A stretch of 64,000 bases of DNA. Origin: Arthrobacter sp. NEB 688. GTDB lineage: Bacteria > Actinomycetota > Actinomycetes > Actinomycetales > Dermatophilaceae. The notes beneath the pieces are model-generated. The model did not search any database. It was given only the letters and a program-made list of their open reading frames with translations, and was not told the DNA's origin. Positions 1-64,000 of the stretch are shown here, piece by piece. The stretch covers positions 1,240,001 through 1,304,000 of the forward strand of contig NZ_CP053707.1 in assembly GCF_013201035.1 (NCBI RefSeq), written 5' to 3'. The position numbers and the translations under genes were made by a program. Each line of letters starts with the position of its first letter. The stretch's first letter is position 1.

Positions 1-2
1 TC

Positions 3-2312
3 GGCGCGCGCTTCGACCTCTCGGCCGTGCCGCTCGAGGAGTCAGGTCTCGCGCCGAAGGAGGTGTGGTGCAACGAGTCCCAGGAGCGGTACGTCGTCGC
101 CATCGCCCCGGAGTCGCTGCCGGCCTTCGCCGCCCTGTGCGAGCGCGAGCGCTGCCCGCACGCCGTCGTCGGCGTCGCGCGCGACGACGGGCAGCTCGTC
201 CTCGCCGAGGGCCCGGACGACGTGCCCGGTGAGGACCGCGCCATCGACATGCCGATGGAGACGCTGCTCGGCAAGCCGCCGCGGATGACCCGCGACGTCA
301 CGCGCGTCCAGCGGCAGGGCGACGACCTCGACCTCGACGCGCTCGACGTCCGCGAGGCCGCCTACGCCGTGCTGCGCCACCCGACCGTCGCGTCCAAGCG
401 CTTCCTCGTGACGATCGCCGACCGCACCGTCGGCGGGCTGACGCACCGCGACCAGATGGTCGGGCCGTGGCAGGTCCCCGTCGCCGACGTCGCGGTGACC
501 CTCGCCGACCACGTCGGGTTCGCCGGCGAGGCGATGGCCAGCGGCGAGCGGATGCCCCTCGCGTCCGTCGACGCGCCGGCCTCCGGGCGGATGGCCGTCG
601 GCGAGGCGCTGACCAACCTGCTGGCGGCCCCGGTGGCCGCGCTCTCGCGGGTCAAGCTGTCCTGCAACTGGATGGCCGCGTGCGGCGAGCCCGGCGAGGA
701 CGCCGCGCTCTACGACACGGTGCACGCCGTCGGGATGGAGCTCTGCCCCGCGCTCGGCATCTCGGTGCCGGTCGGCAAGGACTCGCTCTCGATGCGCACC
801 CGCTGGACCGACCACATGGGCGACACCCGGCAGGTCACCTCGCCGGTCTCGCTCGTCGTCACCGCCTTCGCCTCGCTCGACGACGTCCGCGGCACGTGGA
901 CCCCACAGCTGCGCGACGGCTCCTCGCTCGTCCTCGTCGACCTCGGCGCCGGCCGCGACCGCCTCGGCGGCTCGATGCTCGCGCAGGTCTCGGGCGTGTT
1001 CGGCCGCGAGGTGCCCGACCTCGACGACCCGCAGCGCCTCGTCGCGCTGGCCACCGCGCTCGTCGAGCTGCGCGACCGCGACCTCGTGACGGCCTACCAC
1101 GACCGCTCGGACGGCGGCCTGTGGGCCGCGGTGTGCGAGATGGCCTTCGCCGGCGGGATGGGCCTGGACGTCGAGGCGTCCTCGGTGGCCGGCCTGTTCG
1201 CCGAGGAGCTCGGTGTCGTCCTCGGCGTGCCCGAGCGCAGCGTGCCGGAGGCGCTCGAGGTGCTCGGCGCCCACGGGCTCGCCGACCTCGCCTCGGTCGT
1301 CGGCCGCACGGTCAGCGAGCGTCGCGTCCGGGTCTCCGCCGGCGGGGCGCGCGTCCTCGACGAGCGGGTCCGCGACCTCGCCCAGGCGTGGGACGAGGTG
1401 TCGTGGCGGATGTCGGTGCAGCGTGACAACCCCGGCGCCGCCGACGAGGAGCACGCCGCCGTCGGCCGCGACGGCGACCCCGGGCTCGTCGTGGCCCCGA
1501 GCTTCGACCCGACCGACGACGTCGCGCTGCCGTACCTCGCGACCGGGGTGCGTCCCAAGGTCGCCGTGCTGCGCGAGCAGGGCGTCAACAGCCACGTCGA
1601 GACCGCGTTCATGCTCGACGCCGCCGGCTTCGACGCCTACGACGTGCACATGACCGACCTGCAGTCGGGCCGCTTCGACCTCGCCGACGTCCAGGGCCTC
1701 GTGGCCGCCGGAGGGTTCTCCTACGGCGACACGCTCGGAGCCGGTGAGGGCTGGGCCCGCTCGGTCCTGTTCTCGCAGAGGCTGACCGAGCAGTTCCGCG
1801 ACTTCTTCCACCGCGACGGCACCTTCGGGCTCGGCATCTGCAACGGCTGCCAGATGTTCGCCGCGCTGGCCGACCTCGTGCCCGGCGCCGAGGCCTGGCC
1901 GCGGTTCACCCGCAACCGCTCGGAGCAGTACGAGGCGCGCCTCACGCAGGTCGAGGTGCTCGACAGCCCGTCGGTGCTCATGACGGGGATGGCCGGCAGC
2001 CGCCTGCCCATCGCCGTCGCGCACGGCGAGGGCTTCGCGAACTTCTCGGCCCGTGGCGACCTCGGCGCGGTGCACCAGGTGGCGCGCTTCGTCGACCACC
2101 ACGGGGCGCCGGCCTCGACGCACCCGTTCAACCCGAACGGCTCGCCCGGCGGGCTCACGGCGGTGACGACGACCGACGGCCGCTTCACGGCGATGATGCC
2201 GCACCCCGAGCGGGTGTCGCGCAACGTCCAGATGTCGTGGACCAGCGGCGACGTCGACGACGAGAGCCCGTGGCTGCGGATGTTCCGCAACGCCCGCGTG
2301 TTCGCGGGCTGA
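3..2312 (+). CDS. purL: Large single-chain FGAM synthase PurL, 5' truncated by the window edge
   Basis: C-terminal 769 codons of phosphoribosylformylglycinamidine synthase, which uses ATP and glutamine to convert FGAR to FGAM in de novo purine synthesis. The frame is open at the left edge, so the true start is outside. Seen in order: the family block CNESQERYV, VGKDSLSM, AYHDRSDGG (second AIRS-like synthetase half), then from about base 1556 a class I glutamine amidotransferase domain. Its nucleophile is the Cys of GICNGCQMF (codon 1839-1841) and its His/Glu pair is in MMPHPERV. The sequence aligns by eye along its whole length with the roughly 1,300-residue E. coli PurL. Most actinobacteria use separate PurS, PurQ and a small PurL, so this architecture is notable. 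purF follows 12 kb downstream on the same strand. Confidence 0.96.
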   Translation, partial: GARFDLSAVPLEESGLAPKEVWCNESQERYVVAIAPESLPAFAALCERERCPHAVVGVARDDGQLVLAEGPDDVPGEDRAIDMPMETLLGKPPRMTRDVTRVQRQGDDLDLDALDVREAAYAVLRHPTVASKRFLVTIADRTVGGLTHRDQMVGPWQVPVADVAVTLADHVGFAGEAMASGERMPLASVDAPASGRMAVGEALTNLLAAPVAALSRVKLSCNWMAACGEPGEDAALYDTVHAVGMELCPALGISVPVGKDSLSMRTRWTDHMGDTRQVTSPVSLVVTAFASLDDVRGTWTPQLRDGSSLVLVDLGAGRDRLGGSMLAQVSGVFGREVPDLDDPQRLVALATALVELRDRDLVTAYHDRSDGGLWAAVCEMAFAGGMGLDVEASSVAGLFAEELGVVLGVPERSVPEALEVLGAHGLADLASVVGRTVSERRVRVSAGGARVLDERVRDLAQAWDEVSWRMSVQRDNPGAADEEHAAVGRDGDPGLVVAPSFDPTDDVALPYLATGVRPKVAVLREQGVNSHVETAFMLDAAGFDAYDVHMTDLQSGRFDLADVQGLVAAGGFSYGDTLGAGEGWARSVLFSQRLTEQFRDFFHRDGTFGLGICNGCQMFAALADLVPGAEAWPRFTRNRSEQYEARLTQVEVLDSPSVLMTGMAGSRLPIAVAHGEGFANFSARGDLGAVHQVARFVDHHGAPASTHPFNPNGSPGGLTAVTTTDGRFTAMMPHPERVSRNVQMSWTSGDVDDESPWLRMFRNARVFAG

Positions 2313-2332
2313 CCGAGGAGAGGGGGGCCGCC

Positions 2333-2782
2333 GTGCTGACACCCGAGGACGTGCTGACCAGCACGTTCACGCAGACCCAGTTCCGGGACGGCTACGACGA
2401 GGGGCAGGTCGACGACCTGCTCGACGCCGTCGCCGAGACGCTGCGGGCGCACGCGGGGACGGGGCGCCCGCCGCGTCGCCCGCTGACGGCCGCCGGCCTG
2501 CGTGCCTCCCGGCTCTCGGTGACCCGGATGCGCCGGGGCTACGACATGGCCGAGGTCGACGCGCTGCTCGAGCGGGCCGCCACGGCGCTGGACGCGCTCG
2601 AGCGCGGCGGGGCCCCCGCCGGCGCAGCGGCCCCGCCCACCGCGCCGCCGACCGCCTCGCCGCCGTCCGCCCCGTCCGGTGCGCTCGCGGCGCCGTCCGG
2701 TGCGCTCGCGGCGCCGTCCGGCCCGCGCGAGGGCCTGGGCGCCCGGCTGCTGCGGGTCCTGCGGGGCGACCCGCGCGGATGA
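2333..2782 (+). CDS. Small DivIVA-motif protein with two motif copies
   Basis: 149 residues. The GTG at 2333 is chosen because GAGGAGAGGGGG lies just upstream; longer versions would run into purL, which ends 20 bp before. Two DivIVA-like motifs are visible: FRDGYDEGQVDDLLD at about residues 19-33 and RRGYDMAEVDALLER at about 68-82. Both match the short R-x-GY-(D)-x(2-3)-V-D-x-L-L signature used for DivIVA/Wag31-type coiled coils. The tail (about residue 85 on) is Ala/Pro/Ser-rich and holds the 7-residue repeat APSGALA. It lacks the long coiled coil of Wag31, so it is a small relative and not the main polar scaffold. It overlaps the next gene by 4 bp, suggesting translational coupling. Role unknown. 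Confidence 0.75.
   Translation: MLTPEDVLTSTFTQTQFRDGYDEGQVDDLLDAVAETLRAHAGTGRPPRRPLTAAGLRASRLSVTRMRRGYDMAEVDALLERAATALDALERGGAPAGAAAPPTAPPTASPPSAPSGALAAPSGALAAPSGPREGLGARLLRVLRGDPRG
2672..2721 (+). repeat. 21-bp coding tandem repeat, 2.4 copies
   Basis: The unit beginning CCGTCCGGTGCGCTCGCGG occurs exactly twice (2672-2692, 2693-2713) and then as an 8-bp partial copy. It keeps frame and encodes APSGALA repeats in the tail of the DivIVA-motif protein. Copy number could vary between strains by slippage. Confidence 0.9.
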
Positions 2783-3897
2783 GCCCGCGCGTCCTCGACG
2801 ACCTCGCCCTCGCCCGATGGCGGTTCCGGACGCTGCTGCTCGACGGGGCGAGCGCGCCGGACGCACCCTCTGCCGTCCGCTCGCTGCTGGCCGTCCAGGC
2901 CGAGAACCTCGAGCAGACCGCGTGGGCGCTGGCCTCGCGGACGAGCGGCCTGACGCGCACCGGCCTCGCGGGGCTCCTCGCGTCGGGTGAGCTCGTGCGC
3001 CTGCACGTCCTGCGACCCACGTGGCACCTCGTGCACCGCGACGACGTGCGCTGGCTGCTCGAGCTGACCGGGCCGCGGGTGCGCCACCAGGTCGGCCGCC
3101 AGCTGGAGCGCGACCTCGGCCTTCCGTCCGCCCGGGTGGCCGCCCTCGGCGACCGCGTCGAGGAGGTGCTGACCGTCGCGCCCGACCGGACGCGCGACGA
3201 GCTCGCCGACGCGCTGCGGGAGGCCGGCGAGGAGGTGACGGGGATGCAGCTCATGGTCCTGCTGACGCACCTCGAGCTCGGGCTGCGGGTGGGCAGCGGC
3301 CGGCCGCGCCCCGACGGCGGCACCGGTCGGCACACGTACGCGCCCCTGGGTCAACGGCTCCCGGCATCCCCGTCGATGGACCGGGCCGAGGCGCTGGGCG
3401 AGCTGGCGCGTCGCTATGCGGTGGGCCACGGGCCGGTGACCGAGCGCGACCTCGCGTACTGGGCGACCCTGCCGCTCGGTGACGTCCGGGCCGGTCTCGC
3501 CGCGGCCGCGGGCGGGCTGGGGTCCTTCGAGCACGACGGGCGCACCTGGTGGCACGCACCGGGGGAGGAGCCGCCGGCCCGGTCGAGGACACCGCGGGTC
3601 CACCTCGTCCACCTGCTCGACGAGTGGTACCGCGGCTACCAGGACTCGCGGCGGGTCGTCGACGTCGCCGGCCTGCACCCGGTGGGGCGGGAGCCGTCGA
3701 TCGGGCTGCTCGTCGTCGACGCGCAGGTCGCCGGCGTGGCGCGGCGCACCGTCCGGGGCGGGACGCTGGCCGTCGAGGTCACGCCCTACCGGCCGCTGGG
3801 CGCCGCCGAGCGGCGTGCGCTCGGGCGCGAGGCGGAGGCGCTCGCCGGCTGGCTGGGGCGCGAGCTCGCCCTCACCGTCGTCGACCCCGGCGCCTGA
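2779..3897 (+). CDS. Winged-helix DNA-binding domain protein (HTH_42 / YcaQ-like family)
   Basis: 372 residues; its ATG overlaps the stop of the DivIVA-motif gene. The N-terminal part (LLAVQAENLEQTAWALASR, then LHVLRPTWHLVHRDDVRWLL) and the central block RRYAVGHGPVTERDLAYWATLPL are characteristic of the HTH_42 family. That family includes YcaQ/AlkX-type proteins linked to DNA interstrand crosslink unhooking, alongside many actinobacterial members of unknown function. The crosslink-glycosylase active-site motif was not clearly seen, so only the family call is made. No signal peptide or membrane segment; probably cytoplasmic. Nothing in the neighbourhood gives a specific role. Confidence 0.8.
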   Translation: MSPRVLDDLALARWRFRTLLLDGASAPDAPSAVRSLLAVQAENLEQTAWALASRTSGLTRTGLAGLLASGELVRLHVLRPTWHLVHRDDVRWLLELTGPRVRHQVGRQLERDLGLPSARVAALGDRVEEVLTVAPDRTRDELADALREAGEEVTGMQLMVLLTHLELGLRVGSGRPRPDGGTGRHTYAPLGQRLPASPSMDRAEALGELARRYAVGHGPVTERDLAYWATLPLGDVRAGLAAAAGGLGSFEHDGRTWWHAPGEEPPARSRTPRVHLVHLLDEWYRGYQDSRRVVDVAGLHPVGREPSIGLLVVDAQVAGVARRTVRGGTLAVEVTPYRPLGAAERRALGREAEALAGWLGRELALTVVDPGA

Positions 3898-3974
3898 GCC
3901 CGCGACGGAGGTTCGGCCCGGGGTGCCCCCACCCTGCTCGGGCACGGGTCGGAGGGTCCCGGAGGGGGTACAAC

Positions 3975-4487
3975 ATGGGAATGGACACCACCATCGAGCT
4001 CACCGTCGACGGGCAGCGGCGGCAGCTGACCGTCGACACCCGCACCACCCTCCTGGACGCCCTGCGTGAGCGGCTGGCGGTCACCTCGCCGAAGAAGGGG
4101 TGCGACCACGGCCAGTGCGGCTCGTGCACGGTGCTCCTCGACGGCCGCCGGCACCTCACCTGCCTGGCCCTCGCGGTCGCCTTCGACGGCTCGGAGGTCG
4201 TGACGGCCGAGGGGCTGGCCACCGACGACGCGCTGCACCACGTGCAGGAGGCCTTCCTCGAGCACGACGGCTACCAGTGCGGCTACTGCACGCCGGGCCA
4301 GGTGTGCTCGGCCGTCGGTGTCCTCGACGAGGCGAAGCAGGGCCATCCCAGCCACGTCACCGAGGACCTCGAGGCCGACGTCGAGCTGACCGACGACGAG
4401 ATCCGGGAGCGGATGAGCGGCAACCTGTGCCGCTGCGGCGCGTACCCCGGCATCCTCGCCGCGGTGAAGGCGGCGGTGGGAGCATGA
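3975..4487 (+). CDS. Molybdo-flavoenzyme small subunit, two [2Fe-2S] clusters
   Basis: 170 residues; ATG at 3975 follows GGAGGGGG at 3961-3968. It carries the electron-transfer subunit of a xanthine-oxidase-family enzyme. A plant-type ferredoxin domain has Cys43, Cys48, Cys51 and Cys63 (CDHGQCGSC then LTC). An all-alpha domain has Cys102, Cys105, Cys152 and Cys154 (CGYC and CRC). Unlike E. coli PaoA there is no twin-arginine signal peptide, so the complex is predicted to be cytoplasmic. First gene of a three-gene operon (small, FAD, Mo subunits) with 4-bp overlaps. Substrate is not determinable from this subunit. Confidence 0.92.
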   Translation: MGMDTTIELTVDGQRRQLTVDTRTTLLDALRERLAVTSPKKGCDHGQCGSCTVLLDGRRHLTCLALAVAFDGSEVVTAEGLATDDALHHVQEAFLEHDGYQCGYCTPGQVCSAVGVLDEAKQGHPSHVTEDLEADVELTDDEIRERMSGNLCRCGAYPGILAAVKAAVGA

Positions 4488-5485
4488 GGGAGCTCGACTA
4501 CGTCCGCGCGAGCGACGTCGAGGAGGCGGTCGCCCTCGTGTCCGGCGACCCCGACGCCCGCTACCTCGGCGGCGGCACCAACCTCGTCGACCACCTCAAG
4601 CTCGGCATCGCGCGGCCCGCGCGCCTCGTCGACGTCAGCCGGCTCGGCCTCGACGGCGTCGAGGAGCAGGACGGCTCCGACGGGCGCGTCCTCCACGTCG
4701 GCGCGAACGTCCGCAACAGCGACCTCGCCGCGCACCCGGTGGTCCGCTCGGCCTTCCCCGTGCTGTCGCGCGCGCTGCTGTCGGGTGCGTCCGGGCAGCT
4801 GCGCCACCAGGCGAGCACCGGCGGCAACCTCCTCCAGCGCACCCGCTGCGTGTACTTCCAGGACGTGTCGACCCCGTGCAACAAGCGCGAGCCCGGCAGC
4901 GGCTGCTCGGCGGTCGGCGGCTACGGCCGCCAGGACGCCGTCCTCGGGGCGAGCGAGCACTGCGTCGCCACCCACCCCTCCGACATGGCGGTCGCGATGG
5001 CCGCCCTCGACGCCGTCGTCGTCGTGCGGGGCCCGCAGGGCGAGCGGCGCGTGCCCGTCCGCGAGCTGCACCGCCTGCCCGGCGACCGACCCGACGTCGA
5101 CACGACGCTCGAGCACGGCGACCTCGTGACCGGGGTCGAGCTGCCCTTCACCGACGCGGCCCGCTGCTCGACCTACCTCAAGGTCCGTGACCGCGCCTCG
5201 TACGCCTTCGCGCTCGTGTCCGTCGCGGCCGCGCTGGAGCTCGAGGGCGACGTCGTCCGGGAGGTCCGCATCGCCTGGGGCGGGGTCGCGCACAAGCCGT
5301 GGCGCGCCACCGCCGCCGAGGAGGCCCTGACCGGGACGACGCTCGACGAGGACGCCGTCCGCGCCGCCGTCGACGCCGAGCTGGCCGCCGCCACGACCAC
5401 CGACCAGACCGCCTACAAGCTGCCGATGCTGCGGGGCGCCACCACGCGCACCCTGCTCCGCCTCGCCGGGAAGGACCTCTCGTGA
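4484..5485 (+). CDS. Molybdo-flavoenzyme FAD subunit with extra [4Fe-4S]-type cysteines (PaoB-like)
   Basis: 333 residues; ATG overlaps the upstream stop. It is the FAD-binding subunit that passes electrons from the 2Fe-2S subunit to the acceptor. FAD-binding blocks GGGTNLVDHLK (about 28-38) and STGGNLLQRTRC (about 111-122) are present. Four cysteines (122, 132, 141, 160) fall in the segment RCVYFQD...PCNKREPGSGC. This matches the insertion that binds an additional [4Fe-4S] cluster in E. coli PaoB/YagS and the 4-hydroxybenzoyl-CoA reductase beta subunit. It argues for an aldehyde-oxidoreductase-type enzyme over classical xanthine dehydrogenase. The operon carries no XdhC-like maturation gene. 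Confidence 0.92.
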   Translation: MRELDYVRASDVEEAVALVSGDPDARYLGGGTNLVDHLKLGIARPARLVDVSRLGLDGVEEQDGSDGRVLHVGANVRNSDLAAHPVVRSAFPVLSRALLSGASGQLRHQASTGGNLLQRTRCVYFQDVSTPCNKREPGSGCSAVGGYGRQDAVLGASEHCVATHPSDMAVAMAALDAVVVVRGPQGERRVPVRELHRLPGDRPDVDTTLEHGDLVTGVELPFTDAARCSTYLKVRDRASYAFALVSVAAALELEGDVVREVRIAWGGVAHKPWRATAAEEALTGTTLDEDAVRAAVDAELAAATTTDQTAYKLPMLRGATTRTLLRLAGKDLS

Positions 5486-7602
5486 GCACCGGGACGAGCA
5501 CCACCCCCGTCACCCCGCGCTCGATGGGCACCCGCCTCGACCGCGTCGACGGCCCCGAGAAGGTGACCGGCCGCGCGACCTACGCCGTCGAGAGCGCCGC
5601 CCACGACACCGGCGACCCCCTCCACGTCTGGCTCGTCCGGTCGACCGTGGCCAAGGGCGAGGTCGAGCGCCTCGACCCGGCGCCGGCGCTCGCCCACCCC
5701 GGGGTCGTCGCCGTCCTCGACCACACGAGCGCGATGCGCCTGGCCGACACCGACGACGGCGAGCTGGCCATCCTCCAGGACGCCACCGTGCACTTCCGCG
5801 GCCAGGTCGTCGCGCTCGTCCTCGCCGAGACCTCCGAGGCCGCCCGCGAGGGCGCCGCACTCGTCGACGTCCGCTACCGCGAGGAGGCGTTCGAGGCCGA
5901 GCTGCGCGAGGACAACGCGACCTACCGCCCCGACACGGTCAACCCGTCGATGGAGACCGACACCGAGGACGGCGACGTCGACGCCGCCCTCGCCGGCGCC
6001 GCGGTGCTCGTCGAGCAGACCTACCGCACGCCCTACGAGCACAACAACCCGATGGAGCCGCACGCCACCGTCGCCCGCTGGGCGCAGGACGGCACCGACG
6101 GCGAGGTCCTCGACCTCGTCGACTCCACGCAGGGCGTCCACGCCGTCGCCGCCGCGGTCGCGCCGGTGCTGGGCCTGGAGCCCGCGCAGGTGCGGGTCCG
6201 GGCCCCCTACGTCGGCGGCGGCTTCGGCAGCAAGGGCCAGCCGCACGCCCACGTCGTCGCCGCGGCGCTCGCCGCCCACGCGGTCCGGCCCCGCCCGGTG
6301 CGCCTGGCCGTCACCCGCCAGCAGATGTTCTCGCTGACCGGCTACCGGACGGCCACCATCTCGCACGTGCGCCTCGGCGCCGACGCGGACGGGCGGCTCG
6401 TCGGCCTCGAGCACCGGGTGCAGGAGCAGACCTCGGCCGTCAAGGAGTTCGCCGAGCAGACGGCCTCCCCGAGCCGGATGATGTACGCCGCCCCGGCCCG
6501 GCGCACGAGCCACCGCCTCGCCGTCCTCGACGTCGCCGTCCCCTCGTGGATGCGCGCGCCCGGCGAGATGCCCGGGATGTTCGCCGGCGAGGTCGCGATG
6601 GACGAGCTGGCGCTCGCCTGCGGGATCGACCCCGTCGAGCTGCGGCTGCGCAACGAGCCGGACACCGACCCCGAGACGGGCAAGCCCTTCGACGTCCGCC
6701 GGCTGCCCGAGTGCCTGCGCCGCGGCGCCGAGCGCTTCGGCTGGGCCGACCGCCCGGCGCAGGCCCGGGCCCGCCGCGAGGGCGAGTGGTGGGTCGGCAC
6801 CGGCGTCGCCGCCGCGACCTACCCCGCGATGAAGATGCCGGGCAACCAGGCGCGCGTCACGGCGCTGGCCGGCGGACGGTACGGCGTGGCCATCGGCTGC
6901 GTCGACATCGGCACGGGTGCACGGACCGTGCTGACGCAGATCGCCGCCGACGCCCTCGGGGTCGAGCCCGGCGACGTCGACCTCGAGGTCGCGGACACGC
7001 GCCTGCCCCCGGCGTCCGTCGCGGGCGGCTCCTCGGGCACGAGCTCGTGGGGCAGCGCCGTCGTCGCGGCCGCCCAGCGTTTCCGCGCCGAGCACGGCGC
7101 CGACCCCGCGCCCGGGGCGGAGGTCACCGCGTCGGCGGCCAAGAGCCCGGCCGAGACCGAGACCGCGAACCACTCCTTCGGGGCGGTGTTCTGCGAGGCC
7201 CGCGTCAACCACTGGACCGGCGAGGTGCGCGTGCCCCGGCTGCTCGGGGTCTACTCCGTCGGGCGGGTCCTCAACCCCGTGACCGCCCGTTCGCAGCTCG
7301 TCGGGGGGCTCGTCATGGGCCTGTCGGTCGCGCTGTTCGAGGAGTCCTGGCGCGACCCGCGCTTCGGCCACGTCGTGACCCAGGACCTCGCGAGCTACCA
7401 CGTCGCCGCCCACGCCGACGTCCTCGACGTCGAGGCCGAGTGGCTGGAGGAGTCCGACGAGGCCTTCACGCCGATGGGCTCGCGCGGCATCGGCGAGATC
7501 GGCATCGTCGGCACGGCGGCCGCGATCGCCAACGCCGTGCACCACGCGACGGGGGTGCGGGTGCGGGAGCTGCCGCTCACGCCGGACCGCTTCCTGTCCT
7601 GA
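5482..7602 (+). CDS. Molybdenum-binding catalytic subunit, xanthine-oxidase family (PaoC-like)
   Basis: 706 residues from a GTG that overlaps the FAD-subunit stop. It is the substrate-oxidising subunit that binds the molybdopterin cofactor. Visible blocks are RVDGPEKVTGRATYAVE at the N terminus, APYVGGGFGSKGQ (Moco-binding loop), RAPGEMPGMFAGEVAMDEL, and GSRGIGEIGIVG near the C terminus. The Glu at residue 672 in the last block is the invariant catalytic base of the family. Arrangement and subunit lengths resemble E. coli PaoABC, an aldehyde oxidoreductase, so oxidation of an aldehyde to a carboxylate is the best inference. A purine substrate is not excluded, given the pur genes on either side. 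Confidence 0.9.
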   Translation: MSTGTSTTPVTPRSMGTRLDRVDGPEKVTGRATYAVESAAHDTGDPLHVWLVRSTVAKGEVERLDPAPALAHPGVVAVLDHTSAMRLADTDDGELAILQDATVHFRGQVVALVLAETSEAAREGAALVDVRYREEAFEAELREDNATYRPDTVNPSMETDTEDGDVDAALAGAAVLVEQTYRTPYEHNNPMEPHATVARWAQDGTDGEVLDLVDSTQGVHAVAAAVAPVLGLEPAQVRVRAPYVGGGFGSKGQPHAHVVAAALAAHAVRPRPVRLAVTRQQMFSLTGYRTATISHVRLGADADGRLVGLEHRVQEQTSAVKEFAEQTASPSRMMYAAPARRTSHRLAVLDVAVPSWMRAPGEMPGMFAGEVAMDELALACGIDPVELRLRNEPDTDPETGKPFDVRRLPECLRRGAERFGWADRPAQARARREGEWWVGTGVAAATYPAMKMPGNQARVTALAGGRYGVAIGCVDIGTGARTVLTQIAADALGVEPGDVDLEVADTRLPPASVAGGSSGTSSWGSAVVAAAQRFRAEHGADPAPGAEVTASAAKSPAETETANHSFGAVFCEARVNHWTGEVRVPRLLGVYSVGRVLNPVTARSQLVGGLVMGLSVALFEESWRDPRFGHVVTQDLASYHVAAHADVLDVEAEWLEESDEAFTPMGSRGIGEIGIVGTAAAIANAVHHATGVRVRELPLTPDRFLS

Positions 7603-7622
7603 CCACCGGCGGGTGGTCGGGG

Positions 7623-8429
7623 TCAGCGCACCCGCCACCCGCCGGGGTCCGGGGGCTCGGGGGACGCCGCCGCCGTGCCGTCGCCGGAGCGCAGCGGGCG
7701 GGCGCCCGGGACGCGGCGGGCGACGTCGGTCCACGGCAGCACCCCGGTGGGCAGGACGGCCGAGGCGGCGGCCCGCCGCAGCGTGTAGAGGTCGAGGGGC
7801 CCCGGGGACGCCACGAGCACGACGTTGCCGAAGCGCCGTCCCTTGAGGACCTCGTGCAGGCCGACGAACGCGGTGTGCCCGAACACCTCCTGCGCGCCGG
7901 CGGCGACCCGGGCGGCGTAGCGCATCCCCGGCTCGTCGGTGACGTTGGCGAGCAATAGGCCGCCGGGGACGAGGACCCGCCGCACGTCGTCGAGCCACTC
8001 GACGGTGGTCAGGCCCGGCGGCACCCGGCCGTCGACGAACGCGTCGAGGACGACGACGTCGGCGCTGCCGTCGGCCAGGGCGGCGACCCCCTCCTCGCCG
8101 CCGACCGGCCGCACGCGCATCCGGTGGCCGCGGGGCAGGGGGATGTCGCGGCGCACCTGCTCGGTGAGGGCGGCGTCGGGCTCCATGACGATCTGCGGCG
8201 AGCCGGGGCGCGTCGCCTGCACCCAGCGCGGCAGGGTCAGCCCCCCGCCGCCGACGTGGGTGACGCGCAGCGTCCCGGCGGGGGCGAGCGCGTCGACGAC
8301 GAGCGCGAGGTGCTGGACGTACTCGAAGTGCAGGACGGTGGGGTCCTCGAGCTCGACGGCCGACTGCGGGTAGCCGTCGAGGAGCACGGCGGCCACCCCG
8401 CCCTCGACCTCGATGCGCACCTCGCCCAC
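7623..8429 (-). CDS. Spermidine-synthase-like SAM-fold protein
   Basis: 268 residues from GTG 8429. It has the Rossmann-type aminopropyltransferase/methyltransferase fold: SAVELEDPTVLHFEYVQHLALVVDAL at the N terminus, then a nucleotide-binding segment VTHVGGGGLTLPRW, an acidic strand end QIVMEPD, and VVVLDAFVDGRVP. In spermidine synthases the corresponding loops bind decarboxylated SAM. Here the putrescine-binding motifs are not clear, so the substrate is unknown. The gene is convergent with the molybdo-enzyme operon and divergent from the sterol-carrier gene. TAGCCT lies 6 nt before the start, which suggests a leaderless transcript. Confidence 0.75.
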   Translation of the reverse strand: MGEVRIEVEGGVAAVLLDGYPQSAVELEDPTVLHFEYVQHLALVVDALAPAGTLRVTHVGGGGLTLPRWVQATRPGSPQIVMEPDAALTEQVRRDIPLPRGHRMRVRPVGGEEGVAALADGSADVVVLDAFVDGRVPPGLTTVEWLDDVRRVLVPGGLLLANVTDEPGMRYAARVAAGAQEVFGHTAFVGLHEVLKGRRFGNVVLVASPGPLDLYTLRRAAASAVLPTGVLPWTDVARRVPGARPLRSGDGTAAASPEPPDPGGWRVR

Positions 8430-8435
8430 GGGGGA

Positions 8436-8465
8436 AGGCTATGCGTCGGTGGGCTTCGGTAGCGT
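8436..8465. promoter_or_regulatory. Divergent pair of leaderless -10 boxes
   Basis: TAGCCT on the minus strand (8441-8436) ends 6 nt before the GTG at 8429. TAGCGT on the plus strand (8460-8465) ends 7 nt before the ATG at 8473. Both match TANNNT placed so that transcription would begin at the start codon. The two -10 boxes are only 18 bp apart, so the two -35 regions must overlap the opposite promoter. Confidence 0.6.
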
Positions 8466-8472
8466 CGGGGGC

Positions 8473-8850
8473 ATGCCTCCCCGACGCCGCACCGACCCCG
8501 AGCTCGGCCGGAGCGCCCTGCGCGCGTGGCACGCCGACCCCGACGGCACCGACCGCGCCACGCGCGGCACGGCCGTCCGGTACGCCCTCGAGGAGCTCGC
8601 GACCCGGGCCCCGGGCAACAGCGTCGAGGTCCGGGTGCCGCCCTACGGGGTCGTCCAGTGCGTCGAGGGCCCCCGGCACACGCGCGGCACCCCGCCGAAC
8701 GTCGTCGAGACCGACGCCGAGACGTGGCTGCGCCTGGTCCAGGGCGAGATCCCGTGGTCGCAGGCCCTCGCCGAGGGTGTGCTGCGCGTCAGCGGCACCC
8801 GCGCCGACCTCTCCGGGCTGCTGCCCCTGACCCGGGAGGCGCGCGCGTGA
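8473..8850 (+). CDS. Sterol carrier family protein
   Basis: 125 residues. The ATG at 8473 is supported by TAGCGT ending 7 nt upstream (leaderless geometry); no Shine-Dalgarno is seen. The sequence contains RTRGTAVRYALEEL-like and EVRVPPYGVVQCVEGPRHTRGTPPNVVETDAETWLRL-type segments, characteristic of the small SCP2-fold proteins found between purL and purF in mycobacteria (Rv0807 type). Its presence here marks the ancestral purL-purF neighbourhood, now interrupted by other genes. Lipid or hydrophobic-ligand binding is the family expectation; the ligand is unknown. It overlaps the next gene by 4 bp (GTGA). Confidence 0.8.
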   Translation: MPPRRRTDPELGRSALRAWHADPDGTDRATRGTAVRYALEELATRAPGNSVEVRVPPYGVVQCVEGPRHTRGTPPNVVETDAETWLRLVQGEIPWSQALAEGVLRVSGTRADLSGLLPLTREARA

Positions 8851-9704
8851 GCATCCGCCGGGGCGTCGTCCTCCTGACCGACGAGCCGTGGGCGGTCACC
8901 GCGCCGCGGTGGCGCGCCGTCGAGGAGATGGGCTTCGACCACGCCTGGACCTACGACCACCTCGTGTGGGGCGGGCTTCCCGACAGCCCGTGGTTCAGCG
9001 CGATGCCGACCCTCGCCGCGGCGGCCGGGGTCACCGGGCGCATCGGCCTGGGCACCTTCGTCTCCTCGCCGAACCAGAACCACCCCTACACGTACGCGCG
9101 CGACGTCATCACCCTCGACGACCTGACGGGTGGCCGGTTCCTCTGCGGCGTCGGCACCGGCGGCGACCTCGACGCCCGTCTGCTCGGCTCCGACCTCGCG
9201 CTGCGGCAGCGGGTCGACCGCTTCCACGAGTTCGTGCCGCTGCTCGACCGGCTCCTGCGCGAGGACCACGTCGACCACGACGGCGCCTGGTACACGACGC
9301 AGGACGCGCGCACCCTCCCGGGGCCGGTGCGCCACCGGGTGCCGCTGCTCGTCGCCGCCAACGGCCCGCGCTCGGTCCGGCTGGCGGCCGAGCACGCCGA
9401 CGGCTGGGTCACCTACGGCGGCAAGGGCGACACGCTCGACGCCTGGTTCGACCACGTCCGCGAGCTCGTCAGCCGTTTCGACGACGCGGTCGCGGCCTCG
9501 GGGCGCGGTCCCCTCGACCGCTACCTCTCGCTCGACTCCTCGCCGCGGTTCTCGCTGGAGTCCGCCGGCCTGCACGCCGAGATGACCGGCCGCGCCGCCG
9601 AGCTCGGCTTCACCGACGTCGTGAGCCACTGGCCGCGGGCGGAGGGCCCCTACGCGGGCGACCCCGCCGTCCTCGAGGAGGTGGCGGGGTCGCTCGGGCG
9701 CTGA
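8847..9704 (+). CDS. LLM-class flavin/F420-dependent oxidoreductase
   Basis: 285 residues from the GTG that overlaps the sterol-carrier stop. It has a luciferase-like TIM barrel: WRAVEEMGFDHAWTYDHLVWGG at about 17-38, TGRIGLGTFVSSPNQNHP (about 66-83), LDDLTGGRFLCGVGTGGD (about 92-109) and PLLVAANGPRSVRLAAEHADGW (about 167-188). These blocks are typical of F420-dependent N5,N10-methylene-H4MPT reductase-like proteins, which use F420H2 or FMN. Substrate unknown. It probably shares a transcript with the sterol-carrier gene. The next gene is convergent with it, 20 bp away. Confidence 0.85.
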   Translation: MSIRRGVVLLTDEPWAVTAPRWRAVEEMGFDHAWTYDHLVWGGLPDSPWFSAMPTLAAAAGVTGRIGLGTFVSSPNQNHPYTYARDVITLDDLTGGRFLCGVGTGGDLDARLLGSDLALRQRVDRFHEFVPLLDRLLREDHVDHDGAWYTTQDARTLPGPVRHRVPLLVAANGPRSVRLAAEHADGWVTYGGKGDTLDAWFDHVRELVSRFDDAVAASGRGPLDRYLSLDSSPRFSLESAGLHAEMTGRAAELGFTDVVSHWPRAEGPYAGDPAVLEEVAGSLGR

Positions 9705-9723
9705 CGCGCGGTGCTCGGGTCCG

Positions 9724-10506
9724 TCAGGCGACGGCCATGACGAGGATCGGCGTCGTCGTCGGGGCGGTCGAGCCGCCGGCCGGCTCCACGGTGACGCCGA
9801 CCGCTGCCGCGCCGTCGATCTGCCCGTCGAGCACGGCCTGGCCGCGGCCGTCGGCCGGCGTGAGGAAGCCGGCGGACCGGGCGATCTCGTCGGAGCCGAC
9901 GTACCAGAGCTGGTAGACCTTGCCGTCCGGCGCCGGGGGCATCCCGGTGACGGTGATCGCCGACTGGTCCATCTGCCGGCTGTAGGCGAGGGTCGCGGTC
10001 GTCGCCCCCTTGTGGCTGGTCACCGTGGCGGCGTCCTGGGCGCGCTCGACCTGCTGGATCGCGGTGAGCGCCGGCTGGTCGCCCGACCACGGGCTCCACG
10101 CGACGCCACCCACCGCGACGACCGCGGCGGCGGCGGCCGCGACGAGCCAGGTGCTCGTGCGACGGAGGAGCGGGATGACGCGGGCGCCGGTCCCGGTGGC
10201 GGCGGCCTCGCCGACCGTCGGCACGCCGGGGGTGACGACGACGGGCTCGTCGTCGGCGCGCAGCTCGGTGACGAGCGGGGGCAGCGGCCGCACGCGGGCG
10301 ATGCCGGCGAGGACGGCCGAGCGCAGCTCGGCGGACGGGGTGGCCTCGGTGAGGGCGCCGAGGGAGTGCGCGGCGTCGGTCAGCTCGCCGACCTCCGCGC
10401 GGCAGGAGGCGCAGGCGGACAGGTGCCGCTCGAAGGCGGACCGCTCGTCCTGGTCGAGTGCGTCGACCGCGTAGGCGCCGCTCAGGTGGTGCAGATCGGG
10501 GCTCAT
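9724..10506 (-). CDS. rskA: Anti-sigma factor RskA (anti-SigK)
   Basis: 260 residues; the ATG overlaps the sigK stop. The N-terminal cytoplasmic anti-sigma domain has the zinc-type motif HLSACASC (H-x3-C-x2-C) near residue 35. One membrane segment follows (TWLVAAAAAAVVAVGGVAW, about 140-158). The extracytoplasmic RskA domain contains MPPAPDGKVYQLWYV and ends in PILVMAVA. In mycobacteria RskA sequesters SigK at the membrane and is inactivated by regulated proteolysis. The fasciclin-sigK-rskA order implies autoregulation of the module. The cleavage signal cannot be read from sequence. Confidence 0.93.
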   Translation of the reverse strand: MSPDLHHLSGAYAVDALDQDERSAFERHLSACASCRAEVGELTDAAHSLGALTEATPSAELRSAVLAGIARVRPLPPLVTELRADDEPVVVTPGVPTVGEAAATGTGARVIPLLRRTSTWLVAAAAAAVVAVGGVAWSPWSGDQPALTAIQQVERAQDAATVTSHKGATTATLAYSRQMDQSAITVTGMPPAPDGKVYQLWYVGSDEIARSAGFLTPADGRGQAVLDGQIDGAAAVGVTVEPAGGSTAPTTTPILVMAVA

Positions 10507-11117
10507 GCCGGTACTCCCAACGTGTCCCGGAGGCGGATGAGGCCGTCCCGGATCCTGGTCTTCGCTGTGCCGAGGGGCACGCCGAGCAGCTTCGCGACCT
10601 CGGTGTGCGTGTACCCCCCGAGGTAGGCGAGCTCCACGGCACTGCGCTGCGCCTCGGTGAGGGTGGCGAGGGCCCGGCGCACGCGCTGGCCCTCGAGGGA
10701 GGTCTGGGCGGCCTCCGCGGTCTGGTCGAACTCCACCTCGCGGGTCGCGACGGAGTGGGCGTCGTCGCGACGGCGAGAGGCCTCGCTGGAGCGGACCCGG
10801 TCGACCGCCGCGCGGTGGGCGATGGTCATCAGCCACGAGAGGGCGCTGCCCTTCGTGGCGTCGAACCGGGAGCTCGTGCGCCACACGTCGAGGTACACCT
10901 CCTGGGTGACCTCCTCGCTCATCGCGTGGTCCCGGACGATGCGCAGCACCAGCCCGAAGACGCGCCGTGAGGTCGCGTCGTACAGGGCGGCGAACGCCTC
11001 CTCGTCGCCACGCGCCGACCGGCGGAGGAGCTCCGCCAGGTCGGACGCGGTGGCAGCCGCCCCCCCGGGCTCAGTGGTGGGCTGTCCCGAGGAGGCGGCT
11101 GTCATGTCGACCATCAT
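10503..11117 (-). CDS. sigK: ECF RNA polymerase sigma factor SigK
   Basis: 204 residues if started at ATG 11117; ATG 11105 (MTAASS) is an alternative, and neither has a clear ribosome-binding site. Region 2 is seen in FAALYDATSRRVFGLVLRIV and EEVTQEVYLDVWR. Region 4 is LTEAQRSAVELAYLGGYTHTEVAKLLGVPLGTAKTRIRDGLIRLR-like, with the expected helix-turn-helix. Sequence and the adjacent rskA place it in the SigK (ECF19) group. It lies 10 bp behind the FAS1 lipoprotein gene and is probably co-transcribed with it from the SigK-type promoter at 11821-11847. That would make a positive feedback loop held in check by RskA. Confidence 0.93.
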   Translation of the reverse strand: MMVDMTAASSGQPTTEPGGAAATASDLAELLRRSARGDEEAFAALYDATSRRVFGLVLRIVRDHAMSEEVTQEVYLDVWRTSSRFDATKGSALSWLMTIAHRAAVDRVRSSEASRRRDDAHSVATREVEFDQTAEAAQTSLEGQRVRRALATLTEAQRSAVELAYLGGYTHTEVAKLLGVPLGTAKTRIRDGLIRLRDTLGVPA

Positions 11118-11118
11118 C

Positions 11119-11132
11119 GCTGATGCATCAGC
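11119..11132. other. Perfect 14-bp palindrome at the FAS1/sigK junction
   Basis: GCTGATGCATCAGC spans the stop codon of the FAS1 gene and ends 2 bp before the first possible sigK ATG. It could be a binding site or, in RNA, a small hairpin that influences sigK translation. Function is inferred only from position. Confidence 0.5.
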
Positions 11133-11775
11133 TCTCGGGGACGAGAACCTTGTCGATGATGTAGACCGTGGCGTTCGCGGTCTGGACGTTGCCGCAGACG
11201 ATCTTGGCGTCGCCCGGGGTCACGGTGAAGTCCTCGCCGGAGCCCTCGACGGTGATCGACTTGCCCGAGAGGGTCTTGTGCTCACCGGCGACCTGGTCCG
11301 GGGAGAGCCGGCCCTCGACGACGTGGTTCGTGAGAACCGTGGTGAGCAGGCCCTTCGGGTCCTTCATGGCCGCGTCGAGCGTGGCCTTCGGGAGCGCCTC
11401 GAAGGCGTCGTTGGTCGGGGCGAAGACGGTGATGTCCTTGGCGCTGTTCAGCGTGTCGCCGAGGCCGGCCTCGCCGACCGCGGTGACGAGGGTGGACAGG
11501 ACCGGGTTGTTGCTGGCCGCGGTGGCGACCGGGTCCTGCGCCATGCCGTCGAACGAGCCGGCGCCGTCGGCCGGGACGGCCGAGCAGGCGGAGCCGAACG
11601 GGGCGCTCGCCGTGGTGGCGGAGTCCGAGGGGCTGGCCGAGGGGGCCGCGGAGGTGGCGGCGGCGGACGAGCTGGTGCCCGAGCCGCTCGTGGCGGTGTC
11701 GTCCGAGCCACAGGCCGCGAGGCTCAGGGGGAGGGCGAGAGCCAGGGCGGCGACGGTGAGGCGGGTCTTGCGCAT
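11128..11775 (-). CDS. FAS1 (fasciclin) domain lipoprotein, MPT70/MPT83-like
   Basis: 215 residues; ATG 11775 follows AAGGAGAC. A lipoprotein signal peptide ends in LSLAAC (lipobox). A Ser/Ala/Thr-rich linker and one FAS1 domain (about residues 75-213) follow, with the H1 and H2 boxes ITVFAPTNDAFEALP and ATVYIIDKVLVP. Such proteins are secreted or membrane-anchored and mediate adhesion. The closest well-known relatives are the mycobacterial MPT70/MPT83 antigens, which are SigK-controlled. The gene is first in a unit with sigK and rskA. A SigK-type promoter lies about 46 bp upstream of the start. Confidence 0.93.
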   Translation of the reverse strand: MRKTRLTVAALALALPLSLAACGSDDTATSGSGTSSSAAATSAAPSASPSDSATTASAPFGSACSAVPADGAGSFDGMAQDPVATAASNNPVLSTLVTAVGEAGLGDTLNSAKDITVFAPTNDAFEALPKATLDAAMKDPKGLLTTVLTNHVVEGRLSPDQVAGEHKTLSGKSITVEGSGEDFTVTPGDAKIVCGNVQTANATVYIIDKVLVPES

Positions 11776-11820
11776 GGGGGTGTCTCCTTGCGGTGTGTCG
11801 TTGTCCTGCGTACACATCTG

Positions 11821-11847
11821 GTTCGGAGCTGCTCGGTGACCGGATGG
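11821..11847 (-). promoter_or_regulatory. SigK-type promoter of the FAS1-sigK-rskA operon
   Basis: On the minus strand CCATCC (11847-11842), a 15-nt spacer and CCGAAC (11826-11821). This resembles the mycobacterial SigK consensus as I recall it (CCATCC, about 16-17 nt, CCGAAT). The predicted start of transcription is near 11813, giving a leader of about 40 nt with the AAGGAGAC ribosome-binding site. Confidence 0.7.
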
Positions 11848-11849
11848 GT

Positions 11850-12108
11850 TGCCGGGCAACTTTTTTCGAAGTTCCTCAGATCGGGTGTCGCGCCGGCCCC
11901 CGACCACCACTTCTCACCCGCCCGAAACCCCGACTTCTCGGGGTCGCCCCGAGATGTGGACGAGACAGGACCTCGGAAGCCCTGTCTCGGAGCCGAACCC
12001 GTGTCCCGGGTCTCGGGTCTCGTGGCCGCCGGACGGCTCGGGCCCCGAGCACCGACCGGCGGGGCACGTCGCCCGGCTGCGGGGCGCTGCGCGCCGGCAG
12101 ACACGCGA
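11850..12108. other. Gene-free stretch between the FAS1 promoter and the sulfite-oxidase-like gene
   Basis: No credible gene on either strand. It holds two short perfect hairpins: TCTCGGGG/CCCCGAGA at 11936-11954 with a 3-nt loop, and GAGACAGG/CCTGTCTC at 11962-11988. A run of six T at 11871-11876 lies upstream of the FAS1 promoter. The hairpins may help separate the two SigK-type transcription units; no other signal is seen. Confidence 0.5.
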
Positions 12109-12140
12109 CGGCGGTCGGCCCCGTGAGGGACCGACCGCCG
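12109..12140 (-). terminator. Hairpin terminator of the sulfite-oxidase-like gene
   Basis: A perfect 10-bp stem (CGGCGGTCGG / CCGACCGCCG) with a 12-nt loop, about 60 bp beyond the stop at 12201. There is no U-tract, as is common in actinobacteria. Confidence 0.6.
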
Positions 12141-12200
12141 TACGTGTCGTGGATCAGTCTGTCGGACGACCCGATGCGCTGTCGGGTGCCGAGGGCGTCG

Positions 12201-13787
12201 TCACTCGATGGTGACGATCACCGAGTGCCAGCCGGTGGCGCCCTTCGGGAACGGTGTCTGCCGCTTGTCGGTCTGCACCTCGCCGGTCTCGTCGGTCGCG
12301 CGCACCTCGAGGGTGTGCCGGCCGGCGGGGGCGTCCCACTCCCAGTACCACTGGCGCCAGTAGTCGATACCGGCGTCGTTGCCCAGCTTCGCCTCGGCCC
12401 AGTCCCCGCCGTCGACGCGGACCTCGACCTTCTCGATGCCACGCTGCTGCGCCCAGGCGACGCCGCCGACGACGACCTTCCCGGCCTTGGTCGTGGAGAG
12501 CGGCTTCGGGGTGTCGATGCGGCTCTCGGTGTAGATGGGCGCGTCCGTGGCCCAGTCCTTGCCGGTCCAGTACGCCGTCTTCTGCGCGTACGTGGTCGCG
12601 GTGAGCTTGGTCAGCCACTTCGTCGCGCCGACGAAGCCGTAGAGACCGGGCGTCACGAGGCGCGCGGGGAAGCCGTGCACCGGGGGCAGCGGCTGGCCGT
12701 TCATCCCGACGGCGACGAGGGCGTCGCGGTCGTCCATCAGGGCCTGGAGCGGCGTCGAGATGGTCATGCCCTCGGTCGACTCGCTGAAGATCTGGTCGAC
12801 GCCCTGCTGCACGCCGGCCCGCTCGAGCAGGTCGCGGACGCGGACGCCGAGCCAGCGCGCCGAGCCGACGTAGGGGCCGCCGACCTCGTTCGAGACACAG
12901 GTCAGGGTGACGTCCTTCTCGATCATCGGGAGCTTGAGCAGCTCCTCGAAGGTCAGCGAGAACGGGTTGTCGACCATCCCGTCGACGGTGAGCTTCCACC
13001 CGTCGACGCTGACCCGGGGGATGACGAGGGCGGTGTCGATCCGGTAGAAGGCGTCGTTCGGCGTGCGAAAGGAGGACACCCCGCGGACCATCTCCTCGAG
13101 GCCCTGGGGGAGGGGCTCCAGCGTCGTCGCCGGGGTCGGGAGGACGATGTCGCCGGTCGAGGTGGTGCTGCGGGCGAGGGCCTGGCCGACGCCGCCACCG
13201 GTCGCCGCGACGGCGCCGAGGCCGGCGGCCGCGACGAGCACCGTGCGTCGGCCGCTCGTGCCGTCGCCGTGGGCGGTGCGGTCGGGTCCGGCGCCCGAGG
13301 CGGGGTCGGCCGCGTCGGCGCCCCACCGGTCGAGCACGCCGAGGAACCATCCGGCCGCGAGCACACCGACGACGGCGGTCGCGAAGCCCGGGAGGAGCGA
13401 GGCGCCGGAGGCCGTCGGGCGGGTCGCCGCGGCGGCCAGCGCGAGGACCGCGAGGACGCCGACGACCGCGAGGCCGACGGTGCGGCGGGTGCGGGCGACG
13501 GCCCCGGCGAGCGCGGCGAGGAGCAGCGTGACGATCGTGACCGACCCGACGAGGATCGGCTTGTCGGCGGTGCCGAACGTCGAGACCGCCCACTCCTTGA
13601 CGGGGGTGGGCGTGGCATCGATGACGGTGGAGCCGACGGCGAGCACGGGGGAGGACTCGGGGGCCACGAAGCCGGCGACGAGGTGGCCGACGCCCGCCCC
13701 GGCGGCCGTCGCGAGCAGCGTGCCCAGGGCGTACCAGCCGCGGGCGGGCCGCTGCCGGGCTGCGGTCTGGGGGGAGGTGGTGGTCAT
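12201..13787 (-). CDS. Membrane-anchored molybdopterin oxidoreductase, sulfite-oxidase fold
   Basis: 528 residues from ATG 13787. Four membrane segments fill the first 150 residues (for example ALGTLLATAAGAGVGHLVAG and ILVGSVTIVTLLLAALAGAV). A twin-arginine-like RRTVLVAAAGLGAVAATGG at about 180-200 precedes an extracytoplasmic sulfite-oxidase domain. The molybdenum-ligating Cys is in TLTCVSNEVGG; PPVHGFPARLVTPGLYG and a C-terminal Mo-co dimerisation domain ending VIVTIE are also present. The substrate is unknown; related enzymes act on sulfite or oxidised methionine residues. A SigK-type promoter ends 7 nt before the ATG, so it is likely a SigK target with leaderless mRNA. Confidence 0.9.
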   Translation of the reverse strand: MTTTSPQTAARQRPARGWYALGTLLATAAGAGVGHLVAGFVAPESSPVLAVGSTVIDATPTPVKEWAVSTFGTADKPILVGSVTIVTLLLAALAGAVARTRRTVGLAVVGVLAVLALAAAATRPTASGASLLPGFATAVVGVLAAGWFLGVLDRWGADAADPASGAGPDRTAHGDGTSGRRTVLVAAAGLGAVAATGGGVGQALARSTTSTGDIVLPTPATTLEPLPQGLEEMVRGVSSFRTPNDAFYRIDTALVIPRVSVDGWKLTVDGMVDNPFSLTFEELLKLPMIEKDVTLTCVSNEVGGPYVGSARWLGVRVRDLLERAGVQQGVDQIFSESTEGMTISTPLQALMDDRDALVAVGMNGQPLPPVHGFPARLVTPGLYGFVGATKWLTKLTATTYAQKTAYWTGKDWATDAPIYTESRIDTPKPLSTTKAGKVVVGGVAWAQQRGIEKVEVRVDGGDWAEAKLGNDAGIDYWRQWYWEWDAPAGRHTLEVRATDETGEVQTDKRQTPFPKGATGWHSVIVTIE

Positions 13788-13794
13788 GTCAGTC

Positions 13795-13822
13795 CTTCGG
13801 AGCGGGCGGGGCCGGTGGATGG
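13795..13822 (-). promoter_or_regulatory. SigK-type promoter of the sulfite-oxidase-like gene
   Basis: On the minus strand CCATCC (13822-13817), a 16-nt spacer and CCGAAG (13800-13795). The -10 ends 7 nt before the ATG at 13787, so the transcript would begin at or next to the start codon. It shares both hexamers with the FAS1-sigK promoter except for the last base of the -10. Confidence 0.7.
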
Positions 13823-13961
13823 CGGCGGGGGTGCCCTCCCATCCTCGCCCCGCAGGCGGGCCCCGAGCGGCGCCCGCGCGCCCGCGCCCCGGCCGGCGTG
13901 GCGGGTCGGCCAACCCTCGACGGCGGCGGCCGTGGATGCGGCCGCCACCCGCCGCGTCACC

Positions 13962-13967
13962 TACCGT
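13962..13967 (+). promoter_or_regulatory. -10 box of the small membrane protein gene
   Basis: TACCGT ends 7 nt before the GTG at 13975. The intervening GGGAGGC also resembles a ribosome-binding site, so leaderless or leadered initiation are both possible. Confidence 0.5.
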
Positions 13968-13974
13968 GGGAGGC

Positions 13975-14217
13975 GTGAAGACCGCACGCCCTCCCCGCTT
14001 CCTGCCGTTCATCATCACCGGCGCGGTCCTCGGGTTCGTGGTCGGCGCCGCGATCGCCGACTTCGGCTGGCTGGAGGACACCGACTCGGCGCTGGCCCAG
14101 CAGCAGTACTCGGCCACGACGGCCGTCGGTTACCTCGGCGTCCTCGGGGCCTGCCTCTTCGCGCTCGCCGCCGCGCTGCTCGCGCTGGCCCTCGAGCGCT
14201 TCTCGCGCCGGGGCTGA
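13975..14217 (+). CDS. Small two-helix membrane protein, unknown
   Basis: 80 residues from GTG 13975. Two hydrophobic helices are seen: FLPFIITGAVLGFVVGAAIA (about 9-28) and VGYLGVLGACLFALAAALLAL (about 52-72), joined by an acidic and Gln-rich loop. The tail is basic (RFSRRG), placing the C terminus in the cytoplasm. No enzymatic motif. It lies directly upstream of purF on the same strand with about 90 bp between, but a functional link to purine synthesis is not shown. Divergent from the sulfite-oxidase-like gene. Confidence 0.75.
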   Translation: MKTARPPRFLPFIITGAVLGFVVGAAIADFGWLEDTDSALAQQQYSATTAVGYLGVLGACLFALAAALLALALERFSRRG

Positions 14218-14306
14218 GCCCTCCGGTCGGCTCCCGGGCCGCGTCCGCCGCGTCCGGCCGCCGGACTCCCCCGGGGCCCGGCCGCCCGCGTGAGAGGATG
14301 GAGCAC

Positions 14307-15923
14307 GTGCCACGCGGAGACGGACGCCTCAGCCACGACCTCCTTCCCGGTGAGAAGGGACCCCAGGACGCGTGCGGCGTGTTCGGGGTCTGGGCGCCGG
14401 GGGAAGAGGTCGCCAAGCTCGCCTACTACGGCCTGTACGCGCTGCAGCACCGCGGCCAGGAGTCCGCGGGCATCGCGACCTCCGACGGCACGCGCCTGCT
14501 CGTCTACAAGGACATGGGCCTGGTCTCGCAGGTCTTCGACGAGCGCTCTCTCGGGGCGCTGCGCGGCCACCTCGCGGTCGGCCACTGCCGCTACTCGACG
14601 ACCGGCGGCTCGACTTGGGAGAACGCCCAGCCGACCCTCGACGGCCACGCCGGCGGCACGGTCGCGCTCGCGCACAACGGCAACCTCATCAACTCGGCCG
14701 AGCTGCGCGACGTCGTCGCCGGCCACCGGGTCGACGGCCAGCGCGGCGAGCTCGCCCGCGGCAACACCACCGACACCGCGCTCGTCACGGCGCTGCTGAC
14801 CTCCGACCCCGACCGCACCGTCGAGGCCGCCGCCCTCGAGGTGCTGCCGATGCTGCGCGGCGCCTTCTGCCTCGTCTTCATGGACGAGCACACGCTCTAC
14901 GCCGCCCGCGACCCGCAGGGCATCCGGCCGCTCGTCATCGGCCGCCTCGAGCGCGGCTGGGTCGTGGCGTCCGAGACCGCGGCGCTCGACATCGTCGGCG
15001 CCTCGTTCGTCCGCGAGGTCGAGCCCGGTGAGCTCATCGCCGTCGACGAGGACGGGCTGCGCTCGCAGCGCTTCGCGGAGGCCGAGCCCAAGGGCTGCGT
15101 GTTCGAGTACGTCTACCTCGCCCGCCCGGACACGACCATCAACGGCCGCGGCGTCCACGAGTCGCGGGTGCAGATGGGTCGGCAGCTGGCGCGCGAGCAC
15201 CCGGTCGAGGCCGACCTCGTCATGCCGACGCCGGAATCGGGGACGCCGGCCGCCATCGGCTACGCGCAGGAGTCGGGCATCCCCTACGGCCAGGGCCTGG
15301 TCAAGAACTCCTACGTCGGGCGGACGTTCATCGCGCCGTCGCAGACCATCCGGCAGCTCGGCATCCGGCTCAAGCTCAACCCGCTGCGCGACGTCATCCG
15401 CGGCAAGCGGCTCGTCGTCGTCGACGACTCGATCGTCCGCGGCAACACGCAGCGGGCGCTCGTCCGGATGCTGCGCGAGGCCGGGGCCGCCGAGGTGCAC
15501 GTGCGCATCTCGTCGCCGCCGGTGCGCTGGCCGTGCTTCTACGGCATCGACTTCGCGACCCGTGCCGAGCTCATCGCGACCGGGCTCGGGGTCGAGGAGG
15601 TGCGCAACTCGATCGGCGCCGACAGCCTCGGGTACATCTCGGAGGACGGGATGATCGGGGCGACCGAGCAGCCGCGCGGGCGCCTGTGCACCGCGTGCTT
15701 CTCGGGGCAGTACCCCGTGACGCTGCCCGAGGACGGCCGGCTCGGCAAGGGGGTGCTCGAGCTCGAGCTGCCCCTCGGTGACGACGCCGCGCCGGCGCAG
15801 CGACCGCTCGGCGAGCGGCACCCGCAGCGCCACGCGCCGGTGCTCGACGTGCCGGTGCTCGACGTCGACGGGGTGCAGACCTCGGCGGCCGGTGGCGCCT
15901 CCGAGGCCGTCCTGCGCCCCTGA
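14307..15923 (+). CDS. purF: Amidophosphoribosyltransferase PurF
   Basis: 538 residues. Catalyses the first committed step of purine synthesis: PRPP plus glutamine to phosphoribosylamine. GTG 14307 is preferred to ATG 14298 because AGAGGA is then at proper spacing and the product begins PRGDGRLSHDLLPGEKGPQ, like actinobacterial homologues. A propeptide precedes the Ntn nucleophile Cys23 in DACGVFG. The glutaminase domain contains GHCRYSTTG and AHNGNL; the PRTase domain has the PRPP loop VVVDDSIVRGNT. The C-terminal Cys pair region (LCTACFSG) is the kind that binds an Fe-S cluster in B. subtilis-type enzymes. Tail residues after about 470 are variable. Palindromic repeats just downstream may act as the terminator. 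Confidence 0.97.
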   Translation: MPRGDGRLSHDLLPGEKGPQDACGVFGVWAPGEEVAKLAYYGLYALQHRGQESAGIATSDGTRLLVYKDMGLVSQVFDERSLGALRGHLAVGHCRYSTTGGSTWENAQPTLDGHAGGTVALAHNGNLINSAELRDVVAGHRVDGQRGELARGNTTDTALVTALLTSDPDRTVEAAALEVLPMLRGAFCLVFMDEHTLYAARDPQGIRPLVIGRLERGWVVASETAALDIVGASFVREVEPGELIAVDEDGLRSQRFAEAEPKGCVFEYVYLARPDTTINGRGVHESRVQMGRQLAREHPVEADLVMPTPESGTPAAIGYAQESGIPYGQGLVKNSYVGRTFIAPSQTIRQLGIRLKLNPLRDVIRGKRLVVVDDSIVRGNTQRALVRMLREAGAAEVHVRISSPPVRWPCFYGIDFATRAELIATGLGVEEVRNSIGADSLGYISEDGMIGATEQPRGRLCTACFSGQYPVTLPEDGRLGKGVLELELPLGDDAAPAQRPLGERHPQRHAPVLDVPVLDVDGVQTSAAGGASEAVLRP

Positions 15924-15947
15924 CTCCACCGGTCGAGGGTGCGGCAG

Positions 15948-15992
15948 GTCGAGGTGAAACGAGACCGCCAGAGGGTCTTCTTTCACCTCGAC
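15948..15992 (+). repeat. 45-nt palindromic element, copy A
   Basis: Outer arms GTCGAGGTGAAA and TTTCACCTCGAC with an inner, partly paired core (GACC...GGTC). The loop motif ACCGCCAGAGGGTC sets its orientation (forward). It lies 24 bp after purF and could serve as a bidirectional terminator between purF and the convergent gene. Confidence 0.85.
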
Positions 15993-16011
15993 CCCGGCGG
16001 GGCTTCCCCGC

Positions 16012-16056
16012 GTCGAGGTGAAACCCGACCGCGAGAAGGTCTTGTTTCACCTCGAC
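16012..16056 (+). repeat. 45-nt palindromic element, copy B
   Basis: GTCGAGGTGAAAC and GTTTCACCTCGAC form a 13-bp stem around core ACCGCGAGAAGGTC, in the same orientation as copy A, 19 bp after it. It lies just outside the 3' end of the endonuclease-fold gene. Confidence 0.85.
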
Positions 16057-16079
16057 CCGGATGAGGGCCGCGGTCGTGG

Positions 16080-17015
16080 TCACGCCGCCCGCGTCAGTCG
16101 TGACCGGTAGGCGGCGCAGATCTGGTCGAGGTAGACCTCCGGGGTGAGGCGCCACCCGAGCAGCCCGACGCGCAGGACGAGGTCGTCGCCCAGCGCGACG
16201 GCGTTCTGGCGCAGCGTGTCGTCACCCGGCTGCAGACCCGCGACGTGACCCGCCCCGTCGACCTCGACGACGAGCCGCGCCTCGCGCCACTCGACGTCGA
16301 GGTAGGCCCGGCCACCCGGGAGCCGGCGGACGGTCTGATTGGACGGCTCGGGCAGCCCCCGACGACGGCACGCCGCCACGACGTCGAGCTCGCCGAGGGA
16401 GTGCGCGCCGTCGGCGACGTCCCTGGCCAGGCGGGGCACCAGCGCACGCCGGGTGCGCATCCGGACCTCGTCGGCGGCGGCCACGAGCTGCTCGCCGGTG
16501 CACAGCCGTTGCTGCACCGGCAGCACGAGGAGCAGGGCCGCCTGCCGGTCGCTGACCGCCCAGTGGGCCGCCCGCACCGCGGCCACCGCCGGGCGCGTGC
16601 GCGGCAGGCCGCCCTCGAGCAGCTCACCCTCGACCCTGCGCACCACCTTGTGGATGACGACGCCCTCGACGTCCTCGACCTCCGTCGTGTGCCGGACGGA
16701 CACGTGGACGCGGTCGTCGTCGTACCCGGTCATCCCCGCGTGGTGCAGCGCGGTCACGCCGTCGACGGCCGCGACCCGGTCACCGACCTCCCAGACGCCG
16801 CGCCATCGATGGGCCAGGGCGTCGAGGGGGCCGGTGAACGTGGCGACCGTCTGCACCCCGTGCGTGGCCCAGCGCTCGGCCGACACCTCGCGGCGCACCA
16901 TCCGGTGGTCGACCCCGACGGTGCGCAGCAGGGCGCGCGAGAGCACGCCGCCGTAGGGGGCGGCCAGGTCGCGCGCCGCCCGTCGGCGCGCCGCCACCGT
17001 CGCTCGTCCGTCCAT
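16080..17015 (-). CDS. AbiEi-like / DUF559-type endonuclease-fold protein
   Basis: 311 residues from ATG 17015; an ATG at 17048 would add 11 residues. The N-terminal third looks like the AbiEi-type winged helix (AAPYGGVLSRALLRTVGV...), and the centre is helical. The C-terminal region holds a PD-(D/E)XK-like core, YLDVEWREARLVVEVDG, as in DUF559/Vsr-like proteins. Such proteins are multi-copy and of unknown function in many actinobacteria; no partner toxin or methylase is next to it. Palindromic elements B and C lie on either side in the same orientation, which may indicate a mobile unit. The assignment is by motif only. Confidence 0.6.
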   Translation of the reverse strand: MDGRATVAARRRAARDLAAPYGGVLSRALLRTVGVDHRMVRREVSAERWATHGVQTVATFTGPLDALAHRWRGVWEVGDRVAAVDGVTALHHAGMTGYDDDRVHVSVRHTTEVEDVEGVVIHKVVRRVEGELLEGGLPRTRPAVAAVRAAHWAVSDRQAALLLVLPVQQRLCTGEQLVAAADEVRMRTRRALVPRLARDVADGAHSLGELDVVAACRRRGLPEPSNQTVRRLPGGRAYLDVEWREARLVVEVDGAGHVAGLQPGDDTLRQNAVALGDDLVLRVGLLGWRLTPEVYLDQICAAYRSRLTRAA

Positions 17016-17107
17016 CCGCCGAGAGTGCTCCGACGGCGCGGTCGCCACGAGTCCCTGGGCGGCATCTGTGGACGACGCGGCACGCCATCGACCCCTGTGG
17101 AGAACGA

Positions 17108-17152
17108 GTCGAGGTGAAACCCGACCGGGAGAGGGTCGGGTTTCACCTCGAA
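17108..17152 (+). repeat. 45-nt palindromic element, copy C
   Basis: GTCGAGGTGAAAC pairs with GTTTCACCTCGA around core ACCGGGAGAGGGTC; the last base of the consensus is changed. Orientation as in A and B. It sits 20 bp beyond the stop of the permease gene and upstream of the endonuclease-fold gene, where it may terminate permease mRNA. Confidence 0.85.
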
Positions 17153-17171
17153 CGGGGTGGTGGGGGCGCGG

Positions 17172-18659
17172 TCAGGCGTCGGCGCGGACCTTCGCCTCGT
17201 CGCCGTCGGTGCGGCCGTGCAGCCGCGAGCGCTTGTACCCGTAGAAGGCGTAGATGCCGAAGCCGAGCGCCATCCAGATGAGGAAGCGCAGCCACGTCTC
17301 GACCGACAGGTTGAGCATGAGGTAGAGGCTGATCAGCGCGGCGAGCACCGGCAGCACCGGGTTGCCGGGGACGCGGAACGCGCGCGGCAGGTCGGGGCGG
17401 CGCTTGCGCAGCACCGGCACGGCGAGCGAGACGAGCGCGAACGCCGACAGCGTGCCGATGTTCACCATCTCCTCGAGCTTGCCGATGGGCGTCAGCGAGG
17501 CGATGAGCGCGACGGCGGCACCGATCATGACGGTCAGCCGGACCGGGGTGCCGGTGCGCGGGTTGGTGCGCCCGAGCGAGGGCGGCAGCAGCCGGTCACG
17601 GGACATCGCGAACGTCACGCGGGTCGCGCCGATGATGAGCGTCATGACGACGGTCATGAGACCCGCCACGGCGCCGGCGGCGATGAGCGTCGCGTACCCC
17701 GGCTTCCCGACCGACTCGAACGCGGCGGCCAGCGCGGCGTCGGGGTCGATCTTGTCGTACTTGACCATCCCCGTGATGACGAGCGTCGTCGCCACGTAGA
17801 GGACCGTGCAGATGACGAGCGAGGCGATGATGCCGATCGGCAGGTCGCGCTGCGGGTTCTTGGCCTCCTCGGCCGTCGTCGCGACGACGTCGAAGCCGAT
17901 GTAGGCGAAGAAGACGATCGCCGCGCCGGAGACGATGCCGAGCACGCCGTACGTCGTCGGCTCGAGCCCGAAGAGCACCTGGATGAGCGGGGCCGTCAGG
18001 CCGCTCGTCTGCTCGCCCGCGGTCGCCGGCGGAATGAACGGCGAGTAGTTCGCGGTGTTGACGAACGAGAGCCCGGCGAAGATGACGAACAGGACGATGA
18101 AGAGCTTGACCGCGACGAGCACGAGGTTGACCCGCAGCGACTCCTTGATGCCGATCGCGATGAGCGCCGTGAGCAGCGCGACGAGGACGAAGGCCGGCAG
18201 GTCGAAGTGCGACCCGGGCGCGACGGCCTCGGGCACCGTGATGCCGAACTTGTCGAGCAGGAGGGTCGCGTACTGCGACCAGCCCTGGGCCACGACGCTC
18301 GCGCCGAGCATCAGCTCGAGCAGCAGGTCCCAGCCGATGATCCACGCGACGATCTCGCCGAGGGACGCGTACGAGAACGTGTACGCCGAGCCGGAGACCG
18401 GCACGGTGGAGGCGAACTCGGCGTAGCAGAGGGCGGCCAGGCCGCAGCAGACGGCGGCGAGCACGAACGAGATCGCGATCGACGGGCCCGCGTAGTTGGC
18501 GGCCGCGCGCCCGGTCAGCGTGAAGATGCCGGCGCCGATGATGACGCCGATCCCGAAGACGGTGAGGTCGACGGCGGACAGCTTCTTCTTGAGCTGGTAC
18601 TCCGGGTCCTCGGTCTCCCGGATCGACTCCTCGATCGACTTGGTCCGCATCACGCCCAT
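17172..18659 (-). CDS. APC-family amino acid permease
   Basis: 495 residues; ATG 18659 follows GGGAGA. Twelve or more membrane helices start with VDLTVFGIGVIIGAGIFTLTG, the APC signature with the GAGIF substrate-backbone motif in helix 1. Further markers are YAEFASTVPVSGSAYTF, IAFVGFD-like FFAYIGFDVVATTAEEAKNPQRDLP, and RVTFAMSRDRLLP. Closest in type to the cationic amino acid transporter branch (YfnA/CAT). Imports amino acids with protons across the cytoplasmic membrane; the exact substrate is not readable. Downstream palindrome C is a candidate terminator. Confidence 0.9.
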   Translation of the reverse strand: MGVMRTKSIEESIRETEDPEYQLKKKLSAVDLTVFGIGVIIGAGIFTLTGRAAANYAGPSIAISFVLAAVCCGLAALCYAEFASTVPVSGSAYTFSYASLGEIVAWIIGWDLLLELMLGASVVAQGWSQYATLLLDKFGITVPEAVAPGSHFDLPAFVLVALLTALIAIGIKESLRVNLVLVAVKLFIVLFVIFAGLSFVNTANYSPFIPPATAGEQTSGLTAPLIQVLFGLEPTTYGVLGIVSGAAIVFFAYIGFDVVATTAEEAKNPQRDLPIGIIASLVICTVLYVATTLVITGMVKYDKIDPDAALAAAFESVGKPGYATLIAAGAVAGLMTVVMTLIIGATRVTFAMSRDRLLPPSLGRTNPRTGTPVRLTVMIGAAVALIASLTPIGKLEEMVNIGTLSAFALVSLAVPVLRKRRPDLPRAFRVPGNPVLPVLAALISLYLMLNLSVETWLRFLIWMALGFGIYAFYGYKRSRLHGRTDGDEAKVRADA

Positions 18660-18734
18660 GACAGGTCTCCCATCGTCGCTGCTCCCCGGCCCCCGCGACG
18701 CTAGCGGACCACCCGGCGGTTGCGGGGGATGCGG

Positions 18735-19724
18735 TCAGGGCCGCTCGTCGACCCAGTCGCGCGGCGGGTAGAGCGGGATGGCCCGGACGTGGTCGTCGCG
18801 GGTGCCGTCGTCCGCGCGCGGCGCCGGGGAGTCCTGGTCGAAGGGGACGTCGTCCGCGCGAGATCCGGTGCGCACGACCGGGATCTCGCCGGTGTCGCCG
18901 AGCAGCCGGGGGGCGAGGTTGGAGCTGCGGTACCAGGACTCGGGGGAGCCCCCGGACAGCCCCTCGGGCATCGCGGGGTAGCCGGGGTCGGTGACCGAGA
19001 CGCCGCCGCCGGGCAGGATCGGGCCGGGGTCGCGCGGCCCGCGACCCCGTGGCGGACCCCCGCCACCGTCGTCCGGGCCGTCGGGGCCTTCTGGTCCGTC
19101 ACCGCCGCGCCGCGGGCGGCGGGGCAGCTTCGGCCACGACCGCCCTGTGCCGGAACGGCGTTCGCGCGGCTTCTCGCCGAAGATCTCGGAGTTGAGCGCG
19201 GCGTTGACGTGGTCGGGCTCGGGGATGAACGTCAGCTCGCGCAGCCCCTGCTCCTGGCCGGCGCTCTCGATGATGATGGTGCCGAACCCGAGCAGCTCAC
19301 CGACCAGCGGGCGGCGGTAGGTCATGTCCGTGACCTTGGTCAGGCGCATCATCGGCACGCTGACGTCGAGGACGCCCTCGTGCCGGAGGATGCGCTTGTT
19401 GGTCACGACGATCCAGCGGTAGCGCCGCTGGAGCTCGGCCCAGCCGAGGCGGGCCAGGCCGACGAGCAGGACGATGCCGGTCAGCCGCAGCAGCGGCTCG
19501 GCGACGTGCAGCCCCGCGTCGAACCAGACGTAGACGACGAACGCGGCGAGCGGCCAGAGCGCCTGCCGCACGAGCACCGCCGGGTGCTGACGGGTGCGGA
19601 TGACGATGCGCTCGCCCTCGGCGAGCTGGCGCTCCAGGCTCCGGGCGACGCGCCGGGGCATCGCCTCGAGGTCGACCTCGACGCTGTCCGGGGTCCCGTC
19701 CGTGACGGAGTGGGCCCGGCGCAC
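18735..19724 (-). CDS. PH-domain (bPH2/YdbT-like) membrane protein with a disordered tail
   Basis: 329 residues. After an acidic N terminus, two hydrophobic stretches (ALWPLAAFVVYVWF and LLRLTGIVLLVGLARLG, about 54-90) lead into a bacterial PH-like domain: RWIVVTNKRILRHEGVLDVSVPMMRLTKVTDMTY-type, ending TIIIESAG. From about residue 190 the chain is low complexity, rich in Gly, Pro, Arg and Asp. Many actinobacteria carry such proteins; the function is unknown, although membrane-associated scaffolding is a common suggestion. Its start lies only 3 bp from the stop of the small membrane protein gene, so the two are probably co-transcribed. Confidence 0.8.
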   Translation of the reverse strand: MRRAHSVTDGTPDSVEVDLEAMPRRVARSLERQLAEGERIVIRTRQHPAVLVRQALWPLAAFVVYVWFDAGLHVAEPLLRLTGIVLLVGLARLGWAELQRRYRWIVVTNKRILRHEGVLDVSVPMMRLTKVTDMTYRRPLVGELLGFGTIIIESAGQEQGLRELTFIPEPDHVNAALNSEIFGEKPRERRSGTGRSWPKLPRRPRRGGDGPEGPDGPDDGGGGPPRGRGPRDPGPILPGGGVSVTDPGYPAMPEGLSGGSPESWYRSSNLAPRLLGDTGEIPVVRTGSRADDVPFDQDSPAPRADDGTRDDHVRAIPLYPPRDWVDERP

Positions 19725-19727
19725 GGG

Positions 19728-19895
19728 TCAGCCGTTCAGCAGGCTGTCGAAGAAGCGGCCGATGTTGCTCACGCCGTTGGAGACGACGTCCCAGGCCGAG
19801 CCGAAGATGCTCGCGGCGGAGTCGGGCGAGGTGAGGATCGCGTACAGCAGGAAGACGACGACGAGCCACATCACGATCTTCTTGACCGGGGGCAT
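19728..19895 (-). CDS. 55-residue single-helix membrane protein
   Basis: ATG 19895 follows AGGAGGATCC, a strong ribosome-binding site. The chain begins MPPVKKIVMWLVVVFLLYAI (one membrane helix) followed by LTSPDSAASIFGSAWDVV and a short amphipathic end. A TSP(D/E)xAA block after the helix recurs in small actinobacterial proteins as I remember them. Function unknown. It stands 3 bp upstream of the PH-domain gene, so a shared membrane role is possible. Confidence 0.8.
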   Translation of the reverse strand: MPPVKKIVMWLVVVFLLYAILTSPDSAASIFGSAWDVVSNGVSNIGRFFDSLLNG

Positions 19896-19989
19896 GGCGT
19901 GGATCCTCCTGCGTGCGGGCGCGGCGTGGGGCACGCCTCGCCGATGATCGTCCCAGATGTGACGGGTGTGACGGACGAGGTGGCTGGGA

Positions 19990-20008
19990 CCGGGCGTGTC
20001 GCGCCCGG
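19990..20008 (-). terminator. Short hairpin after upp
   Basis: CCGGGCG / CGCCCGG with a 5-nt loop, 20 bp beyond the upp stop. No T-tract. Confidence 0.45.
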
Positions 20009-20027
20009 CCCCGGCCGGGTCGGGGAC

Positions 20028-20669
20028 CTACTGGGCGACGCCGTAGAGGCGGTCGCCGGCGTCGCCGAGGCCCGGCACGATGTAGCCGACCTCGTTGAGC
20101 TTCTCGTCGATCGCGCCGGTGACGAGGGTGACCGGCGCCGCGATGTCGGCGACCGACTCCTCGAGGTGCGCGATGCCCTCGGGGGCGGCGAGCAGCGTGA
20201 CGGCGGTGATGTCGTCGGCGCCGCGCTCGGCGAGGAAGTGGATGGCGTCGGCCATCGAGCCGCCCGTCGCGAGCATCGGGTCGAGGACGTAGACCTGGCG
20301 GCCGGAGAGGTCGTCGGGCAGCCGGTTGGCGTACGTGACCGCCTCGAGGGTCTCCTCGTCGCGCTGCATCCCGAGGAAGCCGACCTCGGCGCTCGGCAGC
20401 AGCCGGACCATGCCCTCGAGCATCCCGAGCCCGGCGCGCAGGATGGGGACGATGAGCGGCTTGGGGTTGGAGAGCTTGATGCCCGTCGTCGGCGCGACCG
20501 GGGTCTCGATCTCGAACGGCTCGATGCGCACCTCGCGCGTCGCCTCGTAGGCGAGGAGGGTCATCAGCTCCTCGGCGAGGCGGCGGAAGGTCGGCGAGTC
20601 CGTCCGCTTGTCCCGGAGGTAGGTCAGCTTGTGGGCGATGAGCCGGTGGTCCGGGTTGATCACGCGCAT
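20028..20669 (-). CDS. upp: Uracil phosphoribosyltransferase
   Basis: 213 residues. Converts uracil and PRPP to UMP in pyrimidine salvage. Family blocks are [19 protein letters not shown] near the N terminus, [15 protein letters not shown] (about 74-88), the PRPP loop [12 protein letters not shown] (about 127-138), and [16 protein letters not shown] at the C terminus. The length is normal. TAAGTT ends 6 nt before the ATG, consistent with leaderless transcription. The start lies 16 bp from the divergent tadA start, so each promoter must sit partly in the other gene. Confidence 0.97.
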
Positions 20670-20675
20670 GGGTGA

Positions 20676-20681
20676 AACTTA
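20676..20681 (-). promoter_or_regulatory. -10 box of upp
   Basis: TAAGTT on the minus strand, 6 nt before the upp ATG, and inside the 16-bp gap shared with tadA. Confidence 0.55.
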
Positions 20682-20685
20682 GCGC

Positions 20686-21171
20686 GTGCCGACTCCACCC
20701 GACCCCGCCGCCGAGGCGTGGATGCGCCGGGCGCTGGCCCTCGCCGGGCGCGCCGCGGCCGCGGGGGACGTGCCGGTCGGGGCGCTCGTCGTCGACCCCG
20801 CCGGCGTCGTCGTCGGCGAGGGCTTCAACGTCCGCGAGGCCGAGGGCGACCCCACCGGGCACGCCGAGGTCGTCGCGCTGCGGGCGGCCGCGCGCACGCT
20901 CGGGACGTGGCGCCTGGAGGGGTGCCGGCTCGTCGTGACGATGGAGCCCTGCCCGATGTGCGCCGGCGCCCTCGTCCTCGCCCGCGTCGCCCAGGTCGTC
21001 CTCGGGGCGTGGGACCCCAAGCTCGGGGCGTGCGGCTCGGTCTGGGACGTGCCGCGCGACCGGCGCGTGACGCACCGCGCCGAGGTTGTCGGTGGGGTGC
21101 TCGAGGAGGAGTGCGGTGCCCTCGTCCGGGACTTCTTCGCCGGCCACCGCGGGGGTCCGGCAGGGTCCTGA
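20686..21171 (+). CDS. tadA: tRNA adenosine(34) deaminase TadA
   Basis: 161 residues from GTG 20686. Deaminates A34 to inosine in tRNA-Arg(ACG). The zinc and proton-shuttle motifs of the cytidine deaminase fold are present: GHAEVVAL (His and catalytic Glu, about 66-73) and EPCPMCAGAL (two zinc Cys, about 87-96). GDVPVGALVV near residue 26 binds the substrate. C-terminal LEEECGALVRDFF is typical. The gene is divergent from upp. No ribosome-binding site is obvious. Confidence 0.93.
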   Translation: MPTPPDPAAEAWMRRALALAGRAAAAGDVPVGALVVDPAGVVVGEGFNVREAEGDPTGHAEVVALRAAARTLGTWRLEGCRLVVTMEPCPMCAGALVLARVAQVVLGAWDPKLGACGSVWDVPRDRRVTHRAEVVGGVLEEECGALVRDFFAGHRGGPAGS

Positions 21172-21200
21172 CCAGTTGGTCTGCACCGTGTCAAAACTCT

Positions 21201-21225
21201 GTCGAAGGTTCCTGCTAGGTTCGAC
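21201..21225 (+). promoter_or_regulatory. Inverted repeat and possible -10 upstream of the GlsB-like gene
   Basis: GTCGAA (21201-21206) and TTCGAC (21220-21225) form an inverted repeat that overlaps TAGGTT (21216-21221), a possible -10 box about 55 bp before the start codon. No convincing -35 is seen. A repressor or activator site is possible. Confidence 0.4.
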
Positions 21226-21276
21226 ACGAACGGTCCCGACCGGGGCCGTGCACGTGTGACACGAAAGGGCCACCCC

Positions 21277-21531
21277 ATGGGCATCATCGGCTGGATCATC
21301 ATCGGCGGTCTCGCCGGCTGGGTCGCGAGCAAGATCATGAACACCGACGCGCAGCAGGGCATCATCCTCAACATCGTCGTCGGCATCATCGGCGCCCTCA
21401 TCGGCGGCTTCCTCCTCGGCGCGTTCGGCGTCGACACGGACGGCAGCGGCGTCATCGTCAGCTTCATCACCGCGCTCATCGGCGCCTGCATCCTCCTGTT
21501 CGCCGTCAAGGCGGTCACCAAGCGGGCCTGA
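21277..21531 (+). CDS. GlsB/YeaQ/YmgE-family stress-response membrane protein
   Basis: 84 residues; ATG 21277 after AAAGGG. Three hydrophobic helices rich in Gly: IIGWIIIGGLAGWVASKIM, IILNIVVGIIGALIGGFLLGAFG and VSFITALIGACILLFAVKAV. This is the transglycosylase-associated-protein (GlsB/YeaQ) family, small integral membrane proteins induced by stress in many bacteria. The molecular function is unknown. It stands alone, followed by a strong hairpin terminator. Confidence 0.92.
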   Translation: MGIIGWIIIGGLAGWVASKIMNTDAQQGIILNIVVGIIGALIGGFLLGAFGVDTDGSGVIVSFITALIGACILLFAVKAVTKRA

Positions 21532-21567
21532 CCCGGTTCGGCCGGACATCACCGGCCGCCCCCTCCC

Positions 21568-21600
21568 GACGCCGCCCCCACCCTCCGCGGGGGCGGCGTC
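21568..21600 (+). terminator. Strong hairpin after the GlsB-like gene
   Basis: A perfect 12-bp GC stem (GACGCCGCCCCC / GGGGGCGGCGTC) with a 9-nt loop, 36 bp past the stop and without a T-run. Confidence 0.75.
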
Positions 21601-21657
21601 GTGGCGTCCCCGGCCCCGATTTCCGGCCGGTCCGGGGGCTCGGGTAGCCTCTCCGGC

Positions 21658-21747
21658 GGTGGCGTGTCCGAGCGGCCTAAGGAGCACGCCTCGAAAGCGT
21701 GTGAGGGTTTACGCCCTCCGTGGGTTCAAATCCCACCGCCACCGCCA
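21658..21747 (+). tRNA. serT: tRNA-Ser (anticodon CGA)
   Basis: 90 nt with encoded CCA. Acceptor stem GGTGGCG / CGCCACC, discriminator G, T-arm GTGGG-TTCAAAT-CCCAC, anticodon arm CACGC / GCGTG around CTCGAAA, and a long class II variable arm. Anticodon CGA at 21692-21694 reads UCG. The symbol is by analogy only. Confidence 0.95.
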
Positions 21748-21753
21748 GGCAGG

Positions 21754-21783
21754 AGCCCCCGGGAGCACGACGCCGGGGGCTTT
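21754..21783 (+). terminator. Terminator of tRNA-Ser(CGA)
   Basis: AGCCCCCGG / CCGGGGGCT stem with a 10-nt loop, running into TTT just 6 bp after the tRNA; a rho-independent design. Confidence 0.8.
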
Positions 21784-21844
21784 CCTGTTGCCCGGGGCCG
21801 GGGACCGCGGTCCCCGACATCCATCGCGCCGGCCCGACCATTCC

Positions 21845-21970
21845 GTGCCGCCCCCATGTCGTCGTGCCGCCCCCGTTTCGCCGTGCCGCCCCGACCTTGC
21901 CGCGCCGCCCCGACCTCGCTGCGCCGCCCCGCCTCGCACTGCCGGTCTGATCTCGCCGCGCCGACCTGCC
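21845..21970. repeat. Degenerate 19-bp tandem repeat, about 6.5 units
   Basis: Units of 19 bp with core G(T/C)GCCGCCCC start at 21845, 21864, 21883, 21902 and 21921, then two diverged units at 21940 and 21958. It is non-coding, between the tRNA-Ser terminator and the DedA gene. Each unit keeps the GCCGCC block, while the second half drifts around GACCTCGCC. Confidence 0.75.
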
Positions 21971-22042
21971 ACGGCACCCCGGCAGGGCGATCCGGCCCCG
22001 TCGGGACGGGCTCGACCCGGTCCCGCACCGATCCCTCGCACC

Positions 22043-22084
22043 GCGGGAGGTTTCGCTCCCACTGCGGCAGGTTTCCCTCCCGCG
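22043..22084. repeat. Two 21-bp direct repeats upstream of the DedA gene
   Basis: Two adjacent 21-bp copies of the pattern GCGG(G/C)AGGTTTC(G/C)CTCCC (22043-22063, 22064-22084). Their outer ends are also inverted (GCGGGAGG / CCTCCCGC). The rest of 21784-22184, more than 300 bp, shows no gene. Confidence 0.6.
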
Positions 22085-22184
22085 GTGGGGGGAGGTCGGG
22101 AGGGGGCGCCCCGGGGGCGGGGCAGGCCGGGACGCACAGCGGACCCACAGCGCCCTCCCGGCCGACGTCCTGGCCGGGCGGGGG

Positions 22185-22808
22185 ATGATGGCGCTCGTGT
22201 CCAGCCTCCTCGAGCAGATCCTCGGCCAGCCGGCGTGGGTGGTCTACCTCGTCGTCGGGCTCGTCGTCCTCGTCGAGGACGCGCTCTTCGTCGGCTTCGT
22301 CGTGCCCGGCGAGACGGCGGCCATCCTGGGCGGCGTCACCGCCGCCATCGGCCACACCTCGCTGCCCTGGGTGGCGCTCGTCGTCGTCGGCACCGCGATC
22401 GTCGGCGACAGCATCGGCTACGAGGTCGGGCGGGTGCTCGGGCCCCGGCTCACGGAGGCGCGGGTGCTGCGCCGCGCGCGGCCACGCATCGAGCAGGCCC
22501 AGGACTTCCTCGTCCGCCGCGGCGCGGTGTCGGTCTTCCTCGCCCGCTGGACGGCCTTCCTGCGCGCCGTCGTGCCGGCGCTCGCCGGCTCCTCGGGCCT
22601 GCGCTACCCGACCTTCCTCGTGTGGAACCTGCTCGGCGGCCTCGCCTGGGGGCTCGCGACGGTCGTCGGCGGCTACCTCGCCGGGCGCAGCTACCAGCGC
22701 CTCGAGAGCTGGCTCGGGACGGGCTCGCTGGTCGTCGTCGCGCTCGTCGTCGTGGCCGCGGTCCTCGTCCACCGTCGCCGCCGCACGGTGCAGCGCTCCG
22801 CGGCCTGA
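22185..22808 (+). CDS. DedA-family membrane protein
   Basis: 207 residues; ATG 22185 or 22188. The DedA/SNARE-associated (VTT) fold is shown by LVEDALFVGFVVPGETAAILGG near residues 26-47, the E/G-PGE motif. FLARWTAFLRAVVPALAGSSGLRYPTFLVWN (about 118-148) has the conserved RxxPxxRxxxxxxAG-type block. Members are undecaprenyl-phosphate or phospholipid scramblases/flippases, and some affect envelope integrity. A basic C-terminal tail (HRRRRT) is cytoplasmic. The gene is monocistronic, convergent with the LytR_C gene. Confidence 0.9.
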   Translation: MMALVSSLLEQILGQPAWVVYLVVGLVVLVEDALFVGFVVPGETAAILGGVTAAIGHTSLPWVALVVVGTAIVGDSIGYEVGRVLGPRLTEARVLRRARPRIEQAQDFLVRRGAVSVFLARWTAFLRAVVPALAGSSGLRYPTFLVWNLLGGLAWGLATVVGGYLAGRSYQRLESWLGTGSLVVVALVVVAAVLVHRRRRTVQRSAA

Positions 22809-22832
22809 CCCCGGGACCGCCCCGCCGTCGGC

Positions 22833-23378
22833 TCAGGAGGCCGACGGCTCCGGGCACATCGGCAGCCCGCCGGTGGGCGCGACGTAGGGCCGCAGCGTCG
22901 TGAACTTCGTGCCGAGCGCGATCTCGACGCTGCCGTCGGCCCGCTTGTCGTTGACCGCCTTCGAGCCCTTCGGCATGACCGTGAGGAGGAACTGGCCGTC
23001 GGCGCGGCCGGCGGGGCCGTAGCGGACCTCGGCAACCGCGGGAGTCTTACGCCCCGACTCGTCGTTGCCGACCTTGCCGACGACGAAGCCCTGCTTCTCG
23101 AGGAGCTGGGCCGTGCGGGAGGCGAGGTTGGCGCGGTTCGTCGCGTTGTAGACGTCGACCGTCACCTGTCCCGGCACCCGCTCGTCCGGGTCGAAGGGCC
23201 GGCACGTCGCGGCGGGCGGGCGGCTCGCGCGGGCCTGCTCGTCGGCGCGGTAGTAGGAGAGGCCGTACCAGAACGCGAAGAACAGCCCGAGGAGGACGAC
23301 GCCGATGACGACGGCCGAGCGACGGCGCCGCGCCCGGGCCTCGACGGAGGCCGGCGACTCGCTCGTGTACTCGCTCAC
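22833..23378 (-). CDS. LytR C-terminal-domain (LytR_C) membrane protein
   Basis: 181 residues from GTG 23378. An arginine-rich cytoplasmic start leads to a membrane helix (SAVVIGVVLLGLFFAFWYGL, about 21-40). The extracytoplasmic LytR_C domain contains VTVDVYNATNRANLASRTAQLLEKQGF (about 71-97), a block shared with the C terminus of LytR-CpsA-Psr proteins. The LCP catalytic domain itself is absent. It is co-transcribed with the preceding small gene, 7 bp away. Role in the cell wall is inferred only. Confidence 0.85.
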   Translation of the reverse strand: MSEYTSESPASVEARARRRRSAVVIGVVLLGLFFAFWYGLSYYRADEQARASRPPAATCRPFDPDERVPGQVTVDVYNATNRANLASRTAQLLEKQGFVVGKVGNDESGRKTPAVAEVRYGPAGRADGQFLLTVMPKGSKAVNDKRADGSVEIALGTKFTTLRPYVAPTGGLPMCPEPSAS

Positions 23379-23385
23379 GACGGGC

Positions 23386-23676
23386 TCAGAGGGTCAGCAC
23401 GCGGGCGTGCAGGGTCGGGCGCTGGTGCAGCGCGGCGCGCAGGGCGCGGTGGAGACCGTCCTCGAGGTAGAGCGTGTCCTCCCACTCGACGACGTGCGCG
23501 AAGAGGTCGCCGTAGAAGGTCGAGTCCTCGGCGAGCAGCGCGTGCAGGTCGAGCTCGCGCTTGGTCGTCACGAGCTCGTCGAGGCGCACGAGCCGCGGCG
23601 GCACGGTCGACCACTGCCGCCCCGTGTACCCGTGGTCCGGGTACGGGCGCGCGTCACCGACGGCCTTGAAGATCAC
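23386..23676 (-). CDS. Conserved small protein, often annotated VapB-family antitoxin
   Basis: 96 residues from GTG 23676, which has TAGAGT ending 7 nt upstream (leaderless). Sequence features are VIFKAVGDARPYPDHG, PRLVRLDELVTTKRELDLHALL, DSTFYGDLFAHVVEW and LEDGLHRALRAALHQRP. Public annotation pipelines label this family as a VapB-like antitoxin, but no PIN-domain toxin is nearby and the gene is paired with LytR_C. The antitoxin label is therefore doubtful. The conserved acidic and His residues suggest a folded cytoplasmic protein of unknown function. Confidence 0.7.
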   Translation of the reverse strand: MIFKAVGDARPYPDHGYTGRQWSTVPPRLVRLDELVTTKRELDLHALLAEDSTFYGDLFAHVVEWEDTLYLEDGLHRALRAALHQRPTLHARVLTL

Positions 23677-23683
23677 GGCGACC

Positions 23684-23739
23684 ACTCTATGGGCCGAGCC
23701 CGCGAGGTCCGGCCGCGAAACCCCGGCGGGGGTTAGATT
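23684..23739. promoter_or_regulatory. Divergent leaderless -10 boxes (small gene / HerA-like gene)
   Basis: Minus strand TAGAGT (23689-23684) ends 7 nt before GTG 23676. Plus strand TAGATT (23734-23739) ends 7 nt before GTG 23747. Both gaps are identical, which supports both start codon choices. Confidence 0.6.
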
Positions 23740-23746
23740 GACGCGC

Positions 23747-25396
23747 GTGAGCGACAGCACCGAGAACCCCCTCCTCGACGCGATCCGGGCCGGCTACACC
23801 GTCGAGGGCCCGGCCCTCGAGCTCGGGGCGGCGGTCGTCGACGGCACCGCTCACCCGGACGCCGTCGTCCGCATCCCCCTGTCGGCGATGAACCGCCACG
23901 GCCTCGTCGCGGGCGCCACAGGCACGGGCAAGACGAAGACGCTCCAGCTGATGGCCGAGCAGCTGACGGCCCAGGGCGTGCCGGTGTTCCTCGCCGACGT
24001 CAAGGGCGACCTGTCGGGGATGGCCACCGCCGGCGAGGCGAACGACCGGGTCACGGCGCGCTCCCAGGACGTCGGTCTGCCGTGGACCCCGACCGCCTAC
24101 CCGGTCGAGTTCTTCGCGCTCGGCGGCCAGGGCAAGGGGATCCCGGTGCGCGCCGCGGTGTCGACCTTCGGGCCGACGCTGCTCGCGAAGGTGCTGGGGC
24201 TCAACGCGACCCAGGAGTCCAGCCTCGGCCTCGTCTTCCACTACGCCGACAAGCGCGGCCTCTTCCTCGACACGATCGCCGACCTGCGCGCGGTCGTGCA
24301 GCACCTGACCTCCGACGAGGGCAAGGCGGACCTCAAGGAGCTCGGCGGGCTGTCGTCGGCGACGGCGGGCGTCATCCTCCGCGAGCTCATCACGTTCTCC
24401 GACCAGGGCGCCGACGCGTTCTTCGGCCTCCCCGAGCTCGACACCGCACAGCTGCTGCGCACCGCACCTGACGGGCGCGGGCTCGTCTCGATGCTCGAGC
24501 TGCCGGCGGTGCAGGACCGGCCGCAGCTGTTCTCGACCTTCCTCATGTGGCTGCTCGCGGACCTCTTCCACGACCTGCCGGAGGTCGGCGACCTCGACAA
24601 GCCCAAGCTCGTCTTCTTCTTCGACGAGGCGCACCTGCTCTTCTCGGACGCGTCGAAGGAGTTCGTCGACGCCATCCAGCAGACCGTCCGGCTCATCCGC
24701 TCCAAGGGTGTCGGCGTGTTCTTCGTGACGCAGTCGCCGAAGGACGTCCCGGGCGACGTCCTCGCCCAGCTCGGCAACCGGGTGCAGCACGCGCTGCGGG
24801 CCTTCACCCCGGACGACGCCGCCGCGCTCAAGGCCGCCGTCAAGACCTACCCGAAGACCGACTACGACCTCGCGCAGCTGCTCACCTCGCTCGGCACCGG
24901 CGAGGCCGTCGTCACGGTCCTGTCCGAGAAGGGGGTCCCGACCCCCGTCGCGTGGACGCGGATGCGCGCCCCCGAGTCACTCATGGGCCCCTCGCCCGAC
25001 GCGGTCGTCGACGCCGCCGTGGCCGCCTCGCCGCTGACCGCGCAGTACGCCCAGGCGCAGGAGCGCGACTCCGCGGCCGAGATGCTCGGCAAGGCGACGC
25101 AGGAGCGCACCGCAGCCCAGCAGGCGGCCGCCGAGGCCGAGGCGCGCGCGAAGGCCGACGCCGCAGCCGCCCAGGAGGCCGCGAAGGCGCGCGCCGCGGC
25201 CGAGCAGGCGGCGGCCAAGGAGCAGGCGGCGGCCGAGAAGGCCAGGGCCGCGGAGGAGCGCCGCCGCGCCCAGGACCCGGGCATGGTCGAGCAGGTCGTG
25301 CAGTCCTCGGCCTTCCGCTCGATGCTGCGCTCGGCCGGGACGGCGCTCGGCCGCGAGATCACCCGGTCCATCTTCGGCACCGCCCGGAGGCGCTGA
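23747..25396 (+). CDS. HerA-like helicase / DUF853 ATPase
   Basis: 549 residues from GTG 23747. P-loop ATPase of the FtsK-HerA superfamily: Walker A GATGTGKTKTLQ (about 58-69), Walker B LVFFFDEAHLLF (about 288-299), and the sensor-like block VGVFFVTQSPKDVPGDVLAQLGNRVQHALRAF. From about residue 440 to 505 an Ala/Glu/Lys/Arg-rich coiled coil precedes a basic C terminus with SAFRSMLRSAGTALGREI. DUF853 proteins are widespread hexameric ATPases with uncertain DNA role; no NurA nuclease gene is adjacent. The following gene starts 2 bp later. Confidence 0.9.
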   Translation: MSDSTENPLLDAIRAGYTVEGPALELGAAVVDGTAHPDAVVRIPLSAMNRHGLVAGATGTGKTKTLQLMAEQLTAQGVPVFLADVKGDLSGMATAGEANDRVTARSQDVGLPWTPTAYPVEFFALGGQGKGIPVRAAVSTFGPTLLAKVLGLNATQESSLGLVFHYADKRGLFLDTIADLRAVVQHLTSDEGKADLKELGGLSSATAGVILRELITFSDQGADAFFGLPELDTAQLLRTAPDGRGLVSMLELPAVQDRPQLFSTFLMWLLADLFHDLPEVGDLDKPKLVFFFDEAHLLFSDASKEFVDAIQQTVRLIRSKGVGVFFVTQSPKDVPGDVLAQLGNRVQHALRAFTPDDAAALKAAVKTYPKTDYDLAQLLTSLGTGEAVVTVLSEKGVPTPVAWTRMRAPESLMGPSPDAVVDAAVAASPLTAQYAQAQERDSAAEMLGKATQERTAAQQAAAEAEARAKADAAAAQEAAKARAAAEQAAAKEQAAAEKARAAEERRRAQDPGMVEQVVQSSAFRSMLRSAGTALGREITRSIFGTARRR

Positions 25397-25398
25397 CC

Positions 25399-26871
25399 GT
25401 GCAGGCCCAGGAGCTGATCGAGCACGCCCGTTTCGGGCACGGCTACCTCCTCCAGCTCGGTGGCGCCGTCCCGGCGCACGTCGAGGGCTGGCCGACCCGT
25501 CCTGTCGGTGAGGCGGTGCTGCGCACGCACCCGCGCACGGTCGTCCACGCGTCGGCCGGTGCACCGGAGGAGAGCCTCCAGGTCGTCGTCTGCGGGCAGC
25601 CGCTCGACGTCGACGCCGGCACGGCCGACGGCGCGGTCGTCGCCGACCGCGTGCTCGCCGCGCTGCGGATCGGTGACGACGCCGTCCTCGAGGCGCTGTC
25701 CGCCCTGTCTGGACGCTGGACGGCGTTCCTGCGCAAGGGTTCCCGGCTCGTCGTCTCGCCGGACTCGCACGCCACCCAGCCGGTGTTCTGGTCGGCGCGC
25801 CCGCGGCGGGTGCTGCGCAGGCCCGCGCTCGCGATCGGGTCGCACGCGGTGCTCGCGGCCGGGGTCGTCGACGCCGGCCCCGACCACGAAGGCATCGAGC
25901 TCTACGAGCGGATCCGCGACTTCCGGCCCAAGGGGACGATCTTCATGCCGGGGCTGAGGACGACGCACGAGGGGGTGCTGCCGGTCTTCCCCAACTGCGT
26001 GCTCGACGTCGACCTCGCCGCCCCCGACCGCGCCGTGCACCGCCGCGTGTGGCCGGTGCGCGAGCGGGTGCCCTCGAGCGCCGACGAGGTCTTCCCGCGG
26101 TTCGCCGAGCGCTTCGACGCCCTCGCGCGGCTCACCGCGGGCCTCGGCCGGGTCGGCATCAGCCTGACCGCCGGCCTGGACTCGCGCACGACCCTCGTCG
26201 GAGCGCGACCGCACCTCGACCCCGAGGACTTCACCTACACCTACCTCAACCCGCGCGACCTGCCGATCAACCCCGGTGTGCAGGAGGACCTCTACGGCGC
26301 CAACGAGCTCGCCTTCCGGGCGGGGCTGCGGCACAGGGTGATCCGCTGGCGCAACCCCGGCCCCGAGGACCCCTTCCGGATCGCGCACGAGCAGTCGTTC
26401 CCGGGTCTCGCCTCGTCGCTCGGCGCCGCCACCGCGATGTTCCACGACCTCCCGCACGACTTCGTCGAGCTGCAGTCGATCCTCGCCGAGATCGGCACGT
26501 ACTTCTACGGCGAGGAGCGCCGCGTCGACCCCGAGCCGACGCCCCGCGCGCTCGCGGTCCTCACCTACGGCAAGCCGACCGCCGGCCGCCCGGCGTACGT
26601 CGCCGAGTTCGAGCGGCTCGTCGAGTACACCGGCTTCACCGCGGACGCGCTGGCCGGCCACGACTTCCACGACATCACGTACTGGGAGCACCGGATGGCC
26701 AAGTGGGCGGCCCGCAAGTTCCAGGAGGGCGACATGGGCCACCGGGTCGCGCTGCCCTTCGCCGACCGCACGCTCATCGAGCTCATGCTCTCGCTGCCCG
26801 CGCGCGACCGCTTCGACAAGGTGCTGCTGCACCGCTTCCTCGCGCGGGAACCCGAGCTCGCGGCGGTCTGA
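25399..26871 (+). CDS. Asparagine-synthetase-like ATP-pyrophosphatase protein, glutaminase part degenerate
   Basis: 490 residues from GTG 25399, with GGAGG 8 bp upstream inside the HerA-like gene. The C-terminal two thirds has an AsnB-type adenylation fold with a PP-loop, SLTAGLDSRTTLVGA (about 256-270). LPFADRTLIELMLSLPARDRFDK near the end is a typical AsnB C-terminal block. The first 200 residues resemble an Ntn-type domain (SGRWTAFLRKGSRLVVSPD) but lack the N-terminal catalytic Cys, so glutamine hydrolysis is unlikely. Ammonia or an amine would then be the nucleophile. Substrate unknown; beta-lactam-synthetase-like chemistry is an alternative. Confidence 0.75.
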   Translation: MQAQELIEHARFGHGYLLQLGGAVPAHVEGWPTRPVGEAVLRTHPRTVVHASAGAPEESLQVVVCGQPLDVDAGTADGAVVADRVLAALRIGDDAVLEALSALSGRWTAFLRKGSRLVVSPDSHATQPVFWSARPRRVLRRPALAIGSHAVLAAGVVDAGPDHEGIELYERIRDFRPKGTIFMPGLRTTHEGVLPVFPNCVLDVDLAAPDRAVHRRVWPVRERVPSSADEVFPRFAERFDALARLTAGLGRVGISLTAGLDSRTTLVGARPHLDPEDFTYTYLNPRDLPINPGVQEDLYGANELAFRAGLRHRVIRWRNPGPEDPFRIAHEQSFPGLASSLGAATAMFHDLPHDFVELQSILAEIGTYFYGEERRVDPEPTPRALAVLTYGKPTAGRPAYVAEFERLVEYTGFTADALAGHDFHDITYWEHRMAKWAARKFQEGDMGHRVALPFADRTLIELMLSLPARDRFDKVLLHRFLAREPELAAV

Positions 26872-26914
26872 CGCCGGTCGGCCACCCTCGTCCGGATGGA
26901 GCGCAGCCCGGCGG

Positions 26915-27307
26915 TCAGAGCGCCAGCACGGCTCGCGCGTAGGCGCACTCGAGGTCGGCGTCCTGCACCGAGTGCAGGTCGCCCGGGCCCGTCGCGTAGT
27001 CGACCCGCCACCCGGTGGCGGTGCGCACGACCGCCGACAGCCGGTCGCCGAGGAGGCCGCGCAGCTGGTCCTCGCGAGGGAGCCACAGCGCCTGGTCGAG
27101 GGTGACCGAGTCGAGCGCCCACTCGGTCGTGCCGTTGAAGCCGAGCAGCGAGCGGCCGCCGTAGGAGCGCACCTCGACGGTGAGGTCGGAGATCCAGAAG
27201 ACGTCGCCGGTCAGCAGCTCGGCGTCGATGACGAAGCGGTCGCCGGCCGCGGGCTCCCAGAGCACACCGGCCTCGACGAGGTCGCGGGCCAGCTCGACGG
27301 TGATCAC
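26915..27307 (-). CDS. Conserved small protein, unknown (sometimes labelled CpaE-like)
   Basis: 130 residues from GTG 27307. Features: ARDLVEAGVLWEPAAGDRFVI, FWISDLTVEV, GFNGTTEWALDSV, WLPREDQLRGLLGDRLSAVV. No membrane helix, P-loop or known catalytic motif is seen. Pipelines sometimes name it pilus assembly protein CpaE, but it lacks the MinD-like ATPase of CpaE and no pilus genes are nearby, so that name is not supported. It stands alone between two genes of unrelated function. Confidence 0.65.
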   Translation of the reverse strand: MITVELARDLVEAGVLWEPAAGDRFVIDAELLTGDVFWISDLTVEVRSYGGRSLLGFNGTTEWALDSVTLDQALWLPREDQLRGLLGDRLSAVVRTATGWRVDYATGPGDLHSVQDADLECAYARAVLAL

Positions 27308-27455
27308 CGTCCCAGTGTCACCCGCGCGGGCGCCGCACGGTGAGGTCCGTGCAGCGGCATCGGCACCACTGCCCGGCCCGGCGCCGCCTCCCGGCCCCGG
27401 GTGGCGCCGGTCGGATGCGGGCGCGGCACCCGGGGCGCCGCGCCCGCCCGGCCCC

Positions 27456-29363
27456 TCACCCCCGGGGTCGCAGGACCGGCGCCAGGGTGTCGAGGACGGA
27501 GGCGTCCTCGATGGTCCCGGGCACGGTCGGCGTCTTCCCGTCGGCGATCTCGCGCATCGTCTTGCGCAGGATCTTCCCCGAGCGCGTCTTCGGCAGCGCG
27601 CCGACGACGTCGACCTGCTTGAGGCTCGCCACCGCCCCGACCTCGTCGCGCACGCGCTGCACGAGCTCGCGGCGGATGCGCTCGCCCTCCGCCTCCTCGT
27701 CGACGCCGCCCTTGAGGACGACGAGCCCGCGCGGGACCTGGCCCTTGAAGTCGTCCGCGACGCCGATGACCGCGCACTCGGCGACGTCCGGGTGGCCGGC
27801 GAGGGCCGCCTCGATCGAACCGGTCGAGAGCCGGTGCCCCGCGACGTTGAGCACGTCGTCGGTGCGCCCCATGACGTGGACGTAGCCGTCCTCGTCGATC
27901 ATCCCGCCGTCCCCGGTCAGGTAGTAGCCCTCGTAGACCGACAGGTACCCGGCGACGTAGCGCTCGTCGTCGTTCCAGAGCGTCGGGAGCGTGCCGGGCG
28001 GCAGCGGCAGCCGGATGGCGATGGCGCCCTCCGTGCCCGCGGGCGCCGGCCGGGCCTGCTCGTCGAGCACCTGCACGTCGTAGCCCGGCACCGGCACCGA
28101 CGGCGAGCCGGCCTTGAGGGGCATCGGGTCGAGGCCGCGCAGGTTGGCGGCGATGGGCCACCCGGTCTCGGTCTGCCACCAGTTGTCGACGACCGGCACG
28201 CCGAGCACCGAGGTCGCCCACTCGTAGGTGTCGGGGTCGAGGCGCTCGCCGGCGAGGAAGACGCACCGCAGCGACGAGAGGTCGTGCTCCTTCGTCAGGG
28301 CGCCGGTCGGGTCCTCGCGCTTGATGGCCCGGTACGCGGTGGGGGCGGTGAACATCGCCTTGCACCGGTACTGCTCGACGACGCGCCAGAACGCGCCGGC
28401 ATCGGGGGTGCCGACCGGCTTGCCCTCGTAGAGAACGGTGGTCGCGCCCGTCAGCAGCGGCGCGTAGACGATGTAGGAGTGGCCGACGACCCAGCCGACG
28501 TCGGACGCGGTGAACCAGACGTCGCCGGGGCCGATGTCGTAGACGTTCTCCATCGACCAGCGCAGCGCGACGGCGTGGCCGCCGTTGTCGCGGACGATGC
28601 CCTTGGGGCGCCCGGTCGTGCCGGAGGTGTAGAGGATGTAGAGGGGGTCGGTCGCCTCGACGTCGACGCACCCGACGGGCTCGGCGTCGGCGACGACCTC
28701 GTCCCAGGTCATCTCCTCCCAGTCGGTGTCGCGGACGCCCACCTGGGCCGGCGCCTGCTCGCGCTGCAGGACGATGACGGACTCGGGCTTGTGGCTGCTG
28801 CGGTCGAGGGCGCCGTCGAGCATCGGCTTGTACTCGACGACCCTGCTCGGCTCGATGCCGCACGAGGCCGAGACGACGACCTTGGGCTGCGCGTCCTCGA
28901 GCCGGGCGGCGAGCTCGGCCGGGGCGAAGCCGCCGAAGACGACCGAGTGGACCGCGCCGAGGCGGGCGCAGGCGAGCATCGCGACGACGGCCTCGGGGAC
29001 CATCGGCATGTAGACGACGACGCGGTCGCCCTGCTCGACGCCGAGCGAGGCGAGGGCGCCGGCGAAGCGCGCGACCCGGTCGAGGAGCTCGGCGTAGGTG
29101 TACGTCGCGCGCGTGCCGGTGACGGGGGAGTCGTAGTGCAGCGCGGCCTGGTCGCCGCGGCCGTCGCGCACGTGGCGGTCGAGCGCGTTGAAGCAGGTGT
29201 TGAGCCGGCCGCCGCGGAACCACCGGTAGAACGGCGGGTTCGAGTCGTCGAGGACGGTCGTCGGCGGGGTGCTCCACTCGATGGCCCGCGCCGCCTCGCT
29301 CCAGAACGCGGTGGGGTCGGAGATCGACTGCTCGTGGGCCGCTCGGTAGGCGCCGGTGCTCAT
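27456..29363 (-). CDS. prpE: Propionyl-CoA/acetyl-CoA synthetase (AMP-forming), PrpE-type
   Basis: 635 residues; ATG 29363 after GAGGA. Activates a short-chain acyl group to acyl-CoA through an acyl-AMP. Adenylation motifs are LYILYTSGTTGRPKGIV (P-loop, A3), WWQTETGWPI (A5), YYLTGDGG (A7), and LPKTRSGKILRKTMR, whose Lys is the usual acetylation-controlled catalytic residue. The length and FTASDVGWVVGHSYIVYAPL segment fit PrpE slightly better than AcsA, but propionate versus acetate preference cannot be fixed from sequence. It is divergent from the Wzz-like/acyltransferase pair. Confidence 0.88.
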   Translation of the reverse strand: MSTGAYRAAHEQSISDPTAFWSEAARAIEWSTPPTTVLDDSNPPFYRWFRGGRLNTCFNALDRHVRDGRGDQAALHYDSPVTGTRATYTYAELLDRVARFAGALASLGVEQGDRVVVYMPMVPEAVVAMLACARLGAVHSVVFGGFAPAELAARLEDAQPKVVVSASCGIEPSRVVEYKPMLDGALDRSSHKPESVIVLQREQAPAQVGVRDTDWEEMTWDEVVADAEPVGCVDVEATDPLYILYTSGTTGRPKGIVRDNGGHAVALRWSMENVYDIGPGDVWFTASDVGWVVGHSYIVYAPLLTGATTVLYEGKPVGTPDAGAFWRVVEQYRCKAMFTAPTAYRAIKREDPTGALTKEHDLSSLRCVFLAGERLDPDTYEWATSVLGVPVVDNWWQTETGWPIAANLRGLDPMPLKAGSPSVPVPGYDVQVLDEQARPAPAGTEGAIAIRLPLPPGTLPTLWNDDERYVAGYLSVYEGYYLTGDGGMIDEDGYVHVMGRTDDVLNVAGHRLSTGSIEAALAGHPDVAECAVIGVADDFKGQVPRGLVVLKGGVDEEAEGERIRRELVQRVRDEVGAVASLKQVDVVGALPKTRSGKILRKTMREIADGKTPTVPGTIEDASVLDTLAPVLRPRG

Positions 29364-29564
29364 GGGTCCATCCTCGGCCCGTCGCGCGCGCTCCGTCCAC
29401 GCCTCGTGACGCATCACTCCGTGGGCGGCCGGGACGCGGCGACGAGCGGCCGGCCCCGGCGCGCCGGACGGCCGGGCACGAGGGCGACCTCGGGGTTCGT
29501 GGGCTCCCGGGCGGGCGCCGTACCCTGTCACCCGGCGATCCGGGTGACGCGAGAGAGGACGGGG

Positions 29565-30047
29565 ATGGGCCGAGGTGCACGCACGCTCGTGCTGCTCGTG
29601 ACCCTCCTCGCGGGGCTGGCCCTCCTGCTGGGGCGCCAGCCCGAGTACCGAGCGACGGCCACGGCCGGGGCGGTCGACGCCGGCGCCGCCCAGCGCGTCG
29701 CCGAGCGCGCCGAGGCCCCCGGCTTCCGGACGCAGGTCGCGACGGCCCTGTCCGCCGACCCCGCCTCGGCCATCCCGCCCCTGAGCGCCGCCGTCGACGG
29801 GCAGCGGGTCCTCGTCACGGCCCGCGACGTCGACCCCGAGCGGGCGCGCGACACCGTCGACACCGCGGTCCTCCTCCTCGACCGCGGCAGCACCGCCGAC
29901 CTCGTCGAGCGCACCCGCACCGCCACGCCGCCCACGTCACCCGAGGGGCGCCCCTCGCTGCTCCTGCTCGCGCTCGTCGCTGCCGCCGCGCTCGTCGTGG
30001 CCCTCGCGGGCTCGCTCGCCGCCCGCCTCGTCCGGGGGCGCCGGTGA
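29565..30047 (+). CDS. Short Wzz-like (polysaccharide chain-length/co-polymerase-like) membrane protein
   Basis: 160 residues; ATG 29565 behind GAGAGAGGA. Topology: one helix at the N terminus (TLVLLVTLLAGLALLLG), an extracytoplasmic segment of about 100 residues (YRATATAGAVDAGAAQRVAERAEAP..., with VDGQRVLVTARDVDPERAR), and a C-terminal helix (SLLLLALVAAAALVVALAGSLAARLV). That is the layout of Wzz/CapA proteins, but the central domain is far shorter than usual and no BY-kinase follows. The gene overlaps the acyltransferase by 4 bp, so a role in envelope glycan assembly or modification is plausible. Confidence 0.6.
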   Translation: MGRGARTLVLLVTLLAGLALLLGRQPEYRATATAGAVDAGAAQRVAERAEAPGFRTQVATALSADPASAIPPLSAAVDGQRVLVTARDVDPERARDTVDTAVLLLDRGSTADLVERTRTATPPTSPEGRPSLLLLALVAAAALVVALAGSLAARLVRGRR

Positions 30048-32131
30048 GCGGCCACCGGGGCTTCCGCGCCGACATCCAGGGCCTGCGCGCCGTCGCGGTC
30101 CTCACCGTCGTCCTCTGGCACGCCCACCCCGCGCTCGTCCCGGGCGGCTTCGTCGGGGTCGACGTCTTCTTCGTCATCTCCGGCTTCCTCATGACCGGGG
30201 TGCTCCTCACCCAGATCGAGCGCGACGGGCGGGTCGACCTCGGCACGTTCTACGCCCGGCGCGCCCGCCGGCTGCTGCCCGCCGCCGTCGCCGCGCTGCT
30301 CGGGGCGGTGGCCGTCACCGTCGCGGTCGTCCCGTCGACGCAGTGGGTCGCCATCGGCAAGGACGTCGTCGCGAGCGCGCTCTACGTCGTCAACTGGAGG
30401 ATGGCCGCGAGCTCGGTCGACTACCTCGCCCACGAGGGGCTGCCGAGCCCGGTGCAGCACTACTGGTCGCTCTCGGTCGAGGAGCAGTACTACCTCGTCT
30501 GGCCGGTGCTGCTCGGGCTGCTGGCGCTGCTGGCCAAGCGGCTCGGCGGGAGCCTGCGCCGGTGGGCGCTCGTCGGCCTCGTCGCGGCGGGGGGTCTCTC
30601 GCTCGCGGCGTCCGTCGTCCTCACGGCGTCGGAGCCCGCGCAGGCGTACTTCGTCACGTGGACCCGCGTCTGGGAGCTCGCGCTCGGCGGTCTCGTCGCC
30701 GTCGGGGTCCGGCGCTGGCCGCGGATGCCGCGCGTCCTCGCCCTCGGGCTCGGGTGGGCCGGGCTCGCCGTCGTCCTGCTCTCGGCGGCGCTCATCACGG
30801 CCGAGACGCCCTTCCCCGGGGTCGCCGCCCTCGCCCCGACCCTCGGCACCGCCGCGGTGCTCGTCGCCGGGCCGGCCGCCGGGGCGCGGGGGCCCGTCCT
30901 GCTCCTGTCCCCGCGGCCCGTCCAGCTCGTCGGCGACATCTCGTACAGCCTCTACCTGTGGCACTGGCCCTTCGTCGTCGCCGTCATGGCGGTCACCGGC
31001 CAGGGCACGCCGCCGGTGTGGCTCGGGCTCGCGGCGGTCACGGCCTCGGCGGTGCCGGCGTGGCTGTCCTACCGCTACGTCGAGGAGCCCTTCCGGGTCG
31101 CGGGCCAGCACCTGCCGGCGCCCGAGCGGCGCCGCAGCGCCCTGTGGGCCGGGGCGCAGCTGTCCCTGGCCGGGGCGGTCCTCGGCGTCGTCCTCGCGCT
31201 GGCCGTCTGGCCGCCGTCGGTGCCGGACGAGGTCGGGGCCCGCACCGTGCCCGCGGCGGTCCTCGCGGCCCGGGGGCCGTCCGGGGCCCAGCTCCTCGGC
31301 GAGGACCCGGCGACCTCGCCCGCGGGGCGTCCGGTCGACGACCCGGGGCCGGTGCAGCCCGCGGTCGACCAGGTCGCCACCGACGTCCACACCGCCCTGC
31401 CGAGGGACCCGTGCTCGGCCGACCTCGTCGGGTCGGCGCTCGTCCCCTGCCCGCTGGGCGACCCGCAGGGCGAGAAGACGGTCCTGGTCGTCGGGGACTC
31501 GCACGCCGCGCAGTGGGCGGCGGCCTACGACGTGGCCGGGCGCGAGCGCGGCTGGCGGGTGGTCGTCCTCTCCAAGAGCTCGTGCCCGCCGGTGCTCGGC
31601 TACACGCTCCCGAACGCCGGCGCCGGCGGCTACACCTCGTGCGCGACCTTCAACGAGAACACCCAGGCCGAGGTCGCCAGGGTGGAGCCGGACCTCGTGC
31701 TGCTCTCGTGGGCGCGCTACACGAACGAGGTCGACCAGGCCCGCTTCCTCGCGGGGGTCGAGCGCGCGGCGGACGGCTTCGCGGAGCACGCCGGCGCCGT
31801 GGCCGTCATCCGCGACACCCCCCGGCCGGGACGCAACATGGCCGACTGCCTCGTGCAGCACCCCGGGCGGTTCACCGAGTGCGCCTTCCCGCGCAGCGAG
31901 GGCCTGGCCCGCATCGGCACCGGGATGACGGAGCTGCTCGCGGCCCGGCCGCGTCTGGGCTCGATCGACCTGACGGACCGGATCTGCCCGCAGGCCACGT
32001 GCGCGCCGGTCATCGGCGGGGTCGTCGTCTACCGCGACAGCAACCACCTGACCGACTCCTACGTGCGCACGCTGACGCCGTACCTCGAGGCGGCGATGGC
32101 CCGGCTGCTCGAGGCGGAGCCCGCGGGCTGA
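30044..32131 (+). CDS. OafA/YrhL-type O-acyltransferase with SGNH domain
   Basis: 695 residues from the GTG overlapping the previous stop. An N-terminal acyltransferase-3 domain of about ten helices has RADIQGLRAVAVLTVVLWH (catalytic His), GGFVGVDVFFVISGFLMT and WSLSVEEQYYLVWP. A linker precedes a C-terminal extracytoplasmic SGNH domain with block I VVGDSHAAQWA and block V DSNHLTDSY. Such two-domain proteins O-acetylate peptidoglycan or surface polysaccharides: the membrane domain moves the acyl group across and the SGNH domain transfers it. Acceptor unknown; the Wzz-like neighbour suggests a polysaccharide. Confidence 0.9.
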   Translation: MSGHRGFRADIQGLRAVAVLTVVLWHAHPALVPGGFVGVDVFFVISGFLMTGVLLTQIERDGRVDLGTFYARRARRLLPAAVAALLGAVAVTVAVVPSTQWVAIGKDVVASALYVVNWRMAASSVDYLAHEGLPSPVQHYWSLSVEEQYYLVWPVLLGLLALLAKRLGGSLRRWALVGLVAAGGLSLAASVVLTASEPAQAYFVTWTRVWELALGGLVAVGVRRWPRMPRVLALGLGWAGLAVVLLSAALITAETPFPGVAALAPTLGTAAVLVAGPAAGARGPVLLLSPRPVQLVGDISYSLYLWHWPFVVAVMAVTGQGTPPVWLGLAAVTASAVPAWLSYRYVEEPFRVAGQHLPAPERRRSALWAGAQLSLAGAVLGVVLALAVWPPSVPDEVGARTVPAAVLAARGPSGAQLLGEDPATSPAGRPVDDPGPVQPAVDQVATDVHTALPRDPCSADLVGSALVPCPLGDPQGEKTVLVVGDSHAAQWAAAYDVAGRERGWRVVVLSKSSCPPVLGYTLPNAGAGGYTSCATFNENTQAEVARVEPDLVLLSWARYTNEVDQARFLAGVERAADGFAEHAGAVAVIRDTPRPGRNMADCLVQHPGRFTECAFPRSEGLARIGTGMTELLAARPRLGSIDLTDRICPQATCAPVIGGVVVYRDSNHLTDSYVRTLTPYLEAAMARLLEAEPAG

Positions 32132-32152
32132 CCCGCGGGCGGCCGGACGAGG

Positions 32153-32524
32153 TCAGCCCCAGGCCTGGGCGCGGGTGAGGCAGAAGGGGTGGCCGCTGGG
32201 GTCGAGGACGACCCGCCAGGTCTCGCCGGGCTGCTCGTCGGGCAGCGTCCCGCCGAGGCCGACGATCTCCTGCGCGGCGGCGTCGAGATCGTCGACCGCG
32301 AGATCGAGGTGGAACTGCTTGCTGCCGTGGGCGTTGGGCCAGCCCGGAGCCTCGTACCCCTCGACGAGGCCGAACCCGAGCGCGAGCCCGTCGGGGCTCG
32401 TGAGCATCCCGTACTCGTCCTGCGCGTGGGCGACCTCCCAGCCGAGCACGGCGTGCCAGAACGCGACGTCGCGGCGGACGTCGGAGCTGTCGAGCGTGAC
32501 CATCTTGAGGGCGGCGGTGGCCAT
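32153..32524 (-). CDS. VOC-family (glyoxalase-like) protein
   Basis: 123 residues; ATG 32524 after GAGAGGA. One vicinal-oxygen-chelate module pair: VTLDSSDVRRDVAFWHAVLGWEV, GLALGFGLVEG, KQFHLDLAVDDLDAAAQEIVGLGG, and VVLDPSGHPFCLTRA. The H/E metal ligands of true glyoxalases are partly visible (His in QFHLDL), so the fold is sure and the activity is not. Members include resistance and aromatic-cleavage enzymes. It is divergent from an AraC-type regulator gene 57 bp away, and that regulator could control it. Confidence 0.85.
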   Translation of the reverse strand: MATAALKMVTLDSSDVRRDVAFWHAVLGWEVAHAQDEYGMLTSPDGLALGFGLVEGYEAPGWPNAHGSKQFHLDLAVDDLDAAAQEIVGLGGTLPDEQPGETWRVVLDPSGHPFCLTRAQAWG

Positions 32525-32569
32525 GGGGTGTCCTCTCGTCGGGAGCGGGTCGGTGTCGGCCACGATGCC

Positions 32570-32575
32570 TACGCT
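32570..32575 (+). promoter_or_regulatory. -10 box of the AraC-type regulator gene
   Basis: TACGCT ends 6 nt before GTG 32582, fitting a leaderless transcript. Confidence 0.5.
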
Positions 32576-32581
32576 GGCCGC

Positions 32582-33424
32582 GTGGCGGATAGGACGAACG
32601 CGACGGCGACGAGTGGCGGCGTGCTGCGCCCCGACGCGCTCGCGCGGCACGTCGCGCTCGACCGCCGGCCGGCCGGGGACGCGGTCGCCCCGTGGGTCGA
32701 GAACCACTGGCGCCTCGCCTGGGACCTCCCGCCGGGCCGCTCGTACGCGAGCGAGGTCCTGCCGCACCCGACCTGCTCGCTGACCCTCGAGGTCGCGACG
32801 CACCCGCGGGAGGGGATGCCACCGGGGGACCGGGTCGTCGTCACGGGCGTCTGCACGCGGCGGTTCGACGTCGACGTGCGGGGGAGCGGGCTCGTGCTGG
32901 GGGTGCGCTTCCGCCCGGGCGGGCTCGCCGCGCTGACCGGCGCCGACGCCTCGACCTGGTCGGACCGCACCGTGCCGGCGCGCTCGGTGCTGCCCGCCCC
33001 GCTCGTCGACCGGCTCGCCGACCCCGACCTCGCGCGGGACCCGGCCGCCTGGGAGGCGGCGGTCGAGGCCGGGCTGGCGGCGCTCGACCCGGGCCCGGAC
33101 GAGCGCTACGACGAGGTGCTCGCCGTCGTCGCGACGATGCTCGCCGACCCCGCGCTGCTCACGGTCGGGGAGGTCGCGCAGCGGCACGGCTGCAGCCCGC
33201 GCCGGCTCCAGCGCCTCTTCGCGCGGTACGTGGGGGTCGGGCCCAAGTGGGTCCTGGCCCGCTACCGGATGCACGACGTCGTCGCCGCCCTCGACGCCGG
33301 TTACGACGGCACGCTGACCGACCTCGCCGTGCACCACGGCTGGTACGACCAGGCGCACTTCACCCGCGACTTCACGGCGCTCGTCGGCGTGACCCCCGGG
33401 CGCTACCGCGACGCCCGCGGCTGA
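32582..33424 (+). CDS. AraC-family transcriptional regulator
   Basis: 280 residues from GTG 32582. The N-terminal ligand/oligomerisation part (VENHWRLAWDLPPG..., LGVRFRPGGLAAL) resembles the DUF6597 domain found on many such regulators. The C-terminal AraC/XylS DNA-binding domain has two helix-turn-helix units: TVGEVAQRHGCSPRRLQRLFARYVGVGPKWVL and TLTDLAVHHGWYDQAHFTRDFTALVGVTPGRYR. Target unknown. The divergent VOC gene is the first candidate. Confidence 0.88.
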   Translation: MADRTNATATSGGVLRPDALARHVALDRRPAGDAVAPWVENHWRLAWDLPPGRSYASEVLPHPTCSLTLEVATHPREGMPPGDRVVVTGVCTRRFDVDVRGSGLVLGVRFRPGGLAALTGADASTWSDRTVPARSVLPAPLVDRLADPDLARDPAAWEAAVEAGLAALDPGPDERYDEVLAVVATMLADPALLTVGEVAQRHGCSPRRLQRLFARYVGVGPKWVLARYRMHDVVAALDAGYDGTLTDLAVHHGWYDQAHFTRDFTALVGVTPGRYRDARG

Positions 33425-33451
33425 GCCCCCGCCCACGACCGGTCGCTCCCG

Positions 33452-33514
33452 TTGCCGGATGCTCGATGTGTGACTAAGTTTCATCGCGTCCCACAATGAC
33501 GTGAACAAGTTACG
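33452..33514 (+). promoter_or_regulatory. nagZ promoter with two MurR-operator-like sites
   Basis: -35 TTGCCG (33452-33457), 17-nt spacer, -10 TAAGTT (33475-33480). Site 1, GTGACTAAGTTTCATC (33470-33485), covers the -10. Site 2, CGTGAACAAGTTACG (33500-33514), is a pseudo-palindrome in the leader and is identical, in reverse, to a site upstream of murQ. Centres are about 30 bp apart, roughly three helical turns. The ribosome-binding site CCGGAGG follows at 33518-33524. Confidence 0.7.
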
Positions 33515-33529
33515 CACCGGAGGTTCCCC

Positions 33530-35347
33530 GTGCCCTCGACGCCCACCCGCCGCACCGCCCTCACCGCCTCGATGGCGCTCGCGCTCGCCGGCGCCGCCGC
33601 GCCCGCCGCCTCGGCCGGAGGCCACCGCCCGGGTCACCCCCGCCCCGGACGCCACCACGGCTGGGTGACCTCGACCATGGCGCGGATGACGCTGCACGAG
33701 AAGGTCGGCCAGCTCTTCGTCCAGCAGGTCTACGGCAGCGTGGCCGACGCCCCGGACGAGCGCAACGTGCCGCTCTACGGCGTCGCGAAGCCGTCCGAGG
33801 TCGTCCAGAAGTACGCGCTCGGCGGTGTCATCTACTTCGCGTGGACCGACAGCGTCAAGGACCCCGACCAGATCACCGCCCTGAGCAACGGCCTCCAGAA
33901 GGCCGCGATGACCCGACGGACGAAGGCGCGCATCCCGCTGGCCGTCGGCGTCGACCAGGAGCAGGGCGTCGTCACCCGCATCGGCCCGCCCGCCACCCAG
34001 TTCCCCGGCTCGATGGCCCTCGGCGCCGGGCGCAGCACGAGGGACGCCCGCACCGCGGCCGCGATCACCGGCGAGGAGCTGCGGGCGATGGGCATCACGA
34101 CGAACTACGCCCCGGACGCCGACACCAACGTCAACCCGCTCAACCCGGTCATCGGCACGCGGTCCTTCTCGTCCGACCCGGCGCTCGCGTCCGAGATGGT
34201 CGCCGCCCAGGTCACCGGCTACCAGCGTGACGGGCGCGTCATGGCGGCCGCCAAGCACTTCCCGGGCCACGGCGACACCGCCACCGACAGCCACGTCGCC
34301 TTCCCGGTCATCACCCACACGCGGCAGCAGTGGGAGGAGATCGACGCCCCGCCGTTCCGGGCCGCGATCGCCGCCGGCATCGACATGGTGATGACCGCGC
34401 ACCTCTCCTTCCCGGCGCTCGACGACTCCGGCGACCCCGCGACGCTGAGCCGCCCCATCCTCACCGGCCTGCTGCGCGAGGAGCTCGGCTACGAGGGCGT
34501 CATCATCACCGACTCCCTCGAGATGCAGGGGGTGCGCGACCGGTACGGCGACGAGGAGGTCGCGGTGCGCGCGCTCGCCGCCGGCGCCGACCAGCTGCTC
34601 ATGAGCCCGGCCCTCCCCGCGGCCTTCGAGGCCGTCGTCGCCGCCGTCGAGTCCGGCCGGATCAGCCGCCGTGACCTCGACGCCAAGGTCCGCCGCGTCC
34701 TCACCCTCAAGGCCGAGCGCGGCGTCGTCGACCAGCCCTGGGCCGACCCGAAGCGCGTCGACCGCGTCGTCGGCACGCCCGAGCACCTCGCGGCCGCCGC
34801 CGCCGTCACGAACCGCACGACCACCCTCGTCCGCAACGACGACGGCGTCCTGCCGATGGCGGTGCGCGGCAAGGACCTCCTCGTCACCGGGTACGGCGAC
34901 ACGACGACGCGCACCCTGGCGGCCGGCCTCGACGCGCAGGGGGCGAGGAGCACCGTGCTCGTCACCGGCAGCGCGCCGACCGACGCCCAGGTCGCGGCGG
35001 CCGTGGCGGCCGCCGCCGGGCGCGACGCGGTCGTCGTCACGACGATGAAGGCCTGGGACTCGGCCGTGACCGACAAGAACCGCGGCCAGCAGAAGCTCGT
35101 CGCCGCCCTCCGCTCCACCGGCGTCCCGGTCGTCGTCGTCGCCACCCGCGACCCCTACGACATCGCCTACCTCGGCGACACCGAGACCTACCTCGCGACG
35201 TACAGCTACAGCCCGGTCGCGCTCGAGGCCGCGGCCCGGGTCATCGCCGGCGCCGTCGCCCCCACGGGGAAGCTGCCGGTCGACATCCCCGTCGCCGGCG
35301 ACCCCACCACCGTCCTCCACCCCTTCGGCCACGGCCTCGGCTACTGA
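33530..35347 (+). CDS. nagZ: Secreted beta-N-acetylglucosaminidase NagZ (GH3)
   Basis: 605 residues from GTG 33530, with CCGGAGG at good spacing. A twin-arginine-like export signal (TRRTALTASMALALAGAAAP) directs it outside. The GH3 barrel has the NagZ motif KHFPGHGDTATDSH (about 240-253), with its general acid/base His and Asp, and the nucleophile Asp in IITDSLEM. A second alpha/beta domain follows, as in the two-domain B. subtilis NagZ. It removes non-reducing GlcNAc from muropeptide glycans, leaving MurNAc ends for NamZ. First gene of the peptidoglycan-recovery unit nagZ-namZ-amiE-like-murR. Confidence 0.92.
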   Translation: MPSTPTRRTALTASMALALAGAAAPAASAGGHRPGHPRPGRHHGWVTSTMARMTLHEKVGQLFVQQVYGSVADAPDERNVPLYGVAKPSEVVQKYALGGVIYFAWTDSVKDPDQITALSNGLQKAAMTRRTKARIPLAVGVDQEQGVVTRIGPPATQFPGSMALGAGRSTRDARTAAAITGEELRAMGITTNYAPDADTNVNPLNPVIGTRSFSSDPALASEMVAAQVTGYQRDGRVMAAAKHFPGHGDTATDSHVAFPVITHTRQQWEEIDAPPFRAAIAAGIDMVMTAHLSFPALDDSGDPATLSRPILTGLLREELGYEGVIITDSLEMQGVRDRYGDEEVAVRALAAGADQLLMSPALPAAFEAVVAAVESGRISRRDLDAKVRRVLTLKAERGVVDQPWADPKRVDRVVGTPEHLAAAAAVTNRTTTLVRNDDGVLPMAVRGKDLLVTGYGDTTTRTLAAGLDAQGARSTVLVTGSAPTDAQVAAAVAAAAGRDAVVVTTMKAWDSAVTDKNRGQQKLVAALRSTGVPVVVVATRDPYDIAYLGDTETYLATYSYSPVALEAAARVIAGAVAPTGKLPVDIPVAGDPTTVLHPFGHGLGY

Positions 35348-35379
35348 GACCGCCGACCCCTCGATCAGGAGCAGACCCG

Positions 35380-36684
35380 ATGACCTCCCTGGACCGCCGC
35401 ACCCTCTTCGCGGCCACCGCCGTCACCGCCGCCGCCACCGCGGTCGGCGCCCCCGTCGCCCACGCCTCGGGCCGCCCCGGCCACGGGTGCGGCGTCACGA
35501 CCGGCGCCGACCGGGCCGCCGCCGACCGCTGGGCGGTCCTGCGCGGCCGCAAGGTCGGCGTCGTGACCAACCCGACCGGCATCCTCGCCAACCTCCGCAG
35601 CGTCGTCGACGAGATGCACGGGAGCGGCCGCGTCGACCTGCGCGCGGTCTTCGGGCCCGAGCACGGCTTCCGCGGCACGGCGCAGGCCGGCGACGCCGAG
35701 GCGACGCACACCGACCCCCGCACCGGCGTCACCGTCTACGACGCGTACGGCGCCGGCGCGGACTCGCTCTCGGCGATGGTCCGCGAGGCCGGCGTCGACA
35801 CGGTGGTCTTCGACATCCAGGACGTCGGCGCCCGGTTCTACACCTACATCTGGACGATGTACACGGCGATGCGGGCCGCCGTCCGCACCGGCTGCTCGTT
35901 CGTCGTCCTCGACCGCCCGAACCCGATCGGCGGCACGGCCCGCGGCCCGATGATGACGACCGCCTTCACGACCGGCGTCGGCGCCAAGGAGATCGTCCAG
36001 GCCCACGGGATGACCGTCGGCGAGCTCGCCCGCTTCTTCGACGGCGAGTTCCTCGAGGGCGACGAGGGCAAGCGGCTCGGCGACGCGCTCGAGGTCGTCG
36101 AGGTCTCCGGCTGGCGGCGCGACACCCTCTTCGCCGGCACCGACCTGCCCTGGGTCATGCCGAGCCCGAACATGCCGACCCCCGACACCGCGCTCGTCTA
36201 CCCGGGCACCTGCCTGTTCGAGGGGACCAACCTCTCCGAGGGGCGCGGCACGACCCGCCCGTTCGAGCTCGTCGGCGCCCCGTTCGTCGACCACCGCTGG
36301 GCCGAGCGGCTGCAGGCCCGCCGGGTCCCGGGCGTCGACTTCCGGGAGGCGTACTTCAACCCGATCCAGAGCAAGCACGTCGGCGTCGTCTGCGGCGGGG
36401 TGCAGGTGCACGTCACCGACCCCGAGCGGCTCGACGGCCCACGGCTCGGCGCCGAGATGCTGGTCGCCGCCAGGGCGCTCTACCCCGAGTTCGCCTGGCG
36501 CAAGGACGCGTACGACCCGCAGCGCCCCTACTGGGTCGACAAGCTGACCGGCTCGCCGCGCCTGCGCGAGATGGTCGACGCGGGCGCCTCGGCCGACGCC
36601 GTCGTCGCCGCGTGGCGCTCCGAGCTGGCCGCCTTCGAACGCCGCCGCCGTCCGTACCTCCTCTACCGCGGGGGCCGCGCGTGA
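35380..36684 (+). CDS. namZ: Exo-beta-N-acetylmuramidase NamZ (DUF1343)
   Basis: 434 residues; ATG 35380 after a TCAGGAGC-type site. A twin-arginine signal (LDRRTLFAATAVTAAATA) indicates export. The DUF1343 core shows GRKVGVVTNPTG, AVFGPEHGFRG (with the conserved Glu of the family), VFDIQDVGARFYTYIWTM, LDRPNPIGG and EGTNLSEGRGTTRPFE. B. subtilis NamZ (YbbC) cleaves MurNAc from the non-reducing end of glycan chains after NagZ has removed GlcNAc. The order ybbD-ybbC-ybbE is preserved here as nagZ-namZ-serine hydrolase. The cytoplasmic pathway lies downstream. Confidence 0.9.
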   Translation: MTSLDRRTLFAATAVTAAATAVGAPVAHASGRPGHGCGVTTGADRAAADRWAVLRGRKVGVVTNPTGILANLRSVVDEMHGSGRVDLRAVFGPEHGFRGTAQAGDAEATHTDPRTGVTVYDAYGAGADSLSAMVREAGVDTVVFDIQDVGARFYTYIWTMYTAMRAAVRTGCSFVVLDRPNPIGGTARGPMMTTAFTTGVGAKEIVQAHGMTVGELARFFDGEFLEGDEGKRLGDALEVVEVSGWRRDTLFAGTDLPWVMPSPNMPTPDTALVYPGTCLFEGTNLSEGRGTTRPFELVGAPFVDHRWAERLQARRVPGVDFREAYFNPIQSKHVGVVCGGVQVHVTDPERLDGPRLGAEMLVAARALYPEFAWRKDAYDPQRPYWVDKLTGSPRLREMVDAGASADAVVAAWRSELAAFERRRRPYLLYRGGRA

Positions 36685-38405
36685 GCCGCCGCGGCTGGGG
36701 GGCGGTCGCCGTCGCGGGCGTGCTCGCGGCGTCGGTGGCCACGGCGAGCCCGGTGTCCGCCAACGACTTCGACCGACCCGAGAAGGGGTTCATGCCCGCC
36801 AACACCGTCCTGCGCGACCGCGCCCCGGAGCGCGTCGGCCTCGACCCGGCGCCCATCGCCGAGGCCGAGCGGCTCATCGCGTCGCACGAGGAGGCGCCCG
36901 CCTCCGGCGGCCACCCGATGTACGCCGGCGCGGTCGGCGTCATGGGCCACGACGGCGCCGTCGTCGCCCGCCACGCCAGCGGCTGGGCCTCGCGCTGGAA
37001 GGACGCCACGACCGAGCTCCCGCGCGAGCAGTGGGAGCCGATGCGCGGCGACACCGTCTTCGACCTCGCGTCGGTCAGCAAGCTCTTCACCTCGCTCGCG
37101 ACCGTGCAGCTCATCGAGGACGGCACCGTCGACCTCGAGGCGCCGGTCGCCCGCTACCTGCCCGAGTTCGGCGTCAACGGCAAGCAGGACGTCACCGTGC
37201 GGATGCTGCTCACCCACACCTCGGGCTTCACCTCGTGGCTGCCCCTGTGGTCGAAGTACCCGGACGTGCCCTCGCGCATCAAGGCCGTCATGGACCAGCC
37301 GCCGACGAACGCACCGGGGTCGACGTACCTCTACAGCGACCTCAACCTCATCACCCTCGGGGTCATGGTCGAGCGCCTCACCGGCAAGCCCCTGGACCGG
37401 GTCGTCCACGACCGCATCACCGCCCCGCTCGGGATGCGCGACACCGGCTACAACCCGACCGACCCCTCGCGAACCGCCGCCACGGAGTACCAGACGGCGC
37501 CGCCGCGCGGGATGGTCCGCGGCGAGGTGCACGACGAGAACGCGTGGTCGCTCGGCGGCGTCGCCGGCCACGCCGGCGTCTTCTCGACGGCCGACGACCT
37601 CGCGGTGCTCTCGCAGGCGCTGCTCAACGGCGGCACCTACCGTGGCCACCGCATCCTCGACCGGCGCAGCGTCGAGATGCTCGTCACGAACTTCACCGAG
37701 GACTTCCCCGGTGACGCGCACGGCCTCGGCTTCGAGCTCGACCAGCGCTGGTACATGGACGCCCTCTCGGGGCCGCGCACGGCGGGGCACACCGGGTACA
37801 CCGGCACCTCGATCGTCATCGACTTCGACAGCCGCTCCTTCGCGATCCTGCTGACCAACCGGGTGCACCCCTCGCGCGAGTGGGGCAGCAACAACCCCGC
37901 GCGCCAGGAGTGGGCCCGCGGCCTCGCACAGGCGATGCCCGTCGACCCGCGCCACGGCCGCACCGCCTGGGCCGCCGGCGGGACCAACGCGACGACCGCC
38001 ACGCTCAGCGCGCCGGTCGACGTGCCGCGGGGCGGGGCCCGGCTCGGGTTCGACGTGTTCGTCGACACCGAGGAGACCGACGTCCTCACCCTCGAGACCT
38101 CGGCGGACGACGGCGCCACGTGGACGCCGCTGCCCTTCTCGCTGCGCGACCGCGGTCCGGCGCAGCAGACCGACGGGACCGTCTCGGGGGAGCACGGGCG
38201 GCGCTGGATGCAGGCGCGGGCCGAGCTGCCGCAGGGCGACCAGCTGATCCGCTGGCGGATGACGACCGACGCGACCTATCTCGGCCGCGGCGTGCTCGTC
38301 GACGGGGTCCGGGCCACCGCGGGGCACCGGGTGCTCCTCGACGGCGAGCGCCGGCCCGGCGTGTTCGACCCCCGCGGGTGGAGCGTCGTCCAGCGCGCGT
38401 CCTAG
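36681..38405 (+). CDS. Secreted serine hydrolase (class C beta-lactamase fold), AmiE/YbbE-like
   Basis: 574 residues from GTG 36681, which overlaps the namZ stop. A Sec-type signal peptide (WGAVAVAGVLAASVATASPVSA) is followed by a serine beta-lactamase/DD-peptidase fold: SVSK (Ser131, Lys134), YSDLN (the Y-x-N motif) and HTGYTG (the KTG-like box). In B. subtilis the homologue at this position, YbbE/AmiE, is a MurNAc-L-Ala amidase that frees MurNAc from the peptide. A C-terminal beta-rich domain (about 435-574, with TLSAPVDVPRGGARLGFDVFVD) is extra and may bind glycan or wall. Amidase activity is inferred from context. Confidence 0.8.
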   Translation: MSRRGWGAVAVAGVLAASVATASPVSANDFDRPEKGFMPANTVLRDRAPERVGLDPAPIAEAERLIASHEEAPASGGHPMYAGAVGVMGHDGAVVARHASGWASRWKDATTELPREQWEPMRGDTVFDLASVSKLFTSLATVQLIEDGTVDLEAPVARYLPEFGVNGKQDVTVRMLLTHTSGFTSWLPLWSKYPDVPSRIKAVMDQPPTNAPGSTYLYSDLNLITLGVMVERLTGKPLDRVVHDRITAPLGMRDTGYNPTDPSRTAATEYQTAPPRGMVRGEVHDENAWSLGGVAGHAGVFSTADDLAVLSQALLNGGTYRGHRILDRRSVEMLVTNFTEDFPGDAHGLGFELDQRWYMDALSGPRTAGHTGYTGTSIVIDFDSRSFAILLTNRVHPSREWGSNNPARQEWARGLAQAMPVDPRHGRTAWAAGGTNATTATLSAPVDVPRGGARLGFDVFVDTEETDVLTLETSADDGATWTPLPFSLRDRGPAQQTDGTVSGEHGRRWMQARAELPQGDQLIRWRMTTDATYLGRGVLVDGVRATAGHRVLLDGERRPGVFDPRGWSVVQRAS

Positions 38406-38408
38406 GTT
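38403..38408 (+). promoter_or_regulatory. Possible internal -10 of the murR-like gene
   Basis: TAGGTT overlaps the stop of the hydrolase gene and ends 6 nt before ATG 38415, so the regulator may have its own leaderless promoter. Confidence 0.45.
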
Positions 38409-38414
38409 GGGCGC

Positions 38415-39290
38415 ATGTCCACCCAGCCGACCGACGGCGCACCGTCCCTCCTCGTCCGGCTCCGCGGCGTCCGGCCCTCGCTCTCACCGGCCGAGGACCG
38501 CGTCGCGGAGCAGGTGCTCGCCGACCCGCGGGCGGCCGCTGGCCTGACGATCAGCGAGCTCGCGGTGTCGGCCTCGACGTCGGAGACGACGGTGCTGCGC
38601 TTCTGCAAGCGCCTCGGGTTGCGGGGCTACCCGCAGCTGCGCCTGGCCCTGGCCGAGGCCTCGACGGGCGGTCGCCCCACGGCGCCGACGAGCGACATCA
38701 GCGCCGACGACACGGTCGACGACGTCATCGCCAAGGTCGCCTACGCCGACGCGAGCGCCGTCGAGGAGACCGCCCAGACCATCGACCGCGAGGCCCTCGT
38801 CGCCACCGCGCAGGCCATCTCGCGCGCGGGGCGGGTCGACGTCTACGGCATCGGGGCGAGCGCCCTCGTCGGGATGGACCTGCAGCAGAAGCTGCACCGC
38901 ATCGGCACGGTCGTCTTCGCGTGGAACGACCCGCACATCGCCCTGACGAGCGCGACGCTGCTCGGCCCGGGCGACGTCGCCATCGGCATCTCGCACTCCG
39001 GCACGACGACCGAGACGGTCGAGGCGCTCGAGCTCGCGCGCAGCCGGGGAGCCACGACCGTCGCGGTGACGAACTTCCCGGTCTCCCGGCTCGCCGAGGG
39101 CGCCGACCACGTGCTCGCGACGGCGGCGCGCGAGTCGAGCCTGCGCTCGGGCGCGACCGCCAGCCGCATCGCCGCGCTGACCGTCGTCGACTGCCTCTAC
39201 ATCGCCGTCGCCCAGCACGACCTCGTGCGGGCCCAGGACGCGGTCGAGCAGACCCGCCGGGCCGTCGCCGGGCACCATGTCCGCTACTGA
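38415..39290 (+). CDS. murR: RpiR/MurR-family transcriptional regulator
   Basis: 291 residues from ATG 38415. The N-terminal HTH_6 domain reads SLSPAEDRVAEQVLADPRAAAGLTISELAVSASTSETTVLRFCKRLGLRGYPQLRLALA-like. The C-terminal SIS domain (YGIGASALVGMDLQQKLHRIG..., GDVAIGISHSGTTTETVEAL) binds sugar phosphates. In E. coli MurR represses murQP and is released by MurNAc-6-phosphate. Position between the secreted hydrolases and murQ, plus shared operator-like sites before nagZ and murQ, supports the same role here. Effector and sign of regulation are inferred. Confidence 0.85.
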   Translation: MSTQPTDGAPSLLVRLRGVRPSLSPAEDRVAEQVLADPRAAAGLTISELAVSASTSETTVLRFCKRLGLRGYPQLRLALAEASTGGRPTAPTSDISADDTVDDVIAKVAYADASAVEETAQTIDREALVATAQAISRAGRVDVYGIGASALVGMDLQQKLHRIGTVVFAWNDPHIALTSATLLGPGDVAIGISHSGTTTETVEALELARSRGATTVAVTNFPVSRLAEGADHVLATAARESSLRSGATASRIAALTVVDCLYIAVAQHDLVRAQDAVEQTRRAVAGHHVRY

Positions 39291-39293
39291 TCT

Positions 39294-39341
39294 CGTAACT
39301 TGTTCACGCCGTTGACGCAGAGGGCGTAGGAAAGTAACATC
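39294..39341 (+). promoter_or_regulatory. murQ promoter with two MurR-operator-like sites
   Basis: -35 TTGACG (39312-39317), 17-nt spacer, -10 TAACAT (39335-39340). The -10 ends 7 nt before GTG 39348, so the mRNA is probably leaderless. Site A, CGTAACTTGTTCACG (39294-39308), is the exact reverse complement of the strong nagZ site. Site B, GTAGGAAAGTAACATC (39326-39341), covers the -10 and shares GT-n4-AAGT-n2-CATC with nagZ site 1. Centres are about 32 bp apart. Confidence 0.75.
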
Positions 39342-39347
39342 GCCGCC

Positions 39348-40328
39348 GTGATCACCGAGGCGAGCGTCCTGGCCCCCACCGAGGAGCGTCACCCCGGCAC
39401 CGTCGGCATCGACGCCCTGGGCACCCTCGAGGTGCTCCGGCTGCTCAACGCCGAGGACGCCCGGGTCGCGCCCGCGGTCGCCCTCGTGCTGCCGCAGCTC
39501 GCGGCCCTCGTCGACGCGGCCGTCGCGGCGGTGCGAGCGGGCGGCACGGTCCACTACGTCGGGGCCGGCACCTCGGGGCGGCTGGCCGTCCTCGACGCCG
39601 CCGAGCTCCTGCCCACGTTCAACGCCCCGCCCGGACTCGTCGTCGCCCACCACGCGGGTGGCCCGGCCGCCCTGCTGCGGGCCGTCGAGAACGTCGAGGA
39701 CGACGCGGACCAGGGCGCGCTCGACCTCGACGACGTCACCGCGCGCGACGTCGTCGTCGGGCTGACCGCCTCGGGGCGCACGCCGTACGTCGCGGGGGCC
39801 CTGCGGCTGGCCCGCGAGCGCGGCGCCGTCACCGCCCTCGTCACCGCCCACCCGGCGCCCGAGCTCGGGGCGCTGGCCGACCACTGCCTCGCCGTCGACA
39901 CCGGCGCCGAGGCCATCACCGGCTCCACCCGCCTCAAGGCCGGCACCGCGCAGAAGCTCGTCCTCAACGCGTTCTCGACCGCCGTGATGATCCGGCTCGG
40001 GCGCACCTGGTCCAACCTCATGGTCGACGTCGTCGCGACGAACGCCAAGCTGCGCGGGCGCGTCGTGCGCATCCTGCGCGAGGCGACCGGCGCCACCGAC
40101 GACGAGGCCCGCCGCGCCCTCGAGGCCTGCGACGGCGAGCTCAAGCCCGCGCTCGTCGCCCTCCTCGCCGGGGTCGACGCGCCGACCGCCCGCCGCTCCC
40201 TCGCGGCCGCCCAGGGCTCGGTCGCCCACGCGCTCGCCGCCCTGCCCGTCCCCTCCGTCCCGTCCGTCCCCACCGACAGCAGCACCCCCCGGCCCTCGGC
40301 CCCCGTCCCGACAGGAGACCCCGCATGA
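39348..40328 (+). CDS. murQ: N-acetylmuramic acid 6-phosphate etherase MurQ
   Basis: 326 residues from GTG 39348. Cleaves the D-lactyl ether of MurNAc-6-phosphate to give GlcNAc-6-phosphate and D-lactate. SIS-fold motifs are HYVGAGTSGRLAVLDAAELLPTF (catalytic Glu), AVENVEDDADQG (second Glu), GLTASGRTPYVAGAL, GAEAITGSTRLKAGTAQKLVLNAFST and RTWSNLMVDV. The C-terminal helical segment ends in a Pro/Ser-rich tail. The start is supported by a near-consensus promoter at leaderless spacing. It overlaps the next gene by 4 bp. Confidence 0.95.
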   Translation: MITEASVLAPTEERHPGTVGIDALGTLEVLRLLNAEDARVAPAVALVLPQLAALVDAAVAAVRAGGTVHYVGAGTSGRLAVLDAAELLPTFNAPPGLVVAHHAGGPAALLRAVENVEDDADQGALDLDDVTARDVVVGLTASGRTPYVAGALRLARERGAVTALVTAHPAPELGALADHCLAVDTGAEAITGSTRLKAGTAQKLVLNAFSTAVMIRLGRTWSNLMVDVVATNAKLRGRVVRILREATGATDDEARRALEACDGELKPALVALLAGVDAPTARRSLAAAQGSVAHALAALPVPSVPSVPTDSSTPRPSAPVPTGDPA

Positions 40329-41617
40329 CCTTCCGGACCCGCAGGACCGGCACCGCCCTCGTGGTGGGTGCCGGCCTCCTCGCCCTCGCGGCCTGCGCCC
40401 CCTCGTCGTCCTCGGACGGCGCGGCGGGCGACGGCGACTCGACGACCCTGACCGTCTGGTCCTGGCGCGTCGAGGACAAGGCCGCCTACGAGAAGATCTT
40501 CGACGCCTACGAGGCGAAGAACCCGGGCGTGACCGTCGACTTCAAGCCGTTCAAGGCGACCGAGTACAACAAGATCCTCGCGACGGGCCTCGCCGGCTCC
40601 GACGGCCCGGACGTGCCGCAGGTCCGCTCGTACGGCGGCCTGCAGACCACCGTCGCCTCGGGCTCGCTCGTGCCGCTCGACGGCGCGGTCGACCTGTCGA
40701 GCTGGGACGAGAACATCGTCGCCGGCGCCAAGGGCAAGGACGACGGCAAGCTGTACTCCGTGCCGCTCGCCCGCCAGGCGACCGTCCTCTTCTACGACAA
40801 GAAGATGTTCGCGGACAACGGGATCCAGGTCCCGACGACGTGGGACCAGTTCATCTCGGTCAACGACACGCTGCTCGGCAAGGGCGTCACTCCGCTCGCC
40901 GTCGGCGCCAAGGACGACTGGACCCTCCCGATCGTCCACGAGGTCCTCGGGGCCAGCCGCTTCGGCGGCGCGGCGTTCCAGGAGGCCGTGCAGTCCGGTG
41001 AGAAGGACTTCACCGACCCCGACTTCGTCGCCTCCGTCGAGGTCCTCAAGGGCCTCGAGAAGTACATGCCGAAGAGCGTCACCGGCGTCGCCGTCACCGA
41101 CGCGATGACGCTGTTCTCCTCCGGCAAGGCCGCGATGTACCCGGGCGGCTCCTACGACCTCGCCGCGCTGCAGACGGCCAACCCCGAGATGGACCTCGGT
41201 GTCTTCCAGGTGCCCCCGGCGCCGGGCGCCCCGAGCGGCTCGGACGCGACGACCGCCGGCTGGGCCGACGGCAACTTCGCCGTCAACGCGAAGTCGCCGC
41301 GCAAGGAGGCCGCCACGAAGCTCGTCCAGTGGATGGCCACCCCCGAGTTCGGCCAGATGGTCGCCGACGACATCAAGCAGATCTCGGCCGTCCCCGGTGT
41401 CACCTACTCCGACCCGGTCCTCAAGGACGTCGCGGCCAACCTCGACGCCAACGGCTCGCCCTACCTGCTGCTCACCGACTTCCGCTACGGGTCGCCCTCC
41501 GGCACCGACCTGCTCGGCAAGGGCACCCAGGAGCTCTTCCTCGGCAGCAAGGACGCCCAGGCCGTGAGCAGCGAGCTCAACGAGGGCGTCATGACCTGGT
41601 TCAAGCCCACCAGCTGA
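40325..41617 (+). CDS. ABC sugar-type solute-binding lipoprotein (predicted MurNAc/muropeptide-sugar uptake)
   Basis: 430 residues. A lipoprotein signal peptide ends LLALAAC. The mature part is a family 1 extracellular binding protein: LTVWSWRVEDKAAYEKIFDAYEAKNPGVTV at the N terminus, PLARQATVLFYDKKMFADNGIQVPTTWDQF in the first lobe, and MTLFSSGKAAMYPGGSYDL. It overlaps murQ by 4 bp and precedes two permease genes, so the import of MurNAc or a related amino sugar is the natural inference. Known MurNAc importers in E. coli and Bacillus are PTS systems (MurP), so an ABC route is less well described. Confidence 0.85.
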   Translation: MTFRTRRTGTALVVGAGLLALAACAPSSSSDGAAGDGDSTTLTVWSWRVEDKAAYEKIFDAYEAKNPGVTVDFKPFKATEYNKILATGLAGSDGPDVPQVRSYGGLQTTVASGSLVPLDGAVDLSSWDENIVAGAKGKDDGKLYSVPLARQATVLFYDKKMFADNGIQVPTTWDQFISVNDTLLGKGVTPLAVGAKDDWTLPIVHEVLGASRFGGAAFQEAVQSGEKDFTDPDFVASVEVLKGLEKYMPKSVTGVAVTDAMTLFSSGKAAMYPGGSYDLAALQTANPEMDLGVFQVPPAPGAPSGSDATTAGWADGNFAVNAKSPRKEAATKLVQWMATPEFGQMVADDIKQISAVPGVTYSDPVLKDVAANLDANGSPYLLLTDFRYGSPSGTDLLGKGTQELFLGSKDAQAVSSELNEGVMTWFKPTS

Positions 41618-41633
41618 GCCTCCCGACACCGGC

Positions 41634-41670
41634 CCCGGCGACCGGCGCGTGCACCGCGTCGGTCGCCGGG
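41634..41670 (+). other. Intercistronic hairpin between binding protein and permease genes
   Basis: CCCGGCGACC / GGTCGCCGGG, a perfect 10-bp stem with extra pairing inside the 17-nt loop. Such hairpins often protect the upstream message or attenuate the downstream genes, which lets the binding protein be made in excess. Confidence 0.6.
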
Positions 41671-41714
41671 CGAGCCGGTCGGCCACCCCATCCCGACCTC
41701 CACCCCGGAAGACC

Positions 41715-42614
41715 ATGAACCGACGCACCGGACTGCTCTTCGTCACCCCGGCCCTCGCCCTGTTCGGGGTGTTCGTCCTCTACCCGATGCTCACCTCGTT
41801 CTCCTACGCCTTCTACGGGTGGGCGGGCACGGCGCGCCAGGGCTTCGTCGGCCTCGAGAACTTCACCGCGCTGTTCACCCGCGCCCCGTTCACGACCGAC
41901 CTGCCGCGCGCCCTGTGGCACAACGTCCTCTTCTTCATCGGGACGATGCTCGTGCAGAACACGATCGGGTTGACCATCGCGTTCCTCCTGCACCGGCGGG
42001 CCACCACCCGCCGCGCGCTGCAGACGCTCTACGCGATGCCCTACCTCGTGAGCCCGATCGTCATCGGCTACCTCTGGACGCTGCTGCTCTCGCCGACCTT
42101 CGGACCGGTCAACACGCTGCTGACCAAGGTCGGCCTCGAGTCGTGGGCCCTGCCGTGGCTCGGCGACCCCGACACGGCCCTCTGGGTCGTCATCCTCGTG
42201 AGCGTCTGGCAGTGGATCGGCTTCCCCGTCCTGCTCTACGGCGCGGCGCTCGGCGGCGTCCCCGACGAGCTGACCGAGGCCGCGCGCGTCGACGGCGCCT
42301 CCAACGGGCAGGCCTTCCGGCGGGTCGTCTTCCCGCTGCTCGTGCCGGCGATCGGCACCGTGAGCGTCCTGACGTTCATCTTCGCGATGGAGGCGTTCGC
42401 GCTGCCCTACGCCTTCGGCGGCTCGACCGGCAACCCCGCCGGGTCGACCGACTTCCTCTCGCTCCTCTTCTACCGCACCGCGTTCGACTCCGGGTCGACC
42501 GACGCCATCGGCACCTCGTCGGCCCTCGCGACCCTGCTCTTCCTCCTGATCTTCGGAGGGGCGTTCGGCGCCACCGCGGTCCTGCGCCGCCACGAGAAGG
42601 GAATCACCGGATGA
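41715..42614 (+). CDS. ABC sugar permease subunit 1 (MalF type)
   Basis: 299 residues; ATG 41715. Six predicted helices, beginning TGLLFVTPALALFGVFVLYPM. The cytoplasmic EAA loop that docks with the ATPase is ELTEAARVDGASNGQAFRRVVFPLL (about 191-215). It forms a heterodimer with the next gene product. No ATPase gene is present in the cluster, so a shared MsiK-like ATPase elsewhere is expected. It overlaps the next gene by 4 bp. Confidence 0.9.
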   Translation: MNRRTGLLFVTPALALFGVFVLYPMLTSFSYAFYGWAGTARQGFVGLENFTALFTRAPFTTDLPRALWHNVLFFIGTMLVQNTIGLTIAFLLHRRATTRRALQTLYAMPYLVSPIVIGYLWTLLLSPTFGPVNTLLTKVGLESWALPWLGDPDTALWVVILVSVWQWIGFPVLLYGAALGGVPDELTEAARVDGASNGQAFRRVVFPLLVPAIGTVSVLTFIFAMEAFALPYAFGGSTGNPAGSTDFLSLLFYRTAFDSGSTDAIGTSSALATLLFLLIFGGAFGATAVLRRHEKGITG

Positions 42615-43555
42615 GCGTCGTCCCCGCCGGCATCGGTGCCGCCGACGAGCGCACCGACGTGACGAGCACGCCCGAGGGCGTCCTCACCCCGAGCGGCCCG
42701 TCCGGGCGCCGCGGCCCCCGTGGCACGCGTGGTCGGCAGAAGCCGGTCGGCGGTCGCACCGCGAGCGTGCTGCTGTGGGTCTACGCCGCCTTCGCGCTCA
42801 TCCCGCTGCTGCTCATGGTCAGCAGCTCCTTCCGCAGCAACGGCGACCTCATCTCCGACCCGCTCGGGGCGCCCTGGCCGCTGTCCTTCGACGCGTACCG
42901 GGAGGCCTGGACCGCAGGCAACTTCGCGACGTACTTCGGCAACAGCCTGCTCGTGACCATCGGCGCCGTGCTGCTGTCGACGACGGTCTCGACGATGGCG
43001 GCCTACGCCCTCGCCCGCGGCCGCTCGCGCATCTTCCGGTGGCTGGAGTCGCTGTTCCTCTCGGGGCTCATGCTCCCGATCCACCTGGCGATCCTGCCGA
43101 TCTTCTACCTCTTCGACGGCGTGGGGCTCATCGACTCCCGGCTCGGCCTGGCGCTCATGTACGGCGCCTCGGGCGTGCCGTTCTCGATCTTCGTCCTCAC
43201 GACCTTCTTCCGGCAGCTGCCCGCCGAGCTCGAGGAGGCCGCGACCCTCGACGGCGCCGGCTCGTGGCGGACGTTCTGGCGCATCATGGTCCCGCTCGTG
43301 CGGCCGGCCGTCGCGACCGTCGCGGTCTTCCGGTTCGTCCCCATCTGGAACGACTTCCTCTTCCCGCTCGTGCTCCTGCGCAGCCAGGACAAGTACACGC
43401 TGCCGGTCGGACTCACGACGTTCTTCGGCGAGAACGCGACCAACTACGCGGCCGTCTTCGCCGGGCTCGTCATCACGACGATCCCGCTCATCGTCCTGTT
43501 CCTCGTCGCCACCAAGCAGATCGTCGCCGGGTTGACGGCGGGCATGGCCAAGTGA
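42611..43555 (+). CDS. ABC sugar permease subunit 2 (MalG type)
   Basis: 314 residues. A disordered N terminus of about 45 residues precedes six helices from SVLLWVYAAFALIPLLLMVSSSF. The EAA loop is ELEEAATLDGAGSWRTFWRIMVPLV (about 215-239). It pairs with the MalF-type subunit to import the sugar delivered by the lipoprotein. The ATG overlaps the upstream stop. The kinase gene starts 13 bp after its stop. Confidence 0.9.
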   Translation: MSVVPAGIGAADERTDVTSTPEGVLTPSGPSGRRGPRGTRGRQKPVGGRTASVLLWVYAAFALIPLLLMVSSSFRSNGDLISDPLGAPWPLSFDAYREAWTAGNFATYFGNSLLVTIGAVLLSTTVSTMAAYALARGRSRIFRWLESLFLSGLMLPIHLAILPIFYLFDGVGLIDSRLGLALMYGASGVPFSIFVLTTFFRQLPAELEEAATLDGAGSWRTFWRIMVPLVRPAVATVAVFRFVPIWNDFLFPLVLLRSQDKYTLPVGLTTFFGENATNYAAVFAGLVITTIPLIVLFLVATKQIVAGLTAGMAK

Positions 43556-43568
43556 TCGGCTCACGGCC

Positions 43569-44501
43569 GTGAGCACGGTCGTGGCGGTCGACGTCGGGGG
43601 CAGCGGCCTGCGGCTCGTCGTGCAGCGGGACGGCGTCGCGGGCGACCCACGCCGGGGGGTCGGGGCGCGGGTCGGCGCCTCCGGGCTCGACGTCGCGGCG
43701 CTGGCCGCCGACGCGCGGACGCTGCTGGACGCCGAGGGGGTCGACGCCCCCGACGCCGTCTGCTGGTCGATGCGCGGGCTGCTCTTCCTCGCCGAGCCGG
43801 CCGAGGTCCTGCGGTCGGTGGCGGCCGCGTTGCGGGGGAGGCGGACCGCGGTCGTCAGCGACGCCGTGGCGAACCTCGTCGGCGCCCTCGGGGCCGTGGA
43901 GCCCGGAGCCGTCGTCGCGGCCGGCACGGGGGCCGTGGCCTTCGGCTCCGACTTCGGCGAGCACTGGACCCGCGTCGACGGCTGGGGGCACGTCCTCGGC
44001 GACCGCGGCTCGGCCGCGTGGGTCGGGCTCGAGGGGCTGCGGGCCGCGCTGCGCGCGCGCGACGGGGTGGGCGCCGGCTCGCCCGGCCTGCTCGCGGACG
44101 CCGAGGGGCTGCTCGGGCCCTGCGAGACCTGGCCCCGCCGGGTGATGACCGGCGCCGACGCCCCCGAGGCCCTCGCGTCCGTGGCCCCGCTCGTGACGGC
44201 TGCCGCGGAGGCGGGCGACGACGTGGCCGCCGGGGTCTGCGCCGCCGCCGGCCGGGCCCTCGGGGAGTCGCTGCTCGCGGCCGCCGCCGGGCTGGCGGAC
44301 CCGCGGCTCGTCGCGACCGGCGGGCTGCTGTCGGCCTCCGCGGTGCGGCGCGAGCTCGAGGCCGTCGTCGCCGGCGTCGGGGCGCGGGTCGAGCCGGCCG
44401 TCGGTGGCGCGCTCGACGGCGCGCTGCTGCTCGCCGCGCGGCTCGACGCGGACGGCGCGCTGCCGGGGCATCCGCGGTACGTGCACGTCGCCGGGGCCTG
44501 A
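43569..44501 (+). CDS. BadF/BadG-type N-acetyl sugar kinase (GlcNAc/MurNAc kinase-like)
   Basis: 310 residues from GTG 43569. The actin-like ASKHA fold is shown by the phosphate-1 motif VVAVDVGGSGLRLVV, the second phosphate motif VVAAGTGAVAFGSD, the WGHVLGDRGSAAWVG block typical of N-acetylglucosamine kinases of this family, and an adenosine motif RLVATGGLLSAS. Clostridial MurK of the same family phosphorylates both GlcNAc and MurNAc. At the end of the murQ-ABC operon it would provide the 6-phosphate that MurQ needs, because ABC uptake does not phosphorylate. Substrate is inferred from context. Confidence 0.82.
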   Translation: MSTVVAVDVGGSGLRLVVQRDGVAGDPRRGVGARVGASGLDVAALAADARTLLDAEGVDAPDAVCWSMRGLLFLAEPAEVLRSVAAALRGRRTAVVSDAVANLVGALGAVEPGAVVAAGTGAVAFGSDFGEHWTRVDGWGHVLGDRGSAAWVGLEGLRAALRARDGVGAGSPGLLADAEGLLGPCETWPRRVMTGADAPEALASVAPLVTAAAEAGDDVAAGVCAAAGRALGESLLAAAAGLADPRLVATGGLLSASAVRRELEAVVAGVGARVEPAVGGALDGALLLAARLDADGALPGHPRYVHVAGA

Positions 44502-44515
44502 CAGACTCTCGCGCC

Positions 44516-45601
44516 ATGGAGATCCCGCAGCACTGGGTCCGGGTCGAGGGCTTCAGCCCCCACCTCGGGCGGTCCGGCGCGCCGCTGTCGGTGTGGGGCT
44601 GGTCGACCACCTCCGACGCGGACGCCGAGCGGGTCGGGCGCGAGCGGCTCGCCGAGCTGCTCGAGCGGGTCGCGCGCGAGGGGCGCCTGCCCGAGACGCG
44701 CGGCTACTACCCGCGCACCCCGCTGCGCGAGCCCGTCCTCGAGGAGGTCCGCGCCGACGACGGCCGGCTCATCGGGGTCGTCACCCGCAACCGGATGGGC
44801 TGCGAGGTCCTGTGCACCGACCTGCTCCTCATCGCCGACGTCGACTGCCCCGAGCTCGCCGACGAGCGTCCGGCCGCCCGCCGCCGCGCGACCCGCTCGA
44901 CGCCGGGGGACCGGGGCCGCGGGGTCGGGGGGTTCTTCCGGCGGCTCGTGCTCGGCCGGCCGGACCCCACCCCGATGGAGCCCTCCGGCGAGGACGCCGC
45001 CGGGCTCGACGGGCCCGAGCCTGTCGCCGCACCGGCGGGTGGGTCCGCGTCGTCCGCGGGGGCCTCGGGGTACGAGGCGTACCCCGACCTGCCCGGCGAG
45101 GACGGCCGGGTCGTCACCGCCACCGGGCCCGGCGGGCCGTCGGTCGCCGACTGCCTCGCCGCCGAGAACGCCTGGGAGTTCGGGCGTCGCCACCCCGAGC
45201 TCGGTGTGCGCGTGTACCGCACGGCGGCCGGGCTGCGCGTCGTCGTCACCGGCGCCGGGCTGGCGCCGCAGTCGGACGAGGCCCGCGCCCTGCTCACCGA
45301 GCTCGAGTCCGACCCCCTCTACGTCGAGCTCTGTGCGATGCACGCCAGCTACCGGGCGCGGCTGACGCCCAAGCCCTTCCGCGTCGGTCGCACCGCGCTG
45401 ACGGTGCCCTGGCCGTGCCGCGACGACGCCGAGGAGCGGGCGTACCTGCGCTGGGTCGACACCTACGAGGCGGCCGTCGGCGAGTACGCGGTGTGCCGGC
45501 TCGTCAGCGCGTCGGGGCCGCTGCCGGGGCCGGACGAGCAGCGGCTCGTCGAGCTGCACGACGAGCGCACCGGCGTCGCGGAGCGCCTGCCCCTCGCCTG
45601 A
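44516..45601 (+). CDS. Unknown cytoplasmic protein, 361 residues
   Basis: ATG 44516, 14 bp after the kinase stop. I do not recognise the family. Two conserved-looking halves flank a low-complexity linker. The N-terminal half (HWVRVEGFSPHLGRSGAPLSVWGWSTTSD..., NRMGCEVLCTDLLLIADVD) covers about residues 6-118. The linker is rich in Arg, Gly, Pro and Glu (about 122-195). The C-terminal half covers about 205-361 (AENAWEFGRRHPELGVRVYRTAAGLRVVVTGAG, AMHASYRARLTPKPFRVGR). No signal peptide or membrane helix. The second half resembles proteins annotated only as hypothetical in actinobacteria. Possible read-through from the MurNAc operon does not imply a shared role. Confidence 0.6.
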   Translation: MEIPQHWVRVEGFSPHLGRSGAPLSVWGWSTTSDADAERVGRERLAELLERVAREGRLPETRGYYPRTPLREPVLEEVRADDGRLIGVVTRNRMGCEVLCTDLLLIADVDCPELADERPAARRRATRSTPGDRGRGVGGFFRRLVLGRPDPTPMEPSGEDAAGLDGPEPVAAPAGGSASSAGASGYEAYPDLPGEDGRVVTATGPGGPSVADCLAAENAWEFGRRHPELGVRVYRTAAGLRVVVTGAGLAPQSDEARALLTELESDPLYVELCAMHASYRARLTPKPFRVGRTALTVPWPCRDDAEERAYLRWVDTYEAAVGEYAVCRLVSASGPLPGPDEQRLVELHDERTGVAERLPLA

Positions 45602-45617
45602 GCGCCGACGCCGGCGG

Positions 45618-45662
45618 GTCGAGGTGAAAGGGGACCCTCTCGCGGTGGGGTTTCACCTCGAC
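45618..45662 (-). repeat. 45-nt palindromic element, copy D
   Basis: The same arms (GTCGAGGTGAAA / TTTCACCTCGAC) as copies A-C, but in reverse orientation: its complement carries the core ACCGCGAGAGGGTC. It lies 16 bp after the stop of the preceding gene. Confidence 0.85.
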
Positions 45663-45681
45663 CCACCGGATGCCCCAGCGC

Positions 45682-45726
45682 TTCGAGGTGAAAGGGGACC
45701 CTCGCGCGGTCGGGTTTCACCTCGAC
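45682..45726 (-). repeat. 45-nt palindromic element, copy E
   Basis: Reverse orientation like D, 19 bp from it; the first base of the consensus is changed. The A-B and D-E pairs have the same 19-bp spacing, which suggests the pair duplicates or moves as a unit. Confidence 0.85.
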
Positions 45727-45743
45727 CCGGTGGGCGCCGACGC

Positions 45744-45781
45744 GGAACCCCCCTCGGTCGCATGCTCCCGAGGGGGGTTCC
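45744..45781 (-). terminator. Terminator of tRNA-Ser(GGA)
   Basis: A perfect 14-bp stem (GGAACCCCCCTCGG / CCGAGGGGGGTTCC) with a 10-nt loop, 4 bp beyond the tRNA 3' end on the minus strand. No T-tract follows. Confidence 0.75.
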
Positions 45782-45785
45782 GGTG

Positions 45786-45873
45786 TGGCGGAGGATGGGG
45801 GATTTGAACCCCCGAGGGTTTTATCCCAACACGATTTCCAATCGTGCGCACTAGGCCACTATGCGAATCCTCC
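45786..45873 (-). tRNA. tRNA-Ser (anticodon GGA)
   Basis: 88 nt with encoded CCA. Acceptor stem GGAGGAT / ATCCTCC, discriminator G, anticodon arm CACGA / TCGTG around TTGGAAA, a class II long variable arm, and T-loop TTCAAAT. Anticodon GGA (plus-strand TCC at 45837-45839) reads UCC and UCU. Confidence 0.95.
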
Positions 45874-45985
45874 GCCGAGGAGGCTACCCGAGGGCAGGGG
45901 TGCATCCGAAATCGGGGCGTCCGCGGGGCTGCGAAGTCCCGCAGGAGCGGTCGACAGGCGAGGGCACCGCTGCCACCATCCGGGC

Positions 45986-46798
45986 ATGGACGAGGGGGCG
46001 AAGGTCTCGACGCGGTCACCACGGGGGGCGTGGACGCCACCGGTCGACGGGTCGTCGCGCCCACCACGGCGCAGCGACCGGGTCTTCGGGGTCGTCATGG
46101 TGCTGCTGTGGGTGGCGTGGCTCGTCCTCACCGGGATGACCCAGGCCCGCCTCGTGTCCCCCGACCGGCTGCGGGACGACCTCGCGGCCGGGCGGGTGAC
46201 GGACTGGCGATTCGTCGACGTGCAGGACGTCGGCCGCGACGGCTGGGCCGCGGACCCGGCGGTCGCCCTCCCCGCGATGCGGCCCGACGGCACCCTCGAC
46301 CCGGAGCAGGAGGCGCTCGGCGGGCGTCCGAGCGTCGAGTACCACGTCGACTCCGTCCTCGCCCCGCGCCGGATCGTCGACCCCGGGACGCTCGGCGGCG
46401 GCGCGGACGCGGAGGCGGCCGTGCTCCGGGCGGCGGGTGTGCCGCCGGCGCCCCACGTCTTCCCGTTCGAGACGGCCGGGCCCAGCCGCGAGGTGGTGGT
46501 CTTCGCGGCCCTGCCGCTGCTGCTCATGATGCTGGTCTCGGTCGGCGTCGGTCCCCGGCCCACGCGCGGCAGCCGCTGGTTCTGGTTCTGGCAGCTCTGG
46601 GTGCCGCTGGGCCTGGGTGTGCTGGCCTACGCGGTCCTCGAGCAGGTCCGCCCTGCCCCCGCGCTCGGCGCGGGGCAGCGCCCGCGCCGCGGAGGGTGGC
46701 TCGGGCTGGGCGTCGCGATCCTGAGCGGGGTGCTGGTCGCCGGGGTGCTCACGACGCTCGCCGACGCCACCCACTGGCTCTGGCTCGTCCGGCCCTGA
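45986..46798 (+). CDS. Unknown membrane protein, 270 residues
   Basis: ATG 45986. A basic, Pro-rich N terminus precedes a membrane helix (VFGVVMVLLWVAWLVLTGM, about 33-51). An extracytoplasmic domain of about 120 residues follows (LRDDLAAGRVTDWRFVDVQ..., VEYHVDSVLAPRRIVDPGTL). Three more helices are EVVVFAALPLLLMMLVSVG, FWQLWVPLGLGVLAYAVL and LGLGVAILSGVLVAGVLTTL. No known motif was recognised; the fold of the external part is unclear. It is convergent with the DUF3817 gene, 18 bp away. Confidence 0.65.
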   Translation: MDEGAKVSTRSPRGAWTPPVDGSSRPPRRSDRVFGVVMVLLWVAWLVLTGMTQARLVSPDRLRDDLAAGRVTDWRFVDVQDVGRDGWAADPAVALPAMRPDGTLDPEQEALGGRPSVEYHVDSVLAPRRIVDPGTLGGGADAEAAVLRAAGVPPAPHVFPFETAGPSREVVVFAALPLLLMMLVSVGVGPRPTRGSRWFWFWQLWVPLGLGVLAYAVLEQVRPAPALGAGQRPRRGGWLGLGVAILSGVLVAGVLTTLADATHWLWLVRP

Positions 46799-46816
46799 GC
46801 AGCCGACCGGCGGCGG

Positions 46817-47281
46817 TCAGGCGCCGGCGCGGCCGCCGGGAGGGCCGACGACGAGCAGCGCCGCCGTCGCGAGGAGGACGAGCGCGCCGCCGACGACGGC
46901 CGACAGCACCGGCCGGGCGAGCGCCCGCGCGAGGGCGTGCTCGAGGACGTGGCCCGGGCGCTCGCCGCCCGGGGCGAGCCGCCACGACGTCGCGAGGCGG
47001 CCGCTGCGCTCCACGCGCCGCTCGACCCAGAGCGTCGCGAACGGCGGCAGGGCCGCGACGAGCGCCAGCAGGGTGAGCCGCCGCGACCAGCGCTGGTCGA
47101 GCGCGACGACGACGGTGACGAGGACGTAGGCGAGGAACACGACGCCGTGGACGAGCCCGAAGACGGCCACCCCGAGCTCGGTGGTGCGGGTGACGTACTT
47201 GAGCGTCATGCCGAGCAGCAATAGGGCCCAGGTGACGGCCTCGGTGCGGGCGAGCGCGGGGTACAGGGTCGCGGGGGTCAT
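46817..47281 (-). CDS. DUF3817 membrane protein
   Basis: 154 residues; ATG 47281 with GAGGA 4 bp upstream. Helices: AVTWALLLLGMTLKYV (with the family motif RTEAVTW...GMTLKY), LGVAVFGLVHGVVFLAYVLVTVVVAL (with the conserved G-x-x-HG), and LTLLALVAALPPFATLWVERR. A fourth, C-terminal helix VVGGALVLLATAALLVV is additional. DUF3817 proteins are small integral membrane proteins of unknown function, common in actinobacteria. Confidence 0.85.
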   Translation of the reverse strand: MTPATLYPALARTEAVTWALLLLGMTLKYVTRTTELGVAVFGLVHGVVFLAYVLVTVVVALDQRWSRRLTLLALVAALPPFATLWVERRVERSGRLATSWRLAPGGERPGHVLEHALARALARPVLSAVVGGALVLLATAALLVVGPPGGRAGA

Positions 47282-47372
47282 GACGTCCTCGGGTCGTGGC
47301 GGGGGCGCCACCATCCTCCGTGACGATGCTGGGAGCGGTGTCGGCGCCCCCGCCGGCCCGGGCGGGCGTCGG

Positions 47373-47424
47373 GAGGAGGTGACCCGCCGACGACGCGGTC
47401 GACGCGCCGGCGGGTCACCTCCTC
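47373..47424 (-). terminator. Long hairpin after the ScyD-like gene
   Basis: A perfect 17-bp stem (GAGGAGGTGACCCGCCG / CGGCGGGTCACCTCCTC) with an 18-nt loop, 12 bp beyond the ScyD-like stop. No T-run, but the stem is unusually strong. Confidence 0.75.
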
Positions 47425-47436
47425 ACGGGCGGTGGC

Positions 47437-48561
47437 TCAGCCGCCCCAGGTGCCGCGCCAGTGCTTCTTCCCGTCGTAGATCTGCACGATCGTGCCGGGT
47501 GCCGGCGGGTCCTCGTTGCCGAGGGTCGCGGCCCAGAGCGTGCCGTTGCGCCCGGACTCGACGGCCACGACGCCGGGCAGGTCGAGGTAGGGCTTCACCT
47601 GGCCGTGCCGGACCACCGAGATGCGGCCGGCGAAGAGCTCGGCGACGTAGATCTCGCCGTGTCGCCCGAGGGCCAGGTTGGTCGCGCCGAGGAAGCCGCG
47701 CGCGACCCGGCGGACCTCGCCGCTGCGCGGGTCGACCCGGTAGACCGAGCCCCGCGCGCCGAGCACCGGCGACTCGGGCCCGCCCGGCAGGGTCGTGACG
47801 TAGAGCATCCCGTCGTGGCCGACCTCGACGTCGGTCGGTACCGACTCGAAGGCGTACGTCACGCCGACGACGCAGTCGGGCAGGCCGAGGGCGGCGGCCA
47901 TCTCGGCGGTGAACGTCGTCCGCTGGGCCGGCAGCACCGCGAGGGTGCGGATGCGGCCCGAGTTCGACACCGAGAACAGGGCGTTGGCGCCGGCGTCGGC
48001 GACGACCCAGCCGCTGCGCGTGGCGGCGACGGAGTAGGCGTGCGAGTCGACGCCGCCGGTGTACGACACCGGGAACTGCGCGGCGGTGAACGCGTCGGTC
48101 ACGCACTGGCTCGGGTTGCGGACGCCGTAGTGCACCCACGCGTCGGGGTTCTTCGCGACCTCGTAGGCGTGCGTGTCGGCGTACGTCGTCCGGCCGCGGC
48201 CGTCGCGGATGGTCAGCCCGCTCTCGGAGTTCTCGAAGGTCGAGAAGTCGGTGACGGTCGTCGTCCAGGCGATGCGCTTGCCGTCGCGCGAGCGCGCGAC
48301 GCCGGAGGCGCCGGGCTGGTCGGTGGCGATGGGCTTGACCGAACCGTCGCGCTGGAGCCGCCCGACGAGGCCGGGCCCGCCGTCCGCGACGAGGACGGAG
48401 CCGGCGGAGCTGTCGATGTTGAACGGGGCGGCGAGCTGGTCCGAGCGCGGGACCGGGTGGGGCGTCGGTCGTCCCCCGTGGGCCGAGGCCGTCGCCGGTG
48501 GGACGAGGAGGAACGCGCTCGCGGCCGCGACGGCGGCGAGCATCCTGGTGGGTCTGGTCAT
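47437..48561 (-). CDS. ScyD/ScyE-family secreted beta-propeller protein
   Basis: 374 residues; ATG 48561 after AGGGAGA. A Sec signal peptide (MLAAVAAASAFLLVPPATASA) leads into a repeated beta-sheet protein. Visible blade cores are GSVLVADGGPGLVGRLQRDG, GWVVADAGANALFSVSNSGRI, VPTDVEVGHDGMLYVTTLPGG, ATNLALGRHGEIYVAELFAGRI and VVAVESGRNGTLWAATLGNE. The ScyD/ScyE name comes from cyanobacterial scytonemin clusters, but actinobacterial members are not tied to that pigment. Extracellular ligand binding or lactonase-like chemistry is possible. The gene stands alone. Confidence 0.85.
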   Translation of the reverse strand: MTRPTRMLAAVAAASAFLLVPPATASAHGGRPTPHPVPRSDQLAAPFNIDSSAGSVLVADGGPGLVGRLQRDGSVKPIATDQPGASGVARSRDGKRIAWTTTVTDFSTFENSESGLTIRDGRGRTTYADTHAYEVAKNPDAWVHYGVRNPSQCVTDAFTAAQFPVSYTGGVDSHAYSVAATRSGWVVADAGANALFSVSNSGRIRTLAVLPAQRTTFTAEMAAALGLPDCVVGVTYAFESVPTDVEVGHDGMLYVTTLPGGPESPVLGARGSVYRVDPRSGEVRRVARGFLGATNLALGRHGEIYVAELFAGRISVVRHGQVKPYLDLPGVVAVESGRNGTLWAATLGNEDPPAPGTIVQIYDGKKHWRGTWGG

Positions 48562-48758
48562 GCGTGGTCTCCCTGCGGTGCGCGGCCCCCTGGTCGCGCG
48601 GTCGGCGGTGCTGGGCGACGGCGCAGGCGGGTGGTCCCCCCTCGGCCGCCGCGGTGGTGACCCCCGGTCGAGCGGGTCACGGTGTGGCGCCGGCGGTCAT
48701 GCTTCCGGCCGGTGACACCGCAGGTCAATGGCCCGGTCGAGCCATGCCGGGGGAGCGA

Positions 48759-48794
48759 CGGACCCGGCCCGAGCGGTGGCTCGGACCGGGTCCG
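48759..48794 (-). terminator. Terminator of the MFS gene
   Basis: CGGACCCGGCCCGAGC / GCTCGGACCGGGTCCG, a 16-bp stem with one mismatch and a 4-nt GGTG loop, 25 bp past the stop. Confidence 0.75.
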
Positions 48795-48819
48795 TGGGGG
48801 TGGTGCGGTGCCCGCGAGG

Positions 48820-50181
48820 TCAGTCGCGGGCCCCGTCGAGGACGCGGTCGTGCCGCAGCGAGGTCGCCCTGGTCTCCTTGGCGAGGAGGACGGAGACGAC
48901 GGTGACGGCCGACGCCACCGCGAGGTAGATCGCGACCGCGCCGGTGTTCTTCTCGTCCGTCGAGCCGAGCAGCTGCAGGGCGATGATCGGCGCCAGGGCC
49001 CCGGCGAAGATGGACGCCAGCTGGTAGCCGACCGAGGCACCGGTGTAGCGCACCGAGGTGCCGAACAGCTCGGAGAAGAACGCGGCCTGCGGCGAGTACA
49101 TCAGGGCGTGGAAGAAGAGGCCGACGAGCGTCGCGAGCATGATCTGCGGGCCGCTGAGGCTGTCGATCATCCCGAAGTAGACGAAGCCCCACACGCCGAC
49201 GCCGACGGCCCCGACGAGGTAGAGCGGCCGGCGGCCGACCTTGTCCGAGAGGGCGCCGATGAGCGGGATGAGCACCGACTGCATCGCCGCGCCCGCGAGC
49301 AGCGCCCCGAGGACGACGCCCTTCTGCGCCCCGAGGTAGGTCGTGACGTAGGTGATGACGACGATCGTGAAGATGTAGTAGCTGATGTTCTCGGCCATCC
49401 GCATGCCCATCGCGAGGAGGACCTCACGGGGGTAGCGGCGCAGCACCTCGAGGATCGGCAGGTGGGACTTCTCGGAGGACTGGATCTCGGCCTTGGCCTC
49501 GGCGAAGACGGGGGACTCCTCGAGGCTCACGCGCACCCAGAGGCCGATGAGGACCATGACGGCCGAGAGGAGGAACGGGATGCGCCAGCCCCAGGCGTTG
49601 AAGGCCTCGTCGGTCTGGAAGACCGAGAGCAGCCAGAGCACGCCCGTCGCGAGGAGGTTGCCGAACGGCACGCCGGCCTGCGGCCAGCTCGACCAGAAGC
49701 CGCGGTGCTCGTCCTTGCCGTGCTCGGCGACCATGAGGACCGCGCCGCCCCACTCGCCGCCGACGGCGAAGCCCTGGACGAGGCGGCAGACCAGCAGGAG
49801 GATCGGCGCGGCGATGCCGATCGTCGCGTAGGTCGGCAGCAGGCCGATGGCGACCGTCGCACCACCCATCATGAGCAGCGAGATGACCAGCATCTTCTTG
49901 CGGCCGACCCGGTCGCCGTAGTGGCCGAAGACGACGCCGCCGAGCGGACGGGCGACGAAGCCGAGGGCGTAGGTGCCGAAGGCGAGCAGCGTGCCGGTCA
50001 GGGGGTCGCTGTCGGGGAAGAAGAGGCTGCCGAAGACGAGGGCCGCGGCCGAGCCGTAGAGGAAGAAGTCGTACCACTCGACGGCGGTACCGACGACGCT
50101 GGCGAAGACGATCTTGACGATGTTGGGGCGGGTCGGCGTCGGGGACGCGGAGCCGGCGGGACTGACGACGGTGTCGGACAT
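48820..50181 (-). CDS. MFS transporter, metabolite:H+ symporter (MHS) type
   Basis: 453 residues from ATG 50181. Twelve helices. MHS family marks are VVGTAVEWYDFFLYGSAAALVF in helix 1, GGVVFGHYGDRVGRKKML (the MFS loop 2-3 motif), RLVQGFAVGGEWGGAVLMVAEH and RGFWSSWPQAGVPFGNLLA. These resemble ProP, KgtP and ShiA-type transporters of osmolytes and carboxylates. The substrate is unknown. TACGGT ends 8 nt before the start (possible leaderless message). A strong hairpin follows the gene. Confidence 0.9.
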   Translation of the reverse strand: MSDTVVSPAGSASPTPTRPNIVKIVFASVVGTAVEWYDFFLYGSAAALVFGSLFFPDSDPLTGTLLAFGTYALGFVARPLGGVVFGHYGDRVGRKKMLVISLLMMGGATVAIGLLPTYATIGIAAPILLLVCRLVQGFAVGGEWGGAVLMVAEHGKDEHRGFWSSWPQAGVPFGNLLATGVLWLLSVFQTDEAFNAWGWRIPFLLSAVMVLIGLWVRVSLEESPVFAEAKAEIQSSEKSHLPILEVLRRYPREVLLAMGMRMAENISYYIFTIVVITYVTTYLGAQKGVVLGALLAGAAMQSVLIPLIGALSDKVGRRPLYLVGAVGVGVWGFVYFGMIDSLSGPQIMLATLVGLFFHALMYSPQAAFFSELFGTSVRYTGASVGYQLASIFAGALAPIIALQLLGSTDEKNTGAVAIYLAVASAVTVVSVLLAKETRATSLRHDRVLDGARD

Positions 50182-50189
50182 GAGCCGCA

Positions 50190-50195
50190 ACCGTA
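50190..50195 (-). promoter_or_regulatory. -10 box of the MFS gene
   Basis: TACGGT on the minus strand, ending 8 nt before ATG 50181; no ribosome-binding site lies between. Confidence 0.45.
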
Positions 50196-50419
50196 GGGGC
50201 GTCGTGGCGCAAGAGGGGCGTGCGTGACGACCACATCTTCGCCCGGGAGGTGGGGTGCCCCGCCACACCCGAGCACGGGGGAGGTGCGTCGCGGGCGGCC
50301 CGCCGGGGTCGTCGCGGGGCGCGGGGACCCGTGGATCAGCCGGTGACGGCGCGGGTGACCGCCCGGGTGGCCACCCGGTGATTTCCGCCGGGCGGCGCCC
50401 ACCCCGTAGCATCGTGCCC

Positions 50420-50508
50420 GGCACCCCGCGTGGTGGTACCCCACTGAACTCCCCCAGGGCAGGAATGCAGCAAGGGCAGGTGGGCTCTTCCAGGTACGCG
50501 GGGTGTCC
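50420..50508 (+). ncRNA. ffs: Signal recognition particle 4.5S RNA
   Basis: The conserved SRP core is present: the tetraloop helix and asymmetric loops around CAGGGCAGGAATGCAGCAAG (50455-50474). The ends pair as GGCACCCCGCGT / ACGCGGGGTGTC, closing the long hairpin. It is the short bacterial type without an Alu domain. It binds Ffh for co-translational membrane targeting. In many actinobacteria it sits next to dnaX; here dnaX is 3.1 kb further on, past three minus-strand genes. End points are accurate to a few bases. Confidence 0.93.
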
Positions 50509-50550
50509 TCGTGTCCGGACCCGGCCGCGGGGCCGACCGGACCGATGAGG

Positions 50551-51375
50551 TCAGCGCGTGGCGGGCTCGGCCTGCGCCACGTGCTCGTCGGGGCCGCAGA
50601 CCCCGCCGCAGCCACCCGCGCCGCAGCCGCAGCCGGAGGCCTCGGGCTGCGCGGCCTCGGCGCCACCACCGCTGCCGCACGCGCCACCGCAGCAGCCGCC
50701 CCCGCACCCGCCGCCGGCGGCCGGCATCTCGGGCTCGGTGCCCTGGAGGTCCCAGACCTGGCGGATCGCCTGGAGGATGACCTCGACGGGCTGGGCGCCG
50801 GTGACGCCGTACTTCTGGTCGAGGACGAACGTCGGCACCGAGGTGATGCCGATCTGGCCGGCGAGCGCCTCGTCGGTGCGGACGTCGATGCCGAAGTCGT
50901 CGGAGGCGAGGAGGTCGCGGACGGCCTGCTCGTCGAGACCGCCCTCGACGCCGAGGCGCACGAGCGTCTCGTGGTCGCCGATCGCGGCGCCCTCGGAGTA
51001 CCAGGCCCGCAGCACGCGGTCGGTCACCGGCTGCTCCAGGTCGCGCGAGCGCGCGAGGTGCAGCAGGCGGTGGGCGTCGTAGGAGTTGCCCCCGACGAGC
51101 CGCTCCCAGGCGAACTCGAGGCCGACGTCGGCGGCGTCACGGGCCATCTGCTCGTGCTGCGCGACCATCTGCTCGCGCGGGGTGCCGTACTTCTCGGCGA
51201 TGCGGTCGATCTGCGGGGTGTCGTCGACCGCGGCCGCGTTGCGGTCGAGCTGGAAGCTGTGCCAGACGACCCCCACCTCGTCGGCGTGCTCGAACTGCTC
51301 GAGGGCGAGCTCGAGGTGGCGCCGTCCCAGGTGGCAGAACGGGCAGAGGATGTCGGACCAGACGTCGATGCGCAC
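50551..51375 (-). CDS. DsbA-family (FrnE-like) oxidoreductase with a Cys/Gly-rich C-terminal tail
   Basis: 274 residues from GTG 51375, supported by TACCCT 6 nt upstream; ATG 51393 is an alternative. The thioredoxin-fold DsbA/FrnE core carries the redox motif LCPFCHLG (about 10-17), FQLDRNAA, VGGNSYDAHRLLHLAR, and the cis-Pro loop GITSVPTFVLDQKYGVTGAQP. No signal peptide, so it is cytoplasmic and FrnE-like. The last 55 residues are unusual: a Gly-rich tail with eight Cys, some paired (CC, CGC), resembling a small metal-binding or metallothionein-like segment. Confidence 0.88.
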   Translation of the reverse strand: MRIDVWSDILCPFCHLGRRHLELALEQFEHADEVGVVWHSFQLDRNAAAVDDTPQIDRIAEKYGTPREQMVAQHEQMARDAADVGLEFAWERLVGGNSYDAHRLLHLARSRDLEQPVTDRVLRAWYSEGAAIGDHETLVRLGVEGGLDEQAVRDLLASDDFGIDVRTDEALAGQIGITSVPTFVLDQKYGVTGAQPVEVILQAIRQVWDLQGTEPEMPAAGGGCGGGCCGGACGSGGGAEAAQPEASGCGCGAGGCGGVCGPDEHVAQAEPATR

Positions 51376-51381
51376 CCCCCG

Positions 51382-51387
51382 AGGGTA
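51382..51387 (-). promoter_or_regulatory. -10 box of the DsbA-family gene
   Basis: TACCCT on the minus strand, ending 6 nt before GTG 51375. Confidence 0.45.
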
Positions 51388-51411
51388 GGTCACGCTCCTG
51401 ACGGTCGGGGC

Positions 51412-52860
51412 TCAGTCCCGGTGGGCGGAGGACGCGCGCCCCAGGACGCTGCTCGCGCGCAGCCACACCACGACGACCGCGAGCCCGGCGGACGCGGCGG
51501 CGAGCGGCACCCCGGCGGTCGCCGCGAGGAGGGTCTGGACGACGACGACCCCGGCACCCGCCGAGACGATGAGGGGCACCGCGAGCCACGCGAGGAGCAC
51601 CTGCGGGCCGACCTCGGGCAGGAGGGCGAACGACGGCGGCATGACGCGGAAGGCGGCGAGCCACTGCGACCCGAGCACCGCGGCGCCGGCCGAGGCGGTG
51701 ACCAGGGCGGCCGTCGCGGCAGGCACCCCGCCGGCGAGCAGGCCGGCGGTCACCGTCGCGGCGGGCACGGCGACGACGAGGACGAGGGCGGCGGGGGCGG
51801 CGGTGTGCGCCGCCGCCTCGCGCGCGACCGAGCCGCCGAGCAGGCGCGGCGCCCCGAGGGTGTCGCCGAGCAGCCGCAGGCCCTCGCACACCGGCCCCAC
51901 CCCGAGGTGCAGGAGGAGGGCGCAGAGGGCGGCGGGGACGATGTTGCCCGGGCGCCCCGCGACGACGGCCCCGAGCGCGACCCCCGCGGCGAGGAGCAGC
52001 ACGGCGCTGCCGACGACGAGGAACGGCTGGCGGCGCAGCCCGAGGACGTCGCGGGCGAGGACGGTGCGGACCGGGCCGCGCGAGCGCAGCCGCCAGCTCC
52101 GGCCGCGGCGGACGGGCGAGGCGGCCTCGAGGCGGATGGCCCGCGGGTCGCCCGCCAGGGCCGCGCCGCCGAGGCGGGCCGAGCGGGCGCTGTGGGCGCG
52201 CAGCCCGTCGAGGCCGAGGGTGCGCAGCGCCGTCCGGGGACGGGCCGCGGTACGCACGGCGGCGCCGGTGCCGAGCTCCGCGTGGTCGTCCGCCGCCAGC
52301 TGGCCGGCGAGCCAGGCGACCAGGACGGCGCCCGACCCGAGCAGCCCGGCGGCCAGGCCGGTGCCGGCCGCGGCCGGGCCCGCCGCCCCGCCACCCCAGA
52401 CCGCCGCGCCGAGCACCGACCCGACGAGGGTGCCGCCGACGAGCAGGCCGGTGGCGGGCAGCAGCCACGCCTCGCGCAGGACGAGCCCGCGGTCGGCCGG
52501 CCCGGTGGCGACGTGGTCGAGCCAGGGCAGGTCGGGCGTCACCGGGCCGCGGCGCCGCCCCGTCGCGTGGGCGAGGAGCACGAGGACGACGACCAGGAGG
52601 ACGACCCCGCCGAGCACGAGGGCGCCGACGCCCGACGTGGGCGCCAGCGAGATGCCGCGTGCGGGCAGGTCGGCGACCTCCACGACGCCGCGCAGCACGG
52701 TGAAGCCGTAGATGCCGCTGAGCAGCGCGACGACGTAGAGCGTGTAGAGCAGCGAGCGCCACGAGCCGGAGCCCTCGGGGCCGTGCAGGACGTGCTGGAC
52801 GTCCGTGAGTCGCTCGCGGTCGGTGCCGACGGGCTCGTCGTCGACCGGTGTGTCGGTCAC
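51412..52860 (-). CDS. Polytopic membrane protein, predicted ABC exporter permease
   Basis: 482 residues from the GTG that overlaps the ATPase stop (GTGA). About ten hydrophobic segments are seen, among them SLLYTLYVVALLSGIYGF, GALVLGGVVLLVVVLVLLAHA, FLVVGSAVLLLAAGVALGAVVAG and AALVLVVAVPAATVTAGLLAGG. The sequence shows no recognised permease signature, but its coupling to the ABC ATPase gene and its size fit an ABC-2-like or DUF-class export permease. Substrate unknown. The centre (about 195-260) is a basic cytoplasmic loop. Confidence 0.65.
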   Translation of the reverse strand: MTDTPVDDEPVGTDRERLTDVQHVLHGPEGSGSWRSLLYTLYVVALLSGIYGFTVLRGVVEVADLPARGISLAPTSGVGALVLGGVVLLVVVLVLLAHATGRRRGPVTPDLPWLDHVATGPADRGLVLREAWLLPATGLLVGGTLVGSVLGAAVWGGGAAGPAAAGTGLAAGLLGSGAVLVAWLAGQLAADDHAELGTGAAVRTAARPRTALRTLGLDGLRAHSARSARLGGAALAGDPRAIRLEAASPVRRGRSWRLRSRGPVRTVLARDVLGLRRQPFLVVGSAVLLLAAGVALGAVVAGRPGNIVPAALCALLLHLGVGPVCEGLRLLGDTLGAPRLLGGSVAREAAAHTAAPAALVLVVAVPAATVTAGLLAGGVPAATAALVTASAGAAVLGSQWLAAFRVMPPSFALLPEVGPQVLLAWLAVPLIVSAGAGVVVVQTLLAATAGVPLAAASAGLAVVVVWLRASSVLGRASSAHRD

Positions 52861-53501
52861 CGGTGCCCCGGGTCGATGTCGACGACGCCGTCGGCCACGG
52901 CCTCGGTGACCGCGGGGTCGTGGCACGCGAGGAGGATCGTCGTGCCGCGGTCGCGCCGGGCCGCCAGGAGGCCGGCGAGGAGCATCCGGCGGTCGGTGTC
53001 GAGGCGCTGCTCCGGCTCGTCGAGGACGAGCAGCCGCGCCGGGCGGAAGAGCGTCAGGGCGAGGTGGAACAGCTGCGTCTGGCCCGAGGAGAGCTCGTGC
53101 GGGAAGCGGTCGGGCAGGTGGGCGATGCCGACCTCGTCGAGCGCGGCGAGGACGCGCTCGTGGCAGGTGGAGGGGTCGCGACCCCAGGAGGCGTCGACGA
53201 GGGTCAGGTGGTCGACGAGGGTGAGGTCGCGCCAGCCGGCCGGGGTGCCGAGGAGGGCCGCCACGGCCTCGCGGGTGGCCGGGCGCCGCTCGTCGGCCGG
53301 CTCGCCGTCGAGCGTGACCGTGCCGGTCGAGGGCGAGGTCAGGCCGGCGGCGAGGCGCAGCGCGGTCGTCTTGCCGGCCCCGTTGGGGCCCCGCAGGACG
53401 ACGCACGTCCCGGGGCGGACGGCGAAGGACGTGGGGTGCAGGAGCACGGCGCCGTCGATGCTCTTGGAGGCGTCGCGGACCTCGACACGGGTACCGGTCA
53501 C
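52857..53501 (-). CDS. ABC transporter ATP-binding protein
   Basis: 214 residues from GTG 53501, with GTGAGG just upstream; GTG 53510 would add three residues. Walker A LRGPNGAGKTTALRLAAG (about 36-53), signature ELSSGQTQLFHLALTLF, Walker B ARLLVLDEPEQRLD, and the H-loop LLACHDP. Small, single-domain, of the ABC-2/CcmA export type. It powers the membrane protein encoded next. The start is 86 bp from the divergent dnaX start. Confidence 0.9.
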   Translation of the reverse strand: MTGTRVEVRDASKSIDGAVLLHPTSFAVRPGTCVVLRGPNGAGKTTALRLAAGLTSPSTGTVTLDGEPADERRPATREAVAALLGTPAGWRDLTLVDHLTLVDASWGRDPSTCHERVLAALDEVGIAHLPDRFPHELSSGQTQLFHLALTLFRPARLLVLDEPEQRLDTDRRMLLAGLLAARRDRGTTILLACHDPAVTEAVADGVVDIDPGHR

Positions 53502-53550
53502 GGGCCTCACCCTCTCACCCGCGGGCCGTCCACACGCCGCGGGACGGCCG

Positions 53551-53579
53551 TTCCGGGTGTCCTCGCCGACGGCTAGGGT
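53551..53579 (+). promoter_or_regulatory. dnaX promoter, leaderless geometry
   Basis: TTCCGG (53551-53556), 17-nt spacer, TAGGGT (53574-53579), ending 7 nt before GTG 53587. The -35 is weak; the -10 position is the main support. Confidence 0.5.
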
Positions 53580-53586
53580 CGACCGG

Positions 53587-55770
53587 GTGAGCACCGCCCT
53601 CTACCGCCGCTACCGGCCCGAGACGTTCGTCGACGTCATCGGGCAGGAGCACGTGACCGAGCCCCTCATGCAGGCGCTGCGGACGGGGCGGGTCGGGCAC
53701 GCCTACCTCTTCTCCGGGCCGCGCGGGTGCGGCAAGACGACGAGCGCGCGCATCCTCGCCCGGTGCCTCAACTGCGAGCAGGGGCCCACGCCCGAGCCGT
53801 GCGGGACGTGCGACTCGTGCGTCGCGCTGGCCCGCGGGGGGCCCGGCACCGTCGACGTCATCGAGATCGACGCCGCGAGCCACGGTGGCGTCGACGACGC
53901 CCGTGACCTGCGCGAGCGCGCGTCGTACGGCCCGGCGCAGAGCCGCTACAAGATCTACATCATCGACGAGGCGCACATGGTGACGCCGCAGGGCTTCAAC
54001 GCCCTGCTGAAGATCGTCGAGGAGCCGCCGGAGCACGTGAAGTTCATCTTCGCGACGACCGAGCCCGAGAAGGTCATCGGCACGATCCGCTCGCGCACGC
54101 ACCACTACCCCTTCCGGCTCGTGCCGCCGGCCCGGCTGCAGGCGTACATGGAGGAGCTCTGCGGGCGCGAGGGCGTCGCCGTCGCGCCGGGCGTGCTCTC
54201 CTTCGTCGTCCGCGCGGGCGGCGGCTCGGTCCGCGACTCGCTGTCGGTCCTCGACCAGCTGATGGCCGGCTCCGGCGAGGCGGGGCTGACCTACGAGTCC
54301 GCGGCGGCGCTGCTCGGGTTCACCGACGGCGAGCTGCTCGACGCCACCGTCGAGGCCTTCGCGGCCGGTGACGCCGCCGCCGTCTTCCGCGCCATCGACC
54401 GCGTCGTCGAGACCGGCCTGGACCCGCGGCGCTTCGTCGAGGACCTCCTCGAGCGGCTGCGCGACCTCATCGTCGTCGAGGCGATGCGCGAGGGCGCCGC
54501 GCAGGTCCTGCGGCACGTGCCCGAGGACCAGCTCGAGCGGATGCGCCGCCAGGCCGCCGCCTTCGGCGCGGGCTCGCTCTCGCGGGCCGCCGACGTCGCG
54601 AACGCCGGCCTCACCGAGATGTCCGGTGCCACGGCGCCGCGCCTGCAGCTCGAGCTGCTCGCGGCCCGCATCCTCCTGCCCGGGGCGGCGGGGGAGGCCG
54701 GCTACGCGGCCCGCCTGGACCGGCTCGAGCGGCGCCTCGAGGTCGGGGGCGTGCCGAGCGCCGCCGCAGCCTCCTCGCCGATACCCGCCTCCGCTGCTCC
54801 GGCCGCGGTCCCCGCCGCTGCCCCCGCGCCCGCTCCGGCCGCGCCCGCCGCGCCGGCCCCCGAGGCGATGACGCCGCGTCCCGCGCCCGTCGAGCCGCCC
54901 ACTCCCGAGCGCGAGACCCCGGCGCCCGCGTCGTCACCGGCCCCGCCGCAGCAGTCCGCCCCGCCGCAGAGCGCCCCGTCCCGACCCGCCGCCCAGCACC
55001 AGGACGCACCGCCCCAGCAGAGTGCGCCGCAGCAGGCCGCCCCGCCGCACCAGCAGCCGGCGCAGTCCCAGCGCCCCCCGGCCCCGGCCGCCGGTGCGCC
55101 GCGCGGCCCGGGCGGCATCGACACCGACGCCATCCGCCGCTCCTGGCCCGACGTCCTCGACTGGCTGAGCCGGCACAAGCGCGTCACGTGGACCTTCGTC
55201 TCGCAGAACGCGCAGGTCGTCGAGTACGACGGCGTGCGGGTCATGCTCGCCATCTCGACGAGCGGCCTGGCCGAGACCTTCCGCCGCGGCGCGCACGCCG
55301 AGTACGTCCGCCAGGCGCTCATCGACGTCCTTGGGGTCGACGCCAAGGTCGAGGGCCGCCCCGGCGACGTCCAGGTGCCGCAGACCCCCGAGCCCGCCGA
55401 CGTCCCGCCGCCCCCGGACCCCGGTCCGTCCGGCCACGACGCCCCACCCCCGCCGGAGCCCACGCGCGACCGCGGCCCGTCCCCGGCCGAGATGGGCGTC
55501 ACGGCCGGCCCCGGCCCGCGCGGCGACGCCCCGAGCTGGTCCGACGCGCCGCCGCCGCCGGAGTCCGCGCCGTCGTGGGCCAGCCCCCTCGAGCAGGCCA
55601 AGGCCGCCGTGGCGGCCGAGTCCGAGCAGGAGGTCGTCGCGCAGCAGCACGTCGTCGACGACACCGCGATCAGCGAGGACGACGAGTCGATCGACGACCT
55701 CTCCGACGTCGGCGTCCCGGTCGTCGAGCGCATCCTCGGCGGCACGGTCATCCAGGAGCAGGACCGGTGA
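53587..55770 (+). CDS. dnaX: DNA polymerase III subunit gamma/tau
   Basis: 727 residues from GTG 53587. Clamp-loader ATPase: N-terminal YRRYRPETFVDVIGQEHVTEPL, Walker A FSGPRGCGKTTSARI (about 43-57), a four-Cys zinc module (CLNCEQGPTPEPCGTCDSC), Walker B YIIDEAHM, sensor FATTEPEKVI and arginine-finger block GGSVRDSLSVLDQL. Domain III ends near residue 380. A long Pro/Ala/Gln-rich tail follows (about 395-510), then a tau-like domain (IRRSWPDVLDWLSRHKRVTWTFVSQNAQVV) and an acidic end. No slippery heptamer for frameshifting was seen. plsC overlaps its stop. Confidence 0.96.
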   Translation: MSTALYRRYRPETFVDVIGQEHVTEPLMQALRTGRVGHAYLFSGPRGCGKTTSARILARCLNCEQGPTPEPCGTCDSCVALARGGPGTVDVIEIDAASHGGVDDARDLRERASYGPAQSRYKIYIIDEAHMVTPQGFNALLKIVEEPPEHVKFIFATTEPEKVIGTIRSRTHHYPFRLVPPARLQAYMEELCGREGVAVAPGVLSFVVRAGGGSVRDSLSVLDQLMAGSGEAGLTYESAAALLGFTDGELLDATVEAFAAGDAAAVFRAIDRVVETGLDPRRFVEDLLERLRDLIVVEAMREGAAQVLRHVPEDQLERMRRQAAAFGAGSLSRAADVANAGLTEMSGATAPRLQLELLAARILLPGAAGEAGYAARLDRLERRLEVGGVPSAAAASSPIPASAAPAAVPAAAPAPAPAAPAAPAPEAMTPRPAPVEPPTPERETPAPASSPAPPQQSAPPQSAPSRPAAQHQDAPPQQSAPQQAAPPHQQPAQSQRPPAPAAGAPRGPGGIDTDAIRRSWPDVLDWLSRHKRVTWTFVSQNAQVVEYDGVRVMLAISTSGLAETFRRGAHAEYVRQALIDVLGVDAKVEGRPGDVQVPQTPEPADVPPPPDPGPSGHDAPPPPEPTRDRGPSPAEMGVTAGPGPRGDAPSWSDAPPPPESAPSWASPLEQAKAAVAAESEQEVVAQQHVVDDTAISEDDESIDDLSDVGVPVVERILGGTVIQEQDR

Positions 55771-56462
55771 GCCGGGTCGCCTACCGGGCCGGGCACCTCG
55801 TCATCGCGCCGGCGTCGAAGCTGCTCTGGCGACCGACGGTCACCGGGACCCACCACGTGCCGCGCACCGGCGGGGTCGTCCTCGCCTCCAACCACCTGTC
55901 GTTCATCGACTCCTTCGCCATCCCGATCGTCGCGCCGCGGCCGGTCAGCTTCCTCGCGAAGTCCGACTACTTCACCGGCCCCGGGGTCGGCGGCGCGGTA
56001 CGGCGCGGCTTCTTCGAGACCATCGGCGCCATCCCCGTCGACCGGCACTCCTCGCGCGCGGCGCAGGAGTCGCTCGACGCCGCGCTCGAGGTGCTGCGGG
56101 CCGGGCGCGCCTTCGGCATCTACCCCGAGGGCACCCGCTCGCGCGACGGCCGCCTCTACAAGGGGCGCACCGGGGTCGCGTGGCTCGCGCTGACCGCCGG
56201 CGTGCCGGTCGTCCCGGTGGGGCTCGTCGGCACCGACGCCGTCCAGCCGGTCGGCAGCAGCTTCCCGCGGCGGGCGAAGGTCCGCGTCTCGTTCGGGCCG
56301 CCGATCCACCCCGGTCCCTACGCCGGGATGCCCGCCGGCAAGGCGCGCCGCCTGATGACCGACGCGGTGATGGACGCCATCGCGGGGCTGAGCGGCCAGG
56401 AGCGGGCCGACACCCACAACGAGCTCCCGCCCGAGAGCACCGGCGCGGCCGTCGGCATCTGA
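55767..56462 (+). CDS. 1-acyl-glycerol-3-phosphate acyltransferase (PlsC family)
   Basis: 231 residues from the GTG overlapping the dnaX stop. The PlsC fold motifs are present: NHLSFID (HX4D catalytic block, about 42-48), the FFETIGAIPVDR block (about 82-93), the acceptor-binding FGIYPEGTRSRDGRLYKGRTG (EGTR, about 116-136) and VPVVPVGLVGTDAVQP. It transfers an acyl chain to lysophosphatidate at the inner face of the membrane. Lack of a long hydrophobic N terminus is typical of the shorter actinobacterial members. Coupled to dnaX by overlap, with no obvious functional link. Confidence 0.88.
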   Translation: MSRVAYRAGHLVIAPASKLLWRPTVTGTHHVPRTGGVVLASNHLSFIDSFAIPIVAPRPVSFLAKSDYFTGPGVGGAVRRGFFETIGAIPVDRHSSRAAQESLDAALEVLRAGRAFGIYPEGTRSRDGRLYKGRTGVAWLALTAGVPVVPVGLVGTDAVQPVGSSFPRRAKVRVSFGPPIHPGPYAGMPAGKARRLMTDAVMDAIAGLSGQERADTHNELPPESTGAAVGI

Positions 56463-56535
56463 GGCCGCCGAGCCGACCCCGGGGGAGCCCGGCGCATACT
56501 GGGGGGAGGTATCCGTCGACGAGAGGAGCCGGCCC

Positions 56536-56757
56536 GTGCCGAGCACCCAGCAGTTCCGCGCCACCGGTCTGACCTGCGGCCACTGCGCCCACGCCGTCAC
56601 CGAGGAGCTCACCGCCCTCGACGGCGTCGACGAGGTGGCGGTCGAGGTCGTGAGCGGCGGGGAGTCGCTCGTCACCGTCACCGGGCGCGGGCTGACCGAC
56701 GCCGAGGTCGCGGCTGCGCTCGACGAGGCCGGCGACTACGCGCTCGTCACGGGCTGA
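56536..56757 (+). CDS. Heavy-metal-associated (CopZ-like) domain protein
   Basis: 73 residues from GTG 56536, with GAGAGGAG upstream. One HMA ferredoxin-like fold with the copper motif GLTCGHCAHAV (Cys-x2-Cys, about 11-21), followed by TEELTALDGVDEVAVEVVSGGESLVTV. Such proteins carry Cu(I) to P-type ATPases. No copper ATPase or CsoR gene is adjacent, so the partner must be elsewhere. The upstream spacer (56463-56535) carries a possible TACTGG but no clear promoter. Confidence 0.88.
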   Translation: MPSTQQFRATGLTCGHCAHAVTEELTALDGVDEVAVEVVSGGESLVTVTGRGLTDAEVAAALDEAGDYALVTG

Positions 56758-56829
56758 CGCTCCCCGCCGCGCCCGCCGCGCCGACCATCCCGTGGACGCC
56801 CCGGACCGCCCATCCGGGCCGTGAGGCCG

Positions 56830-56835
56830 TAGTCT
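56830..56835 (+). promoter_or_regulatory. -10 box of recR
   Basis: TAGTCT ends 7 nt before GTG 56843; no ribosome-binding site is present. Confidence 0.55.
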
Positions 56836-56842
56836 CGTCGGC

Positions 56843-57445
56843 GTGTACGAAGGCGCGGTCCAGGACCTCATCGACGAGCTCGGCAGGCTGCCGGGTGTCG
56901 GCCCCAAGAGCGCCCAGCGCATCGCGTTCCACCTCCTGCAGGCCGACCCCGCCGACGTCGAGCGCCTCGCGCACGCCCTGACCGAGGTCAAGGCGCGGGT
57001 GCGCTTCTGCGCGGTCTGCTTCAACGTCGCCGAGGGCGAGCGCTGCCGGATCTGCGCCGACCCGCGCCGCGACGACGCCTCGATCTGCGTCGTCGAGGAG
57101 CCCAAGGACGTCGTCGCCATCGAGCGCACCCGCGAGTTCCGCGGCCGCTACCACGTGCTCGGCGGGGCGATCAGCCCGATCGACGGCATCGGCCCGGAGG
57201 ACCTGCGCGTCCGCGAGCTGCTCGCGCGGCTCGGGGACGGCACCGTGACCGAGGTCATCATCGCGACCGACCCCAACCTCGAGGGCGAGGCGACGGCGAG
57301 CTACCTCTCCCGGATGCTGCGCGACATCGGCGTGCAGCGCGTCACCCGGCTCGCGTCCGGGCTGCCGGTCGGCGGTGACCTCGAGTACGCCGACGAGGTG
57401 ACGCTCGGCCGGGCGTTCGAGGGACGGAGGCTGCTCGATGTCTGA
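56843..57445 (+). CDS. recR: Recombination protein RecR
   Basis: 200 residues from GTG 56843. It loads RecA at gaps together with RecF and RecO. Seen in order: a helix-hairpin-helix ([24 protein letters not shown], about 8-31), a C4 zinc finger ([16 protein letters not shown], about 57-72), and a Toprim domain with [15 protein letters not shown] and [18 protein letters not shown], then a C-terminal Walker-B-like segment. The length is standard. It keeps the common dnaX-recR linkage, here with plsC and the HMA gene between. It overlaps the DUF5063 gene by 8 bp. Confidence 0.96.
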
Positions 57446-58013
57446 GGCCCCCGGCGTGCTCGGTGGCGACTGGGCGCGGCTCGCCGACGAGACCGCGCTC
57501 GACGCCCGCACCTACCTCGTGACCATCCGCGAGGTCGCGGCCGGCGAGGCGCCCGACGCCGCGCTGCCGATGCTGCTCCTCGCGCTCTCGCAGGTGCTCC
57601 TCGCGGGGGCGCGGCTCGGCGCCGTCCAGGACGTCGTGCCGGAGGAGCGCTTCGAGCCCGACCCCGGCCCGGACCCCGAGCTCGACCCGCTGCGCGAGAA
57701 CCTGCGCAACATCTTCGAGGGCCTGGACGAGTACGCCGACGTCGTCGACCCGCTGACCACCCCCGAGCTCGGGGTGGGCACGGTGAGCAACGACCTCGTC
57801 GACGTCGCCGCGGCCCTGGCCCACGGGCTCGAGCACCACGACGCCGGCCGGCCGCTCGAGGCCCTCTGGTGGTGGCAGTTCAGCTACCTGTCGCACTGGG
57901 GCGAGCGCGCCGCCTCCTCGCTCCGGGTCGTCCAGAGCCTGCTCGCGCACGTCCGCCTCGACGCCGACGCGGACGCCGTCGCCGAGGCGGAGTTCGACGC
58001 GCTGCACCCGTAG
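57438..58013 (+). CDS. DUF5063 protein
   Basis: 191 residues; ATG 57438 inside the recR end. It is acidic and helical, with [43 protein letters not shown], the Pro/Asp-rich [22 protein letters not shown], and [31 protein letters not shown]5063 genes commonly follow recR in actinobacteria; the function is unknown, though a link to recombination or replication is suggested by synteny alone. It is convergent with the ferredoxin-reductase gene. Confidence 0.85.
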
Positions 58014-58038
58014 GCGTCGCGCCCGGCGCCCGCGCCGG

Positions 58039-59169
58039 TCAGTCGCTCTCGTCCTCGGGCAGCTCGCCCGAGTCGACGGCCGCCTTGATGACGTCGCCGG
58101 CGTCCCAGTCGTTGACGTGCATCGCCGCGACGACGTCGCCGTCGCGCAGCCAGAAGGCGCGGAACTCGCGGTCCTCGAGGCTGCCGTGCACGACGACCTC
58201 GTCGTCCTCGCTCGCGCTGCCGACGTACTCCATCCCGAGGTCGTACTGGTCGGTGAAGAAGTACGGCATCTCCTCGTACTCCTCGTCGGCCCCGGCGAGG
58301 TTGTGCGCGGCGACCTTGGCCTGCTTGATCGCGGTGTCCCAGTGCTCGACCCGGATGCGCCGGCCGAGGCGCGGGTGGGCGTGGTTGGCGATGTCGCCGA
58401 CGGCGAGCACCGACGCCACCGACGAGCGCAGGCGCGAGTCGACGAGCACGCCGTTGTCGACGTCGAGGCCGCCGGCGTGCGCGAGCTCGACGCGGGGCTT
58501 GACGCCGATGCCGGCGACGACGAGGTCGGCGCCCTTGAGGTCGTCGGTCGTCACGTCGGTGCCGAGGCGCAGCTGCACGCCGTGCTCGCGGTGCAGGTCG
58601 GCGAAGACCCGGGCGACGGTCGGGCCGAGCGCGTGCAGCAGCGGCAGCTCCTCGCGCTCGAAGAGGGTGACCTCGGCCCCGGCCTTGCGGGCGGCGGCCG
58701 CGGCCTCGAGGCCGATCCAGCCGCCGCCGACGACGACGACCTTGCGGCCCTCGGCGAAGGCCTCGCGCAGCCGGTCGGCGTCGTCCTTGGTGCGCAGGTA
58801 GGCGACCGGTACGCCGGCGTCCTCGGCGAGGTCGAGGACCCGGGGCTCGGCGCCGGTGGCCAGCAGCAGCTTCTCGTAGGTGAGGTCGCCGTCGCTCGTC
58901 GACAGGACGTGGCCGTCGGTGTCCAGGCCCGTCGCGGTCACGCCGAGGCGCAGGTCGACGTCGTGCTCGGCGTACCACTCGCGCGGGTGGACCAGGGCCT
59001 TCTCGAAGGGGTCGTCCCCGAGGAGGTAGCCCTTCGAGAGCGGCGGGCGCTCGTACGGGGGGTGCTCCTCGCTGCCGAGGAGCACGATCGGGCCGGTGTG
59101 GCCCTGCTCCCGCAGCTCGGTGGCGGCGGTGGCTCCGGCGAGCCCTGCTCCGACGATGACGATCGACAT
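58039..59169 (-). CDS. FAD-dependent ferredoxin/rubredoxin reductase-type oxidoreductase
   Basis: 376 residues from ATG 59169, with TAGCGT ending 6 nt upstream. FAD-binding [17 protein letters not shown] (GxGxxG, about 4-20), the ferredoxin-reductase block [15 protein letters not shown] (about 37-51), a second dinucleotide motif [22 protein letters not shown] (NAD(P)H, about 143-164), and the second FAD motif [33 protein letters not shown]. Transfers electrons from NAD(P)H to a ferredoxin, possibly for a cytochrome P450 or oxygenase, but no partner gene is adjacent. The acidic tail (GELPEDESD) is unremarkable. Confidence 0.9.
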
Positions 59170-59175
59170 GCTCCG

Positions 59176-59181
59176 ACGCTA
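59176..59181 (-). promoter_or_regulatory. -10 box of the ferredoxin-reductase-type gene
   Basis: TAGCGT on the minus strand, ending 6 nt before ATG 59169. Confidence 0.55.
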
Positions 59182-59256
59182 GCGTCGCACCCCGCCGACG
59201 GGGGCGCGAGCGTCGCCGGGATGCCGCGGCCGTCCGTGCTCCGGCCCCCGGGGGTG

Positions 59257-59486
59257 TGCAGCAACCGACGAAAGTGTCACTTCCTGCACGTACCCAGCAC
59301 CCGACCCGTGCATCGATCGTCGCTTTCGTCAGTTCCTGCACGGTCGGGCGTGCAGAAATCGACGAAAGTGTCACTTCCTGCACGCACCCCGTGCCCGACC
59401 CGTGCATCGATCGTCGCTTTCGTCAGTTCTTGCACGGTCGGGCGTGCATCGATCGTCGCTTTCGTCAGTTTGTGCACGGTCGGGCG
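59257..59486. repeat. 94-bp tandem repeat built of 32-nt pseudo-palindromes
   Basis: Five 32-nt units bounded by TGCA: forward units (core GAAAGT) at 59257-59288 and 59351-59382, reverse units (core GCTTTC) at 59309-59340, 59403-59434 and 59445-59476. Forward units are followed by 20-nt spacers and reverse units by CGGTCGGGCG. This gives two complete 94-bp repeats (59257-59350, 59351-59444) and a partial third. It occupies most of the 407-bp gap between the divergent ferredoxin-reductase and lysC genes. TACAGT at 59532-59537 is a possible lysC -10 box; nothing else is seen in the gap. Confidence 0.88.
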
Positions 59487-59576
59487 GGCATCCGGATGGT
59501 GGGCGCGCGGTCCGGTCCGTGGACACCTCGTTACAGTGGTCCCGACCCTGCAGCGCCACGACCCGGGAGTACCACC

Positions 59577-60851
<1,275 letters not shown>

Positions 60852-60852
60852 C

Positions 60853-61947
60853 GTGCCCTCCTCCGCCTCCTCCCGCACCGGCCGGCGCCCCACCCTCGGG
60901 GTCGTCGGCGGCACCGGGGCCGTGGGGCGGGTCGTCCTCCAGGTCCTGCCGATGCACCGGCACGTCTGGGGCGAGGTGCGGGTCGCCGCCGGCGCCGAGG
61001 ACGTCGGGACGATGCTGCGGGTCGGCGACGAGGAGCTGACCGTCGAGGCGGTGGCGCCGGACTTCTTCGACGGCCTCGACGTCGCGATCTTCGACATCCC
61101 GCCGAGCATCGCCCGCGAGTGGGTCGAGCTCGCGGCCTCCCGTGGCGTCGTGTGCATCGACAACAGCACGGTCTTCCGCACCGAGCCCGACGTCCCGCTC
61201 GTCGTCCCCGAGGTCAACCCGCGCCGCGTCGCCGACCGGCCGCGCGGCATCATCGCCAACCCCGGCGCCACGGTCATGACGATGATCGACGTCCTCGCCG
61301 TGCTGCACAGCGGCTGGGAGCTGACCGAGCTCGTCGTCACGACCTTCCAGGCCGCCTCCGGCCTCGGCCGCGCGGGGATGGCCCGGCTGCGCGACGAGCT
61401 CGAGGTCGTCGCCGCCGACCGCGACCTCGGGACCCGCCCGGGCGACGTGCGCCGGCTCGTCGAGCACGAGCTCGGGGTGGCCTCGCCGTTCCCGGCCCCG
61501 TTGGCGCTCAACGTCGTCCCCTTCGTCGGGCACCACCAGGGCGCCGGCTGGACCTCCGAGGAGATCAAGGTCCGCGACGAGACCCGCAAGATCCTCGACC
61601 TGCCCGACCTGCCCGTCTCCGCCACGTGCGTGCGCGTCCCGGTCGTGTCGTCGCACTCGGTCTCGCTGCACGCGTCGTTCGGCCGCAAGGTCGACGTCGA
61701 CGCCGCCCGCCAGGCCCTCGTCGAGGCGCCGGCCGTCGTCGTCCTCGACGACCCGGACGAGCCGGAGTTCCCCACGCCCAACGACGTCGTCGGCGCCGAT
61801 CCGCGCTTCGCGGGGCGCATCCGGCAGGACCCGGGCGCCCCGACGACCCTCGACCTCTTCATCTGTGGCGACAACCTGCGCAAGGGCGCCGCGCTCAACA
61901 TGGTGCAGACGGCCGAGCTCGTCGCCGCCGACCTCCGGGGCCGGTGA
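60853..61947 (+). CDS. asd: Aspartate-semialdehyde dehydrogenase homologue lacking the catalytic Cys
   Basis: 364 residues from GTG 60853. Active enzymes reduce aspartyl phosphate to the semialdehyde with NADPH. The NADP-binding start (LGVVGGTGAVGRVVLQVL), the segment CIDNSTVFRTEPDVPLVVPEVNP, the substrate Gln (TTFQAASGLGRAGM) and the Arg/His pair region (CVRVPVVSSHSVSLHASF) are all present. The active-site motif, normally N-P-x-C-T-T, reads NPGATVM: the Cys is Ala139 (codon GCC 61267-61269). It is placed exactly where asd follows ask. Either it is a pseudo-enzyme or its chemistry differs; a second, intact asd is expected elsewhere. Confidence 0.85.
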   Translation: MPSSASSRTGRRPTLGVVGGTGAVGRVVLQVLPMHRHVWGEVRVAAGAEDVGTMLRVGDEELTVEAVAPDFFDGLDVAIFDIPPSIAREWVELAASRGVVCIDNSTVFRTEPDVPLVVPEVNPRRVADRPRGIIANPGATVMTMIDVLAVLHSGWELTELVVTTFQAASGLGRAGMARLRDELEVVAADRDLGTRPGDVRRLVEHELGVASPFPAPLALNVVPFVGHHQGAGWTSEEIKVRDETRKILDLPDLPVSATCVRVPVVSSHSVSLHASFGRKVDVDAARQALVEAPAVVVLDDPDEPEFPTPNDVVGADPRFAGRIRQDPGAPTTLDLFICGDNLRKGAALNMVQTAELVAADLRGR

Positions 61948-62630
61948 CCCCCACCGTCCTGCACCGGGCCGCGCCGACGAGCGTGCGCGACGGGCTCGTC
62001 GTCCTGCTCGCGGTGACGAGCGGCGCGACCGACGCCGTCGGCTTCCTCGCCCTCGGCAGCGCGTTCACGAGCGTCATGACCGGCAACATGGTGCTGTTCG
62101 GGATGGGGCTGGCCCGCGGCGACGGTGCGGCCCTCGCGCTGACCGCCGTCGCGATCGGCTCCTTCGTCACCGGAGCCGCGCTCGGCGCCCGGATCGCCGG
62201 CTCCCCGCGCACCGGTGACCCGGTGTGGCCGAGGCGGATCCGCGCCGCCCTCGGGGTCGAGCTCGCGCTCTTCGCGGTGTTCGCCCTCGCGTGGTGGGGC
62301 CTCGGCGCCGCGCCGCCGGAGCCGGCGTTCCTCCCGCTGCTCGCGCTCAACGCGGTGGCGCTCGGCATCCAGAGCAGCGCGATCCAGCGCTTCGGGGTAC
62401 CGGGCCTGTCGACGACCTACCTGACCGGCACGCTGACGAGCGTCGTCGGCCGGCTCGTCTCCGGGCACGGCCTGCGGGCCGTGGGTCACTCCCTGACGAT
62501 CCTCGCCGGGCTCGTCGCCGGAGCGGGGCTCGGCGCGACCCTCGTGCGCGTCGCGCCCGCGGCCGTCCCCCTCGTCCAGCTCGTGCCGGTGGGGCTGGTC
62601 CTCCTCGGCAGCCGCCTCGTGCGCGCCTGA
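61944..62630 (+). CDS. DUF1275 (YoaK-family) membrane protein
   Basis: 228 residues from the GTG overlapping the asd stop (GTGA). Helices and family motifs: LVVLLAVTSGATDAVGFLALGSAFTSVMTGNMVLFGM (about 18-54, with the conserved SG-x-x-DA-x-G-F and TGN), VAIGSFVTGAALGARIAG, FLPLLALNAVALGIQSSAI, and LSTTYLTGTLTSVVGRLVSG. DUF1275 proteins have six helices and unknown transport activity. It is translationally coupled to the lysine-pathway genes, but no link to them is known. Confidence 0.9.
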   Translation: MTPTVLHRAAPTSVRDGLVVLLAVTSGATDAVGFLALGSAFTSVMTGNMVLFGMGLARGDGAALALTAVAIGSFVTGAALGARIAGSPRTGDPVWPRRIRAALGVELALFAVFALAWWGLGAAPPEPAFLPLLALNAVALGIQSSAIQRFGVPGLSTTYLTGTLTSVVGRLVSGHGLRAVGHSLTILAGLVAGAGLGATLVRVAPAAVPLVQLVPVGLVLLGSRLVRA

Positions 62631-62799
62631 CCGGACGGGTCACGCAGGAGGTCCCACGGCGCCGCAGAGGTCGCGGGAGGGGTGGGAGGTGCCGCGTGCC
62701 GGGGGCGGCGTGCCGTCCGCGATGGTGACCGCCGCCACACGCCGGCCCGATCGTTGCCAGAATGGCCGTGCCGCACCGTCCATCGAAGGAGCCCGCACC

Positions 62800-63999
62800 A
62801 TGACCGTCCGCACCGTCGCCATGCTCACCGCCGGTGGCCTGGCCCCGTGCCTCTCGTCGGCCGTCGGCGGCCTCATCGAGCGGTACACCGAGGTCGCGCC
62901 CGACGTGCGGATCATCGCCTACACGGGGGGCTACACCGGCCTGCTCAAGGGCGAGTACGTCGAGGTGACGCCCGAGGTCCGCGAGAAGGCCCACCTGCTG
63001 CACCGCTTCGGTGGCAGCCCGATCGGCAACAGCCGGGTCAAGCTGACCAACGTCGCCGACTGCGTGCGCCGCGGCCTCGTCCAGGAGGGCCAGGACCCGC
63101 TGCACGTCGCGGCCGAGCGGCTGACCGCGGACGGCGTCGACGTCCTGCACACGATCGGCGGCGACGACACCAACACGACGGCCGCCGACCTCGCCGCCTA
63201 CCTCCACGAGAACGGCTACGAGCTGACCGTCGTCGGCCTGCCGAAGACGATCGACAACGACGTCGTCCCGATCCGCCAGAGCCTCGGCGCCTGGACGGCC
63301 GCCGAGCAGGGGAGCCGGTTCGCGCAGAACGTCATCGCCGAGCACTCCTCCAACCCGCGGATGCTCATCGTCCACGAGGTGATGGGCCGGCACTGCGGCT
63401 GGCTGACCGCCGCCACGGCCGCCGAGTACCACCGCTGGGTCGGCGAGCAGGAGTACGTGCCGGCCATCGGCAACGACCCGCGCGCCTGGGACGTGCACGC
63501 CGTCTTCGTGCCCGAGCGCCACATCGACATCGAGGCCGAGGGCGCGCGCCTGCGCGCGGTCATGGACGAGGTCGGCTGCGTCAACATCTTCCTGTCCGAG
63601 GGCGCCGGCGTCGAGGAGGTCGTCGCGCAGCTCGAGGCGAGCGGCCAGGAGGTCCCGCGCGACCCGTTCGGCCACGTCCAGCTCGACAAGGTCAACCCCG
63701 GCGCCTGGTTCGCCAAGCAGTTCGCCGAGGTCCTCGGCGCCGAGAAGACGATGGTCCAGAAGTCCGGCTACTTCTCCCGCTCGGCCCCGGCGAACGAGCG
63801 CGACCTCGCCCTCATCAAGGAGTGCACCGACCTCGCGGTCGACGCGGCGCTGCGCGGCGAGCCGGGCGTCATCGGGCACGACGAGGAGCGCGGCGACGAG
63901 CTGCGTCCGGTCGAGTTCCCGCGCATCCGCGGTGGCAAGGCCTTCGACCCGAGCGTCCCGTGGTTCACCGAGCTGCTGGAGTCCCTCGGCCAGGCGTGA
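62800..63999 (+). CDS. pfp: Pyrophosphate-dependent 6-phosphofructokinase
   Basis: 399 residues; ATG 62800 after GAAGGA. Interconverts fructose-6-phosphate and fructose-1,6-bisphosphate. PfkA-fold with MLTAGGLAPCLSSAVGGLI at the N terminus, the phosphoryl-donor motif TIGGDDTNTTAADL and catalytic block PKTIDNDVVP. Asp in GGDD (Gly in ATP enzymes) and Lys in PKTIDND (Gly in ATP enzymes) are the two marks of PPi use. MGRHCGWLTAATA binds the sugar phosphate. Length is close to that of the reversible Propionibacterium PPi-PFK. The gene ends at the window edge but is complete. Confidence 0.92.
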   Translation: MTVRTVAMLTAGGLAPCLSSAVGGLIERYTEVAPDVRIIAYTGGYTGLLKGEYVEVTPEVREKAHLLHRFGGSPIGNSRVKLTNVADCVRRGLVQEGQDPLHVAAERLTADGVDVLHTIGGDDTNTTAADLAAYLHENGYELTVVGLPKTIDNDVVPIRQSLGAWTAAEQGSRFAQNVIAEHSSNPRMLIVHEVMGRHCGWLTAATAAEYHRWVGEQEYVPAIGNDPRAWDVHAVFVPERHIDIEAEGARLRAVMDEVGCVNIFLSEGAGVEEVVAQLEASGQEVPRDPFGHVQLDKVNPGAWFAKQFAEVLGAEKTMVQKSGYFSRSAPANERDLALIKECTDLAVDAALRGEPGVIGHDEERGDELRPVEFPRIRGGKAFDPSVPWFTELLESLGQA

Positions 64000-64000
64000 G

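Follow-up and report, generated by a model that had tools for sequence, protein, structure and literature searches.

A cysteine-less aspartate-semialdehyde dehydrogenase homologue behind lysC in Dermatophilaceae is a candidate non-catalytic subunit of the aspartate pathway

Introduction

In aspartate-semialdehyde dehydrogenase (ASADH, Asd) a cysteine makes the nucleophilic attack, an arginine and a lysine hold the phosphate, a glutamate and another arginine hold the amino acid, and a histidine is the acid-base residue (PMC3276109). Exchange of the cysteine for serine in a real ASADH (C136S) leaves <0.01% of the activity (PMC3276109). The M. jannaschii enzyme lacks the arginine that contacts the NADP 2'-phosphate, yet is active (PMC3276109), so loss of this arginine alone need not stop an ASADH.

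An Asd without the cysteine has precedent. The Usg protein of E. coli K-12, a putative semialdehyde dehydrogenase (L253:3637-4650, minus strand), is an Asd paralogue with serine in place of the cysteine. Its gene lies between pdxB and truA, and a pdxB-usg-truA-dedA operon is described in Salmonella (PMC6358828). Dead biosynthetic paralogues that occur beside an active copy are known as prozymes in trypanosomatids, where those of AdoMetDC and deoxyhypusine synthase have known partners and measured activation (PMC3663545, PMC5201418). In the arginine metabolon of yeast, a partner protein (the synthase NAGS) alters the feedback inhibition of an amino-acid kinase (NAGK; PMC3329491). In those parts of the open-licence literature that were available, no paper on a dead lysC-linked Asd or on an ASADH 'pseudoenzyme' was found, an absence that carries little weight, nor was a description found of a lysC-linked, pocket-keeping class without the cysteine or of its repeated origin. 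The passages of PMC2705460 consulted show no aspartate kinase-ASADH fusion.

The gene described here lies in a window of 64,000 nucleotides, the whole stretch of DNA analysed, from Arthrobacter sp. NEB 688, whose genome is a single contig of 4.08 Mb. Below, asd2 denotes the lysC-linked copy and asd1 the intact copy of mycobacterial type.

Results

The lysC-asd2 locus

The two genes lie in series on the same strand, and the GTG start of asd2 is 1 bp past the lysC stop.

59577..60851, + strand: aspartate kinase gene lysC, with an approximate start; its stop is 1 bp ahead of asd2 (NCBIfam PRK06635, over cut-off)
60853..61947, + strand: asd2, cysteine-less ASADH homologue, GTG start, 364 amino acids (Pfam, NCBIfam, structure model)

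This lysC is the only convincing one in a search of the genome, the second match reaching 18.6 bits. The asd2 protein has the Pfam domains Semialdhyde_dh and Semialdhyde_dhC. It scores 348.7 bits with NCBIfam PRK14874, over the cut-off of 223, and falls just under that of TIGR01296 (312.6 bits, cut-off 324.2). Its structure model (pLDDT 94.2) has the ASADH fold, and the best PDB match is the M. tuberculosis ASADH 3tz6, with a TM-score of 0.84 by query length.

The region upstream of lysC (59252-59490) carries direct repeats, one of 94 nt present twice (91%) and one of 48 nt present three times (94-98%). A 26-nt core of these repeats occurs in 14 copies in the genome (at most 2 mismatches); every copy is on the plus strand, and the copies form small clusters in the region from 0.54 to 1.49 Mb. 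No Rfam match was obtained in 56000-64000, which includes the repeats.

Active-site residues

The features of the active site are listed below. Class A refers to the 42 family copies of the window type, defined by Ala139 together with K239.

60907..60927, + strand: GGTGAVG glycine motif (residues 19-25), kept (alignment)
60991..61002, + strand: GAED (residues 47-50), replacing SARS, the NADP 2'-phosphate site of active copies (alignments)
61177..61179, + strand: Arg109, the phosphate-binding Arg of ASADH, kept (41/42 class A copies)
61258..61278, + strand: NPGATVM (N136-M142), replacing NPNCTTM (sequence, alignments)
61264-61266, + strand: Gly138, replacing the Asn next to the Cys (the second Asn of N-P-N-C; sequence)
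61267-61269, + strand: Ala139, codon GCC, at the nucleophile position (sequence)
61348..61350, + strand: Gln166, kept (42/42 class A copies)
61558..61569, + strand: EEIK (residues 236-239), kept; E236 for the substrate amino group and K239 for the phosphate (42/42; roles from PMC3276109)
61633..61656, + strand: Arg261 (carboxylate) to His268 (acid-base), both kept (42/42; roles from PMC3276109)

The initial annotation had placed an alanine (GCC) where this lysC-linked asd homologue should carry its catalytic cysteine, and had considered the Gln, Arg and His of the active site to be retained. The sequence and the HMMER alignment, which pairs NPGATVM with NPNCTTM of the M. tuberculosis ASADH (3vos), agree on the first point, and Q166, R261 and H268 are all present, as are R109, E236 and K239. 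Two further changes had escaped that annotation: the second Asn of N-P-N-C has become Gly, and SARS has become GAED, leaving Glu49 at the position of the NADP 2'-phosphate arginine. By analogy with C136S, an alanine at the nucleophile position should do no better than a serine.

The window protein has cysteines at positions 101, 259 and 338. None of them is a conserved new nucleophile that could stand in for the missing residue. C259 is found in 42/42 class A copies and 15/15 intact copies, C338 in 29/42 and 15/15, and C101 in only 5/42 and 0/15.

Taken as a whole, asd2 resembles the ASADHs of PRK14874 / TIGR01296 in its fold and domains, in all substrate residues checked and in having arisen from the type that Actinomycetes carry beside lysC. 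It differs from them in lacking the nucleophilic cysteine, the adjoining asparagine and the NADP-phosphate arginine, and in the presence of a second Asd. The likeness to E. coli Usg is limited to being a Cys-less paralogue: Usg has not kept the pocket (the phosphate Arg is Ala and the Lys is Arg), shares 33% identity with the window protein and is not linked to lysC, whereas asd2 shows neither the replacement of most pocket residues nor the position beside truA.

An intact second asd

The initial annotation had also predicted that an intact second asd must exist, and the genome search located it. This gene, asd1 (G000:C1:3279863-3280882, minus strand), reads NPNCTTM at the nucleophile, and all of its site residues that were checked are present. 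It is 44% identical to asd2 and lies ~2 Mb away; two genome searches gave no third Asd homologue. As in the prozymes, then, a key catalytic residue has been lost while the fold is kept and an active paralogue is present, the activity of asd1 being judged from its residues only.

Cysteine state and asd1 across the family

Within the window's family (group f1), 149 genomes were searched; 147 gave an Asd match at E 1e-10 and 130 gave asd1 at E 1e-100. The table of lysC-linked asd2 contains 99 family copies, open over 333-364 aligned residues. The alignment of lysC-adjacent asd genes that had been called for places 81 of these 99 copies in the cysteine-less state, 42 of them with the combination of Ala and K239. 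The residue at the cysteine position is Ala in 54 copies, Cys in 18, Pro in 12, Gly in 11, Ser in 3 and Asp in 1. In the window's genus, where ten genomes were searched, it is Ala in all nine copies read. The tenth genome (G053), given as 99% complete, yielded neither lysC nor asd2, which probably reflects an assembly gap at the locus.

The presence of asd1 differs with the cysteine state. Among the cysteine-less genomes 76 of 81 have asd1, and the five in which it was not seen (G030, G066, G079, G093 and G118) are assemblies of 160-410 contigs with 83-95% completeness; two of these, G066 and G079, each gave a second match in the Asd search at E 1e-10. Among the 18 Cys-bearing genomes asd1 is absent in 12, and the asd2 copies of these 12 keep all listed residues, except that the NADP Arg is missing in L045. 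The rule is not strict, since asd1 and a Cys-bearing asd2 occur together in the remaining six. Of these six, G041, G086 and G107 have an intact asd2 (contamination is 5% in both G086 and G107), and G006, G042 and G078 have lost another site residue. This pattern would be expected if a second asd frees asd2 from its job. A phylogeny-corrected test of cysteine loss against asd1, which with only 3 independent pairs has no power, gave p = 1.

The asd2 copies L052, L206 and L056 keep the cysteine and have lost the lysine, together with the phosphate Arg in L052 and the Gln in L206. Judged by their residues, these copies appear to represent a different route to inactivation.

Classes of cysteine-less asd2

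Class A has a nearly invariant pocket. Q166, E236, E237, K239 (by definition), R261 and H268 are each present in 42/42 copies, as are Gly138 and the four glycine-motif residues counted, and R109 is present in 41. The NADP-phosphate Arg is replaced by Glu or Asp in 39 of the 42. The columns constant in active asd2 number 112, and 78 of them hold the same residue in at least 95% of class A. Six residues set class A apart, being constant in at least 95% of its copies and present in no more than 10% of active ones: F71, G138, A139, R173, R318 and M350.

The second class (PGP, 13 copies) has lost the Gln, the carboxylate Arg and the motif's last Gly in 13/13 copies and the Lys in 11/13. Usg resembles this class, having Ile for the Gln and Gln for the carboxylate Arg while keeping the His. 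The third class consists of 21 copies in tandem lysC-asd1-asd2 rows, with the Lys replaced in all 21 and the carboxylate Arg in 18. Five cysteine-less copies fall outside these three classes. The His is kept in 81/81 cysteine-less copies.

Origin and number of cysteine losses

The nearest named relative among the matches listed is Phycicoccus jejuensis (Intrasporangiaceae in NCBI), with 94% at the asd2 protein. In the named genome collection (at least 568 relatives) the best 80 loci were read. The cysteine is present in 71 and absent in 9, and lysC lies in the stretch at 79; the one exception, L114, has its match just after the start of a contig. The Cys-bearing loci among these include Streptomyces, Micromonospora, Kribbella, Nocardiopsis and Jiangella. 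A class-wide search of 394 genomes gave a match in 379, of which the best loci only were surveyed; 27 of the 30 loci have the cysteine, and the other three are from the window's family. These comparisons indicate that asd2 represents the lysC-linked enzyme that is usual in much of the Actinomycetes class. The 112 columns constant in 15 intact family copies were compared with 93 Cys-bearing copies that are not in the family table; at least 98% of these share the residue at each column, so that the ancestor of asd2 was in all likelihood an enzyme.

A tree was built from 102 proteins, comprising 78 of the 99 family copies (thinned at 90% identity), 11 outside copies and 13 asd1, with the columns of the cysteine motif left out. 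It requires at least four changes of cysteine state, or at least three within the family when an outside metagenome-assembled genome with Ser (L138) is set aside. Counts alone give no direction, and the changes are read as losses because the cysteine is present in 13/13 asd1 rows and 10/11 outside asd2 rows.

Selection, retention and loss

Purifying selection is strong in all groups analysed. For class A, omega is 0.087 in the window's genus (9 copies), 0.054 in g17 (9 copies) and 0.046 in g32 (6 copies), and the asd1 genes of the same three genome groups give 0.069, 0.061 and 0.044. Other cysteine-less groups give 0.076 (PGP class, 8 copies) and 0.072 (tandem, 5 copies; tandem asd1, 0.060), and intact asd2 gives 0.036 (4 copies) and 0.055 (5 copies). 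Fixing omega at 1 lowers the log-likelihood by 318 to 688 units across the five cysteine-less groups, and by >400 units in each of the three class A groups. The window-type asd2, with omega values close to those of active copies, is conserved as a protein and is not decaying.

Fifty of the 149 family genomes lie outside the asd2 table. Twenty of these were searched for lysC and 18 gave one. Twelve of these 18 loci have no Asd-like sequence in the ~1.5 kb behind lysC, four have asd1 there and one a split asd2, and at the last the contig ends. The split copy (L258, in G090) extends over two reading frames and is either a broken copy or an assembly error. Some members of the family thus do without asd2, which is not universally needed. 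The 12 loci without a trace of Asd suggest that unneeded copies are cleared, which makes the 81 cysteine-less copies that have been kept more telling.

Linkage to lysC

All 99 family copies of asd2 lie behind lysC on the same strand, with asd1 between the two in 21. At the other 78 loci the gap from the end of the lysC alignment is 3 to 207 bp in 75; of the other three, two overlap by 3 bp and one has no gap. Branch rates were compared in 35 genomes for which lysC, asd1 and asd2 were all available. Those of asd2 and lysC are correlated (partial rho 0.49, p 3e-5), as are those of asd2 and asd1 (0.34, p 0.005); the value for lysC and asd1 is 0.20 (p 0.11). The asd2-lysC correlation is modest and may in part reflect shared gene history. 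A comparison of LysC between class A and intact-asd2 genomes gave only two co-changing columns, one of them at the alignment edge.

Discussion

The window's asd2 is almost certainly not an NADPH-dependent ASADH, to judge from its residues. Of the two possibilities raised initially, a pseudo-enzyme or an enzyme of other chemistry, the former is the better reading, given the <0.01% activity of C136S, the additional loss of the NADP-phosphate site and the strong selection. It is very probable that the protein has a real, retained function. The suggestion that it is a partner or regulator of aspartate kinase is consistent with the gene order and the modest rate correlation.

The nucleophile and the NADPH site are gone and the binding residues are kept, as would be expected of a subunit that binds a ligand with no turnover. 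The explanation preferred here, with guarded confidence, is such a non-catalytic subunit, a regulator or scaffold whose most probable partner is LysC; a prozyme-like role on Asd1 ranks second. Action through LysC, taken by itself, is a serious possibility that falls somewhat short of probable. An ordinary lysC-linked ASADH of Actinomycetes would have given rise to a catalytically dead descendant, with a second asd doing the reaction. The descendant has lost the nucleophile (C139A), the adjoining Asn (N138G) and the NADP-phosphate site, and the aspartyl and phosphate pocket and the place behind lysC are kept under strong purifying selection. Such a protein would still fold and bind beta-aspartyl phosphate, or aspartate semialdehyde and phosphate, with no turnover, and would act as a regulator or scaffold for the first two steps of the pathway. 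The proposed role has a parallel in the yeast NAGS/NAGK metabolon, although there the partner is a synthase and here it would be a dead reductase.

The strongest alternative is that dead asd2 sets the activity of Asd1 in mixed dimers or tetramers. In this respect asd2 may be a counterpart of the trypanosomatid prozymes, whose activation is measured and whose partners are known. ASADHs form dimers through an extensive interface, and the sites of the Gram-negative enzymes communicate (PMC3276109); dead paralogues that activate an active partner have precedent (PMC5201418, PMC3663545); asd1 accompanies most cysteine-less copies, and 21 of these stand in the lysC-asd1-asd2 row. However, at 44% identity mixed dimers are not obvious, the two genes of the window's genome lie far apart while asd2 stays behind lysC, asd1 is in the stretch read at 0/42 class A loci, and the rates of asd2 follow asd1 less closely than lysC. 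Action through Asd1 is unlikely, if well worth considering.

New chemistry, for example hydrolysis or transfer on beta-aspartyl phosphate, perhaps with NAD(H) for NADPH, is improbable. The dinucleotide glycine motif is invariant in class A, and the change of Arg to Glu or Asp is often seen in NAD-preferring folds; His268 and the substrate residues are likewise invariant or nearly so. Against this, the residues particular to class A include no new conserved nucleophile or acid, and the other cysteine-less classes are without several pocket residues.

A decaying pseudogene kept by operon inertia would account for the loss of different residues in several lineages, for the genomes without the gene and for the split copy of G090, but is very hard to reconcile with 99/99 tabulated copies being open, with the near-invariant pocket of class A or with omega of 0.046-0.087, values that refute decay unless there is overlapping or nucleic-acid constraint. 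A sequencing or assembly error at the cysteine codon, for which there is nothing to be said, can be dismissed, as the same Ala occurs in 42 separate genomes.

A more specific form of the preferred regulator or scaffold is suggested by the glycine motif, which, when kept together with an acidic residue for the Arg, may mean NAD(H) binding, following the rule for NAD-preferring folds. On this speculative and rather doubtful reading, Dermatophilaceae asd2 would be a pseudoenzyme sensor on aspartokinase that binds NAD(H) and beta-aspartyl phosphate and couples flux into the aspartate family to the supply of the unstable product. If so, the changes at the cysteine, at least three, would represent lineages reaching a dead lysC-linked copy independently. 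An NCBIfam equivalog model labels asd2 as ASADH, a name by which pathway models, drug-target lists and strain engineering would be led astray. The gene may also reveal a control point on aspartokinase of which no description was found. The family offers a natural series, in which asd2 is intact and alone, intact beside a second asd, altered elsewhere with the cysteine kept, or dead with a near-perfect pocket, and this series opens to direct test the way in which a core pathway comes to retain a dead enzyme as a permanent component.
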